From: Nitrospirota bacterium
Lineage (GTDB): Bacteria > Nitrospirota > Thermodesulfovibrionia > Thermodesulfovibrionales > UBA6898
Length of the DNA stretch: 44,856 nt
Direction: 5' to 3'
Assembly (NCBI GenBank): GCA_004321925.1
Contig: SCQH01000097.1
Span: forward strand, 1-44,856
Part shown: piece after piece, positions 1 to 44,856 of the stretch
Layout: every line of letters starts with the position of its first letter
Numbering within the stretch: the first letter of the stretch is position 1
The notes under the pieces: model-generated
Seen by the model: only the letters and a program-made list of their open reading frames with translations
Told to the model about the DNA's origin: nothing
The model's database searches: none
Translations under genes and position numbers: made by a program

Positions 1-1258
1 CCTCAATGTCGCTCATGTCCTTTTTAACGACGACCACTCCCCTGACCATGCCCTGATCATCCTTGACAGGATAAAATACCATATATTTCCTCTTCATCGA
101 ATCCGGCTCGACCGCATAGTGGCTTGAAAAGTCACCGGTGAGGGCGTCTTTGAAATGCAGGAACAAGATCGGGGCTGCGCGCGGATCAAAACCCCTCCCC
201 CCGGTGTCAGCGTTCGAAAGAACTGTCCTGCCGGTCTTATCAAGCAGATAGATGACAAAGGCCTCGGGGTCAGGGTCGTCATTATATCTGTTCAGTACCA
301 ACGCCGCCCGCCCGGCGCTCTCGGGATCCGGCGTCACGAGGACCTTCTGGACCGGTACTGCCTCCGCAATGGTCATCGCTGCCCGGTCAGCCTGGTTCAA
401 TTCGTCGGTAAGGTGATTGGCCAGTGCGCTTATATGGATGTTCCCGTCCCTGAGCTCGATTGCCCGGGCATGATTGCCGGCAAACTGGGTCAGACACCAC
501 CCTGCGATACTGATCACGATAAAGATCCCCAGCGGCATGAATATGTTCCTGCCGCCTGCTCCTGCTTCAGGCAGATCATCGCTGCTGACCGGCTGGTGCC
601 GGGCATATGCCCATAACGACAGGGAGATGCCGACAGCGAGAAGACCCTTGACGAGGTGAACAGGGAAACCGAAGAACTCAAAAAAAACGCTGCTGTTGAG
701 AACGGATGCCGGAGGGAAGGAAACAACCTGCACGCCAATCCCGGTCATGACCGCATACAGTGCCAGGAAGATGCCCCCGCCGGCAAGCCAGCCGCTGCCG
801 GGGATCCCTCTATTGCTCCGGTATGCCCGGAACAATACTACCGAGGAAAGTATCCCGCCGGGCATACCCAGGACATACCGGGAGGCGACGTCGACGCCGC
901 GCATCCCGCCCATCCCTCCCGCAAGGGCAAGCGCCAGCAGGGAAAGGAACAGCAGCCTGTCCGCGCCCTTCATCCGTTGCGGCAGACCCTCACGCCCGAA
1001 CTCACACAAACAGAGGAACGAAGCCAGAGAGAAGATCAGGCGGACCGTATCAAGGACCGTATTGCCGTAGGCATGACCCGAGAATATAACGACCCATTCC
1101 TGCACCCCGTGAAGGAGCCCGAAGAGCCCGAGCCATAACCATGGCAGGCCTCCGGTCTTCTGCCTGAAGAGCATGAAACAGATGATGGAAAGCGTTACAA
1201 AGGCCAGGCCGTAGAAAAAAAAGATATAGTCCATCTGGCCCTGGAAAAATTCAGACAT
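1..1258 (-). CDS. Membrane sensor protein, N-terminal part (C-terminus beyond left edge)
   Basis: An open minus-strand frame runs from an ATG at 1258 to the window edge without a stop (419 codons). The protein starts MSEFFQGQMDY and has about seven or eight hydrophobic segments in residues 10-230, followed by another membrane segment near 255-275. A roughly 130-residue extracytoplasmic-looking segment follows, resembling a Cache/PAS-like ligand-binding domain (VIYLLDKTGRTVLSN, later YMVFYPVKDDQG). This arrangement is common at the N-terminus of histidine kinases and diguanylate cyclases in metal-reducing bacteria, so a signalling output domain probably lies outside the window. The output domain cannot be seen, so kinase versus cyclase is undecided. 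It lies downstream of the kinase gene ending at 1445 on the same strand, separated by 186 bp in which I see no clear signal. Confidence 0.75.
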   Translation of the reverse strand, partial: MSEFFQGQMDYIFFFYGLAFVTLSIICFMLFRQKTGGLPWLWLGLFGLLHGVQEWVVIFSGHAYGNTVLDTVRLIFSLASFLCLCEFGREGLPQRMKGADRLLFLSLLALALAGGMGGMRGVDVASRYVLGMPGGILSSVVLFRAYRSNRGIPGSGWLAGGGIFLALYAVMTGIGVQVVSFPPASVLNSSVFFEFFGFPVHLVKGLLAVGISLSLWAYARHQPVSSDDLPEAGAGGRNIFMPLGIFIVISIAGWCLTQFAGNHARAIELRDGNIHISALANHLTDELNQADRAAMTIAEAVPVQKVLVTPDPESAGRAALVLNRYNDDPDPEAFVIYLLDKTGRTVLSNADTGGRGFDPRAAPILFLHFKDALTGDFSSHYAVEPDSMKRKYMVFYPVKDDQGMVRGVVVVKKDMSDIE

Positions 1259-1444
1259 GCACTGTCCCCGCTAAGCCCGCTGATCGACCAAGGTTGTATT
1301 CATGTAAAATATTAAAGCAGATTCAGGCACTATTTTGCTTATGTTTTTATGCTGCAGGGTCATCCCCGTTGCCGCAGCGACAACCCCTGAACAGAGCGGG
1401 GAGACCGATGGAGAGACGGCCCGGGTCGCCGGCCGCTACAGAGG

Positions 1445-2671
1445 CTATTTGGCCGGCAGGAACATCGTGAGCGAAAAAAGATCATTGTCCGTCTGGTTTA
1501 TGGTTATGTCACCGCCATGGGAACGCACGATATACCGCGAGATATACAGCCCGAGGCCTTTGCCTTCAACCTTTTTTTCGACCGCCTCCTTCCCGCGGTA
1601 GAACGGGTCAAAGATATTCAGCAGCTCTTCCCTGCTCAGCCGGCCGCCGGTATTTGAGATCGTCAGGGAGATATGCCCGGCGACCAGGGAGAGCAGAATG
1701 TTTATCCGGCCTCCGTCAGGGGTATATTTCACTGCATTCTCCAGGAGGTTCTCGATCGTCCTGCGGATCAGCCCTTCATCACAGAGGCACTTCAGCCCGG
1801 GGAGCTCGGAGGTCGTCAGCTTTATGCCCCGGGCATGGATGACCGGTTCATAGACGGCAACCAGCTCCTTGATAAGCCGGTTGATGTCCACGCTGTTCCT
1901 GAAAAGGTCAAGGGGCTTGAACTTCGACGAGGCAAGCATCGAGAGATTATTTAAGAGCTTGATGATCCGGTTGGTCTCCTTCAGCCCGAACATGATGACA
2001 TCCTTATATTCACCGGCAGAGCGCTCTTTTCTGAGCGACACCTCGAAGTTTCCCTTCAATGAGGCCAGGGGGGTCCTCAGCTCGTGGGAGACATTCGAGG
2101 AAAAGGTCTCCTGGAAGGTGAAGATATCGGATATCGGCTTCATAGCGTGGTTCACCAGATAGCGGCTGACGAGATACGAAAGAAGGAACATCCCCGGCAG
2201 GCTCATCAGGACAAGCTGCAGGAAGGCAGAATCATATTGCAGTTCACCGGCAAGGGAGTGTGCGGCCCTCCCGACGTAGGTACCATCGATCGGAAAATAA
2301 AAAATAAGGTGTGATTCGTTACGGACCATGAGCGTCTCAAAGCTCTGCAGCCCGCCAAAGGCGTCATCGAGGAGTTTTTTGTTCAGGGCCGGGTAGAAGC
2401 CCACGGAGTTGCGCGTTGATACGACAATGTCGCCGCTGCGGTTCAGTATCTGGAAATGATGCTCATCCCACATGGTCCTGAAGGGGTCAAGCCCTGACCG
2501 GTTGTACTGATCGAGGAACTCGGAGTACATGTCCTCGCGCATGCTTCTTTTTACGCCGTTTACCATACTGTCGTGCCAGAACAGGTAGCTCAGGACCAGG
2601 ATCAGCATATTGAAGACGATCATGACCGAGGTGAAGATGACCGTAAGGCGTTTTTTGGTCGGGTCGATCAT
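1445..2671 (-). CDS. Sensor histidine kinase (OmpR-partner type)
   Basis: Membrane histidine kinase of 408 residues. Transmembrane segments at about 10-32 and 150-170 flank a small periplasmic domain of roughly 115 residues. The dimerisation/phosphoacceptor helix carries SHELRTPL with His196. The ATPase domain has an N box (LLENAVKYTPDGG, about 309-321) and a G box (GKGLGLYIS). The HAMP linker seems very short or absent. It starts 20 bp after the stop of the response-regulator gene at 2692-3357 on the same strand, so the two form a regulator-kinase operon. The ligand is not predictable; similar pairs respond to metals or envelope stress. Confidence 0.93.
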   Translation of the reverse strand: MIDPTKKRLTVIFTSVMIVFNMLILVLSYLFWHDSMVNGVKRSMREDMYSEFLDQYNRSGLDPFRTMWDEHHFQILNRSGDIVVSTRNSVGFYPALNKKLLDDAFGGLQSFETLMVRNESHLIFYFPIDGTYVGRAAHSLAGELQYDSAFLQLVLMSLPGMFLLSYLVSRYLVNHAMKPISDIFTFQETFSSNVSHELRTPLASLKGNFEVSLRKERSAGEYKDVIMFGLKETNRIIKLLNNLSMLASSKFKPLDLFRNSVDINRLIKELVAVYEPVIHARGIKLTTSELPGLKCLCDEGLIRRTIENLLENAVKYTPDGGRINILLSLVAGHISLTISNTGGRLSREELLNIFDPFYRGKEAVEKKVEGKGLGLYISRYIVRSHGGDITINQTDNDLFSLTMFLPAK

Positions 2672-2691
2672 GGGATGTCTTTCGGGAAGCT

Positions 2692-3357
2692 TCAGTTCCC
2701 GATCGTATAGCCGACGCCCCTGACGCTCAGGATGATGTTCGTAGCTGCATGCTGGGCAAGCTTTTCACGCAGTGATTTTATATGGACGTCGACAAAATTG
2801 GTGTTCGGATTGAAATCATATCCCCATATGTCGGAAAGCATCTGCGCCCGGGATATGACCTTCCCCTTGTTCTTCAGGAGATAGATGAGGACCGCATATT
2901 CCTTGGGCCGCAGGGGGACCTCGTCCTCCCCGCTATAGACCTTATGGCCGATGGTATCGATCCGGAGGTTCTTATAGGTCAGCTCCGTAAGCTTGTCCTG
3001 CTTTCTCCGCAGCAGCGCATGCACACGGGCAAGGAACTCATCGAAGGAAAACGGCTTTGTCAGGTAATCGTCGGCCCCGCTGTTGAGACCCAGGACCTTG
3101 TCCTTGACCGAATCCTTCGCCGTCAGCATGAGGATCGGGGTCTGGATGTCCAGGCTCCTGATCTCCTTGCAGAGGTCGATCCCGCTGATGCCCGGCAGCA
3201 TAATATCCAGAATGAGAAGATCGTACTGGTTCTTCTTCGCATAAGAAAGCCCCGACTCACCGTTGACGGCATGATCGACCGTATACTGCTCTTCCTCAAG
3301 CCCCTTTTTTATGAAGTTGGCAACGCCCTGCTCATCTTCTACAAGAAGTATGTTCAT
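2692..3357 (-). CDS. OmpR/PhoB-family response regulator
   Basis: 221 residues: an N-terminal receiver domain and a C-terminal winged-helix DNA-binding domain. The receiver shows the acidic pair (E7, D8), phosphoacceptor Asp51 in LILDIMLPG, Thr79 and Lys101 (TKPF). The winged helix contains RPKEYAVLIYLL and ends with the recognition-helix and wing region VDVHIKSLREKL ... VRGVGYTIG, typical of the family. It is the first gene of the operon with the kinase at 1445-2671 and is divergent from the ampG-like gene at 3497. The 139-bp intergenic region probably holds promoters for both sides. Regulation of the neighbouring permease is possible but only inferred from position. Confidence 0.95.
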   Translation of the reverse strand: MNILLVEDEQGVANFIKKGLEEEQYTVDHAVNGESGLSYAKKNQYDLLILDIMLPGISGIDLCKEIRSLDIQTPILMLTAKDSVKDKVLGLNSGADDYLTKPFSFDEFLARVHALLRRKQDKLTELTYKNLRIDTIGHKVYSGEDEVPLRPKEYAVLIYLLKNKGKVISRAQMLSDIWGYDFNPNTNFVDVHIKSLREKLAQHAATNIILSVRGVGYTIGN

Positions 3358-3496
3358 CTGCAGCCCTCCTGTCCGATATACACTTACACATGTATCATTT
3401 TACCACATTACGCATTCTGCATGATGCCGGGACGGGAACGACCACCCTGACCGCTCTATTGCCTGATCGTATCCCGCTGCTCTATAATGACTGCCT

Positions 3497-4762
3497 ATGG
3501 GACTCAATCTTTCCGGATATCTCCGGGTCTTCAGCAGCCGCAGGATGGCGGTCATGGTCCTGCTGGGCATTTCTTCAGGGCTGCCGCTGTCCCTGACCGG
3601 GAGCACGCTTCAGGCATGGATGGCCGTCACCGGTGTCGACCTCAGGACGATCGGCATCTTTTCGCTCGTCGGGCTCCCCTACACCCTGAAATTTTTCTGG
3701 TCACCCCTGATGGACCGCTATGTTCCGCCCTGGCTCGGGCGACGCAGGGGCTGGATCATAACGACCCAGGCAGTACTGGCGGGAGGGATCGCCGTCATGG
3801 GGTTCATCCCTCCCCGGGACCTGCCGCTGATGATGGCGGTCACCGCCCTCATGGTCGCATTTTTTTCAGCCTCGCAGGACATTGTCATCGATGCCTACCG
3901 GACCGACCTGCTTGCGGAAGCGGAACGCGGCCCCGGCGCCGCTGTCTTTGTCACCGGCTATCGTGTCGGGATGCTCCTGTCCGGGGCCCTCGCCATGATC
4001 CTGTCGGACCGGATCGGCTGGCAGCAGACCTACCTCATTATGGCCGGCTTCATGACGATCGGGATCATAACGTCACTGACCGCTCCCGAACCAGGATCTC
4101 CGCCGTCGCCCCCGCAGAGCCTTGGCGAGGCGGTCTCGGGGCCCCTCAGGGATTATTTTGAAAAGAGGTCGGCCGGCCTGATCCTCCTGCTGATCATACT
4201 CTATAAGCTTGGCGACGCATATGCCGGCACCATGACGACCGCCTTTCTCATCCGGGGGGCGGGCTTCACCCCGACCGACGTCGGAACGGTCAATAAGGGG
4301 CTCGGCCTGATCTCGGTCATTGCCGGTGCGACCCTCGGGGGCGGACTGATGGTGCGTTTCGGCCTCTTCCGGTCGCTCTTTGTCTTTGGCCTGCTTCAGG
4401 CCGTCTCAAACCTTTCGTTCATCGTCCTTGTCTGGACCGGGAAGCATTACCCTGCCATGATCGGGGCAGTGGCCTTCGAGAACCTTACCGGCGGCATGGG
4501 GACGGCCGCGTTCGTGGCCCTGCTGATGACGCTCTGCAGCCAGAGATACAGCGCAACGCAATTCGCCCTGCTTTCGTCGCTTGCAGCGCTCGGCCGGGTC
4601 TTTGTCACTCCCACCTCGGGGTATGTCGTGGAGTCAGTAGGCTGGGCCTGGTTCTTCTGCATAACCACGCTGAGCGCTTTGCCCGGATTGATCCTGCTCT
4701 GGACGTTACGGGAAACGATCACCGCTATGCACCGGGGTGAGATCCGGCATGATACCGTCTGA
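3497..4762 (+). CDS. ampG: AmpG-like MFS permease (muropeptide transporter type)
   Basis: A 421-residue polytopic protein with about 12 hydrophobic segments. The N-terminus matches the AmpG/PAT family well: GISSGLPLSLTGSTLQAWM, then VGLPYTLKFFWSPLMDRY and LGRRRGW in the first cytoplasmic loop. AmpG proteins import GlcNAc-1,6-anhydroMurNAc-peptides from the periplasm for cell-wall recycling. The family also includes relatives of unproven substrate, so the substrate is inferred. It converges on a DUF1460 amidase-like gene, with stops 7 bp apart, which fits a peptidoglycan-recycling theme. Confidence 0.85.
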   Translation: MGLNLSGYLRVFSSRRMAVMVLLGISSGLPLSLTGSTLQAWMAVTGVDLRTIGIFSLVGLPYTLKFFWSPLMDRYVPPWLGRRRGWIITTQAVLAGGIAVMGFIPPRDLPLMMAVTALMVAFFSASQDIVIDAYRTDLLAEAERGPGAAVFVTGYRVGMLLSGALAMILSDRIGWQQTYLIMAGFMTIGIITSLTAPEPGSPPSPPQSLGEAVSGPLRDYFEKRSAGLILLLIILYKLGDAYAGTMTTAFLIRGAGFTPTDVGTVNKGLGLISVIAGATLGGGLMVRFGLFRSLFVFGLLQAVSNLSFIVLVWTGKHYPAMIGAVAFENLTGGMGTAAFVALLMTLCSQRYSATQFALLSSLAALGRVFVTPTSGYVVESVGWAWFFCITTLSALPGLILLWTLRETITAMHRGEIRHDTV

Positions 4763-4769
4763 CCGGCTA

Positions 4770-5492
4770 TTACCGTGGTCTGAGGATGATCAGCCCCGGT
4801 CTGCCGCTCAGGTATCCTGCAAGGTCCTCATCGATGACCTTTCCCTGCCGATGAGATGCATGCCTCAGGACCAGCGAACCGCCGTCCCTGACAAGTATCC
4901 CGACATGAGAAACGTCCAGCCCGGGCTCTGCAGAAAAGATACCGGCGTAATCCCCGGTCTGAAGCAGGTCCATACCCCTGTTGTCCGGAAGGCCTGAGGG
5001 GATATAGGTGAGCAGCCGTTCAACCGGTTCGATGCCATCAAGGAACAAGGTCCCGTCCTGTTTCCGGTTCAATGTCCTGCTGACACTGACCGCGGCGGTC
5101 CCGCCGACCTGCGCCGTCACATCCTCAACGCGGTCTGCATTGAATTCTCTCCAGTCAGTGAAAAAGTGGTTCCTGGCAGCGAAGGAGATCGTCCCTGAAC
5201 GGTACCGGGTCCCAATGAGATTTTCCCTGAAGGCAGTGACCGAGGCCGAGTGCCTCATCGCCTCAACGTAATCAAGGAAGGTGAAGCAGTCCATCCCCCC
5301 GAGATCTATCGTCAGGACCTCATCCGCGCCGGCCCTGCCGGCCAGCGTGGAAGCCTGGTAGGGGACCCCGAGAAACTGCCGGGAGATGAACTCGATCCTC
5401 ATGCCGGGACTGCTTATTCCGGCGGCCCCGGCAAGGAGGCGGCCGACCTCTGTCCGGGACCATCTGCCCGGAACGCTATGATACCTGTTCAT
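4770..5492 (-). CDS. DUF1460-family amidase-like protein (NlpC/P60-type fold)
   Basis: 240 residues resembling the DUF1460 family, whose characterised members are N-acetylmuramoyl-L-alanine amidases of the NlpC/P60-like cysteine-peptidase clan. The likely nucleophile is Cys69 in GGMDCFTFLDYVEA, and the likely histidine lies in DVSHVGILV. The start is supported by GGAGG six bases upstream of the ATG. Unlike many relatives, the protein has no signal peptide or lipobox at this start, so it would act in the cytoplasm. It lies 50 bp downstream of the copZ-like gene on the same strand and tail-to-tail with ampG. Exact substrate is not proven. Confidence 0.8.
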   Translation of the reverse strand: MNRYHSVPGRWSRTEVGRLLAGAAGISSPGMRIEFISRQFLGVPYQASTLAGRAGADEVLTIDLGGMDCFTFLDYVEAMRHSASVTAFRENLIGTRYRSGTISFAARNHFFTDWREFNADRVEDVTAQVGGTAAVSVSRTLNRKQDGTLFLDGIEPVERLLTYIPSGLPDNRGMDLLQTGDYAGIFSAEPGLDVSHVGILVRDGGSLVLRHASHRQGKVIDEDLAGYLSGRPGLIILRPR

Positions 5493-5542
5493 GCTGAGAC
5501 CTCCGGGGAACCCCTGCGCAGAAATTTCCCTGAGCAGGTTCC

Positions 5543-5746
5543 CTAGCTCCTGACCTTGTATCCTGCCTTGACAATGGTCTCTTCGATCTCAGCCTGCCGG
5601 ACCTTAGCCTCGTCAAAATTAACGGTGGCCTGTCCGACCTGGACATTCAGGGATGTTATCCCCGTTAAGGCCTCAAGGGCCTTCTTGACCCTCATCACGC
5701 AATGCTGGCAGGACATGCCGTCAATGCTCACGGTTATTTCAGCCAT
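5543..5746 (-). CDS. copZ: Heavy-metal-associated (HMA) domain metallochaperone, CopZ-like
   Basis: A 67-residue single HMA domain with the metal-binding motif GMSCQHC (Cys13 and Cys16). Such proteins bind Cu(I) or similar soft metals and hand them to P-type ATPases. The length is the usual one for a free-standing chaperone. No copper ATPase is present in the window. A consensus-like AT-rich divergent intergenic region (5747-5821) separates it from the heme-motif kinase gene on the opposite strand. Copper as ligand is a family-based inference. Confidence 0.88.
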   Translation of the reverse strand: MAEITVSIDGMSCQHCVMRVKKALEALTGITSLNVQVGQATVNFDEAKVRQAEIEETIVKAGYKVRS

Positions 5747-5821
5747 GTTTTCTCCTTTGCTTATATCAAGATATGATATATAATAATTTCAACAAAGACA
5801 GAATATCAAAATAAATCAATT

Positions 5822-7819
5822 ATGAAACAGAGAATTATAGCGTTCTTATCCCTGCTCTTTATCGTTTTTACGACCGGCGCCGCCATTTCGATGCTGTATA
5901 TCGCCTACACCACCACCGAGTTGAAGAAGATCATCACCCTTCACGGGATCGAGATCCTCAGGCAGGACCTCATCATCAAGATCCAGAATGTGGAGCAGGA
6001 CCTCCTGACCGTCCATACCGAGTTGGGCAAGAACCTCGACAAGATCGTCCTCAATGTCACGGACCTTGACAATGCTATCAACAACTGCAGGGGATGCCAC
6101 CATTCCCCGCTGATAACGCAGAAGCTCGGTCAGATCAAAAGCAACATCGAGCGGTTCGAGACCTCGCTGAGCCATTACATCACCGCATCTGCCGACGCCG
6201 ACCGCATCCGGGCGATCAAGATCGAGGCGTATACGACAGGTGCCGAGCTCATGAGTGTCACCTCGGAAATGGCCTTTATTGCAAATAAGCGTCTTCAGGA
6301 GAGGACGAGCAAGGCGCTGACCGGCGTCAAAAGCGCCCAGTGGATACTTGCCGTGACCCTGGCCGTGGCGTTCCTGATCGCGCTCTGGATCGCGATAACC
6401 CTGATCAATAACATCCTACGGCCTATCAATGAACTCATTGCCGTCTCACAGAACATCACGTCCGGGAACCTCGGATACACCACCTCTTATACGGACAACA
6501 CCGAGTTCGGCAGCCTCGCCGACTCCATCAATGAGATGAGCCTTTCCCTGCGCGAAGGGAATGAAAAGGTCGTGCAGCATATGAACCGCCTTGCGGGGCT
6601 GTACAAAGTGACCCTCCCCTTCCACTCGGTCTCGAACATAACCGAGATATTCAGGGAGGTCTCAAGCAGCGTCGCAAGTCTCCTCGACGTCGAGCAATGC
6701 GGCCTCATGCTGCAGGATGCGGCCCAGCAGTATATCGAACATAAGCATCCTGCCCATGGTCTGAGCGAACAGGAGGTCAGCAGCATACGCATCCCGAAAA
6801 AAACGGTCCTGGAACTCTATTATGCGAACAACAGAAGGCCCCTGCTCATCAATGATCCGCAGGCCGAAAATTTCCCCCGGGAACTTCTCGGCCCGGCAGC
6901 CGGAAATGTCAGGAACCTGCTCGTCGGATGGATCAGGCTCCAGGGTGAACTCGTCGGCCTCCTGAGGCTCGCCAATAAAAGGGATACGGATTTTTCAGAG
7001 GAATCCATCCGGCTGATCGGCATCATTTCAAATAACATCTCTGTTGCCCTTGAAAATACAAAACTGTATGAGGACCTGAAGGCACAGATGCAGGAACTGA
7101 AGGAAACACAGGAACAGCTCATACAGGCGGCAAAGCTCGCGGCCATCGGAGAGCTGGCATCAAACGTGGCTCATGAGATCAACAACCCCCTGACGAGCAT
7201 TATGGGATATGCAGAGCTTATCCGCGAAGAGACGGACCTTGAGAGCATCATGAAGGATATTGACATCATCAGCAAAGAGTCCATCCGCGCACGCAATATC
7301 GTTCAGCAGCTGCTGGAGTTTGCTCGGAGAAGGCCTCTTGAGGTCAAAGAGGTGGCCGTCAACAACCTTTTGAAGGAAACGGTCTCGCTGGTCCGGGTGC
7401 AGCTCAAGGACGCGCGTATAAAGATAACGGAACAATACGGGAACCTGCCGGTGATCATGGGAGACCCCAACCAGCTCAAGCAGGTCTTCCTGAACATCCT
7501 GAACAATGCCGTACATTCCATGACGGACGGAAACAGGGAGCTGTCCATCACCAGCAGCACGGACAACAGCGCGGTCCATATTGCGATCACCGATACCGGG
7601 CATGGGATCCCTGCCGATGTCCTGCCGAGGATCTTCGAACCGTTCTTTACCACGAAAAAGGAAAAAGGCACCGGGTTGGGGCTTTCGATCACGTACAAGA
7701 TCATACAGAGCCACAGAGGCAGGATAGACGTCAGGAGCGAGATCGGGAAAGGCACCACCTTTACCATCGTGCTGCCGGTGCAGCCGGTCGCAAACGGGCT
7801 TGCTCACAGCAGGTTATAA
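5822..7819 (+). CDS. Sensor histidine kinase with periplasmic CxxCH heme motif, HAMP and GAF domains
   Basis: 665 residues. An N-terminal membrane helix (about 6-28) precedes a periplasmic helical domain of about 145 residues containing one c-type heme motif, Cys89-Arg-Gly-Cys92-His93 (NNCRGCHHS). A second membrane helix spans about 173-196, followed by HAMP (about 197-250), GAF (about 260-412), a coiled coil, the phosphoacceptor helix with His451 (NVAHEINNPLTSIMGY) and a HATPase domain with GTGLGLSI. The kinase probably senses redox state, or a gas or ligand at the heme. No Shine-Dalgarno is evident at the ATG. It is followed after 3 bp by the metallo-beta-lactamase-fold gene, and no response regulator is adjacent. 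Confidence 0.93.
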   Translation: MKQRIIAFLSLLFIVFTTGAAISMLYIAYTTTELKKIITLHGIEILRQDLIIKIQNVEQDLLTVHTELGKNLDKIVLNVTDLDNAINNCRGCHHSPLITQKLGQIKSNIERFETSLSHYITASADADRIRAIKIEAYTTGAELMSVTSEMAFIANKRLQERTSKALTGVKSAQWILAVTLAVAFLIALWIAITLINNILRPINELIAVSQNITSGNLGYTTSYTDNTEFGSLADSINEMSLSLREGNEKVVQHMNRLAGLYKVTLPFHSVSNITEIFREVSSSVASLLDVEQCGLMLQDAAQQYIEHKHPAHGLSEQEVSSIRIPKKTVLELYYANNRRPLLINDPQAENFPRELLGPAAGNVRNLLVGWIRLQGELVGLLRLANKRDTDFSEESIRLIGIISNNISVALENTKLYEDLKAQMQELKETQEQLIQAAKLAAIGELASNVAHEINNPLTSIMGYAELIREETDLESIMKDIDIISKESIRARNIVQQLLEFARRRPLEVKEVAVNNLLKETVSLVRVQLKDARIKITEQYGNLPVIMGDPNQLKQVFLNILNNAVHSMTDGNRELSITSSTDNSAVHIAITDTGHGIPADVLPRIFEPFFTTKKEKGTGLGLSITYKIIQSHRGRIDVRSEIGKGTTFTIVLPVQPVANGLAHSRL

Positions 7820-7822
7820 CGG

Positions 7823-9292
7823 ATGCCTGAGGGGATCACCGTACGCATCCTCGGGGATTTCGGTCCGTTCTCCCGGATGGGAAAAAGCATCGGCTATCAG
7901 CTTGAGGTCGGCCGGCATACGTTCCTGATCGATTGCGGGGCCCCCCTCTTCCAGCAGATCGGCGGCCACGGCCTCAAAAAGATAGACGGCCTCATCATAA
8001 CCCATTGTCACGACGACCATAAACGCTGGTTCAGCGACCTGGCGCTGTTCAACCTTTATGCCCCCGATGTCTCGAACAAGGTATTCCTCATCGCCTCCGA
8101 AGACGTCCACCGGGACATCATCGCCGCCTCCATGCCGGCGCTCGAAAAGAGCCTCTCACCCGATTCAAAAAAGGTGATCGACATATCCTACGAACAGTAT
8201 GTCGACTACCGCATCATCGGGCCGAGGGCCAGATACCGGATCGTATCACTGGACGAGGGCGGAGGGAAAAAGGCGCTCTGCATACAGGACCTGCAGGGGA
8301 GGAAGGTCGGACCCGAAACCGCAAAGATCATCATAAGCACAAGGACCGGGGCCCCCCGGATGCTCTTCCATGACCCCGTATACCGCGAGTGGGTGGAACC
8401 GGAGACGTTCTATCCCTTCTCCTCAGAGACCTTTTATGACCAGGACCAGAACATCTACCGGGATTCCGCAGGCTTCAGCATCGAGGCGATCAAGGCCCCG
8501 GTCTGGCACGGGGTTGCCGGGATCGGCCTCAGGGTCAAAGCCGGGGGCGAAACGCTGACCTTCAGCTCCGATACCTCCCATGACCTGTCCCTCTGGCAGC
8601 AGCTCTGCCAGGAGAAGCGGCAGCAGAGGCGAGCGATGTCCGAAAAGGAGTTTGAGGCAGCGCTGATCATCACCGGGGACATCAACGATTACACGGAACG
8701 CACCTGGAGCGAGGAACGTTATAAGGAAGCTATCACTGCCTTTGACAATACGCCGGTCATCCACGATGTATCAGCCAGGGGCAGCGTGGTCCATACCGAT
8801 TATGAGAACCTGGGCAGGACCACCCTGAAAAAGAACAGGACCATACTCACGCACAGTCCTGACAAACTTACCTCTGAATGGGTACTCTGCAGGGCCAATA
8901 AGTCCTTCCGGGTCAAGGACGGCACCTTCTTTGAGCTGGTGGGGGATGAGCTCTTTCCGCTGAATGCGGACCTGTACCATAAGGAAGGCGGCAGATATTT
9001 TGTGGGATATAAGCATGCGCAGGGCAGATATGCCGTATTCCTCAGGGACGGCCTGCTTGAGTTTGCCCTGCTGGGAGAGGTTGAGGACGAACAGGTCCTA
9101 TACCGGGTCGACCTCTATGAGGACGTCTCCGGCAGATATTTCCCGAGGCTTGACGACCCGAACCTGTCGTATGTCGAACGGGCCGACGGGAGGGTTGAAC
9201 TCGTTGAGTTGACGGAGGACGGCAGTAAGGGCAGCATCGTTAGATCCAAAAGACCGGCACTCTCCCAGACCCGGGTGCTTTTGAATAAATAG
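7823..9292 (+). CDS. Metallo-beta-lactamase-fold hydrolase with C-terminal extra domain
   Basis: 489 residues. The N-terminal MBL fold shows the metal motif H61-C-H63-D-D65-H66 (THCHDDH), and a later metal-ligand-like segment FSSDTSHD lies near residue 250. A further roughly 150-residue segment of unknown type (LVGDELFPLNADLYHKEGG ... YRVDLYEDVSGRYF) forms the C-terminus. The gene starts 3 bp after the heme-motif kinase stop, so the two are surely co-transcribed. The substrate is unknown. The stop codon TAG at 9290-9292 lies inside a copy of the REP-like repeat arm (9288-9305), so the original C-terminus may have been altered by insertion of that element. Confidence 0.85.
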   Translation: MPEGITVRILGDFGPFSRMGKSIGYQLEVGRHTFLIDCGAPLFQQIGGHGLKKIDGLIITHCHDDHKRWFSDLALFNLYAPDVSNKVFLIASEDVHRDIIAASMPALEKSLSPDSKKVIDISYEQYVDYRIIGPRARYRIVSLDEGGGKKALCIQDLQGRKVGPETAKIIISTRTGAPRMLFHDPVYREWVEPETFYPFSSETFYDQDQNIYRDSAGFSIEAIKAPVWHGVAGIGLRVKAGGETLTFSSDTSHDLSLWQQLCQEKRQQRRAMSEKEFEAALIITGDINDYTERTWSEERYKEAITAFDNTPVIHDVSARGSVVHTDYENLGRTTLKKNRTILTHSPDKLTSEWVLCRANKSFRVKDGTFFELVGDELFPLNADLYHKEGGRYFVGYKHAQGRYAVFLRDGLLEFALLGEVEDEQVLYRVDLYEDVSGRYFPRLDDPNLSYVERADGRVELVELTEDGSKGSIVRSKRPALSQTRVLLNK

Positions 9293-9305
9293 GGACACAT
9301 CCCAT
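9288..9305. repeat. REP-like repeat arm, left of RAYT gene
   Basis: The 18-bp arm AATAGGGACACATCCCAT recurs at 10274-10291 and 12310-12327, and inverted at 10353-10370, 12389-12406 and 12467-12484. Here it stands alone, 40 bp before the RAYT transposase start, and overlaps the stop codon of the MBL-fold gene. Confidence 0.85.
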
Positions 9306-9344
9306 TTAACTTGACACACCGTGCCATAGTCGATAGAATCACAT

Positions 9345-10016
9345 ATGCCAAGGATCGGGCGAGCGGTGGCGGCGGGATTTCCGCACCACGTAATTCAAAG
9401 GGGAAATAACCGGGAGGATGTGTTCTTCGAGAAAGAAGACCGAACACAGTATTTGTCACTCCTGAAGAAATATTCCGTGAAGTGGACCTCTCCTGTAACC
9501 GCATACTGCCTGATGAGCAATCATGTCCATCTGCTGACGAAACCCGGATCGGATGAATCGCTTTTTAAGATGATGCAGGGCCTCACTCTCTGCTATACGC
9601 AATATATAAACAGGACCTACGAAAGGACTGGCAGATTGTGGGAAAGCCGTTACCATTCCTGCGTTGTAGATCATGAGGAATACTTCTGGGCAGTTGCAAG
9701 ATATATCGAGCAAAATCCGGTAAGGGCTGGGATGGCAGAGAAAGCAGAAGACTACCCCTATTCGAGTGCCGTTGCTCATGTCAAAGGGAGTGACGATGCC
9801 GTCCTGGGAGAAGAGCTTTTCCCTCATGATCAGCGACAAGACTATATCCTCCTCCTGCGATCCGATATTCCTGAAAAAGAAATTGAGCGACTCCGCTATG
9901 CGACAAAAACAGGAAGACCATTCGGCAACGAGGGATTCGTGGTCGAAATGGAAAATAAACTTGAAAGAAGGCTCCTTCAGAGACCAAAAGGAAGACCAAG
10001 AAGGGAATCATGCTGA
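9345..10016 (+). CDS. REP-associated tyrosine transposase (RAYT, IS200-like Y1 family)
   Basis: A 223-residue HUH-type Y1 transposase of the TnpA-REP group. The N-terminus reads MPRIGRAVAAGFPHHVIQRGN and the metal-binding HUH motif is His60-Val-His62 in YCLMSNHVHLL. The downstream segment GRLWESRYHSC ... ARYIEQNPVRAGM is typical of the family. RAYTs are single-copy transposases associated with REP/BIME palindromes that they may mobilise. Palindromic repeats that share one arm sequence lie on both sides (9288, 10274-10370, 12310-12484), which supports a RAYT/REP relationship in this region. Confidence 0.93.
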   Translation: MPRIGRAVAAGFPHHVIQRGNNREDVFFEKEDRTQYLSLLKKYSVKWTSPVTAYCLMSNHVHLLTKPGSDESLFKMMQGLTLCYTQYINRTYERTGRLWESRYHSCVVDHEEYFWAVARYIEQNPVRAGMAEKAEDYPYSSAVAHVKGSDDAVLGEELFPHDQRQDYILLLRSDIPEKEIERLRYATKTGRPFGNEGFVVEMENKLERRLLQRPKGRPRRESC

Positions 10017-10129
10017 ATAATGTGTAAAAGTTAAGCTCTTCCCGTACAGTTTCCGGGACTGAAAATGGCAGTCAGTCCCTCTTTTTGGGTAAGATGTTTC
10101 ACCACAAAACAATACCCCAGGAGGAGAAC

Positions 10130-10309
10130 ATGACTGCCGAAAAGAAGATAGCACAAAACAGGATGACATTACTACAACTCGCAGAGAGGCTCCGGAATGT
10201 TTCGGAGGCCTGCAGACGCCGGGGAGTATCCCGGAGCCAGTTTTATGAGTATAAGCGTGCTTTTAATAAATTAAATAGGGACACATCCCATTTAATTTCA
10301 AGACCTTAG
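10130..10309 (+). pseudogene. IS481-type transposase N-terminal remnant, cut by a REP-like repeat
   Basis: The ATG at 10130 is preceded by AGGAGGAGAA, a good ribosome site. The first 45 or so codons encode a helix-turn-helix typical of IS481-family transposase N-termini (LAERLRNVSEACRRRGVS, then RSQFYEYKRAF). The frame then runs into the REP-like repeat, which supplies the tail NKLNRDTSHLISRP and the stop. The catalytic DDE domain is missing, so this is a broken transposase. The sequence from about 10021 (TGTGTAAAAGTTAAG) may be the old left end of that IS. Confidence 0.75.
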
Positions 10310-10370
10310 GCAGGGGCCAAAACAAAGGGCAAGGATAGGAGTTTGATGGAAAATGGGATGTGTCCCTATT
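10274..10370. repeat. REP-like inverted-repeat element, full copy 1
   Basis: A 97-bp element with 18-bp inverted arms: AATAGGGACACATCCCAT at 10274-10291 and its complement at 10353-10370. The core contains AAGACCTTAGGCAGG and GGGCAAGGATAGGAG. The layout (two arms around a moderately conserved core) resembles a BIME/REP doublet, next to a RAYT gene. It truncates the IS481-type remnant. Confidence 0.88.
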
Positions 10371-10411
10371 TTTGACTGAAAACTCTTATTGCATCATATT
10401 GATGATCTTAA

Positions 10412-10550
10412 AACAACTACCGAAAAAAAATTTTCATCGATCTCGCTAACCAAAATGATAGGTTGCCGAGCTGGGATAATTACTCACACCTACCTATAGA
10501 ACATGTTATAAAGAAGATAGGAAGGGCAGGAGGAATCACTACTCACTGGG
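10412..10550 (+). pseudogene. Possible degenerate gene fragment left of IS110
   Basis: A short frame without a start codon reads protein-like text (FIDLANQNDRLPSWDNY, then HLPIEHVIKK) between the REP-like repeat and the IS110 upstream region. A second frame ending at the A8 run (HHIDDLKTTTEKK) could join it by a one-base shift. I do not recognise the family. It could be the other part of the membrane gene that resumes at 11881, but this is weak. Confidence 0.3.
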
Positions 10551-10680
10551 TGTTTGAACCCTTGTTTCTGTCTATCCCCTGCCTCCCCTAGCCCTGATCA
10601 GTTGATTGGGCCTGAGAGCCCTGGTAACGCGGGTGTATTGGCTGGGAGGCATATCCTTCCCTTCATAATCTATCAGGAGG
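10510..10680 (+). ncRNA. Candidate IS110 bridge RNA region
   Basis: This is the non-coding stretch directly upstream of the IS110 transposase. It can form several short stems, such as GGCAGG (about 10525) with CCTGCC (about 10577), and GGGC/GCCC around CTGAGA (10608-10621). IS110 elements are known to encode a structured bridge RNA in this position. The call rests on position and local complementarity only; no guide loops were assigned. Confidence 0.35.
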
Positions 10681-10691
10681 AGGATGGCCAA

Positions 10692-11876
10692 ATGAAGAAG
10701 GTTTTTATTGGGATTGATGTAGCAAAGGCTTCATCTAATGGGCACGGGCTGAATGCCAGTGGAGAGACTCTTTTTACTATGTCATTTGCCATGAATGAAG
10801 AGGGATTCACCAAGCTGTTAGATGAAATCAAGAGCAGGAGTCAAGATTTATCAGAGGTGCTCGTGGCCATGGAATCTACCGCATGTTATCACATCAATCT
10901 ATTCTCATTCCTTACGGCAAACGGGATTAACGCTGTAGTAATTAATCCACTTCTTATTGCAAATTTTGCCAGACTTTCTCTTCGGAAGACCAAGACTGAC
11001 AAGAAAGATGCCGGTACCATCGCGCAATTCGCAATGATACACAATGATTCCATTTCACAACTGGGCGTTACTCAAGACCAACAGGATCTCAGGGATCTTG
11101 CCAGAGAGAGTGAATCCCTGTGCAAGCTGATATCCATATACAAAACCGAGATCAAGAGACTCCTTCAGACTCTCTTCCCTGAACTGGAAACCATCTGTGA
11201 TCTTTCAACGAAGGTAATGCTCGACTTTTTGCAGGAGTATTCTTCTGCCCACCTGGTGAGAGCTGCCAAGCCAACGGCAGTAGCAAAAGTACTTAAAAGA
11301 AAAGGAGTGGGCACCAGATTAACGTACACTGCTGCAGACCTCATCCAGGCAGCGCAGCATTCTGTTGCAACAGTCAGTCCGGCAAAAGAGCTAATTCTCA
11401 GGGGCAAGGTTACCACCCTCAGGCATCTTTATGAGAAGCGCCACGAACTGACAGAAGCACTTGCAGCGTATTGCAAGGTAACTATGATTGAGGAACTTGA
11501 TATTATCACGTCAATCCCAGGGATAAATAACAAGACCGCAACAGCATTCCTTGCCGAGATCGGTAATGTTCGTCATTACCCCACCAGCAAAAATCTCATA
11601 GCATTTGCTGGAATAGATCCATCAGTTTATCAATCCGGGAAATATGAAGGCAGCAGTCGAATATCTAAACGTGGTAATCGACATCTGCGCAGAGCCATCT
11701 GGCTAATGACCACATGCGTTATACAGCACAATGATACTTTCCGTGCCCACTTTGCCCGGAAGAGACAGACAGGGCAACCTTATAAAAAAGCAGTGCTTTC
11801 TACGGCGCATAAGCTCGTCAGAGTTATTTACTCGATGCTATCTCAAAGGACTCATTTTAGGGAGGACTGTATATAG
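10692..11876 (+). CDS. IS110-family transposase (DEDD recombinase)
   Basis: 394 residues. The ATG at 10692 is chosen over the earlier in-frame ATG at 10554. It follows AGGAGGAGG at 10676-10684, and the family N-terminus MKKVFIGIDVAK begins there. The N-terminal DEDD (RuvC-like) domain includes GIDVAK, MESTACYH and KTKTDKKDA. The C-terminal Transposase_20 domain contains IPGINNKTATAFLAEIG and FAGIDPSVYQSG. IS110 enzymes recombine DNA using a bridge RNA. The gene appears intact. Confidence 0.94.
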   Translation: MKKVFIGIDVAKASSNGHGLNASGETLFTMSFAMNEEGFTKLLDEIKSRSQDLSEVLVAMESTACYHINLFSFLTANGINAVVINPLLIANFARLSLRKTKTDKKDAGTIAQFAMIHNDSISQLGVTQDQQDLRDLARESESLCKLISIYKTEIKRLLQTLFPELETICDLSTKVMLDFLQEYSSAHLVRAAKPTAVAKVLKRKGVGTRLTYTAADLIQAAQHSVATVSPAKELILRGKVTTLRHLYEKRHELTEALAAYCKVTMIEELDIITSIPGINNKTATAFLAEIGNVRHYPTSKNLIAFAGIDPSVYQSGKYEGSSRISKRGNRHLRRAIWLMTTCVIQHNDTFRAHFARKRQTGQPYKKAVLSTAHKLVRVIYSMLSQRTHFREDCI

Positions 11877-11880
11877 TTGA

Positions 11881-12345
11881 CAGAAATTACGACAAATCGG
11901 GAGTAAATTTTGTAGAGCTCTCCTTATTCTAAGCATTCCGGTATTTATTTTTGTTGCAAACAAAAACTTCGCATTTAAGGTTGGAACAGCGCCCACAATG
12001 ATATTGCTTTTTTTATGGTATTACATAAAATCGTTTTATTTAGTGCAATATGCTGAAGAGGTACTGCTCATAAACAATAAATTATTAAGAACCAGTAACA
12101 AGGAAGAGCATCAGCGAAAAGCTGGACAAATTAACAAATATGTTTGGATTGACGTATCAGTCACGTCAGCAATGATTTTGGTTGTTATTTTGATTTTCAA
12201 TGGCCGCTTGCCTGAGTCACTTCCCGAAACTGTTCTTTTAATTTGGTTTGCTTTTCTCGTGCCCTGTCTAAGACTTACTATTTATCTTAATTTAAGTTTA
12301 AATAAATTAAATAGGGACACATCCCATTTAATTTCAAGACCTTAG
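11881..12345 (+). pseudogene. Membrane-protein gene fragment between IS110 and a REP-like repeat
   Basis: An open frame begins at the IS110 right border (11881, with no start codon of its own) and continues through an internal ATG at 11998. It encodes hydrophobic segments LLILSIPVFIFV, MILLFLWYYI, SAMILVVILIF and LIWFAFLVP. It is AT-rich compared with its surroundings. The last 14 or so residues, NKLNRDTSHLISRP, come from the repeat at 12310 and are identical to the tail of the remnant ending at 10309. The gene therefore appears broken at both ends. The family is not recognised. Confidence 0.65.
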
Positions 12346-12406
12346 GCAGGAATCGAAAGAAAGGGCAAGGACAGGGTTTGCTGGAAAAATGGGATGTGTC
12401 CCTATT
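12310..12406. repeat. REP-like inverted-repeat element, full copy 2
   Basis: Same 97-bp layout as 10274-10370, with arms at 12310-12327 and 12389-12406. Its left flank (AATAAATTA) is also identical to the first copy. It ends the broken membrane frame and gives it a stop codon. Confidence 0.88.
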
Positions 12407-12414
12407 TTTCTATT

Positions 12415-12484
12415 AGACCTTAGGCAGGAATCGAAAGAAAGGGCAAGGACAGGAGTTTGATGGAAAATGGGATGTGTCCCTATT
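12415..12484. repeat. REP-like repeat, right half copy in tandem
   Basis: A partial third copy begins at AGACCTTAGGCAGGAATCG and runs to the right arm at 12467-12484, in direct repeat with positions 12337-12406. It probably arose by tandem duplication or unequal recombination. The downstream base context (TTTTTGACTGAA) matches that after copy 1. Confidence 0.85.
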
Positions 12485-12694
12485 TTTGACTGAATCCGGG
12501 CCGTGTTGGGTTCCCGTATCCGCCCCGCCCCCTGTTTACCCCCGGACTTCCTTTTTTCCGCCATTATTAATGTAAGAGACTGTTATTTCCCCTAGAACAG
12601 ACCTTGGGACCGATAGGGATGAACAGGACGATAATACTGGAAAAGATAGGGCCCTTCTGTTAAAATGTATAACTGTTTTTCAGGGGGTTTTATA

Positions 12695-13435
12695 ATGGAA
12701 TTGAAAGAAAAGGTTGTTTTGATCACCGGGGGAGCCCGCGGCATAGGCAAGGCCATTGCCGCCTGCCTCGCAAAAAGAGGGGCCAACCTCGTCATAGCGG
12801 ACATTTCATATGAAAGCGCTGCCGAGACTGCCCGGGAACTGGCGGCCACCGGTATCCGCACCCTGCCGCTGAAGCTCGATGTCTCGAAAGCGGACGAGGT
12901 TGCCGCGGCCTTCGGCGAGATCATGAAGGAGTTCGGAAAGATCGATGTCCTTATCAATAACGCCGGCATCACCAGGGACGGACTTCTGCTGAGGATGAAG
13001 GACGAGGACTGGGACGCTGTCATGAACATCAACCTCAAAGGTGTCTTCCTCTGCTCCAAGGAGGCGATGAAGCTGATGGTGAAGCAGAAATCGGGCCGGA
13101 TCATCAATATAGCCTCGGTAGTGGCGTTCATGGGGAACCCCGGACAGGCCAACTACAGCGCGTCCAAGGCAGGGATAGTCGGGCTTACCAAGACCATCGC
13201 CCGTGAATATGCAAGCCGGGGGATAACGGTCAATGCCGTTGCGCCGGGCTTCATTGCAACCGCGATGACCGATGCACTTGCTGAAAATGTAAAGCAGGAA
13301 ATGTTAAAATCAATCCCTGTTGGAAAATTCGGTTCGGTGGATGACGTGGCAACCGCTGTTGCTTTTTTTGCATCACCCGACAGCAGCTATATAACGGGAC
13401 AGGTTATTCATGTGAACGGCGGCATGTATATGTAA
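12695..13435 (+). CDS. fabG: 3-oxoacyl-[acyl-carrier-protein] reductase FabG
   Basis: A 246-residue short-chain dehydrogenase/reductase that reduces 3-ketoacyl-ACP with NADPH in fatty-acid elongation. Seen: the cofactor motif TGGARGIG (11-18), NNAG (88-91), and the catalytic tetrad Asn112, Ser141, Tyr154 (NYSASKAG) and Lys158. The C-terminus has the usual VNGGMYM ending. The ATG at 12695 follows CAGGGGG, and the in-frame ATG at 12665 lacks a ribosome site. It is followed by acpP, fabF and rnc on the same strand, the common bacterial order. The fabH/fabD genes often found upstream are absent here, where repeat DNA occurs instead. Confidence 0.96.
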   Translation: MELKEKVVLITGGARGIGKAIAACLAKRGANLVIADISYESAAETARELAATGIRTLPLKLDVSKADEVAAAFGEIMKEFGKIDVLINNAGITRDGLLLRMKDEDWDAVMNINLKGVFLCSKEAMKLMVKQKSGRIINIASVVAFMGNPGQANYSASKAGIVGLTKTIAREYASRGITVNAVAPGFIATAMTDALAENVKQEMLKSIPVGKFGSVDDVATAVAFFASPDSSYITGQVIHVNGGMYM

Positions 13436-13522
13436 GAGGCCCGGTTTCAGGAACTCCGGACGCACAGTGTGAGATTTTCTTACTGGTACGAATAAAATGA
13501 ACTTAATTGGGAGGATATGGTA

Positions 13523-13753
13523 ATGGTTGAAGAAAAAGTAAAAGAGATCATAGCTAAGCAGCTTGGGGTGAATGCAGCAGACGTAGTGCCCGAGGCATCG
13601 TTTGTCGAGGACCTGGGAGCTGATTCCCTTGATACCGTTGAACTTGTCATGGCCTTCGAGGAGACCTTTAATATTGAGATCCCTGACGAGGACGCTGAGA
13701 AGATCGCCAAGGTCAAGGACGCTGTCGAATATATACAGAACAAACAGGCTTAA
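13523..13753 (+). CDS. acpP: Acyl carrier protein
   Basis: 76-residue acidic carrier protein. Ser35 in the DSL motif ([13 protein letters not shown]) carries the 4'-phosphopantetheine arm. The start at 13523 is preferred because GGGAGGA lies eight bases upstream; the in-frame ATG at 13517 sits directly on the ribosome site. The stop overlaps the fabF start (TAATG at 13751-13755), indicating translational coupling. Confidence 0.97.
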
Positions 13754-14997
13754 TGAACAGACGGAGAGTCGTTGTAACAGGGCTGGGGCTTGTTACCCCC
13801 CTCGGCGTCGGCGTTGAGAAAAGCTGGGAAGGGCTGGTCCAGGGAAGGTCCGGGATCAGGAGGATAACCTATTTTGACGCATCCTCATTTCCTACCCAGA
13901 TCGCCGGAGAGGTCCACGACTTTAACGTAGAAGACTATATAGAGCCCAAAGAGATCAAAAAGATGGACCGCTTCATCCACCTCGGACTGGCGGCCTCCAT
14001 CATGGCGATGAAGGACTCGGGGCTCACGATCACTGAGGAGAATGCCGACAGGATCGGCGTCTGTGTCGGCGCCGGCATGGGCGGACTTTCGACCATCGAG
14101 CATTATCATAAGGTCTACCTCGAGAAAGGCCCCAGGAGGATCACCCCCTTTTTCATCCCTACCCTTATTATCAATATGGCGGCCGGACAGATCTCGATCA
14201 GGCACGGCGCAAAGGGCCCTAACCAGGCCCCGGCGACTGCCTGCGCAACCGGCACGCATGCTATCGGCGATGCCTTCAAAATAATTCAGCGCGGGGATGC
14301 CGATGCCATGATCGCCGGTGGGACCGAGTCGGTCATCACCACTATGGGGATCGGCGGCTTTAACGCCATGAAGGCCCTCTCCACACGCAACGATGCCCCT
14401 GAAAAAGCGTCCAGGCCCTTTGACAGGGACAGGGATGGGTTTGTCATGGGAGAAGGCTCCGGCGTCGTCATCCTTGAGTCCCTGGATAATGCCGTTGCCC
14501 GCGGGGCGCGCATATACGCAGAGGTGGTCGGGTACGGCCTTACCGGCGACGCTTATCACATGACCGCACCTGCGCCCGGAGGGGAAGGGGCTGCGCGCTG
14601 CATGGCAATGTCCATCCGCGACGCAGGGATAAACCCCACAGAAATAAACTACATAAATGCCCACGGGACCTCCACAAAGTACGGCGACGAACTGGAGACG
14701 ACCGCGATCAAGACCATATTCAAGGAACATGCCTACAAACTCCTGGTCAGCTCGACCAAATCCATGACCGGACACCTTCTGGGCGCTGCGGGCGGTGTTG
14801 AAGCGGTCATCTCGGTCCTCAGCATCGTCCATAAGACCGTCCCGCCGACGATCAACCTTGACAGTCCTGATGAGGGCTGCGACCTGGATTATGTTCCGCA
14901 TAAGGCCAGACAGGCGGACATCAATTATGCCATATCCAATTCGTTCGGTTTTGGCGGAACAAATGCATGCCTGATCTTTAAGAAATACGAGCATTGA
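13753..14997 (+). CDS. fabF: 3-oxoacyl-[acyl-carrier-protein] synthase II FabF
   Basis: 414-residue condensing enzyme (KAS II) that extends acyl chains with malonyl-ACP. The Cys-His-His active site is visible: Cys164 in [11 protein letters not shown], one His in [14 protein letters not shown] and one in [13 protein letters not shown]. The glycine-rich end [15 protein letters not shown] is typical. Its ATG overlaps the acpP stop, and its own stop overlaps the TTG start of rnc. Confidence 0.97.
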
Positions 14998-15719
14998 CCC
15001 CTCATTCTCCCGGCAGACCGACCCTCCAGAACCTCGAAAAATCAACAGGGTACGTCTTTAAGGACCGGGCATTGGCCCATGAGGCCCTTACCCACAGGTC
15101 CTATTTCCATGAGAACAGCAGCAAAGCCGGCTTCTACAACGAGCGCCTTGAGTTCCTCGGCGACTCTGTCCTCGGGCTGGTCGTCGTGGACTACCTCTTT
15201 CATCTGAAACAGTCATACAGCGAATCCGTCCTGGCCAAGATCAAGTCCTACCTCGTCAGCGAAGCTGTCCTGTCGGAGATCGCCGGTTCCATGTCCCTCG
15301 GGAAATACCTCCTGCTGGGCAAGGGGGAAGAGGCAACCGGGGGCAGGGAAAAGAAATCGATCCTCGCCAATGCCCTTGAGGCCCTGGTCGGGGCGGTCTT
15401 CCTTGACGGGGGCTTTGAAAAGGCACAGGACCTGGTGCTCAGCCTGATCAGGGAACGCATTGACAGTGCCATCGCCTCAGGGGATTTCTATGATTACAAA
15501 ACCGAACTGCAGGAAAAGACCCAGCTCGAGTTCGGCATCCTGCCGGAATACCGGGTTGTCCGGGAACAGGGGGCAGAGCACCAGAGGGTCTTTACGGTCT
15601 CGGTCTACCTCAATGGCAAGAAGCTCGCAACGGCAACAGGACAGAGGAAAAAAGAGGCAGAGACGCGCGCAGCGCATAAGGCACTTGCAAAAATGACGGC
15701 AGCAGTTGAAGCGCCCTGA
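14994..15719 (+). CDS. rnc: Ribonuclease III
   Basis: 241 residues. The N-terminal RNase III domain has the signature [13 protein letters not shown] (49-61) and a second acidic cluster in [16 protein letters not shown]-terminal double-stranded-RNA-binding domain starts near [11 protein letters not shown] and ends [13 protein letters not shown]. The enzyme processes rRNA precursors and other duplex RNA. The only plausible start is a TTG at 14994 overlapping the fabF stop (TTGA); the next ATG would remove most of the catalytic domain. The fabF-rnc linkage is common in bacteria. Confidence 0.95.
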
Positions 15720-15815
15720 GCTTCGCACGACTGCCCTGAAAATCTCCTGATATCTCCCCTTGCAGCGCAAAGGCAAATCGTGATTATAGCCTGACATACT
15801 CATGGTAAGTTCACG

Positions 15816-15844
15816 TTGACAGCCAGAGGCGTATTTGATATAAA
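15816..15844 (+). promoter_or_regulatory. Sigma-70-type promoter for the CBS-domain gene
   Basis: TTGACA at 15816-15821, a 17-bp spacer, and TATAAA at 15839-15844: a near-consensus vegetative promoter about 115 bp upstream of the CBS-protein start. Confidence 0.7.
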
Positions 15845-15865
15845 AGAATCAACAGGAGACGGCCG

Positions 15866-15909
15866 GACCGCCAAAGACAAGCGTTTTGGAGGCACGGTCT
15901 TATTTTTTT
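15866..15909 (+). promoter_or_regulatory. Leader hairpin followed by T tract (possible attenuator)
   Basis: The transcript leader can pair GACCG-CCAAA (15866-15875) with TTTGG (15885-15889) and CGGTC (15895-15899), leaving a five-base bulge. TTATTTTTTT follows at 15900-15909. This resembles an intrinsic terminator between promoter and gene, so it might act as an attenuator or part of a riboswitch. No known riboswitch class was recognised. Confidence 0.4.
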
Positions 15910-15958
15910 CCTGGTCAGCGTCTGAGGAAGTATGACGCAAGAAAAGGGGGAGCACGCG

Positions 15959-16387
15959 ATGATAACGGTACAACGGCTTTTAGATTCAAAGAAGAAGGGT
16001 TTCTGGACGATCGCACCTGATGTCACTGCCTATGAGGCCCTGCAGATCATGGCCGATCAGGACGTTGGCGCCCTGCTGGTCGTCAGCGAGAGAAAATTGC
16101 TCGGCATCTTTACGGAGAGGGACTATTCCAGGAAGGTGGTCCTGAAGGGGAGGTCCTCAAAGGAAACCCGAGTCAGAGAACTGATGACGACCTCCGTGTT
16201 ATGCGTTTCTCCTTATGATACGACCGAGACCTGCATGGAGATCATGAATACCAAGCATGTCCGGCACCTTCCGGTCCTGGATGACGACAAACTGGTCGGT
16301 CTCGTGAGCATACGGGACGTCGTGACCATGCTGATCTATGAAAAAGAATCGACCATCAAGGAACTGAAGGAATATATCTCCAGCTGA
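15959..16387 (+). CDS. CBS-domain pair protein
   Basis: 142 residues made of two CBS domains in tandem, a module that usually binds adenosine nucleotides. Seen: VTAYEALQIMADQDVGALLVV, GIFTERDYSRKVVLKG, and the second repeat ETCMEIMNTKHVRHLPVLDD with LVGLVSIRDVV. The start at 15959 is chosen because GGGGGAG sits seven bases upstream; an ATG at 15932 lies before this site. It is a single-gene unit with its own promoter (15816) and a strong terminator (16413). Stand-alone CBS proteins often act as energy sensors; the partner is unknown. Confidence 0.92.
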   Translation: MITVQRLLDSKKKGFWTIAPDVTAYEALQIMADQDVGALLVVSERKLLGIFTERDYSRKVVLKGRSSKETRVRELMTTSVLCVSPYDTTETCMEIMNTKHVRHLPVLDDDKLVGLVSIRDVVTMLIYEKESTIKELKEYISS

Positions 16388-16412
16388 GAGGTCCGGGAAG
16401 GGCCTGATAAAA

Positions 16413-16453
16413 GGAGGGACACCGCCGGGGAAAGCGGTGTCCCTCCTTTTTTT
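16413..16453 (+). terminator. Intrinsic terminator after the CBS gene
   Basis: A perfect 13-bp stem, GGAGGGACACCGC (16413-16425) with its complement at 16434-16446, has an 8-base loop and is followed by seven T residues. Confidence 0.95.
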
Positions 16454-16555
16454 GCGCCCCGGCCTGCTGATAAAAAGCGGACGCAATTATTTCAGCCACC
16501 TTTTACAGCGGGTGATACCATGATACAATATATGAAAAATATTATTGGAGGGACG

Positions 16556-18184
16556 ATGACGAGGGAATTCAGGGATGCAGCCTCCTGCTGGAAGGCCATA
16601 GCCGCAGATGTCACGGCCGGCAGGGACCTGCTTATACAGATCGAACAGTTTGCCCGTGAGAACGCTGAACCAACGACCGTTGTCTTCGGGACATCCGGAT
16701 GGCGGGGGGAGATCGGCACCGATTTCACGTTCAGGAACATCCGGATCGTCACCGCCGCTATCATCGAGATGTTCAGGGGCAGCGACCCCGGCGTCATGCA
16801 GGCCATGGGCGTATCAGGTTTTGATGAGATAAAACGGCGCGGGGTCATCGTCGGCCATGACAACCGTTTCCTCGGCCGCGAATTTGCGATGGAGGTCCTG
16901 GGTCTCCTGCAGCAGGCCGGGATCAGGACATGGTACGCAGGAGAGGCGCCTACCCCCGAATTCTCGGCAGGTATCGAGATGCTCAGGGCTGCCTGCTCGA
17001 TCAATCTTACCCCCTCCCATAATCCTGCCAATTATGCCGGGTTCAAGTTCAATCCCTCTGACGGGGGTCCTGCGGGATCCGAGATAACCTCCCTGATCGA
17101 AGCGATAGCAAACCGGATGATGAGGCAGCAACCCCGTATTGACGCCCTCCCCCCGGCCGCCACAGAGCCTGTCGACCTCCCCGCCCTTTACCGCGCCTAT
17201 ATCCGGGAAAGGGGGACTCTCGATGTCGATAAAATACTCTCGTTCCTCCGCACCGCCGACTGTGTAGTCTGCATCGATAATGTCCACGGGGCAACCCGCG
17301 GACGGATACAGCAGATACTTGGGGAGGACCCGAAGATCACCTACCTCAGGACAGGGGATGACCTGCTCTTCGGCGGGGTAGCGCCTGAACCCTCGGAAAA
17401 GAATATGGCCGGGGTTGAACAGGCCCTGAAGGCTTCCGGGGCGGCCCTTAAGCTCGGGGTGATCATGGACCCTGACGGTGACCGCATCAGGTTCTCCGAC
17501 GGCCGCATGCAGATCCCGATGAATTACTTCGGCGCCATGGCCCTCCATTTTCTCCATGTCCATAAGGGTTTCAGGGGTGTGGTTGCCAAGTCGGTCGGCA
17601 CCAGCAACCTGGTCAATGCCATAGCCGGCAGGCTCGGAATCCCGGTCCGTGAAACAAAGGTCGGATTCAAGAATTTCAGGCCGTATATGCTGAAGGATGC
17701 AGCCGAACGGGCGATCGTCGTCTTCGAAGAGTCAGACGGCATATCAGGGTACCGCCATACCCTTGAAAAGGACGCCCTTTTCGGGCTTCTCCTGGCCGTC
17801 GAGATGATGGCGGCGACCGGCCAGAACCTCAGCGGCTACCTGACGAGCATCATGGATGAGTTCGGGTATTACTACCCTGACCGTTCCGGCATTACCGTCG
17901 ATAAGGACCTGGTCGGAGAGCCGCTCCTCAGAAAGCTCTCGGCCCTGCGCGGGCAGTATGCGGCCGGCACCTCGCTCATGATCGGCAGCGAGGTCAGGAC
18001 CGTTCAGCAGGTCATATCCGTTGACGGGACCAAGCTCGTCTTTGACGACGGCTCATGGCTGATGATCCGGCCCTCGGGGACAGAACCGAAAGTGCGTTTT
18101 TACATTGAGGCACGCACAGAGGAAGGCAAGAAGGCTGTCTTCGATACGGCTGAACGGATGACCAGGGAGGCTCTGGCGGATTAA
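16556..18184 (+). CDS. Phosphohexomutase (phosphoglucomutase/phosphomannomutase family)
   Basis: 542-residue alpha-D-phosphohexomutase, which interconverts hexose 1- and 6-phosphates. Seen in order: FGTSGWRGEIG near the N-terminus, phosphoserine loop with Ser154 (TPSHNPANYAG), metal-binding DPDGDRIRF, sugar-specificity loop VFEESDGISGY, and the phosphate-binding RPSGTEPKVRFYIEAR at the C-terminus. The start at 16556 is preceded by GGAGGG; an upstream ATG at 16520 is less likely. Whether glucose or mannose is the main substrate cannot be fixed from motifs. It is convergent with the Nramp gene, with a 4-bp overlap. Confidence 0.94.
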   Translation: MTREFRDAASCWKAIAADVTAGRDLLIQIEQFARENAEPTTVVFGTSGWRGEIGTDFTFRNIRIVTAAIIEMFRGSDPGVMQAMGVSGFDEIKRRGVIVGHDNRFLGREFAMEVLGLLQQAGIRTWYAGEAPTPEFSAGIEMLRAACSINLTPSHNPANYAGFKFNPSDGGPAGSEITSLIEAIANRMMRQQPRIDALPPAATEPVDLPALYRAYIRERGTLDVDKILSFLRTADCVVCIDNVHGATRGRIQQILGEDPKITYLRTGDDLLFGGVAPEPSEKNMAGVEQALKASGAALKLGVIMDPDGDRIRFSDGRMQIPMNYFGAMALHFLHVHKGFRGVVAKSVGTSNLVNAIAGRLGIPVRETKVGFKNFRPYMLKDAAERAIVVFEESDGISGYRHTLEKDALFGLLLAVEMMAATGQNLSGYLTSIMDEFGYYYPDRSGITVDKDLVGEPLLRKLSALRGQYAAGTSLMIGSEVRTVQQVISVDGTKLVFDDGSWLMIRPSGTEPKVRFYIEARTEEGKKAVFDTAERMTREALAD

Positions 18185-19437
18185 GGAAAAAGCATCTGGA
18201 CCAGCAGCAGCACGTTGAGGGACGAGACAATAACGGCAATGACCCAGAGGGAGAGCCTGTCCTTCGGCGAATTGGCGAACCTTCCCATGACCTTTCCGGA
18301 CGATGTCAGGGAGATGAGCCCGAAGATGGTAAACGGGAGCTGGATGCTCAGGGCTACCTGGCTCCAGATCAGTCCCTGAAAAGGGTCCTTCAGCAGGAAG
18401 ATCAGAAGCAGGCCGCCTACCAGGGTCACCAGCACCCCCACCCGTGAATGGATGTCATCAAGATGAAAAGGCTCCATGAATATGCCTGCAAAGATGCTCC
18501 CACCCGCCATGCCCGCAGTGACCGAGGAGGATAGTCCGGCAAAGATGAGGGCGAGCGCGAAAACAGTAGCCGCCTGGTTCCCCAGCAGGGGCCTGAGCGT
18601 TTCCTGTGCCTGCGAAAGCTCCGTTACGGTTATCCCGTTGGCATAAAAAACAGCGGCAGCAACCAATATCATGGCACTGTTGATGGCCCATCCGGCAGTC
18701 ATGGCAAACAGGGTGTCTACAAATTCATACCGCAGCTGTTTTTTGATGACCTCGTCCCCCTCAAGGTTCCATTGCCGGCTCTGGATTATCTCTGAATGCA
18801 GAAAGATATTGTGCGGCATAACGACCGCACCAAGCACGCTCATGATGATCGGGAGAGCCCCTGTCGGAAACGCCGGAGAAACCCAGCCGACTATAGAGGC
18901 ATGCCAGTCGAGCTTCACCAGGCTCAGCTCAAAAAGAAAGGCCAGTCCGATCAGGGAGACAAACCCGATGATCCAGCGTTCGAGCCTTTTGTAGCTGTTC
19001 GAAAAAAGCATATACAGGACAACCGCCGTCGTCAGCATCGCCCCGGCCGGAAGCGGAAGTCCGGTGAGCATCTGCAGCCCGATAGCAGCCCCCAGTATCT
19101 CTGCCAGCGCGGTCGAAACGGATGCCAGTACAGCAGTGGTCAGAAAAGAACGGCTGACAGCCCTGGGCATGAATTTCGTGGATGCCTCTGAAAGACAGAG
19201 TCCTGTCGCTATGCCGAGATGGGCGGCATTATGCTGCAGGACGATCAGCATCAGCGTCGAGATGGTCACCATCCAGAGGAGCGAATAGCCGTACCTGGAC
19301 CCGGCCGCCATATTTGCCGCCCAGTTTCCGGGGTCAATGAAACCGACGGTCACCAGGAACCCGGGGCCTATATATTTCAGGATCTCGAGGGCCCCGAACC
19401 CCGGGGTATGCCTGCTGAACCAGTTTCGCGTGGCCAT
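18181..19437 (-). CDS. mntH: Nramp-family divalent metal transporter (MntH-like)
   Basis: 418 residues, about 11 membrane helices. The metal site is canonical: Asp35-Pro-Gly-Asn38 in GFIDPGNWAANMAAGS on helix 1, and Ala204...Met207 in GAVVMPHNIFLHSE on helix 6, as in proton-coupled Mn(II)/Fe(II) carriers. The presence of the methionine argues against the magnesium-transporting subgroup. It begins 5 bp after the stop of a monoheme cytochrome c gene on the same strand, an unusual partner. No Mn riboswitch or Fur/MntR site could be recognised upstream. Confidence 0.93.
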   Translation of the reverse strand: MATRNWFSRHTPGFGALEILKYIGPGFLVTVGFIDPGNWAANMAAGSRYGYSLLWMVTISTLMLIVLQHNAAHLGIATGLCLSEASTKFMPRAVSRSFLTTAVLASVSTALAEILGAAIGLQMLTGLPLPAGAMLTTAVVLYMLFSNSYKRLERWIIGFVSLIGLAFLFELSLVKLDWHASIVGWVSPAFPTGALPIIMSVLGAVVMPHNIFLHSEIIQSRQWNLEGDEVIKKQLRYEFVDTLFAMTAGWAINSAMILVAAAVFYANGITVTELSQAQETLRPLLGNQAATVFALALIFAGLSSSVTAGMAGGSIFAGIFMEPFHLDDIHSRVGVLVTLVGGLLLIFLLKDPFQGLIWSQVALSIQLPFTIFGLISLTSSGKVMGRFANSPKDRLSLWVIAVIVSSLNVLLLVQMLFP

Positions 19438-19442
19438 AGGGG

Positions 19443-19757
19443 CTACGACTTCAGATACCTGATCAGGGCCGTTACCTCTTTTCGTGAAAGGTGCCTGAAG
19501 GAGGGCATGGCCGAGGAAGGATTATGGCTCTTGGGGTCCGTGATCTGCCGGCGTATCCAGGGATCGGTCCGCCGGGACGTCACCGACGTAAGTTCCGGAC
19601 CTGCGCTGCCGCCGGAACCCTTGAAGCTGTGGCAGGAGATGCAGCCCTCCCTTTTGAAGATCTCCGACCCCTCAGGCAGATCAAAGAAGAGGACAACAAC
19701 TGCCAGACCGGCCAGTGCCAGCCCTGCAATAATGAATAAGTTCCGTCTGTTGCTCAT
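19443..19757 (-). CDS. Membrane-anchored monoheme cytochrome c
   Basis: 104 residues. The ATG at 19757 follows GGGAGGAG; the in-frame GTG at 19766 overlaps that ribosome site. A single N-terminal hydrophobic segment (about 7-28) would anchor a small class-I cytochrome domain, with heme motif CISCH and a likely axial methionine in SAMPSF. The gene is directly upstream of the Nramp gene (5-bp gap), so it is the first gene of a two-gene operon. A role in redox chemistry of the transported metal, such as Fe(III)/Fe(II), is an inference from context. Confidence 0.9.
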   Translation of the reverse strand: MSNRRNLFIIAGLALAGLAVVVLFFDLPEGSEIFKREGCISCHSFKGSGGSAGPELTSVTSRRTDPWIRRQITDPKSHNPSSAMPSFRHLSRKEVTALIRYLKS

Positions 19758-19885
19758 GGATATCACTCCTCCCGCGTATCAGCCCGCATACCCCGGACAT
19801 TGTTGCGGGCTTCGTCCCTTCTTTACATGTTATACCATACTCGTGCAGCCTTTTATACGGCGTCAGGCCGGTCAGGGCGGCTTTC

Positions 19886-19915
19886 TTTACAAAGAAGCTT
19901 GCATGTTGCTAGAAT
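19886..19915 (+). promoter_or_regulatory. Putative promoter for tRNA-Ser
   Basis: TTTACA (19886-19891), an 18-bp spacer and TAGAAT (19910-19915) lie 13 bp upstream of the tRNA-Ser gene, a reasonable vegetative promoter. Confidence 0.55.
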
Positions 19916-19928
19916 AGCATGTTCTGGA

Positions 19929-20021
19929 GGAGAGGTGGCCGAGTCGGTCGAAGGCAGCCGCCTGCTAAGCGGTTGTGGGGGTAACACCCCACCCAGGGTT
20001 CGAATCCCTGCCTCTCCGCCA
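19929..20021 (+). tRNA. tRNA-Ser (anticodon GCT)
   Basis: A 93-nt class II tRNA with the 7-bp acceptor GGAGAGG/CCTCTCC. The anticodon loop CTGCTAA lies in a CGC/GCG stem and gives anticodon GCT (reads AGC/AGU). It has a long variable arm (TTGTGGGGGTAACACCCCAC), a T loop TTCGAAT and an encoded CCA. Confidence 0.97.
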
Positions 20022-20103
20022 TCATTTGGCATGCTATCAGTATTTTTGCTGATAAAAAAAAGTTAAAGTCTTCGACTGTTAACTTAACTCAAGGAGGTTT
20101 AGT

Positions 20104-20646
20104 ATGAAGAGAAAGATCTTGGCAGTAGCCTGCAGCCTTACCCTGCTGGTCGCAGTGAGTGCCTGCAAAAAGAAACAGGAGCAGCCGGCTCCGCAGACAG
20201 GAGTCCCAGGACAGCAGCAGCCGCTTCCCCCGGGACATCCGGCGATGAACCAGCCCGGCCCCGGCGGTGTTGTCATGCCGAAGGGCGAGACCACAATCTC
20301 TCTGCCGGATGCGGTCAAGGGCAAATGGAAGGCTGTTGTTCTGGTCGTCGAGGACAAGGCTTCCAAGAAGAAGTCCGAGTTCACCGTCAATCTTAACAGC
20401 GATCTGAAGATCCCGAACTCCGACCTTAAGGTCACCGTCGGCGATTTCCTGCCTGACTTCAAGATGGACGGGCTTGCGATCACCTCGACCACCAATGACC
20501 CGAACAATCCGGCCGTCAAGGTCGTTGTCTTCGAGAAGGACAAGGAGGTCTTCAAGGGATGGCTGTATTCGAAATTCCCGACCATTCATCCTTTCGAGCA
20601 CCCGAAATTCGGCCTGATGCTCAAAAGTGGTGTGAAGAAGGGGTAA
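20104..20646 (+). CDS. Lipoprotein with DUF2155-like domain
   Basis: 180 residues. The signal peptide ends in a lipobox with Cys21 (LLVAVSAC), so this is a lipoprotein. A Gln/Pro/Gly-rich linker (about 25-58) leads to a globular domain of about 115 residues (GKWKAVVLVVEDK ... VTVGDFLPDFKM ... FKGWLYSKFP) resembling DUF2155. Its function is unknown. A strong AAGGAGGT ribosome site precedes the ATG. It sits between two tRNA genes and may be read from the upstream tRNA promoter or its own. Confidence 0.85.
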   Translation: MKRKILAVACSLTLLVAVSACKKKQEQPAPQTGVPGQQQPLPPGHPAMNQPGPGGVVMPKGETTISLPDAVKGKWKAVVLVVEDKASKKKSEFTVNLNSDLKIPNSDLKVTVGDFLPDFKMDGLAITSTTNDPNNPAVKVVVFEKDKEVFKGWLYSKFPTIHPFEHPKFGLMLKSGVKKG

Positions 20647-20666
20647 GCTTTTCACCAGATAACTCT

Positions 20667-20743
20667 GCGCCCTTAGCTCAGCTGGATAGAGCGTCGGACT
20701 ACGAATCCGCAGGCCGGGGGTTCGAATCCCTCAGGGCGCGCCA
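20667..20743 (+). tRNA. tRNA-Arg (anticodon ACG)
   Basis: A 77-nt tRNA: acceptor GCGCCCT/AGGGCGC, D loop AGCTGGAT, anticodon loop CTACGAA with ACG (position 34 is normally edited to inosine), T loop TTCGAAT and an encoded CCA. Confidence 0.97.
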
Positions 20744-20776
20744 CTAAAAAAGCAGTAGCAGCAGGAAGTTACAAAA

Positions 20777-20818
20777 GAGGTTGCAGGTCTTACCCAGGAC
20801 CTGCAACCTCTTTTTTTT
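20777..20818 (+). terminator. Intrinsic terminator after tRNA-Arg
   Basis: A 13-bp stem, GAGGTTGCAGGTC (20777-20789) with 20798-20810, has an 8-base loop and is followed by eight T residues. Confidence 0.95.
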
Positions 20819-20918
20819 GTGCAGTACCTCTGCCAGTGGATCCAAAAACCCGTCAGGAACATCGCCGCCGCTCACCCGGCCAGCCGGCTTAAGCCCCATT
20901 AAAAGCCCCATTTAAAAC

Positions 20919-20946
20919 TTGACACTCAGCTTATTTGAGATAAGAT
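20919..20946 (+). promoter_or_regulatory. Sigma-70-type promoter for receiver-only regulator
   Basis: TTGACA (20919-20924), a 16-bp spacer and TAAGAT (20941-20946), about 85 bp upstream of the receiver-protein start. Confidence 0.6.
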
Positions 20947-21032
20947 AAAGAGAGGGATGTCCTGCATACTAAAATGATACAAGAGTCCCGGAGACAAAAG
21001 GCAAATCAGAGAGAGAAGAAGGTGTCCATCGA

Positions 21033-21392
21033 ATGAAGATCCTCGTCATTGATGATGAAGACAGCAAATGCAGGCTCTATAAAGAAGAGCTGGAAGAAGC
21101 CGGCTATGACGTCATCACCGCAACGACCGGGGCCAAAGGTATGGACCTCTTCAGGGCAGAGTCCCCCGACCTCGTGACGCTTGATATCAATATGTCCTCT
21201 AACGACGAAGGGATACTCCTGCTGAGACAGATGAAGCAGATCAATCCGAAGGTCCCGATATTCTTACTGACAGCCTATGATTTCAGGGACAGTTTTGAAG
21301 TATGGTGCGCGGATGAATATATTGTAAAATCCTCTGACCTGTCTGAGCTGAAAAGCAAGATAAAAGCTACGATCAGCAGTGCCGGTGCTTGA
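21033..21392 (+). CDS. Single-domain response regulator (receiver only)
   Basis: 119 residues, consisting only of a receiver domain. Acidic residues in VIDDED, phosphoacceptor Asp51 in VTLDINM, Thr80 and Lys99 (YIVKSSD) are present. There is no output domain, so it probably passes phosphate in a relay or acts by protein contact, as CheY and Spo0F do. No kinase gene is adjacent; the orphan heme-motif kinase at 5822 is one conceivable partner but there is no direct evidence. Confidence 0.92.
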   Translation: MKILVIDDEDSKCRLYKEELEEAGYDVITATTGAKGMDLFRAESPDLVTLDINMSSNDEGILLLRQMKQINPKVPIFLLTAYDFRDSFEVWCADEYIVKSSDLSELKSKIKATISSAGA

Positions 21393-21520
21393 ACGATCGC
21401 AGAGCAGATGCCCCCTGGGACCGCCGCTTTCAGATTGACAATTTCCCTTTTCTCCTGTTAGTCTCCTCCCATGCTGAAACGTAATTTTCTTTCAGGGTAT
21501 CAGGTATCCGTTATTCTTCC

Positions 21521-22699
21521 ATGAGCAGTGTGGTTGCTTCTTTAGTTCACCGAATCTCCTTTAATCAGGTCGGTGCTGCCTTTATTGTTCTGGCCGGCCT
21601 GCTCGGTATCCAACAGATACTGATGCATCACATCAATAATTATCTGATGTTCAGCAGGCCTTTCTTTAACCTGATAGAGGGAAAGGACCTCTATCTCGAT
21701 TATCCGAACTATTATCTGGATATCTATAAATACAGCCCTGCCTTTGCGTTGCTGTTTGCCCCGCTTTCCCTGATGCCTGATGAGGCCGGCATTGTTGTAT
21801 GGAATATGATCAACGCAGCGGTCCTGATCACCGCGCTCAAATATTTCATTAAGGACGACCGGCTCACGGTCTATGCCCTGCTGATCGTTCTTCTTGAAGC
21901 GGTCACGTCCCTGCAGAACCTGCAGAGCAACTGCCTGCTGGCCGGATTGATCATCCTGACGTATACAAACCTCCGGAAAAGAAATATTGTCTGGGCTGCG
22001 GTCTCTGTCTCCCTGGCAGCTTATATCAAGATCTATGGTATAGCGGCGGCGGCCTTCGCGATATTTTTCAAAGAACGCTTCAGGTTCGGATTTGTGGGCC
22101 TTCTGTCGCTGCTCTTATTGTTCCTGGCACCGCTCCTTGTCCTTGATCTTGACGTGCTTATCCTGAACTATAAAAGCTGGATGAAGGTTGTCGGGTCCTC
22201 TGCTACGCGTTCCCAGATCTCGGTGATGGGGATACTGCAGACCTGGTTCGGATGGACCGGTTCTTTCCGGGCAGTGCAGGCGGCCGGGGCCCTGATCGTT
22301 GTCGCTCCCCTGGCGCAGGCCGGCAAATGGAAGGAGCACCATTTTCAGCAGCTGTATGTCGCATCAATCTTAATGTTTGTCGTCCTGTTCAACCAAATGG
22401 CTGAATCACCGACCTATGTCATTGCGCTGAGCGGGGTCGCGATCTGGTTCCTGAGCTTTGAGAGACCTTCTGCACTTGATATCGGCCTGCTTGTTTTGGT
22501 CCTGCTCGTAACCAGCCTCTCCTCGACCGATCTGTTCCCAAAATATCTGAGAGAGCATTTTGTCAAACCATACACCCTGAAGGCCGTGCCGGTCCTGCTG
22601 GTCTGGATAAAGGTGCAGTGGCAGCTCTGGCATGCAGGCGACACAGTAGCGTATCGCGCGTTCTCCCGAAGCGATCCGGATGACCTGACTCTCTCGTGA
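21521..22699 (+). CDS. Polytopic membrane protein, GT87/DUF2029-like glycosyltransferase
   Basis: 392 residues with about 10 hydrophobic segments. The N-terminal region NLIEGKDLYLDYPNYYLDIYKYSPAF with FAPLSLMP resembles the GT87 (mannosyltransferase-like, DUF2029) family, in which an acidic loop between the first membrane helices is catalytic and a polyprenyl-phosphate sugar is the donor. Exact acceptor and donor are unknown. The stop overlaps the GTG start of dinB, so the two are probably co-translated although functionally unrelated. Confidence 0.75.
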   Translation: MSSVVASLVHRISFNQVGAAFIVLAGLLGIQQILMHHINNYLMFSRPFFNLIEGKDLYLDYPNYYLDIYKYSPAFALLFAPLSLMPDEAGIVVWNMINAAVLITALKYFIKDDRLTVYALLIVLLEAVTSLQNLQSNCLLAGLIILTYTNLRKRNIVWAAVSVSLAAYIKIYGIAAAAFAIFFKERFRFGFVGLLSLLLLFLAPLLVLDLDVLILNYKSWMKVVGSSATRSQISVMGILQTWFGWTGSFRAVQAAGALIVVAPLAQAGKWKEHHFQQLYVASILMFVVLFNQMAESPTYVIALSGVAIWFLSFERPSALDIGLLVLVLLVTSLSSTDLFPKYLREHFVKPYTLKAVPVLLVWIKVQWQLWHAGDTVAYRAFSRSDPDDLTLS

Positions 22700-23718
22700 G
22701 AAGGATCCTCCATATGGACATGGACGCTTTCTTTGCAGCCGTCGAAGAAAGACGGCGGCCGGAACTGGCAGGCAGGCCCGTCGTCATAGGAGGTGGAGGG
22801 GACCCGACAAAGAGGGGCGTTGTCTCGACGGCGTCTTACGAGGCGCGCAAGTTCGGCATCCATTCTGCCCTGCCGCTTCAGACAGCCCGCAAGCTCTGCC
22901 CCCATGCCGTCTTCCTCCCGGTCGATTATGAGGAGTATGTCAGGGTATCGGCTCAGATCAAGGAGATACTCAGAGGTATAAGTCCCCTTATGGAGGATGT
23001 GGGCATCGACGAGGCCTTCCTCGATATATCCGATATCCCGAAGTCCTCAGAGGAGATTGCGAGAGAGATCAAGGAAGCAATAAAGGCCGGGACTGGCCTT
23101 ACCTGCTCGATCGGCATTGCCCCCAATAAGCTGCTCGCCAAGATATCCTCGGAGCTCCAAAAACCGGACGGCCTCACGATACTGACCCCTGACGACCTTG
23201 AGACCCGCATCTGGCCGCTTGCGGTCAGGAAGCTCTGGGGCGTGGGCCCCAAGACAGAGGGCTATCTCAGGGAGATGGCAATCCTCACCATCGGGGAACT
23301 TGCCGGTACCGCGAAGGAGATCCTTATCGAACATTTCGGGCCGTCATACGGGAACTACCTCTACGAGGCCTCCCGCGGGATCGACGACAGCCCCCTGGTG
23401 ACGCATTGGGAGCCGAAATCCGCAAGCAGGGAGACGACCTTCCAGACGGACACCGACAACTGGCAGGCCATTGCCCGGTGTCTGGCCGAACTGGTAAAGG
23501 AGGTCGTTGAGGACATCCATTGCAGGGGCTATAAAGGGAAGCAGGTCACCGTAAAGATACGCTTCAGCGATTTTCAGACCCTCACACGGGCCACGACCCT
23601 GAAGGAACCTACCGACAACCTGGAGCTTATCAGGAAGGCGGCCTTCCTCTGTCTGGCCAAGTTCGAGCTGAAGAAGAGGGTCCGGCTGGTCGGAGTCAGG
23701 CTGGGGCTGATAAGGTAA
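22696..23718 (+). CDS. dinB: DNA polymerase IV (Y-family translesion polymerase)
   Basis: 340 residues. The GTG start at 22696 overlaps the preceding stop (GTGA) and gives the usual N-terminus MRRILHMDMDAFFAAVE, in which the acidic residues of MDMD bind metal. The second catalytic pair is in EDVGIDEAFLDIS. The helix-hairpin-helix region KLWGVGPKT and the little-finger domain are complete. A LexA-like operator was not found upstream, as expected if the gene is read through from the membrane-protein gene. DinB copies damaged templates with low fidelity. Confidence 0.95.
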   Translation: MRRILHMDMDAFFAAVEERRRPELAGRPVVIGGGGDPTKRGVVSTASYEARKFGIHSALPLQTARKLCPHAVFLPVDYEEYVRVSAQIKEILRGISPLMEDVGIDEAFLDISDIPKSSEEIAREIKEAIKAGTGLTCSIGIAPNKLLAKISSELQKPDGLTILTPDDLETRIWPLAVRKLWGVGPKTEGYLREMAILTIGELAGTAKEILIEHFGPSYGNYLYEASRGIDDSPLVTHWEPKSASRETTFQTDTDNWQAIARCLAELVKEVVEDIHCRGYKGKQVTVKIRFSDFQTLTRATTLKEPTDNLELIRKAAFLCLAKFELKKRVRLVGVRLGLIR

Positions 23719-23822
23719 GTTGTTATCGGTCGGCGAGAAGGAGCAAACCCGATGTTGACGCTGAATTGGAGCGGCAACACCGGGTGTTAGAAGAAGTTGA
23801 CTGCAGAACCGATTTTTAAAAT

Positions 23823-24350
23823 TTACTTGTTCTCCCTGTATGTAAACGTTTCTTTCATTTTCTTGTCGTATTTTACGACCTTGATCTCACCGAGATATGT
23901 ATTGACGAGCGGATACCCTTTTTCGGACCAGCCGACTATGCCTTTTTCAACAAGATATACATTCTTGTATCCATATTTGTAAAGCTGGCCCACAAAATAG
24001 GTCGCCCGGTGGGATGTTCTGCAGAATACCCACATCTCTGTTTCGTGGTTCGGCCACTTATCAGGTATCGTGTATGCATGACCCGAATCGATATTGTTTG
24101 AGTCCTTTATATGCCCGCTGTCGAACTCCGACTCCGTTCTCAGATCAATAGTGATAGCCTTGCTCTTCCCTGCCTGTACTTCCTGCCATTTCTGATACAG
24201 GTCGTCAGAGTTCTTCATCCTGTCGGGGGGAATAAGCTTTTTCATCTCCCCGAACATCTCCTTCTCCCCGCTTTTTGTATCTGTTGCCCCTGCCCCGATC
24301 GGGACGGCTAACAGAAATACAACCATACATATAATTAATTTCTTTCCCAT
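23823..24350 (-). CDS. Exported rhodanese-domain protein
   Basis: 175 residues with an N-terminal signal peptide (cut likely after GAGA near residue 22). A rhodanese domain follows: ITIDLRTESEFDSGHI, active-site loop with Cys110 in WVFCRTSHRA, and NVYLVEKGIVGWSEKGYPL. Periplasmic rhodaneses handle sulfane sulfur or act as redox or sulfur-binding proteins. The precise role is unknown. It is convergent with dinB. Confidence 0.88.
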   Translation of the reverse strand: MGKKLIICMVVFLLAVPIGAGATDTKSGEKEMFGEMKKLIPPDRMKNSDDLYQKWQEVQAGKSKAITIDLRTESEFDSGHIKDSNNIDSGHAYTIPDKWPNHETEMWVFCRTSHRATYFVGQLYKYGYKNVYLVEKGIVGWSEKGYPLVNTYLGEIKVVKYDKKMKETFTYRENK

Positions 24351-24667
24351 AACGTATGCTACCCTCCGATGATGTTTTTTTGATAATGCGGTTCTGCAGA
24401 CAACTGCTCCTAACTCTTTACGAAAACCGATACCCCCCTTTCCTTATAATGTGTGCTATATCAGCTCAATATTTACTGCGGAGAACAGAAGATGGCCCCG
24501 GAGTGAACTGCCTTTGATGAATGCAGCCTGACATGAGATCCCCCCTTAGCTACTATTCCCCGATCATTGACAGCTATGTTATACCCTGAAACCCAGGCTG
24601 TGTCAAGAGAAAATGCCGCCACATCACAGCACAAAGTATGATCCTTCTTTCAGTTGTCCCTGGGTCC
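24351..24667. other. Intergenic stretch with an interspersed repeat copy
   Basis: No coding frame is evident. The segment 24523-24612 (AGCCTGACATGA ... TTATACCCTG ... TGTCAAGAGAAA) is related to the repeat at 26698-26920, described separately. Confidence 0.6.
24523..24612 (+). repeat. Interspersed repeat, uninterrupted copy A
   Basis: Shares AGCCTGACATGA, a CCCC-CTT block, CCCCG followed by CAGC-TAT, TTATACC-TG and TGTCAAG-G-AAA, in the same order, with 26698-26920. Here the copy is compact, about 90 bp. Confidence 0.6.
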
Positions 24668-24700
24668 ACTGCCGGCTTGCTTGATGCGCAAGCCGGCAGT
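24668..24700. repeat. Perfect 13-bp inverted repeat
   Basis: ACTGCCGGCTTGC (24668-24680) pairs with 24688-24700 around a 7-base loop. It lies just past the 3' end of the secreted-protein gene (minus strand) and could end its transcript, although no T tract follows on that strand. Confidence 0.6.
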
Positions 24701-24716
24701 GCGATCTTTTCCTATC

Positions 24717-25448
24717 CTACCTTCTGTCTTTTTTGTCGTCATCCCCTTTTTCAGGTTTTCCGTGAGACTCCTTTTGCTGCTTCTGAACTTTCTCCCGAGG
24801 CAGTTGTTTTTGTTGCTGCTGAACTTTTTCCCGGGGTTGCTGCATTGGTTGCTGGACCCTGGGTTGTATTTGCCGCTGAACAGGCTGCTGAACCCTCGGC
24901 TGCTGGATCGGCTGTTGAACCGCAGGCGCCTGCTGGTACTGCTGCCGCCTCTGCTGTCTCAGTTCCTGTATTTGTTGCTTTGGCCGGGGCTGATAGCTCT
25001 CGACGCCCCACAGTCTCTGCCTTTCCCAATACCGGTTATTTTTCCAGCCTCTCCAGTTCTGCTGAAGCCGGTGATGAGGGATCCGTTCATAGTTCCACCG
25101 GTTCCCGTACCAATTACGGTCTCTGTAGTATCCTCTCCAACCCGGGTCCACATCATAATAAAAACTGGGGATGGTCCTGTAATAGGCCCAGCCCCGGTCA
25201 TAATAGCGTGAGCGGTACCAGCGTCCTTCCCAGAAAGACCACCACCAGCCATTCCAGAAATAGAGGTCGATATCACTGTCCGGGGCGACATAAACATACG
25301 TGTCCGGCAGTACGATCAACTCCGGTGGTTCGGCAAAGACGATGGACGGCAGCCCGATATTAACGCTTACATCGACCCTTGCCATCGCCGGACCAGGAAC
25401 TGCAATTACCAGCGCCAACAACAATGCTCCCAACAATACTCTCTTCAT
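24717..25448 (-). CDS. Secreted Trp/Tyr-rich protein with Gln-rich tail
   Basis: 243 residues. ATG at 25448 follows AAAGGAGG; the earlier in-frame start at 25469 lacks such a site. A signal peptide (ending PGPAMA) precedes IGLPSIVFAEPPELIVLPDT, then an aromatic-rich core (DLYFWNGWWWSFWEGRWYRS), and a C-terminal third made almost entirely of Gln, Arg, Pro and Lys (repeated QQPR, QQPV and PREKVQ). The tail is low-complexity and highly charged. Proteins with this YVAPDSDIDLYFW pattern are known as conserved hypotheticals; no function is assigned. The domain start suggests an envelope location. Confidence 0.8.
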   Translation of the reverse strand: MKRVLLGALLLALVIAVPGPAMARVDVSVNIGLPSIVFAEPPELIVLPDTYVYVAPDSDIDLYFWNGWWWSFWEGRWYRSRYYDRGWAYYRTIPSFYYDVDPGWRGYYRDRNWYGNRWNYERIPHHRLQQNWRGWKNNRYWERQRLWGVESYQPRPKQQIQELRQQRRQQYQQAPAVQQPIQQPRVQQPVQRQIQPRVQQPMQQPREKVQQQQKQLPREKVQKQQKESHGKPEKGDDDKKDRR

Positions 25449-25534
25449 TTTGTGGCCTCCTTTGGACATATGCGATTCTTAAGTAAAGTGTACCGTATTC
25501 CCGGGCAATGTAAAGGGGGAACCGGTGGCACACA

Positions 25535-25912
25535 CTATTTGTTTTCGCGGCTGTATGCCTTGAAGGTAATGATCAGCCCAATGATCAGCAGAATGCCTTC
25601 CAGGACCATAAATACCGTCGTGCTTGTGTTTGCAGTACCTTGTTGATAGGCGCTCGCCGCGAACATTCGGAAAAGGCCAAGAAGAAGAAAAAACCATCCC
25701 GCAAGCGTTATCAGCACGGTCCAATCACGTGCCCAGCGATTATGCGCGCGGACGGTTGCAAGGCCTGCAACAAACATCAAGACGCCGGACAGATAAACAA
25801 CAGGCGGGATCTGGGCGTCGTAAAGATGCGGCTGCACAAGCGGGAACTCAGAAACGATCATCGCTACGATAGTGGGGCCTGCCAGCCCCCCGATCTGCTT
25901 TGATTTGTTCAA
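25535..25912 (-). CDS. Small four-helix membrane protein
   Basis: 125 residues with hydrophobic segments near 10-25, 37-55, 65-88 and 100-118. The start is TTG at 25912, preceded by GGAGGA four bases upstream; the ATG at about 25932 on this strand runs into a stop after seven codons. The family is not recognised. It lies directly downstream of the attC site of the gene cassette at 25942-26501, so its upstream region has probably been displaced by cassette insertion. Confidence 0.7.
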   Translation of the reverse strand: MNKSKQIGGLAGPTIVAMIVSEFPLVQPHLYDAQIPPVVYLSGVLMFVAGLATVRAHNRWARDWTVLITLAGWFFLLLGLFRMFAASAYQQGTANTSTTVFMVLEGILLIIGLIITFKAYSRENK

Positions 25913-25941
25913 AGGATCCTCCGATGCTTCATAGGCGACAA

Positions 25942-26027
25942 CGAGTTAAATAAGGCGCGGTGGCGACCAGCTAAATTGAAATCTAAAAAGCGCTTATTCA
26001 CCGTCGCCTTGATTTTTTTGTTAAGCC
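25942..26027 (-). repeat. attC-like recombination site
   Basis: Read on the minus strand: outer box GGCTTAAC (26020-26027), a 9-base spacer, AAGGCGACGGTG (inner arm, 25999-26010), a loop region, CACCGCGCCTT (25952-25962), a 9-base spacer, and the G of the crossover site at 25942. The inner arms pair over 11 bp with one extra unpaired A. Equal spacers on both sides and one extrahelical base are typical of integron attC sites. The outer box is the exact complement of GTTAAGCC found at the other cassette end (26495-26502). Confidence 0.72.
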
Positions 26028-26033
26028 AGCCTT

Positions 26034-26483
26034 TCATTTTTCTGTATTCTTAATTTCCAGTTTTGAATATCTTATAATATCGTCTTCAAGTCTCTCGGTA
26101 TCCTTTATAAAGCCGTAAATATTAATTTGGTTGCTGTCTTTTTCTCTGATTATAAAATCTCTTGGTTTATCAAGAAAGATTGAATACATGTTTTTCCTTT
26201 TAATTGAAGCCACATCTTCCCAGAGAATGGTTTTTTCCATAGAGAAACGCTTTCTTATGACTTTTGATTCGTTTATATGTATTTCCGTTTTGAGAAGTAT
26301 GAAAACCATAAGGAGCGGTATCGCACAGAAAAAGTACGTTAACACGATCGGCAGGACAACAACCCAAGATAATGTCGGCGGCAGGCCGATTTTGAAGAAC
26401 GCAGAACTAGCAATTAAAGGGAAAGCAAATATTAGCCAATAATTCAAGAACACTTTCCATAATGAATATTTATATATTTTCAT
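26034..26483 (-). CDS. Cassette-borne membrane protein, possible PH-like domain
   Basis: 149 residues. Two hydrophobic segments (about 13-30 and 40-63) are followed by a soluble beta-rich part (TEIHINESKVIRKRF, TILWEDVASIKRKN, IIREKD) that recalls bacterial PH-like domains. The gene is markedly more AT-rich than its neighbours. It occupies nearly the whole cassette, as is usual. Function is unknown. There is no good ribosome site upstream; cassette genes are often poorly expressed away from an integron promoter. Confidence 0.75.
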   Translation of the reverse strand: MKIYKYSLWKVFLNYWLIFAFPLIASSAFFKIGLPPTLSWVVVLPIVLTYFFCAIPLLMVFILLKTEIHINESKVIRKRFSMEKTILWEDVASIKRKNMYSIFLDKPRDFIIREKDSNQINIYGFIKDTERLEDDIIRYSKLEIKNTEK

Positions 26484-26502
26484 TTTTCATTTACGGCTTA
26501 AC

Positions 26503-26697
26503 ATCTTTTTTTATCCCGCAGCGGCATTTTCTCTTATGTTTGGCTTTTGCTCTGCCTGCTGACAGGAAAATAGAGGAATAATGCCCCGTTTTGGCGGTAT
26601 AACTCCGTGTACGGGGGTGTTATATCGCTGCGGTATAATTCGGCTGTTCTGTTATTGCGAACGAAAGAAATGCCCGAACTGATCTGCTTTTGCTCTT
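26503..26697. other. Intergenic stretch upstream of the cassette
   Basis: No gene is visible. It holds short imperfect palindromes such as TATAAC-TCCGTGTACGGGGGT-GTTATA (about 26596-26622) but no promoter or terminator I can support. Confidence 0.4.
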
Positions 26698-26920
26698 TGA
26701 AGCCTGACATGAAGTCACTCCCCTTTTATTAACCCGGCAATTGAATATCCCAATCTGTCATCCCCGCTTGTCGGGGATCTTTCTTTGTTTTCGGAGAGAT
26801 TCCGGACAAGCCGGAATGACAAAGTTAAATTATTTGATTGCCGAATTAATAGTTGCCATTCCCCGTCTTTCAGCAACTATTTTATACCTTGCCGTTCAGA
26901 GCAGTGTCAAGGGGAAACTG
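26698..26920 (+). repeat. Interspersed repeat, copy B, interrupted
   Basis: Same ordered blocks as 24523-24612 (AGCCTGACATGA; CCCCTT; CCCCG ... CAGCAACTAT; TTATACCTTG; GTGTCAAGGGGAAA), but split by the palindromic element at about 26735-26843. Confidence 0.6.
26735..26843. repeat. MITE/REP-like palindromic element
   Basis: Outer inverted repeat CGGCAAT/ATTGCCG at 26735-26741 and 26837-26843. Inner arms at 26756-26779 (TGTCATCCCCGCTTGTCGGG...) and 26798-26821 (...CCGGACAAGCCGGAATGACA) are imperfect complements, and each arm is itself a hairpin. The inner arm type, GTCAT-CC-GCTTGTC-GG-ATC, is a widespread environmental-genome repeat. Confidence 0.7.
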
Positions 26921-26976
26921 TTTGTTTACAATAGAAACCCATTGCTTAGGAGCTTTGCTTCCGTTAAGCTAGTGAT

Positions 26977-27927
26977 ATGAAGGCGGTTGTGATCGATAGA
27001 TACGGGGATAACAGCGTTATCGGGATCAGGGATTTGCCGAGTCCGGTCCCCGGGGCCGAGGATGTGCTTATCAGGGTCCATGCCGCATCAATCAACCCGG
27101 TGGACTGGAAGATCCGTCAGGGCATGACCAGGATCCTTACCGGGTCAAAATTTCCGAAGGTCCTCGGGAGCGAGTGTTCGGGGGAGATCATTGAAACCGG
27201 CGCAAAGGTAACAGGATTAAGGGTAGGCGACAGGGTGATCGGCTTTTCGGGCATCCGCCGGCTGGCCGCTTTTGCGGAGCATGTGGTCGTCAGCCAAAAG
27301 AACGCCTTCCCGATGTCAGGAAATATCAGCTTCGAAGAGGCCTCGACCCTCCCTGTGGCCGGGCTTACTGCCCTCCAGTCACTTCAGAAACTCGGTCATA
27401 TCTCCCCTGACAGCAATGTCCTGATCAACGGGGGCTCTGGCGGGGTCGGGACCTTCGCCATCCAGATCGCAAAGATATTCGGGGCCCGTATAACCGCGGT
27501 GGCGAGCCGTCCCAATGCGCCGCTGCTGAAAGAACTCGGGGCTGATGTGACGCTCGATTACAGGCAAGAGGACTTTACGAAAAGCAGCGAGCGTTACGAT
27601 ATTGTCTTTGACGCGGTATCAACCCGGTCCTTCAGCGAATGCAGACGGGTGATGACCCCTGAGGGCGTCTATGTCAATACCCTGCCCACGCCTTCAGTAC
27701 TGCTCTACCAGTATGGCATCGGCTTTTTGATGAAGAAGAAGGCCAGGAGCGTCATGGTGAGCCCCAACTCAGTGGATATGCAGTGGATGCGCCAGCAGAT
27801 CGAAGCGGGACGGATCAGGGTTGTGATCGACCGGGTCTATCCCCTGGACCAGGCAGCCGAGGCCCTGGCCTACAGCGAGGCCGGACATGCCCGGGGAAAG
27901 GTGGTCTTAACGGTCCCCGGACCCTGA
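26977..27927 (+). CDS. Quinone-oxidoreductase-like MDR dehydrogenase
   Basis: 316-residue medium-chain dehydrogenase/reductase of the zinc-independent quinone-reductase subgroup. N-terminal GroES-like domain (AASINPVDWKIRQG, GSECSGEIIETG), then a Rossmann domain with INGGSGGVGTFAIQIAK. The catalytic zinc ligands of alcohol dehydrogenases are lacking. Such enzymes reduce quinones or enones with NADPH; the substrate is not known. No neighbour explains its role. Confidence 0.88.
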   Translation: MKAVVIDRYGDNSVIGIRDLPSPVPGAEDVLIRVHAASINPVDWKIRQGMTRILTGSKFPKVLGSECSGEIIETGAKVTGLRVGDRVIGFSGIRRLAAFAEHVVVSQKNAFPMSGNISFEEASTLPVAGLTALQSLQKLGHISPDSNVLINGGSGGVGTFAIQIAKIFGARITAVASRPNAPLLKELGADVTLDYRQEDFTKSSERYDIVFDAVSTRSFSECRRVMTPEGVYVNTLPTPSVLLYQYGIGFLMKKKARSVMVSPNSVDMQWMRQQIEAGRIRVVIDRVYPLDQAAEALAYSEAGHARGKVVLTVPGP

Positions 27928-28059
27928 ACGGATGCAGAGGCGCGGCATGGCCTGCGGCCCTTTCTTTATGATACAATTTCTCATGACCACCGGCTGTTAT
28001 ACCCTTTCGAAGGCAGATCATCGCAGCATCCTGCCGGCACGCGCTGACGGACATCCTTA

Positions 28060-29049
28060 GTGGCCTTTTTCCATACACTCACGGGCATGTATCTCACCCA
28101 GTCGGTCCTGCATGCCTTCCTCGGACTTATCGTGGTCGAGATATCCTTTTTTGCCTGGGGCATCTCCGACCACCTCTCCCGGTTCAGATACCGGCTGCTC
28201 ACCCTGACGCTGCCGATCTTCATGTTTCCGCTATATCAGCTCCTTTCCCCGGAGCGGAGTTCCTGGCATTTCAGGGTATCGCGGGCGCTGTTTGACAGCC
28301 ATCAATGGCTGGATCTGAAGGCCTTCAGCCTCTTCCCTTTTGCCGGGGCGCTCATCGTCATTCTCACCGGCTTTTCGCTGCTCTTCCTCCTCCAGGAGGT
28401 CTGGCCCCTTTTCCAGAGGCATAAGGGGCGGTCTTCCGGCCAGGAGTATGAGGAGACCCATCTGTATGACGAACGGATGCACACACTCCTGGGGAGCATC
28501 TGCCGGCCGCTGACGATCAATATGCCCTCCTACCGGGTGATCGTCGAGGAACTTCCGACCCTGTTTACACAGGGCTTCAAAAGCCATACAATAGTGATAT
28601 CCGACCACCTGGTCAGGACCCTGGACGACGACCAGCTTTTGGCGGCCCTGACCCACGAGGTTGTCCATATGATACGGGGCAGCAGCCTGAAGACGCCGGT
28701 CATCTACCTGCTGAGGATGCTGATGTTCTACAACCCGGTCAGCCTGGTTGAATTCAGAAGGATAGTGCATGACGAGGAGTTCATCTGTGACGCGATCACC
28801 ATATCCATGACGAAGAATCCCACAGCGCTTATCGAAGCGTTAAAGGCCTTTTATTACGATCCGGACGAAGAACACGGGAACCCGATGCAGATGAAGGACA
28901 GGGTCGAGATCCACAGCCATAACCTTATCCTGGATGAACGGATCGGGAGGCTGCAGGGAGCTGCCTCGACCGGGGAATCGGGCTTCCGCTGGTTGCCGTT
29001 CATGCTGACGGCATGCTTTATCATGACAACAGGATATCTGGTGGTATAG
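28060..29049 (+). CDS. M56-type membrane metallopeptidase (BlaR1/MecR1-like core)
   Basis: 329 residues. Four to five membrane segments (about 10-32, 45-62, 90-113 and a last one near 310-327) flank a cytoplasmic zinc-peptidase domain with H199-E-V-V-H203 (LTHEVVHMIRGSS) and the downstream acidic ligand in HDEEFICDAI. It resembles the peptidase core of BlaR1/MecR1 but has no penicillin-binding sensor domain, and no BlaI-type repressor is adjacent. The GTG at 28060 is the longest start; ATG at 28087 would also keep all domains. The next gene starts 1 bp after its stop. Confidence 0.82.
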   Translation: MAFFHTLTGMYLTQSVLHAFLGLIVVEISFFAWGISDHLSRFRYRLLTLTLPIFMFPLYQLLSPERSSWHFRVSRALFDSHQWLDLKAFSLFPFAGALIVILTGFSLLFLLQEVWPLFQRHKGRSSGQEYEETHLYDERMHTLLGSICRPLTINMPSYRVIVEELPTLFTQGFKSHTIVISDHLVRTLDDDQLLAALTHEVVHMIRGSSLKTPVIYLLRMLMFYNPVSLVEFRRIVHDEEFICDAITISMTKNPTALIEALKAFYYDPDEEHGNPMQMKDRVEIHSHNLILDERIGRLQGAASTGESGFRWLPFMLTACFIMTTGYLVV

Positions 29050-29050
29050 A

Positions 29051-29605
29051 ATGCAACCGAAAAGGACATTTCATATCCGTCAATTGTTCATATTCTGCGC
29101 GGTCGCGCTCCTGATCGTTGCCGTCCTGGGCCTGCTGAACTGGCTGCCTTCGCTCATGCAGAAGCAGCGCCTCAAGCATTTTTCCTCGATCGATACCATA
29201 AAGAAAGAGCTCCGGATCAAAACGGTCTATCTGCCGACCTTCCTGCCGGAGGAGCTCGACCTGGCCTGGCCCCCGACAGAGATGTATGCGCAGGACAACC
29301 CGTTCCCTGCAGTCATGATGCATTTCACCCGCAAGGGCACCTCTGAGATCAGGCTGATCATCCATCAGGTCGACTCAAAGGCCGCGTATGAATTCAAACC
29401 CCGGATAAGGATCAGAGAAAGGCATGCGGCGAGCCTGATGACGCTGAAGAACAGGCAGGCGCACCTGACCCCCGCTGTCTGCGACAATGACCTCCCCTGC
29501 AATCAGCTCTCCTGGAACGAGGGCGGCACAACGATCACCCTTATAGGGATCTTCCCTGCCCGCGATCTCATAAGAATAGCGGCCAGTATGCTGCCAGGAG
29601 ACTAG
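29051..29605 (+). CDS. Single-pass membrane protein partner of the M56 peptidase
   Basis: 184 residues. One N-terminal membrane helix (about 10-32) and an extracytoplasmic domain (KTVYLPTFLPEELDLAWPP ... LTPAVCDNDLPCNQLSWNEGG ... TLIGIFPARDLIRIAASM). The LPTFLPE-type motif recalls DUF4367-like domains found near anti-sigma or peptidase-linked genes. Starting 1 bp after the M56 stop, it is clearly co-transcribed and could be the sensor or substrate of that peptidase. Two cysteines may form a disulfide. Confidence 0.75.
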   Translation: MQPKRTFHIRQLFIFCAVALLIVAVLGLLNWLPSLMQKQRLKHFSSIDTIKKELRIKTVYLPTFLPEELDLAWPPTEMYAQDNPFPAVMMHFTRKGTSEIRLIIHQVDSKAAYEFKPRIRIRERHAASLMTLKNRQAHLTPAVCDNDLPCNQLSWNEGGTTITLIGIFPARDLIRIAASMLPGD

Positions 29606-29619
29606 CAGACTGCTTCCCC

Positions 29620-29654
29620 GGCCCCTGTTTTTTGCATGCAGGGCCTATTTTTTT
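29620..29654 (+). terminator. Intrinsic terminator after the M56 operon
   Basis: GGCCCCTG (29620-29627) pairs with CAGGGCC (29639-29645) with one bulged base, then TATTTTTTT. Confidence 0.75.
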
Positions 29655-29771
29655 ACCGTCTAGGAACTATTTCCCCGATAACTAGGAACTATTGCCAATT
29701 ACATCTTTCCTTTTGGCCTGATATCATGGTATCAACATCAGAACAGATGAATATAAAAGGAGGGAAAGAAA

Positions 29772-30164
29772 ATGTTACGGATACGGCACACAGGCGGAGA
29801 AAAAGCAGGCAAAGGCAATTACTGGAACTTTTCAACAGGCGACCGCGTCAGCTTAGAGGCTGAGGGGATGCTTCCGGGAGATGGCTCGGTCAGCTATTAC
29901 AAGGCCAACCCGGTCCTGATCCTGGCAGCCGGCCCTTTCCTCGGGCTCATCTATGCGGCCTTCCTGCCCTTTATCGGACTGGCGATCGTCCTTAAGGTGG
30001 CCCTGACAAAGGTATTCGGCAGCACCGCAGCCGGGATGTCCAGAGTGAGCACCTTTAACTGGAGCCCCTCAGAGGCCTACCTGGCCGGCAGGCGCCGCAA
30101 GAAAATGAAAAACGATGAGGCGGCAGGCAAAAGCAGCACGTCGCCGGGCGAAAAGAAAGAATAG
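29772..30164 (+). CDS. Small membrane protein preceding the multiheme cytochrome
   Basis: 130 residues with ribosome site AAAGGAGGG upstream. An N-terminal soluble stretch (GNYWNFSTGDRVSLEAEG), one or two membrane segments (about 48-82, VLILAAGPFLGLIYAAFLPF and GLAIVLKVAL) and a basic, Lys/Ser-rich tail. No heme motif. The family is not recognised, but it heads the cytochrome cluster and may help assemble or anchor it. Confidence 0.75.
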   Translation: MLRIRHTGGEKAGKGNYWNFSTGDRVSLEAEGMLPGDGSVSYYKANPVLILAAGPFLGLIYAAFLPFIGLAIVLKVALTKVFGSTAAGMSRVSTFNWSPSEAYLAGRRRKKMKNDEAAGKSSTSPGEKKE

Positions 30165-30171
30165 ACGATCA

Positions 30172-30206
30172 GCGGGGGTGTCCGTAGATCAGACGGGCAC
30201 CCCCGC
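30172..30206 (+). repeat. Strong intergenic stem-loop before the cytochrome gene
   Basis: A 13-bp stem, GCGGGGGTGTCCG (30172-30184) with 30194-30206, has one G-T wobble and a 9-base loop. No T tract follows, so it is more likely an mRNA-stability or processing element than a terminator. It lies 15 bp upstream of the cytochrome start codon. Confidence 0.7.
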
Positions 30207-30221
30207 CGGCAAGGAGGGAAC

Positions 30222-31613
30222 ATGAGATCACATAAACCAATTCTGTACCTGCTCTTCATCTCACTGCTTATTTTCTCTATGGCGCCGGCGGCAAGCGCCC
30301 TTTCAGATGACGACAAGGCCTGCATGGGCTGTCACGAATCAGACCTTTCAATGACCTTCGGAAACGGCGAGACCCAAAAGCTCAAGGTCAACCAGCAGGA
30401 AGTCGAAAAATCGGTCCATGGCATGATCGGCTGCAGCACCTGCCACGGCTTTACCGCTGAAAACCATCCCAAACGGTCGTATAAGAGCAAAAGAGAGCAC
30501 AGCTCCCTGAGCGCGCGGGAGTGCCAGAAATGCCACAATGCACTCGACAATCCTATCCATAAGAAGCTGATCAGTGAGTCGGCAACAAAGACCATCTGCA
30601 GTGACTGCCATGGCTTCCACGCAGTAAAAAGAGTGCGTGAGCTTGCCAAGGGCAACCAGTACTGCCTCACCTGTCATAACCGGGAGCTCACTGTCCATTA
30701 TAAGGACGGTTTTAAAGAAAACGTACAGATCAAAGAGGACGTGCTCAACAACTCGGTCCATAAGAACCTCAGCTGCATCGACTGTCATGTCAGGGTCTCT
30801 GCGGAATCGCATCCGGTAAGGGATTTCAAGACCAAGCGCGACTTCTCGGTCGTCATGGCCGAGCATTGCCGGCGGTGCCATTTTGATAAATATTCAAAGA
30901 CCCTCGAAGGCATCCACTTCAAGGCCCTGTCCCAGGGCAACGCCAAGGCCCCCATCTGCACCGACTGTCATGGTACGCACGCCATGGCCTCTGCGCGCAA
31001 CAACAAGCTCGCCAATGCGAAGAAATGCGAAAAGTGCCACAGCGCCATCTATGCCATCTATGCAAAGAGCGTCCATGGTTCGGCCCTGATCCGTGAGAAC
31101 ATCGAGGATGTGCCGATATGTTCGGACTGTCATAAGGCGCATGACAACGCCGGGCCGCATACAGCCGACTTCAGGGTCTCGGTCCCCCAGACCTGCGCAG
31201 GCTGCCATGCCAAGAAGGAGATCATGCAGAAGTACGGGCTCTCCACCAGGGTGGTGGACACCTATCTCCAGGACTTCCACGGGGTCACCATGAAGTTCTA
31301 TAAGCAGTACGGAAAGACGGAGAAGCAGATAGCGGTCTGCATCGACTGCCACGGCGTGCATGACATCATGAAGACGAAGGGTGAAAATGCGGCCCTCATA
31401 AAAGCGAACCTGGTGAAACGCTGCCAGAAATGCCATGCCGGTGCAACGGCCGCGTTCCCCGACAGCTGGATCTCACACTATGAGCCTGATATCAAAAAAG
31501 CTCCCATGGTCTTCTTTATCGATTGGGGCTATAAGATCTTCATCCCCTTTATGATCATCGGCCTGGTGCTGCAGATCATCCTCCATATGTGGCGGTACAT
31601 TGTAAACAGATAA
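30222..31613 (+). CDS. 13-heme c-type cytochrome with C-terminal membrane anchor
   Basis: 463 residues: a signal peptide (ending AASA), thirteen CxxCH motifs and a C-terminal membrane helix (about 438-458). The motifs in order are CMGCH, CSTCH, CQKCH, CSDCH, CLTCH, CIDCH, CRRCH, CTDCH, CEKCH, CSDCH, CAGCH, CIDCH and CQKCH. Hemes 1-4 and 5-8 form an internal repeat: SVHGMIGCSTCH with SVHKNLSCIDCH, ENHPKRSYKSKREHS with ESHPVRDFKTKRDFS, and CSDCHGFHA with CTDCHGTHA. It is followed 16 bp later by a membrane cytochrome b. The layout resembles the Cbc (c+b) quinol-oxidising complexes of Geobacter, which pass electrons to the periplasm. Confidence 0.95.
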   Translation: MRSHKPILYLLFISLLIFSMAPAASALSDDDKACMGCHESDLSMTFGNGETQKLKVNQQEVEKSVHGMIGCSTCHGFTAENHPKRSYKSKREHSSLSARECQKCHNALDNPIHKKLISESATKTICSDCHGFHAVKRVRELAKGNQYCLTCHNRELTVHYKDGFKENVQIKEDVLNNSVHKNLSCIDCHVRVSAESHPVRDFKTKRDFSVVMAEHCRRCHFDKYSKTLEGIHFKALSQGNAKAPICTDCHGTHAMASARNNKLANAKKCEKCHSAIYAIYAKSVHGSALIRENIEDVPICSDCHKAHDNAGPHTADFRVSVPQTCAGCHAKKEIMQKYGLSTRVVDTYLQDFHGVTMKFYKQYGKTEKQIAVCIDCHGVHDIMKTKGENAALIKANLVKRCQKCHAGATAAFPDSWISHYEPDIKKAPMVFFIDWGYKIFIPFMIIGLVLQIILHMWRYIVNR

Positions 31614-31629
31614 AGAAAAGGAGACCATC

Positions 31630-32391
31630 ATGGAAACGACGAACAATGAATATATCAAACGCTTCGGCCCGCTCAGGATCCTTGAACACTGGCTCAATGC
31701 CGGCACGTTCATCCTGCTCGTGGTGACCGGATTGTCGCAGAAATTTCATACCTACGACCTGTCCCTCTGGATCATCTCGGTCTTCGGCGGTATCGATGCG
31801 ACCCGGCTGGTCCATCGCTACAGCGGCATCATGCTGACGGTAATGACCCTGCAGCATGTCCTGGTCGCGTCCTTCGGGATAATCGTCAAGAAATGGCAGC
31901 CGTCGATGATCATTCACCTAAAGGACTTCAGGGACGCCATCGACAATATAAAATATTACCTCGGCCTGTCCGAGGAGCCGGCCCGCTGCGACCGGTTCGA
32001 CTATAAACAGAAGTTCGAATACTGGGGCGTCGTTGTCGGCGGCATGCTCATGGCAGCGACCGGACTTGCGCTGTGGTTCCCGATACTGGTGACCCGCTTC
32101 CTTCCCGGGCAGCTCATCCCGGTGGCCAAGGCGCTCCATACCAATGAGGCGCTCCTGGCCTTCCTCGTGATCATAATCTGGCATATCTACAATGCCATAT
32201 TCAGCCCGGAGGTGCTGCCGATCGATACGGTCATCTTCACCGGAAAGATCTCGAAGGCCCGCATGATCCATGAACATCCGATAGAGTACGAGCGCATCAC
32301 CGGGATAACCCTTCCCCGGCACCATGAGCATCATGGCCACGAACCCGAACCGGAGGCCGCAGCAGAGACGACAACGACGACCATCACTTGA
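31630..32391 (+). CDS. Membrane diheme cytochrome b subunit
   Basis: 253 residues with about four membrane helices carrying paired histidines: RILEHWLNAGTFILLVVTGL, HRYSGIMLTVMTLQHVLV, a middle helix (VVVGGMLMAATGLALWF) and ALHTNEALLAFLVIIIWHIYN. The pattern fits the FdnI/thiosulfate-reductase-type cytochrome b family that oxidises menaquinol. The C-terminus is His/Glu/Thr-rich (HHEHHGHEPEP). Together with the 13-heme protein it would form a quinol:periplasmic-cytochrome oxidoreductase. Partner and direction are inferred. Confidence 0.88.
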   Translation: METTNNEYIKRFGPLRILEHWLNAGTFILLVVTGLSQKFHTYDLSLWIISVFGGIDATRLVHRYSGIMLTVMTLQHVLVASFGIIVKKWQPSMIIHLKDFRDAIDNIKYYLGLSEEPARCDRFDYKQKFEYWGVVVGGMLMAATGLALWFPILVTRFLPGQLIPVAKALHTNEALLAFLVIIIWHIYNAIFSPEVLPIDTVIFTGKISKARMIHEHPIEYERITGITLPRHHEHHGHEPEPEAAAETTTTTIT

Positions 32392-32439
32392 CAGCGGGAG
32401 GGTTTTCAACTATGTTTATAGACATAGCGATCCATTGTT

Positions 32440-34275
32440 ATGCAAAAGAAGATCATCATAGCTATACTGCTCACGGTCGTGATCGTCTCGGGAAGTCTTG
32501 GGATCATCAGCAATATAGCTGTCCGGGAGACAATAGACAACGCGCTCCAGCACCGGCTCGAACTGTCCCTTGTCGTTGCGCGCAACATAGACCTCCTCCT
32601 GAGCAACAGCCTCAAGCGGCTCTATGACATCTCTCTGGCCGGGACCATCGACCTCACTGACCGCGACTGGGGCCCTGAAGGCAGGGCCCTGAAGAAGGCC
32701 TTCGACTACTCGATATTTTCGGACGGCCTGTTCATCATCGACAAGTCAGGCACGGTGGTCTATAACTACCCGCACCAGCCGCTGGACCATATCAACCTCC
32801 TGGCACTGCCTTACGCACATGTGGTGATGGCCGAGGACCGTCCGTTCATATCCGACATCTTTACCCTGGAACCGACAAAACGCAAGATCATCTATATCCT
32901 GGTGCCGCTGAAGAACAAATATGGTTTGATCGTCGGGGCGGTAGGGGCCGAGATAGACCCGTCAGCCCAGAATTTCAATGAGATCATCCAGTCCGTCCAT
33001 ACCGACACCAAGGTGTATATGGAAGTCGTCGACAGCCATGGGGTGGTCATTGCATCGAATGACGCCAAGCGGATGTTCAAGGACCAGCTGGGCGGACATT
33101 CAAATTTCCTCAGGAACCTGATCGCCGCAAAAAAAGCGGTCATAACAAAATGCCACCGCTGCCATGCCGCGACCGATGCCCCCTCGACCAAGGCCACCCG
33201 CTCGGTCGACATCATGGCCTATGCGCCGCTCGAGAATGCCTCCTGGGGAGTCTCGATCGTACAGCCGGAAAAGGACATCCTGACGCCGATAGCCCGGATG
33301 AAGAGGTCTTTCCTCCTTGTCAGCATCGGGTTCATCGGCATAGCGCTGGTGCTCACCATAGCCCTGAGCCGGAGGATCGTCAAGCCGGTGCATGACCTTA
33401 TCGATGCGACCGTCAAGATCGCCGAGGGCGATATGACCAGGGCCATCGCCTTTGGCGGCACGGACGAGATCGGGAAGCTCGGCAGCAGCTTCGAGGTGAT
33501 GAGGCTGAAGCTGGCCGATTCCCTTGAGGAGCTGAAGAAGTCCAACGCCGAACTGGAGGCAAAGGTCGAGGAGCGGACAGTGCAGATCGATAACCACCGG
33601 AAACGGATCAAGGAGCTGCTCCAGAAGGTGATCACCACCCAGGAAGAGGAGCGCAAAAGGATTGCCAGGGAATTCCATGACGTCATCATGCAGGACCTTG
33701 TTGCCACGCTCCTGAAGGTCGACCTCTGCAGCAAACATCCTGAGAGCGTGACCCCTGCCAAGATCGAGGGGATAAAGGCCATCATAGAAAAAAATATTGA
33801 AGATGTCTCCCTGATCATCAAGAACCTGAGGCCGCTCATGCTGGACGACCTCGGTTTTGTGGCCTCTGTCCGCTGGCTCGCCGAATTTCATCTTGAGTCG
33901 AAGGGCATCAGTTGCTATGTTAATATAGACAATGCGGTGAATGACCTTGCCCTGGACCCCCAGGCCGAGATACAGCTTTTCAGGATCATGCAGGAGGCGA
34001 TCATCAATATCTCAAGACATGCGGCCCCAAAGAATGTCTTTATCCTCATCGGGGTCAACCATGAGCGGCTGAACATAGAGATTGAGGATGACGGCTGCGG
34101 CTTTGACACCGAGTCCCTTGAAGTGTCGGGCGACTCCACCCGCGGCCTCGGCATCCTCGGCATGAAGGAACGGGCCTCCTTCCTGAACTGGGACCTGAAG
34201 ATCTGTTCCGAGCCCGGCAAAGGCACACGGATAGGCATCAAGGCGCCTCTGGCCAGCGAGTTCGACCATGTCTAA
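32440..34275 (+). CDS. NarX-type sensor kinase with Cache domain and CxxCH heme motif
   Basis: 611 residues. Membrane helix about 4-24, then a large periplasmic Cache-like domain (25-285) that carries Cys238-His-Arg-Cys241-His242 near its end, a second helix (about 289-310), HAMP (311-365), a coiled coil, and a HisKA_3 domain with His413 in RIAREFHDVIMQDLVAT. The HATPase domain has RGLGILGMKERASFL. The c-type heme motif in the sensor suggests redox or ligand sensing. Its stop overlaps the start of the NarL-like regulator by 8 bp. Confidence 0.94.
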   Translation: MQKKIIIAILLTVVIVSGSLGIISNIAVRETIDNALQHRLELSLVVARNIDLLLSNSLKRLYDISLAGTIDLTDRDWGPEGRALKKAFDYSIFSDGLFIIDKSGTVVYNYPHQPLDHINLLALPYAHVVMAEDRPFISDIFTLEPTKRKIIYILVPLKNKYGLIVGAVGAEIDPSAQNFNEIIQSVHTDTKVYMEVVDSHGVVIASNDAKRMFKDQLGGHSNFLRNLIAAKKAVITKCHRCHAATDAPSTKATRSVDIMAYAPLENASWGVSIVQPEKDILTPIARMKRSFLLVSIGFIGIALVLTIALSRRIVKPVHDLIDATVKIAEGDMTRAIAFGGTDEIGKLGSSFEVMRLKLADSLEELKKSNAELEAKVEERTVQIDNHRKRIKELLQKVITTQEEERKRIAREFHDVIMQDLVATLLKVDLCSKHPESVTPAKIEGIKAIIEKNIEDVSLIIKNLRPLMLDDLGFVASVRWLAEFHLESKGISCYVNIDNAVNDLALDPQAEIQLFRIMQEAIINISRHAAPKNVFILIGVNHERLNIEIEDDGCGFDTESLEVSGDSTRGLGILGMKERASFLNWDLKICSEPGKGTRIGIKAPLASEFDHV

Positions 34276-34915
34276 GATCACGGTCCTTATTGCGGATGAC
34301 CATTCCCTGGTGAGAGAGGGGATCATGGCCTTTCTCCAGCATACGGAGGATATCGAGGTGGTGGCCGAGGCGTCCGACGGGATCGAGGCCATAGAAAAGA
34401 CAAAGAAACACCGGCCTGACATCGTGCTCATGGATATTTCGATGCCGAGATTGGGCGGCCTGGAAGCTACGGTAGAGATCCGGAAGTTCGATCCTTCGAT
34501 CAAGATCCTGGTGCTGACCCAATATGACGACAAGGAGTATATCTCCCGTTTTCTAAAGGCCGGGGTATCCGGGTATCTGCTTAAGAAGGCTGTCGGGAGC
34601 GATCTCGTTTCAGCCATCCGGGCCGTCAAGTCGGGGGAGATCTATCTCTACCCCGCCGTTGCCTCAAAGGTGGTCGACAGCTTCCTCGGCAAGGAGGCCC
34701 ACCCGCCTGACGATATTTACGATACGCTGACCGACAGGGAAAAACAGGTCCTGAAACTGCTGGCAGAGGGGCATGCCCACAAGGAGATAGCCGACATGCT
34801 CAAGATCAGCCCCAAAACGGTCATCGTCCATCAGACCAACACCTTTGAAAAGCTCGGCTTCAGCAACCGCTCGGAACTTATCAGGTTCGCCCTCGCCCGC
34901 GGCATCATCCAGTAG
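34268..34915 (+). CDS. NarL/LuxR-family response regulator
   Basis: 215 residues. Receiver with Asp10-Asp11, phosphoacceptor Asp56 (VLMDISMPRLGG) and KKAVG, then a LuxR-type HTH (LTDREKQVLKLLAEGHAHKEIADML, then SPKTVIVHQTNTFEKLGF). Co-translated with the heme-motif kinase, so this is its regulator. The most likely target is the cytochrome operon next to it; operator sites were not identified. Confidence 0.95.
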   Translation: MSKITVLIADDHSLVREGIMAFLQHTEDIEVVAEASDGIEAIEKTKKHRPDIVLMDISMPRLGGLEATVEIRKFDPSIKILVLTQYDDKEYISRFLKAGVSGYLLKKAVGSDLVSAIRAVKSGEIYLYPAVASKVVDSFLGKEAHPPDDIYDTLTDREKQVLKLLAEGHAHKEIADMLKISPKTVIVHQTNTFEKLGFSNRSELIRFALARGIIQ

Positions 34916-34973
34916 CCCGGACCTTTTATTAATCTCTTGTTTACGCCCTCATCAGCGGGATATAATCTCTGTC

Positions 34974-36095
34974 ATGGAGAACCTGCTTGAGAAGAAAATA
35001 ACCGGTCTGATCCTGCAGGGCGGACCCATGACCTTTGAACGTTTCATGGAGATCGCCCTCTATGACCCTGAGCTTGGCTACTATTGCTCGGCAGACCTGG
35101 AGATCGGCAAGGCAGGGGATTTCTACACAAGCTCCCACCTGCACCCTGTCTTCGGGGCCATGCTCGGCAGGCAGATCATGGAGATGTGGGAGTTCATGGG
35201 CAGGCCGGAGCAGTTCACTCTCGTGGAGGTCGGCGGAGGGACAGGCCATATCTGCTGCGACATTCTCGACTCGCTGAGGGAGGGGCAGTTCTTTGATGCG
35301 CTTCAGTATATCATCGTCGAGATCAACCCGGCGATGAGGAAAAAGCAGCGGGCGCTGCTTGCCGCGTATGCCGAAAAGGTATCCTGGGTCTCCTCCCTGG
35401 AGGAACTCGCCCCTCTGCAGGGATGCATCTTTTCGAATGAACTGATCGATGCGTTCCCGGTGCATCTTGTTGAGATGGGGGACGAACTCACCGAGATCTA
35501 CGTCAATACCCGGGCAGGCGCTCTGGTCGAAGAGGCTGGACCGTTAAGCACCCAGGCCCTTGCGGATCATTTCCGGGAATTTCATATCCATATCGAAAAG
35601 GGATACAGGACCGAGGTGAACCTCAGGGCCGGACAATGGCTGGGGGATGTCAGTGCGAAGCTGCTGGAGGGCTTTGTCCTGACCATAGACTACGGATACA
35701 ATACCCGCGATTATTACAGCGAGGACAGGGACAGGGGGACGCTCCTCTGCTATCACCGGCATCAGGCCGGAGAGGACCCGCTGCAGCATATAGGCCAGCA
35801 GGACATCACCGCCCACGTGAACTTTTCGGCGCTCAAAAAATGGGGAGAGGACGCGGGGCTGAGGACGCGGGGGCTCTCAAGCCAGGGGGCCTTCCTGGTA
35901 TCCCTCGGCATCGACGCGGAGATCAGCCGGCTTGCAAAAGAGTCGCCGGACTATCCCGTCGAACTCGCCCGCATCAAGAAGCTCATCCTCCCGCAGGGCA
36001 TGGGGGACTCACATATGGTGATGGTGCAGTACAAGGGCAGCGGGGAGCCGGTGCTGAAAGGTTTTTCGCTCAGGGACCAGACCCGGCACCTGTAA
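34974..36095 (+). CDS. MidA/NDUFAF7-family SAM-dependent methyltransferase
   Basis: 373 residues. The family signature is visible: GPMTFERFMEIALYDPELGYY, GDFYTSSHLHPVFGAMLGRQ, SAM-binding VEVGGGTGHICCDIL and the SNELIDAFPVH motif. Such proteins (DUF185) are protein-arginine methyltransferase homologues, and NDUFAF7 acts on complex I in mitochondria; the bacterial target is unknown. ATG at 34974 is preferred; an upstream in-frame start at 34845 lies within the regulator gene. It overlaps the convergent isomerase-like gene by 26 bp. Confidence 0.9.
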   Translation: MENLLEKKITGLILQGGPMTFERFMEIALYDPELGYYCSADLEIGKAGDFYTSSHLHPVFGAMLGRQIMEMWEFMGRPEQFTLVEVGGGTGHICCDILDSLREGQFFDALQYIIVEINPAMRKKQRALLAAYAEKVSWVSSLEELAPLQGCIFSNELIDAFPVHLVEMGDELTEIYVNTRAGALVEEAGPLSTQALADHFREFHIHIEKGYRTEVNLRAGQWLGDVSAKLLEGFVLTIDYGYNTRDYYSEDRDRGTLLCYHRHQAGEDPLQHIGQQDITAHVNFSALKKWGEDAGLRTRGLSSQGAFLVSLGIDAEISRLAKESPDYPVELARIKKLILPQGMGDSHMVMVQYKGSGEPVLKGFSLRDQTRHL

Positions 36096-36846
36096 GCAGC
36101 GTCCTGTGGTACTGCAGGCTCTTTAAGGCATGCTCCCGTGAATGCGCCTCAAGCGTATGGACGCAGTCCTTCCCGTCAAGCAGCTCAAAAAATCTCTTAA
36201 AATCAAAACTGCCCTCGCCCATCGGCAGATGCTGGTCAGCGGTGCCGTCATTGTCATGCAGATGGAGCTCGAGGATATAGGGGGTCAGCGCCGACATCCA
36301 GTCCTCAAGCGGGGTCTTCGCAAAGAGATTGAAATGGCCGGTATCGAAACAGACGCCAAAATCGGCCGTTGCCATGGCCTCCATAAGCAGCCTCAGGTTC
36401 GTCGGTTCATCCTCGAAGATATTCTCGATAGCGATCCTGGTCCCGATCCCTGAGGCGATCTTCATGAGTGGCTGCCAGGTCTGGAGGCTCTTCTCGAGCC
36501 AGAGGTCCATGTTCAGGCCATAGCGCCATTTTTCATATCCTGAATGGAAGACGACCACCTTCGGCCGAAGGTCCCCGGCAAGATCGAGGACCTGATGGAA
36601 CCTCAGCATCGTGGCCTCGCGGACCTTTGCATCGACCGCACCCGGTGACAGGTCCATAAAAGGGGCATGGATGGAAAGGGAGGGATGATAGTCGAGTTCT
36701 TCCCTGAGTTCCCGTATAGCCGCAGGGGTCAGGATATCGAGGACCTCGGCCCCGACGTAAAGCTCAATATTGGTCCTGTCTGCCCGTATAAAGCTCAGAT
36801 GCTCGGGGATACGCTGAAAGGGGATATGGATATGGGGTGAGATCAC
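36070..36846 (-). CDS. Sugar phosphate isomerase/epimerase-like TIM-barrel protein
   Basis: 258 residues of the xylose-isomerase-like (AP-endonuclease-2) TIM-barrel superfamily. Metal-binding-type residues are seen in [52 protein letters not shown] and TLEAHS. The GTG start at 36846 overlaps the stop of the FmdB-like gene (GTGA). Substrate unknown; an endonuclease-IV-like role is less likely given the short length. Confidence 0.82.
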
Positions 36847-37169
36847 TCTGCTGAAGAGGCCTTTGTCTCTTTCTTCTCCGTTGTTTTGGCCTCCTTGGTC
36901 TCTGTCGCTGCTGCGGGCTTTTCGACCCCTTCGGTCTTCGTCTCCTTGGACTTGCCTCCCTTTTTGGGGGCGCCCTCATCTTTTTTCTTGCCCGTGCCGT
37001 AGTCAGTTGCATACCAGCCGGTGCCTTTCAGGACAAAGGACGTGTTTGAGATCTTCTTCTTCAGCCGGCCACCGCAGTCAGGGCATTTTTCGAGCGGCTT
37101 ATCCGTCATCTTCTGCATCACCTCAAGGTGTTTCTTGCATTTCGCGCATCCGTACTCATATATGGGCAT
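36843..37169 (-). CDS. FmdB-family zinc-ribbon protein with charged tail
   Basis: 108 residues. The zinc ribbon has Cys8, Cys11, Cys29 and Cys32 ([11 protein letters not shown] ... KCPDCGG) and is followed by [14 protein letters not shown], the family signature. The last 45 residues are a low-complexity Lys/Glu/Thr/Ala tail. ATG at 37169 follows GAGGAGG; a longer frame from 37262 is not supported. These FmdB-type regulators or chaperones are of unknown exact function. Confidence 0.92.
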
Positions 37170-37337
37170 AGTGCTGAGACCTCCTCTATAATTCTCTAAC
37201 AACCTGATATTATTAGTTTTTCCTATCCCATTACTATAACCGAGAGCCTGAAACCAGGTCAAATCCCCTTAACAAAGAAGGTGCGGTCATTCCCTGTATA
37301 TGTATTCCGGGAAAATAAAAGCATATAATAAACAACG

Positions 37338-37937
37338 ATGATCACGGCCGCTCTGACAGGAAATTTCGGCATGGGCAAGAGCTCGGTCCTTCGCCTGTTC
37401 GAGGCATGCGGGGCACTGACCCTCGACAGCGACAGGATCGTGGCCGGGTTGCTGGAGCAGCCGGAGGTCATTGAGAAGGTCTCTGAAGCGCTCGGCAGCG
37501 GGGTGACCGATGCAGGCGGCAGGCTCATGAAAAAGGTCGTCGCCGAAAAGATCTTTAACGACCCCGAGCTGAAGCGGAAACTCGAAGATATTCTGCACCC
37601 GCTTGTCTTTGACCGTATCGATGCCTTCGTCAGAGATCCCGGCCACGCGGACCGTCTGCTCATCGTCGAGGTGCCACTTTTGTTCGAGACCGGATCAGCG
37701 GCAAGGTTCGACCGGACCATAACAGTGCATACGACCCCTGCGGAGGCAGAAAAGCGGCTCCTGCAAAAAGGTGTCCGGGCCGAGGAGGCACGCGCAAGAC
37801 TGCTGACCCAGATGCCGATAGCAGAGAAGATAAGGCTCGCGGATTATGCGATCGACAACAACGGCAGTCAGGAGGATACAAAAAAACAGGTAGAGGCGCT
37901 CTACCGGCTGCTGGTCAGTGGATCCCGTACTTCTTGA
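37338..37937 (+). CDS. coaE: Dephospho-CoA kinase
   Basis: 199 residues; last step of coenzyme A synthesis. P-loop GNFGMGKSS (8-16), DSDRI (substrate-binding acidic pair), HPLVFDRI and VPLLFETG are all present. Divergent from the FmdB-like gene. Its end overlaps the 3' end of the NtrC-type gene by 23 bp. Confidence 0.94.
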   Translation: MITAALTGNFGMGKSSVLRLFEACGALTLDSDRIVAGLLEQPEVIEKVSEALGSGVTDAGGRLMKKVVAEKIFNDPELKRKLEDILHPLVFDRIDAFVRDPGHADRLLIVEVPLLFETGSAARFDRTITVHTTPAEAEKRLLQKGVRAEEARARLLTQMPIAEKIRLADYAIDNNGSQEDTKKQVEALYRLLVSGSRTS

Positions 37938-39246
37938 GCTTGTGGTAAAGCGTCTTTCGGTCTATCCCGAGCATCTGACTCGCCTTTGACTGGTTCCCGC
38001 CGGCCTGCTTGAGCACCTTCAGGATATAGTCCCTCTCCATCTCTTCAAGCGACGGCTGTTCTTTTGATGCCGCGGTCAGGCCGGCGCCGGCGATCGAAAG
38101 GTCGGCAGGAAGGATGCTGCGGGAGTCACAGAGTATCACCGCCCTTTCCATGACGTTTTCAAGCTCGCGCACATTGCCCGGCCAGGGGTAGGCATTAAGG
38201 ACATCGCCGGCCTCCAGGCTTATGCCCTTTATATCCTTGGAGAGTTTCCGGCTGTATTTTTTCAGGAAATATCCGGCCAGCGCCGGGACATCTTCCCGCC
38301 GCTCCCGGAGAGGCGGGATCGTAATAGCAATGACATTCAGCCGGTAGTAGAGGTCCTCTCTGAAGGAGCCGGCCCGGACAAGGGCCAGAAGGTCTCTGTT
38401 CGTGGCGGCCAGCACCCGCACGTCGACCTTGAAGGTCCTGTTGCTGCCGACCCTCCTGAACTCGCCGGAATCAAGGAAGCGCAGCAGCTTCGGCTGGAGC
38501 CCCAACGGCATCTCGCCGATCTCGTCCAGGAAGAGGGTCCCCTTGTCGGCGACCTCGACGATCCCGTGCTTGGTCTGATAGGCGCTGGTGAACGAGCCCT
38601 TTTCATGCCCGAATATCTCGGACTCGATCAGGTTCTCCGAAAGCGTCGCGCAGTTCAGGGCAATGAAGGGTGAGGTGCCCCTCTTGCTGTGATGCCAGAT
38701 GGTGTTGGCGATCAGCTCCTTCCCTGTCCCGCTTTCGCCCTGGATAAGGACCGGTGAGTCGGTCGGGGCCGTTTTCCTGATGAGCCCGAGGATCTCCTTC
38801 ATAGGCTGGCTGTCGCAGATGAACTCAAAGGGCGACTCTATCCGCACCAGCTCCTGTTGCAGGAGCTGGTTCTTGATGCTGAGCCTGCCGTACTCGTAAG
38901 CGCGGTTGATGACGATAGCCAGCTCGTCGAGCTTGTACGGTTTGGTCAGATAATCGTAGGCGCCGTTCTTCATCGCATCGACGGCGGTCTCGACCGTCGC
39001 CTTGCCGGTCAGGACCAGGATCACGGGGGATGCCGGGTCCCGGCGCAGTTTTTTCATGACCTCGATCCCGTCCATCCCGGGCATGACGATATCAAGGAGG
39101 ATCACGTCAAAGATAGTGTTCTTCAGGATATCGAGCCCTGCCTGGCCGTCCGATGCCACCTCGACAGAGAAACCCTTCCTGGTCAGTTCCTTCCGGAGCA
39201 GCCGGCGCATCGGCTCTTCATCATCGATGACCAGGACCCTAATCAT
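37915..39246 (-). CDS. NtrC-family sigma-54-dependent response regulator
   Basis: 443 residues: receiver (Asp52 in LLDIVMPGMDG; Lys102 in TKPY), AAA+ domain with Walker A GESGTGKE (170-177), Walker B LFLDEIGE (238-245), and a Fis-type HTH (NQSKASQMLGIDRKTLYHKLKKYGIH). The sigma-54-contacting loop reads GSFTSA (217-222) in place of the usual GAFTGA. ATG at 39246 starts at the receiver and overlaps the stop of the kinase gene by 8 bp. The stop codon lies inside the convergent coaE end. Confidence 0.95.
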   Translation of the reverse strand: MIRVLVIDDEEPMRRLLRKELTRKGFSVEVASDGQAGLDILKNTIFDVILLDIVMPGMDGIEVMKKLRRDPASPVILVLTGKATVETAVDAMKNGAYDYLTKPYKLDELAIVINRAYEYGRLSIKNQLLQQELVRIESPFEFICDSQPMKEILGLIRKTAPTDSPVLIQGESGTGKELIANTIWHHSKRGTSPFIALNCATLSENLIESEIFGHEKGSFTSAYQTKHGIVEVADKGTLFLDEIGEMPLGLQPKLLRFLDSGEFRRVGSNRTFKVDVRVLAATNRDLLALVRAGSFREDLYYRLNVIAITIPPLRERREDVPALAGYFLKKYSRKLSKDIKGISLEAGDVLNAYPWPGNVRELENVMERAVILCDSRSILPADLSIAGAGLTAASKEQPSLEEMERDYILKVLKQAGGNQSKASQMLGIDRKTLYHKLKKYGIH

Positions 39247-40975
39247 TGCGCGACTGTGCGGGCAGGCGGATACTGAAGGTCGTCCCCTTGCCCTCCTCGC
39301 TGACAACATCGATGCTGCCGTTATGGTCCTCCACGATCTTATGGCAGATCGAAAGTCCGAGGCCCGTGCCCTCGCCCACCGGCTTGGTCGTAAAGAACGG
39401 ATCGAATATCTTGTCGATGCTCTCTTCCGGTATCCCGGCCCCGGAGTCTGCTATAGAGACATTGATGCCCGGCATGTCCTTGAGGTATTTCTTTCCGCGG
39501 ATCCCGTTGCTCATGCTGCTGCTGATGACGATGCGCCCTTTTTCGGGCGTAAAATACATCGAGTTCATGATGATGTTCATAAAGAGCTGCCTGAGGCTGC
39601 CGGGGTCGGCATATATCCGCGGCAGGTCCCGGTTGAGATTGAATATGATGTTGTGGTTCAGGCGCTTGGCCCGGTGGTTGACCAGGAGTATGACCTCCTT
39701 GATCAGCTCGTTGATGTCTATCTCACGGTATGTCCCGCCCGAGGGACGTGCAAAATCCAGGAGGCTCCGCAGGATGTCCTTGCAGCGGAAGATCTCCTTA
39801 TGGATCGTCTCAAGGTATTCCGGGAAGTCCTCAAAACCGCTGGTGACGCGCAGCTGTTCGTCCTGGGACCTGTCGAGCAGGGCCTCAGCATACCCGGCAA
39901 TGATGCCGAGGGGGTTATTGATCTCATGCGCAATGCCGGCCACAAGGGTGCCGAGAGAGGCAAGCCGGTCAGACCGGATGAGCTGCTGCTCAAGCCTTTT
40001 CTGGTCAGACACGTCCTTGAGGTAATGGACGACGGCATACAGGCTGCCTTCCTCGTCGGTCAGCGGATATGCCCAGAAATGGTACATATTGCCCATGATC
40101 CCCTTGAGCTCCATAAAGGACTGCCGTTTGCTGCTGATCGTCTCCCTGCAGACAGAGGTCTGCGTATTGATGCCGATCCGGTAGAAGATCTCCCAGCATT
40201 TCTTGCCCTGGACCTCGACCGCTGAGAGGCCCGCCTTTTTCAGCAGGGTATGGTTTGCCCGGATGACGCGCTGCTTGCTGTCCTCGATCCAGACCATATC
40301 GGTTATGGAATCAAAGGTCCGCTCCCACTCCTTCTTCTCCCGGGAGATCTCCTGGAAGAGCAGGGCATTTTCAAGCGCGATCGATATATGTTTTGCGGCC
40401 GGCAGCAGAACCTGGAGGTCCTCCTCGCAATAGCGCGACAGTTCCGTGCTGTCGAGGTTGAAGACGCCGAGGATCTTGTCATGGAAGAGCGGAATGCTTA
40501 TTGTCGACCGGATGCCTTCATCGAAGAGTTTCTTGTCCAGGGGGAAGGCCTGTTCACTGAGATCGTAGTTTATCCAGGGCTTATTGTTCCTGATCACCCA
40601 GCCGGCGCTGGTGCCCTCGACCGGCGCCTTCACGCCCTTCTTCATGATGGTCTGCATCTCGGTGTCAAGGGCGAATATCAGAAGGTTATTGTCCTGTTCG
40701 TTATAGAGCAGGAGACTGGCCCTGTTATACCCGATGAGCTTCCTGATCTCCGAGACCATGATCCGGAAGACGGTCCCGATGCTCAGGCTGGAATTGATGA
40801 TCCCGCTGAGTTCGCTGATCAGATTGAATATCGTGAGGTTCTGGTCCATCCCAACCTTCTGACCGGCCTCCTGCTCAACCGGCTGATCACCCTTCTGAAC
40901 AATCTGCGGGTTCATCCGGCGGGCCTGCGTCGACGGGCTGAACGCACTGTCCGGTCCTTTGCGCATCCCGGACAA
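39239..40975 (-). CDS. Soluble GAF-PAS sensor histidine kinase (NtrB-like)
   Basis: 578 residues without a membrane segment: N-terminal GAF (about 50-205), PAS (about 215-330, RTFDSITDMVWIED), HisKA with AGIAHEINNPLGIIAGYAE, and HATPase with GEGTGLGLSI. Cytoplasmic, so it reads an internal signal. Paired with the sigma-54 activator downstream (8-bp overlap). A start nearer residue 43 (MDQNLTIFN) cannot be excluded. Confidence 0.93.
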   Translation of the reverse strand: MSGMRKGPDSAFSPSTQARRMNPQIVQKGDQPVEQEAGQKVGMDQNLTIFNLISELSGIINSSLSIGTVFRIMVSEIRKLIGYNRASLLLYNEQDNNLLIFALDTEMQTIMKKGVKAPVEGTSAGWVIRNNKPWINYDLSEQAFPLDKKLFDEGIRSTISIPLFHDKILGVFNLDSTELSRYCEEDLQVLLPAAKHISIALENALLFQEISREKKEWERTFDSITDMVWIEDSKQRVIRANHTLLKKAGLSAVEVQGKKCWEIFYRIGINTQTSVCRETISSKRQSFMELKGIMGNMYHFWAYPLTDEEGSLYAVVHYLKDVSDQKRLEQQLIRSDRLASLGTLVAGIAHEINNPLGIIAGYAEALLDRSQDEQLRVTSGFEDFPEYLETIHKEIFRCKDILRSLLDFARPSGGTYREIDINELIKEVILLVNHRAKRLNHNIIFNLNRDLPRIYADPGSLRQLFMNIIMNSMYFTPEKGRIVISSSMSNGIRGKKYLKDMPGINVSIADSGAGIPEESIDKIFDPFFTTKPVGEGTGLGLSICHKIVEDHNGSIDVVSEEGKGTTFSIRLPAQSRND

Positions 40976-41058
40976 AGAGGACCCGGGACAGTCATAATAT
41001 CCATATGGTATTATAACAAACGTTGCCGCGCATAACCTGATCCGGGGGTATTGACTGA

Positions 41059-41802
41059 ATGAAGCGTCCAGGCTGGTATATCATTATGACAATCTCTCTG
41101 CTGCTGTTGTCGTCATTTTTCTATGCGCTTCAGCTCTTCCTTTTCAGAAAGACGGGCGATACGTTCTTTTACCTGCTCCAGGATGTTGCGTTCGTCCCTA
41201 TCCAGGTCCTGATCGTTTCGCTGATCATCGAACGGCTTCTCAACGAGCGCGAAAAGGCAGCCCTCCTCAAGAAGATGAACATGCTCATCGGCGCCTTTTA
41301 CAGCGAGGTCGGCTCCGACCTTATCAGGCACTGCTCACGCTTCAGCGCCGACCTGACGGAGCTGAAGCAGCACCTGATCGTCACGCCGAACTGGAAGGAC
41401 CAGGACTTTGAGAAGGCCCGGTTCCTGGTGACGCACGCAAACCCCAACCTTGACGCCGCGCGGGCAGACCTCGGCGACCTCAAGCCCTTTCTTGAGGCCA
41501 AACGCGGGTTTCTCCTCAGCCTTCTGGCAAACCCCAACCTGCTGGAGCACGACGCCTTCACCGACCTCCTCTGGGCCGTCTTTCACCTTCAGGAGGAGCT
41601 CAGCGCACGCCCCCAACTGACAGGCCTGCCGCGGCATGACTATGACCATCTTTCGGGCGACATGAAGCGCGCCTTCACACAGCTCCTGGCCGAGTGGCTC
41701 TCCTACCTGATGCACCTGAAGCATGACTACCCCTATCTCTTCTCACTTGCCGTTCGGATGAACCCGCTTGACATGAAGGCCTCCGCTGTCATAATGGATT
41801 AA
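41059..41802 (+). CDS. Conserved membrane protein of unknown function
   Basis: 247 residues. Two N-terminal membrane helices (about 7-28 and 38-60: ISLLLLSSFFYALQLFLF and DVAFVPIQVLIVSLIIERLL) precede a helical cytoplasmic part (EREKAALLKKMNMLIGAFYSEVG ... NPNLLEHDAFTDLLWAVFHLQEEL). The family is not named; similar proteins occur widely. Transcribed divergently from the NtrB-like gene. Confidence 0.78.
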   Translation: MKRPGWYIIMTISLLLLSSFFYALQLFLFRKTGDTFFYLLQDVAFVPIQVLIVSLIIERLLNEREKAALLKKMNMLIGAFYSEVGSDLIRHCSRFSADLTELKQHLIVTPNWKDQDFEKARFLVTHANPNLDAARADLGDLKPFLEAKRGFLLSLLANPNLLEHDAFTDLLWAVFHLQEELSARPQLTGLPRHDYDHLSGDMKRAFTQLLAEWLSYLMHLKHDYPYLFSLAVRMNPLDMKASAVIMD

Positions 41803-41844
41803 GGGACCCATAGGCCTGACTTCATTGACCGAAAGGAGAATATC

Positions 41845-42765
41845 ATGAATATGCAGAAAAGAAAGAGGAGTTTTACGCTGATCGTCGCCGGTATCCTTTG
41901 CCTGGCATTCTGGGCCGCGGCCCCGGGCCTGTCAGAGGCCGCAGGAAAAGGCGAGGCAGCCGGTTCCCTGGCCATCGACGGCAAAAGCGTCCGCCTCGTC
42001 AATGTCTATGCCATGGACCAGCCGAACACCTTTGATAAGAAGAAATCAGACATTGCCGTGATGATCACCGAAAAAGCGCTGGAGGATGAGGCCTTCAGGG
42101 ACCTCGAGGACCTTCTCGATACCTCGCGCAGCCTCAAGGGGACCGCCTGGGTCTATTTCAAGATCAATTCCGAAGAGAAACCCATCTACGAGATGGTCTC
42201 CCACCCGACCCTCGGTGAAAGCACCCTGATGATGTCCGGCTTCACCCGGGCCGATTTCATCAAGCAGGTCCTTACCGGAAAGAAGATCGAAGGGACCTTC
42301 AGGACAAAACAGAAAGAAGATTTCATGGGCCATTTCTATGAGCTCGACGTGAAGTTCAATGCAGAGATAACCAGGGCAAAGCGGCCGGAGCCTCTTCCTG
42401 ATGCAAAGAGCGGCAAGGCCCTTCCTGCAAACGGCGGCGAGCCGTACAAGGCATATAAGGCCCTGCATACCGCCCTCATAAATAAGGACATTGCCCAGTT
42501 CCGCAAGCTCGCCCCCGAGTCCGGAAAGACAAAGGACCTCACCGACAAAGAGATAGCAGAAGGCATGGAGTTCATGGCCCTGATGATCCCTCATGACCCG
42601 ACCCTGACAAAAGGCTATATAAGCAAGTCAGGAGACCGGGCTGTCCTCTACCTGACCGGGATGGTCGAGAACGAAAAGAATTACGGCACCATTGAGATGT
42701 TAAAGAAAGCAGACCAGTGGCGGACCGTCAAAGAGGGCTGGAGCAATACCCCGCCAGGCAAATAG
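41845..42765 (+). CDS. Secreted protein of unknown function
   Basis: 306 residues. Signal peptide (ending LSEAA), a first domain (DGKSVRLVNVYAMDQPNTFDKKK ... GFTRADFIKQVLTGKKIEGTF) and a C-terminal part (YKALHTALINKDIAQFRKLAPES) that resembles the small secreted protein encoded at 43662. Ribosome site AAAGGAG. Role unknown. Confidence 0.8.
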   Translation: MNMQKRKRSFTLIVAGILCLAFWAAAPGLSEAAGKGEAAGSLAIDGKSVRLVNVYAMDQPNTFDKKKSDIAVMITEKALEDEAFRDLEDLLDTSRSLKGTAWVYFKINSEEKPIYEMVSHPTLGESTLMMSGFTRADFIKQVLTGKKIEGTFRTKQKEDFMGHFYELDVKFNAEITRAKRPEPLPDAKSGKALPANGGEPYKAYKALHTALINKDIAQFRKLAPESGKTKDLTDKEIAEGMEFMALMIPHDPTLTKGYISKSGDRAVLYLTGMVENEKNYGTIEMLKKADQWRTVKEGWSNTPPGK

Positions 42766-42789
42766 GCAGAATAAGGGGGACTGTGACCG

Positions 42790-43449
42790 ATGTGCGGCCG
42801 TTTTGTCCGAAGCAGTCCGGCCTCGCTGATCGCAGAGAGGTTCAGCACCGGTCTTCCGCCTGATCTCCCGGAGCCCAGCTGCAACATTGCGCCGACCCAG
42901 GAGATCCTCATCATCAACCAGCAGGGGGCCAAACAGCTCGTCACCTGCAGATGGGGGTTCCTCCCTTCCTGGGCCAAGGCCCCTTCGCCGGAACAGAGCA
43001 TGATCAATGCGCGGGCAGAGACCATCGCGACGAAGCCTGCCTTCAGGGAAGCCTTCAGGCAGCAGAGGTGTCTTGTCATAGCCGACGGCTTCTATGAATG
43101 GCAGAAGGTAAAGGGCCGGAAAATACCTGTATACATCCATCTCAGGTCAGGGGGGCCCTTCGGCCTTGCAGGCATCTATAGCCGATTGAAGTCGCCTGAA
43201 GGGAAAGATATCTGCACCTGCGCGATCATCACCACCGGGGCAAATGAACTGCTGGCGCCCATCCATGACCGTATGCCGGTCATACTCCCGAGGGACAAGG
43301 AAGACCTCTGGCTCGACCCCCGTCAGGGCCCGGACGTCCTGCTTAAGATGCTCAAGCCCTACCCCTCAGAGGAGCTTGATTATTACGAGGTCTCCCCTAA
43401 AGTGAACGCCCCCGCCTACGACTTCCCTGACGCCATCAACCCCATCTGA
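42790..43449 (+). CDS. SRAP (YedK/HMCES) abasic-site crosslinking protein
   Basis: 219 residues. N-terminal Cys2 (MCGRF) is the catalytic nucleophile that forms a thiazolidine DNA-protein crosslink at abasic sites. The other hallmarks SMINARAETI, CLVIADGFYEWQK and IHDRMPVILP supply the conserved Asn, Glu and His. The protein acts in the response to single-stranded abasic DNA. It starts 24 bp after the secreted-protein stop. No LexA box was identified. Confidence 0.95.
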   Translation: MCGRFVRSSPASLIAERFSTGLPPDLPEPSCNIAPTQEILIINQQGAKQLVTCRWGFLPSWAKAPSPEQSMINARAETIATKPAFREAFRQQRCLVIADGFYEWQKVKGRKIPVYIHLRSGGPFGLAGIYSRLKSPEGKDICTCAIITTGANELLAPIHDRMPVILPRDKEDLWLDPRQGPDVLLKMLKPYPSEELDYYEVSPKVNAPAYDFPDAINPI

Positions 43450-43661
43450 ATATAGAAGGCTGACCGTTCCATAATCTCCCGGCCTGATAGGTTCTACCGG
43501 GAAGATGAGGGTCTATGATAAGGCCAGGCCTTGTGGTAGAATGGTACTGCATAAGAGACGGATAAGGGCTGCTTTCCTGTTATCGGGGAGGCGAAGTGCG
43601 TGATAACCATGTAACCCTCCTGTCCGCCAGGGACGGAGAAAAGAAAGATGAGGAGTCGGAT

Positions 43662-44063
43662 ATGTTAAGAGGGATTTGGACTGTCGTGGCAATATCGTTC
43701 ATGGTTCTGCTTTTCTCAATGCCGGCGCAAGCTGCTGAGAGCAAGGGCAAGCCGGCCGGCAAGGAGGATATCAAGGCCGTGACCGCGGCCATGAATGACC
43801 TGACAAAGGCCTGCAAGGCCAAGGACAAGGAAAAGGTAAAGAAGTTCCTGACGAAGGCGGCAATGGAAGATGTGAAGAAGGATCCCTCCACGCTCGACAT
43901 GTTCATGGCCATGTGCGCTGACAACAAGATAAACAAGAACACCAAGTTTACCCTGGACGGCAACGCGATGACCATCGAGACTGTCACGAAAGATAAGACC
44001 GGCACGATGACCGAGACAACACGCATGGTCAAGGAAGACGGCCAGTGGAAGGCAGGCAAATAA
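43662..44063 (+). CDS. Small secreted protein, possible nuclear-transport-factor-2-like fold
   Basis: 133 residues. ATG at 43662 follows AGGAG; the frame from 43596 has no signal sequence. Signal peptide MLRGIWTVVAISFMVLL...AQAA, then MNDLTKACKAKDKEKVKKFLTKAAMED and KFTLDGNAMTIETVTKDK ... RMVKEDGQWKAGK. The last motif and size suggest a DUF4878/lumazine-like or NTF2-type domain, as in the C-terminus of the protein at 41845. Function unknown. Confidence 0.75.
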   Translation: MLRGIWTVVAISFMVLLFSMPAQAAESKGKPAGKEDIKAVTAAMNDLTKACKAKDKEKVKKFLTKAAMEDVKKDPSTLDMFMAMCADNKINKNTKFTLDGNAMTIETVTKDKTGTMTETTRMVKEDGQWKAGK

Positions 44064-44082
44064 TTTCCTGAGATGCTTGAGC

Positions 44083-44109
44083 AGCGTGCGGGGCGGTGTC
44101 CCGCACGCT
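44083..44109. repeat. Stem-loop after the small secreted protein
   Basis: AGCGTGCGGG (44083-44092) pairs perfectly with 44100-44109 around a 7-base loop. It may end the transcript, but it has no T tract. Confidence 0.5.
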
Positions 44110-44232
44110 GTGTAGTCAGCGTGTTTCATACTCTTGCGCCGAGGCGATCGGCGGGTCAATAGACTCTGAGAGTGCAGAAAAAGGGTGACCCGTTATGTTC
44201 TTGTTTCCGAAACGGAACTGACAGGGGTTGTC

Positions 44233-44745
44233 TTATTCCCCTTTTTTCATGCGCACCGCCTCTGCGATTCTCTGCCGCAAGTATTCATACCATTCGTCCT
44301 GGATCCTGTCTATCGGACCGATGTTTGTTTTGAAGCCTTCCAGTGTGCCGCCCGCTTCTATCAATTTCCTGTACCCATCTGAGTAGACCCCGTCTTTATA
44401 GTGGAACAGGAAATGGGTGAGGCTCCACCAATGCATGTAATACAGATTGAAGTGCCTGTTGACATCGGGCCCGCCGCTGCCGCTGATGAGAGCTGTCAGC
44501 GGGATTATCTTTCCGGCTTTGATATCCTGACCGATGTTGCCGGTCAAGGCGAGGCCCGGCAGCCACCATAGAGGATACGAATCAAAGGCTATCTGCCCCG
44601 GATGTAATTTGCCGGCCTCTATCTTGCTCGATCCGAAATAGTCCGCCAAGCCTTCATCTATCCACTGCGGTATTTTGAAATGAGCAACCTCATTATTTAA
44701 TTGATGCATCGCTTCATGCAGCATCCAGTGGTAGGGGATAACGTA
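44233..44745 (-). pseudogene. Gluzincin-type metalloprotease, 5' end cut by an IS
   Basis: The frame reads minus-strand from about 44745 (YVIPYHWM) with no start of its own. The first Met is within WMLHEAMHQLN. The zinc motif HEAMH and downstream IDEGLADYF fit the DUF1570/gluzincin type, whose HExxH normally lies well inside the protein, so a large N-terminal part is missing. On its 5' side, another sequence begins that looks like the left end of an IS. It has a Trp/Tyr-rich domain (YPLWWLPGLAL) and a C-terminal region (RHFNLYYMHWWSLTHFLFHYKDGV). Confidence 0.7.
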
Positions 44746-44856
44746 TCATATTTTTCGCACATTTAAAGTCATGGTGTCCTCAAAATGGTAATGTAATTTA
44801 TCGAGAAAAACATAACCAGAGGAGAGACACCATGACTCAAAAGAATTGTACCAGAA
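44746..44856 (+). mobile_element. Left end of an insertion sequence (continues past the edge)
   Basis: Next to the broken protease gene, a new AT-rich sequence leads after about 85 bp to GAGGAGAG and an ATG at 44832, from which MTQKNCTR is read to the edge. An 11-bp inverted repeat (44768-44778 with 44826-44836) brackets the ribosome site and start codon. The family cannot be fixed from eight residues. Confidence 0.45.

Follow-up and report, generated by a model that had tools for sequence, protein, structure and literature searches.

A solitary integron gene cassette at a candidate attI site: a probable relic integron in a Nitrospirota genome

How does a lone integron gene cassette come to stand in a chromosome with no integrase gene beside it, and into what kind of site was it inserted? 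CALINs and single attC sites are usually taken as debris or as random secondary insertions. The question is raised here by a stretch of 44,856 nucleotides (the window), which is contig C118 of the 3.2-Mb draft genome of a Nitrospirota bacterium. A preliminary description, made from the letters of the DNA, had noted in it a solitary cassette with both ends readable and had placed that cassette in a secondary, non-attI site. In the current analysis, we examined the cassette, the site that received it, and the related sites in other genomes of the family.

The cassette and its attC

The features of the cassette and of its 3′ side are as follows.

25942 to 26501, minus strand: gene cassette (from TTAAGCC to CTCG), bounded by two crossover points; recognized by the 8-nt match of its start with the attC R″ box and by the attC model
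26034 to 26483, minus strand: cassette ORF, intact, 149 aa, with predicted membrane helices in its N-terminal half
25936 to 26026, minus strand: attC, consisting of R″ GCTTAAC, a spacer of 9, the arm AAGGCG[A]CGGTG, the arm CACCGCGCCTT, a spacer of 9, and a hybrid R′ GTT/GTCG; supported by a leave-one-out covariance model and by covariation
25935 to 25941, minus strand: 3′ junction, at which the chromosome resumes as (G/)TTGTCGCC, about 30 nt ahead of the TTG start of the next gene
25535 to 25912, minus strand: next gene 3′ of the cassette, with a TTG start

Core site, ORF, and attC lie where the preliminary description had put them. GTTAAGCC at 26495 to 26502 (minus strand) and GGCTTAAC at the 5′ end of the attC are exact complements (8 of 8 nt), as predicted if the cassette start and R″ come from one recombination site. 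Read on the minus strand, the attC runs GGCTTAAC-AAAAAAATC-AAGGCG[A]CGGTG...CACCGCGCCTT-ATTTAACTC-G/TT; it has 9-base spacers on both sides, and its arms pair at 11 of 11 positions around one extra A. The R″ and R′ boxes, spacers, paired arms, and extrahelical base that define an integron cassette are therefore all present. The local GC content is 38.8% (26001 to 27000), against mostly 50 to 60% elsewhere in the window.

The strict R-box consensus (RYYYAAC/GTTRRRY) was too narrow for these genomes, since it found no attC in the true integron on contig C19; arm pairing and a covariance model were used instead. By arm pairing, the window attC was the sole 11/11 site on either strand of the window, and 10 shuffles of the window gave no site at 11 and one at 10.5. 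A covariance model built from the attC sites of other genomes only, the window's own site being excluded, scored it at 97.7 bits (E = 3e-22). Across 20 aligned attC sites, 95% of the arm and core cells were paired, and compensatory changes were found at 9 of the 11 arm pairs, a level of covariation reached by none of 500 shuffles; slid controls paired at only 33 to 50%. The arm helix also formed in a single-strand fold of the attC, although the energy was ordinary (z of about −1), so that the evidence lies in architecture and covariation and not in stability. The suspected attC, with its equal spacers and its extra base, is on these grounds a real one, and the window cassette is a genuine integron gene cassette.

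The cargo is predicted to be a small membrane protein. Its only better-than-chance match in Pfam was to DUF6585 (23.3 bits, below the 27.7-bit cut-off), a single-sequence structure model was poor (pLDDT of 60), and the label "PH-like" given to it earlier is unproven. Among 296 genomes of the phylum we found a single homologue (53% identity), in a chromosomal, noncassette setting, which fits the earlier suggestion of a new cassette cargo; no relatives were found on viral contigs or plasmids. The homologue's neighborhood (L086, 8877 to 13943, in G008:C13) lacks any attC and consists of an array in which a large protein and small membrane proteins recur. A large repeat protein is present there twice, each copy being coupled to a small membrane protein, and the homologue follows; these couples resemble effector-immunity pairs. 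As a guess from this neighborhood, the cargo could be an immunity-type small membrane protein. The first cassettes of L126 (G000:C87) and L044 (G003:C54) also encode similar-looking small membrane proteins, and membrane cargo may be common in the cassette pool of these genomes.

The sequence ahead of the cassette

Two features on the 5′ side bear on the nature of the target.

26499 to 26525, minus strand: attI-type core, GCCGCTGCGGGATAAAAAAAGAT/GTTA; the same core lies beside intact intI (L080/L192, L205) and ahead of different cassettes elsewhere
26594 to 26643, minus strand: 50 nt in common with the sequence that lies between intI and attI in a relative, G024 (78%, E = 7e-7)

The 5′ flank of the cassette reads ...GCGGGATAAAAAAAGAT/GTTAAGCC, which is of attI type, and the crossover falls between G26502 and T26501. 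The sequence abutting the cassette start (26503 to 26662) is 79% identical over 160 nt, up to the crossover itself, to the flank of a different, three-cassette array in the same genus (G003:C54). As a profile of the attI we took the 27 nt that lead up to and include the crossover. It matches the region where the core lies divergently next to an intact intI, in G014:C35 (L192, with intI from 3466 on the plus strand and attI at 3268 to 3354 on the minus strand) and in G023:C65 (L205), which is the attI position of a normal integron. At least 12 more sites have this core, without intI, directly ahead of different cassettes. When the bases that follow the crossover are compared with the reverse complement of R″ in the first attC, they agree over 7 to 9 nt in 13 of 16 attI-attC pairs (L192 and L197, each with a match of 8, being counted in the correct register, and L200 and L201 being identical in sequence); the expected chance of an 8-nt match, given GTT, is about 1 in 1,000.

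In homology and in the exact register of its crossover, both directly observed, the window thus has an attI at the 5′ end of its cassette. The integration site is, judged by these two properties, of attI type and not a random secondary site, and its putative function as an attI core rests on homology and position. The earlier proposal of a non-attI site is not supported by this comparison, given that the 5′ flank is homologous to other cassette leaders and the core is shared with attI sites adjacent to intI. That proposal had drawn on the bases TTGTCG, but these show merely what lay 3′ of the crossover, and the informative side is the 5′ one.

Two less favorable accounts of the locus can be weighed against these data. 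A chance hairpin and a chance 8-nt match might lie beside an ordinary AT-rich gene, for which the unremarkable fold energy of the attC could be cited; however, the leave-one-out covariance score and the compensatory changes in the arms speak against coincidence, as does the presence of attCs found by the same model in 24 of the 27 family genomes (an IntI above cut-off occurs in 18 of the 27, and similar attC sequences were found by blastn in 11). We regard this account as refuted, with practically no probability left to it. Alternatively, IntI may have put the cassette into a secondary site of the chromosome, of attG type and without relation to attI. Insertion of this kind is established (Loot et al. 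2024, cited in PMC12901181), and both the absence of integrase beside the cassette and a 3′ side (TTGTCG) outside GTTRRRY would suit it. Yet an attG is by definition unrelated to attI or attC, and here the 5′ flank is homologous for more than 150 nt to sequences ahead of other cassettes, with a core common to attI beside intI; a random target would not recur so. These recurrences largely refute the attG account, which we consider improbable. As for the surroundings, the 3′ neighbor gene of the cassette is absent from 40 relatives, and the 5′ neighbor (ADH) has unrelated surroundings in G003 and G004.

Integrase genes, leaders, and the likely history of the locus

The statement that no integrase is nearby holds for the whole window, in which we found neither an intI nor any detectable remnant of one; the window contig is accordingly no complete integron with intI next to attI. 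The genome's sole intI above the family cut-off lies on C19, with cassettes beside it, and about 24 attCs are spread over 12 contigs. Since the IntI encoded on C19 belongs to another clade and has a different attI type, no cognate enzyme is present now. The attI beside it, CTGCAGGGTATACTAATAT/GTT, represents a second attI type. A copy of this type, nearly identical over about 75 nt, occurs on C106, where the absence of intI rests partly on a contig edge because C106 starts near the site, and related attI sites without intI occur on C98, C54, and C66 of the same genome. A second platform with the window's type of attI, on C37, has a post-crossover match of 8 of 8 and an attC-like end beyond the model's reach. 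The genome therefore combines a single intI with several attI-type sites, of two kinds, that have no intI beside them. Directly upstream of the C106 copy (L124, G000:C106, 1 to 100) is an inverted repeat, AGTCATGGTGTC...GACACCATGACT, possibly the end of an insertion sequence where intI was lost.

Across the loci examined that have the window's type of attI, intI forms a graded series: it is intact in two (L192, L205), truncated in five, and undetectable in the rest, including the window. Beside the same attI, the N-terminal 33 codons remain in L199 and 61 in L204, C-terminal pieces remain in L202 and L207, and L208 keeps both ends with the middle gone. The assemblies are drafts, and at some loci without intI that end near a contig edge the gene may be hidden; for the window locus, we infer the loss of intI from its relatives. 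Pairs of platforms with truncated intI end in their similarity at attI and have different cassettes behind it (L202/L207 in G017, 85% over 1,450 bp; L199/L204 in G019, 94% over 299 bp). Separately, the two-cassette attI array L200 (G019:C11) equals L201 (G006:C190) at 100% over 3,966 bp in different genera, reflecting either recent transfer or bin contamination. The attC 3′ ends in L037 (G004:C16) and L042 (G013:C207) run into GTGYG sequences, and the same downstream sequence, GTGTGTGCCGGACATGGCACAGAACTTAC, follows two such attCs in different genomes. This suggests an element with a group II intron-like start inserted at attC; an Rfam search for a group II intron after these attCs gave no match.

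In the window, a leader with the following features precedes the cassette.

26503 to 26920, minus strand: leader lacking an integrase gene, about 290 nt long when the inserted repeat is left out; nine conserved copies occur across six genomes
26881 to 26910, minus strand: promoter-like element, TTGACA (26905 to 26910), 18 nt, TATAAA (26881 to 26886), conserved in the nine leader copies
26726 to 26854, no strand assigned: MITE-like dispersed repeat with terminal ATTAATTCGGCAAT/ATTGCCGGGTTAAT, in the leader between promoter and attI
26534 to 26710, minus strand: short ORF of 58 codons between promoter and attI, a similar frame being open in several other leader copies

A search by similarity found related leaders in other family genomes. 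The nine copies carry TTGAC[AT]-N17/18-TATAAAA at 231 to 283 nt ahead of attI; the distance is 396 in the window because a repeat of about 129 bp has been inserted, of which at least six other copies exist in the same genome at 90 to 98% and many in relatives. A generic promoter scan missed the window element, as the scan requires T at the last −10 position, which here is A. Several loci with an intact or partly kept intI have a TTGAC-type promoter-like element 65 to 66 nt before attI, which suggests that in leaders of the window's type the original cassette promoter has disappeared and another, farther upstream, has been acquired. In most copies the leader frame has 50 to 73 codons and ends 8 to 9 nt before the crossover, compared with 32 nt in the window; as a coding frame it is putative and unproven.

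One locus shared by two species allows the cassettes behind such a leader to be compared directly. Chromosomal sequence of more than 1.6 kb, and the leader with it, is common to G019:C169 and G017:C61; the two are 95% identical over 300 nt to the crossover and diverge completely at G/TT, where unrelated cassettes follow (a 165-aa ORF in G019:C169 and a 147-aa ORF in G017:C61). No intI is present in the flank common to both. Most simply read, the two loci record an exchange of cassettes, in trans, at an attI without integrase; it is less likely, though possible, that intI was lost twice, independently, once the exchange had taken place. The evidence comes from the locus of the relatives, the window locus being without an ortholog to compare.

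Taken together, we think it likely that the locus is a relic integron with one cassette, that is, an attI with a promoter-bearing leader, now without its intI and filled by ordinary IntI recombination at attI. On this account, an integron integrase would have inserted a circular cassette by attI × attC recombination at G/TT, the target being a genuine attI of a lineage-specific IntI clade. The intI formerly beside it would since have been lost, its place now being taken by the leader with its TTGACA-N18-TATAAA element, which a MITE-like repeat presumably entered later. As this element points into the cassette, it probably drives transcription of the cassette gene. Both the catalysis by IntI and the promoter activity of the leader are, of course, deduced from the DNA. 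Possibly, the window attI would still be usable in trans by an IntI that is encoded elsewhere or arrives from outside.

A special form of the relic-integron explanation, compatible with it, contrasts with a series of independent wrecks. Here, the attI leader, free of integrase and equipped with a promoter of its own, would be a derived unit, a kind of satellite platform, that has multiplied in these genomes and is kept and filled in trans by any IntI present. Consistent with this, the nine leader copies share one promoter-attI layout across six genomes and at least three genera and, one orthologous pair apart, lie in unrelated surroundings; cassettes were swapped at an orthologous integrase-less locus; and platform pairs with truncated intI within a genome are 85 to 94% identical and end at attI. 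On the other hand, the truncated intI genes indicate that plain decay also occurs, no mechanism for copying the leader was found, and the swap could predate two independent losses of intI. We therefore advance this form only tentatively. A broader version is similarly doubtful: the integron of this family might have become distributed, with one integrase on the one hand and, on the other, numerous scattered attI platforms free of integrase, which carry a conserved promoter and a short leader ORF of their own and are filled and swapped in trans.

Relation to known systems

A search of a limited body of literature on orphan or solo attI and on integrons of Nitrospirae found nothing relevant. In class 1 integrons, attI1 is accompanied by a Pc promoter that reads into the cassette and by the short ORF-11, which reaches attI. 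The window locus resembles this arrangement in having a promoter-like element directed into the cassette and a short ORF reaching toward attI; unlike in class 1 integrons, that element lies about 270 nt before attI (the repeat left out) and does not overlap intI.

CALINs and SALINs are attC clusters or single attCs without a nearby integrase, and single-attC cases are granted to be possible true positives (IntegronFinder 2.0, PMC9024848). The window locus, an attC-flanked cassette with no intI nearby, falls under this heading. However, it keeps an identifiable attI and a promoter-bearing leader and is thus a cassette-bearing platform, not a stray attC. Comparable, too, are the degraded chromosomal integrons of Xanthomonas, in which intI has been inactivated or lost, cassettes are kept, and CALINs occur at several loci away from intI (PMC12444791). 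What distinguishes the present case is the many attI copies in one genome, the two attI types, and the different cassettes at an orthologous integrase-less attI. Insertions at attG (Loot et al. 2024, cited in PMC12901181) are likewise made by IntI away from intI, but the window target is homologous to attI over core and leader.

In these genomes the attachment site can be recognized even where no integrase accompanies it, and loci with a truncated intI stand between those with an intact gene and those that have lost it. Two questions thereby become testable: do attI sites outlive, and multiply beyond, the integrase, and can a single IntI act on several of them in trans? Moreover, because attI is too variable for standard searches, part of the so-called CALINs may be unrecognized attI platforms. 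The window locus founds no new class; it extends the observations already made on CALINs and SALINs and on degraded integrons (PMC9024848, PMC12444791).
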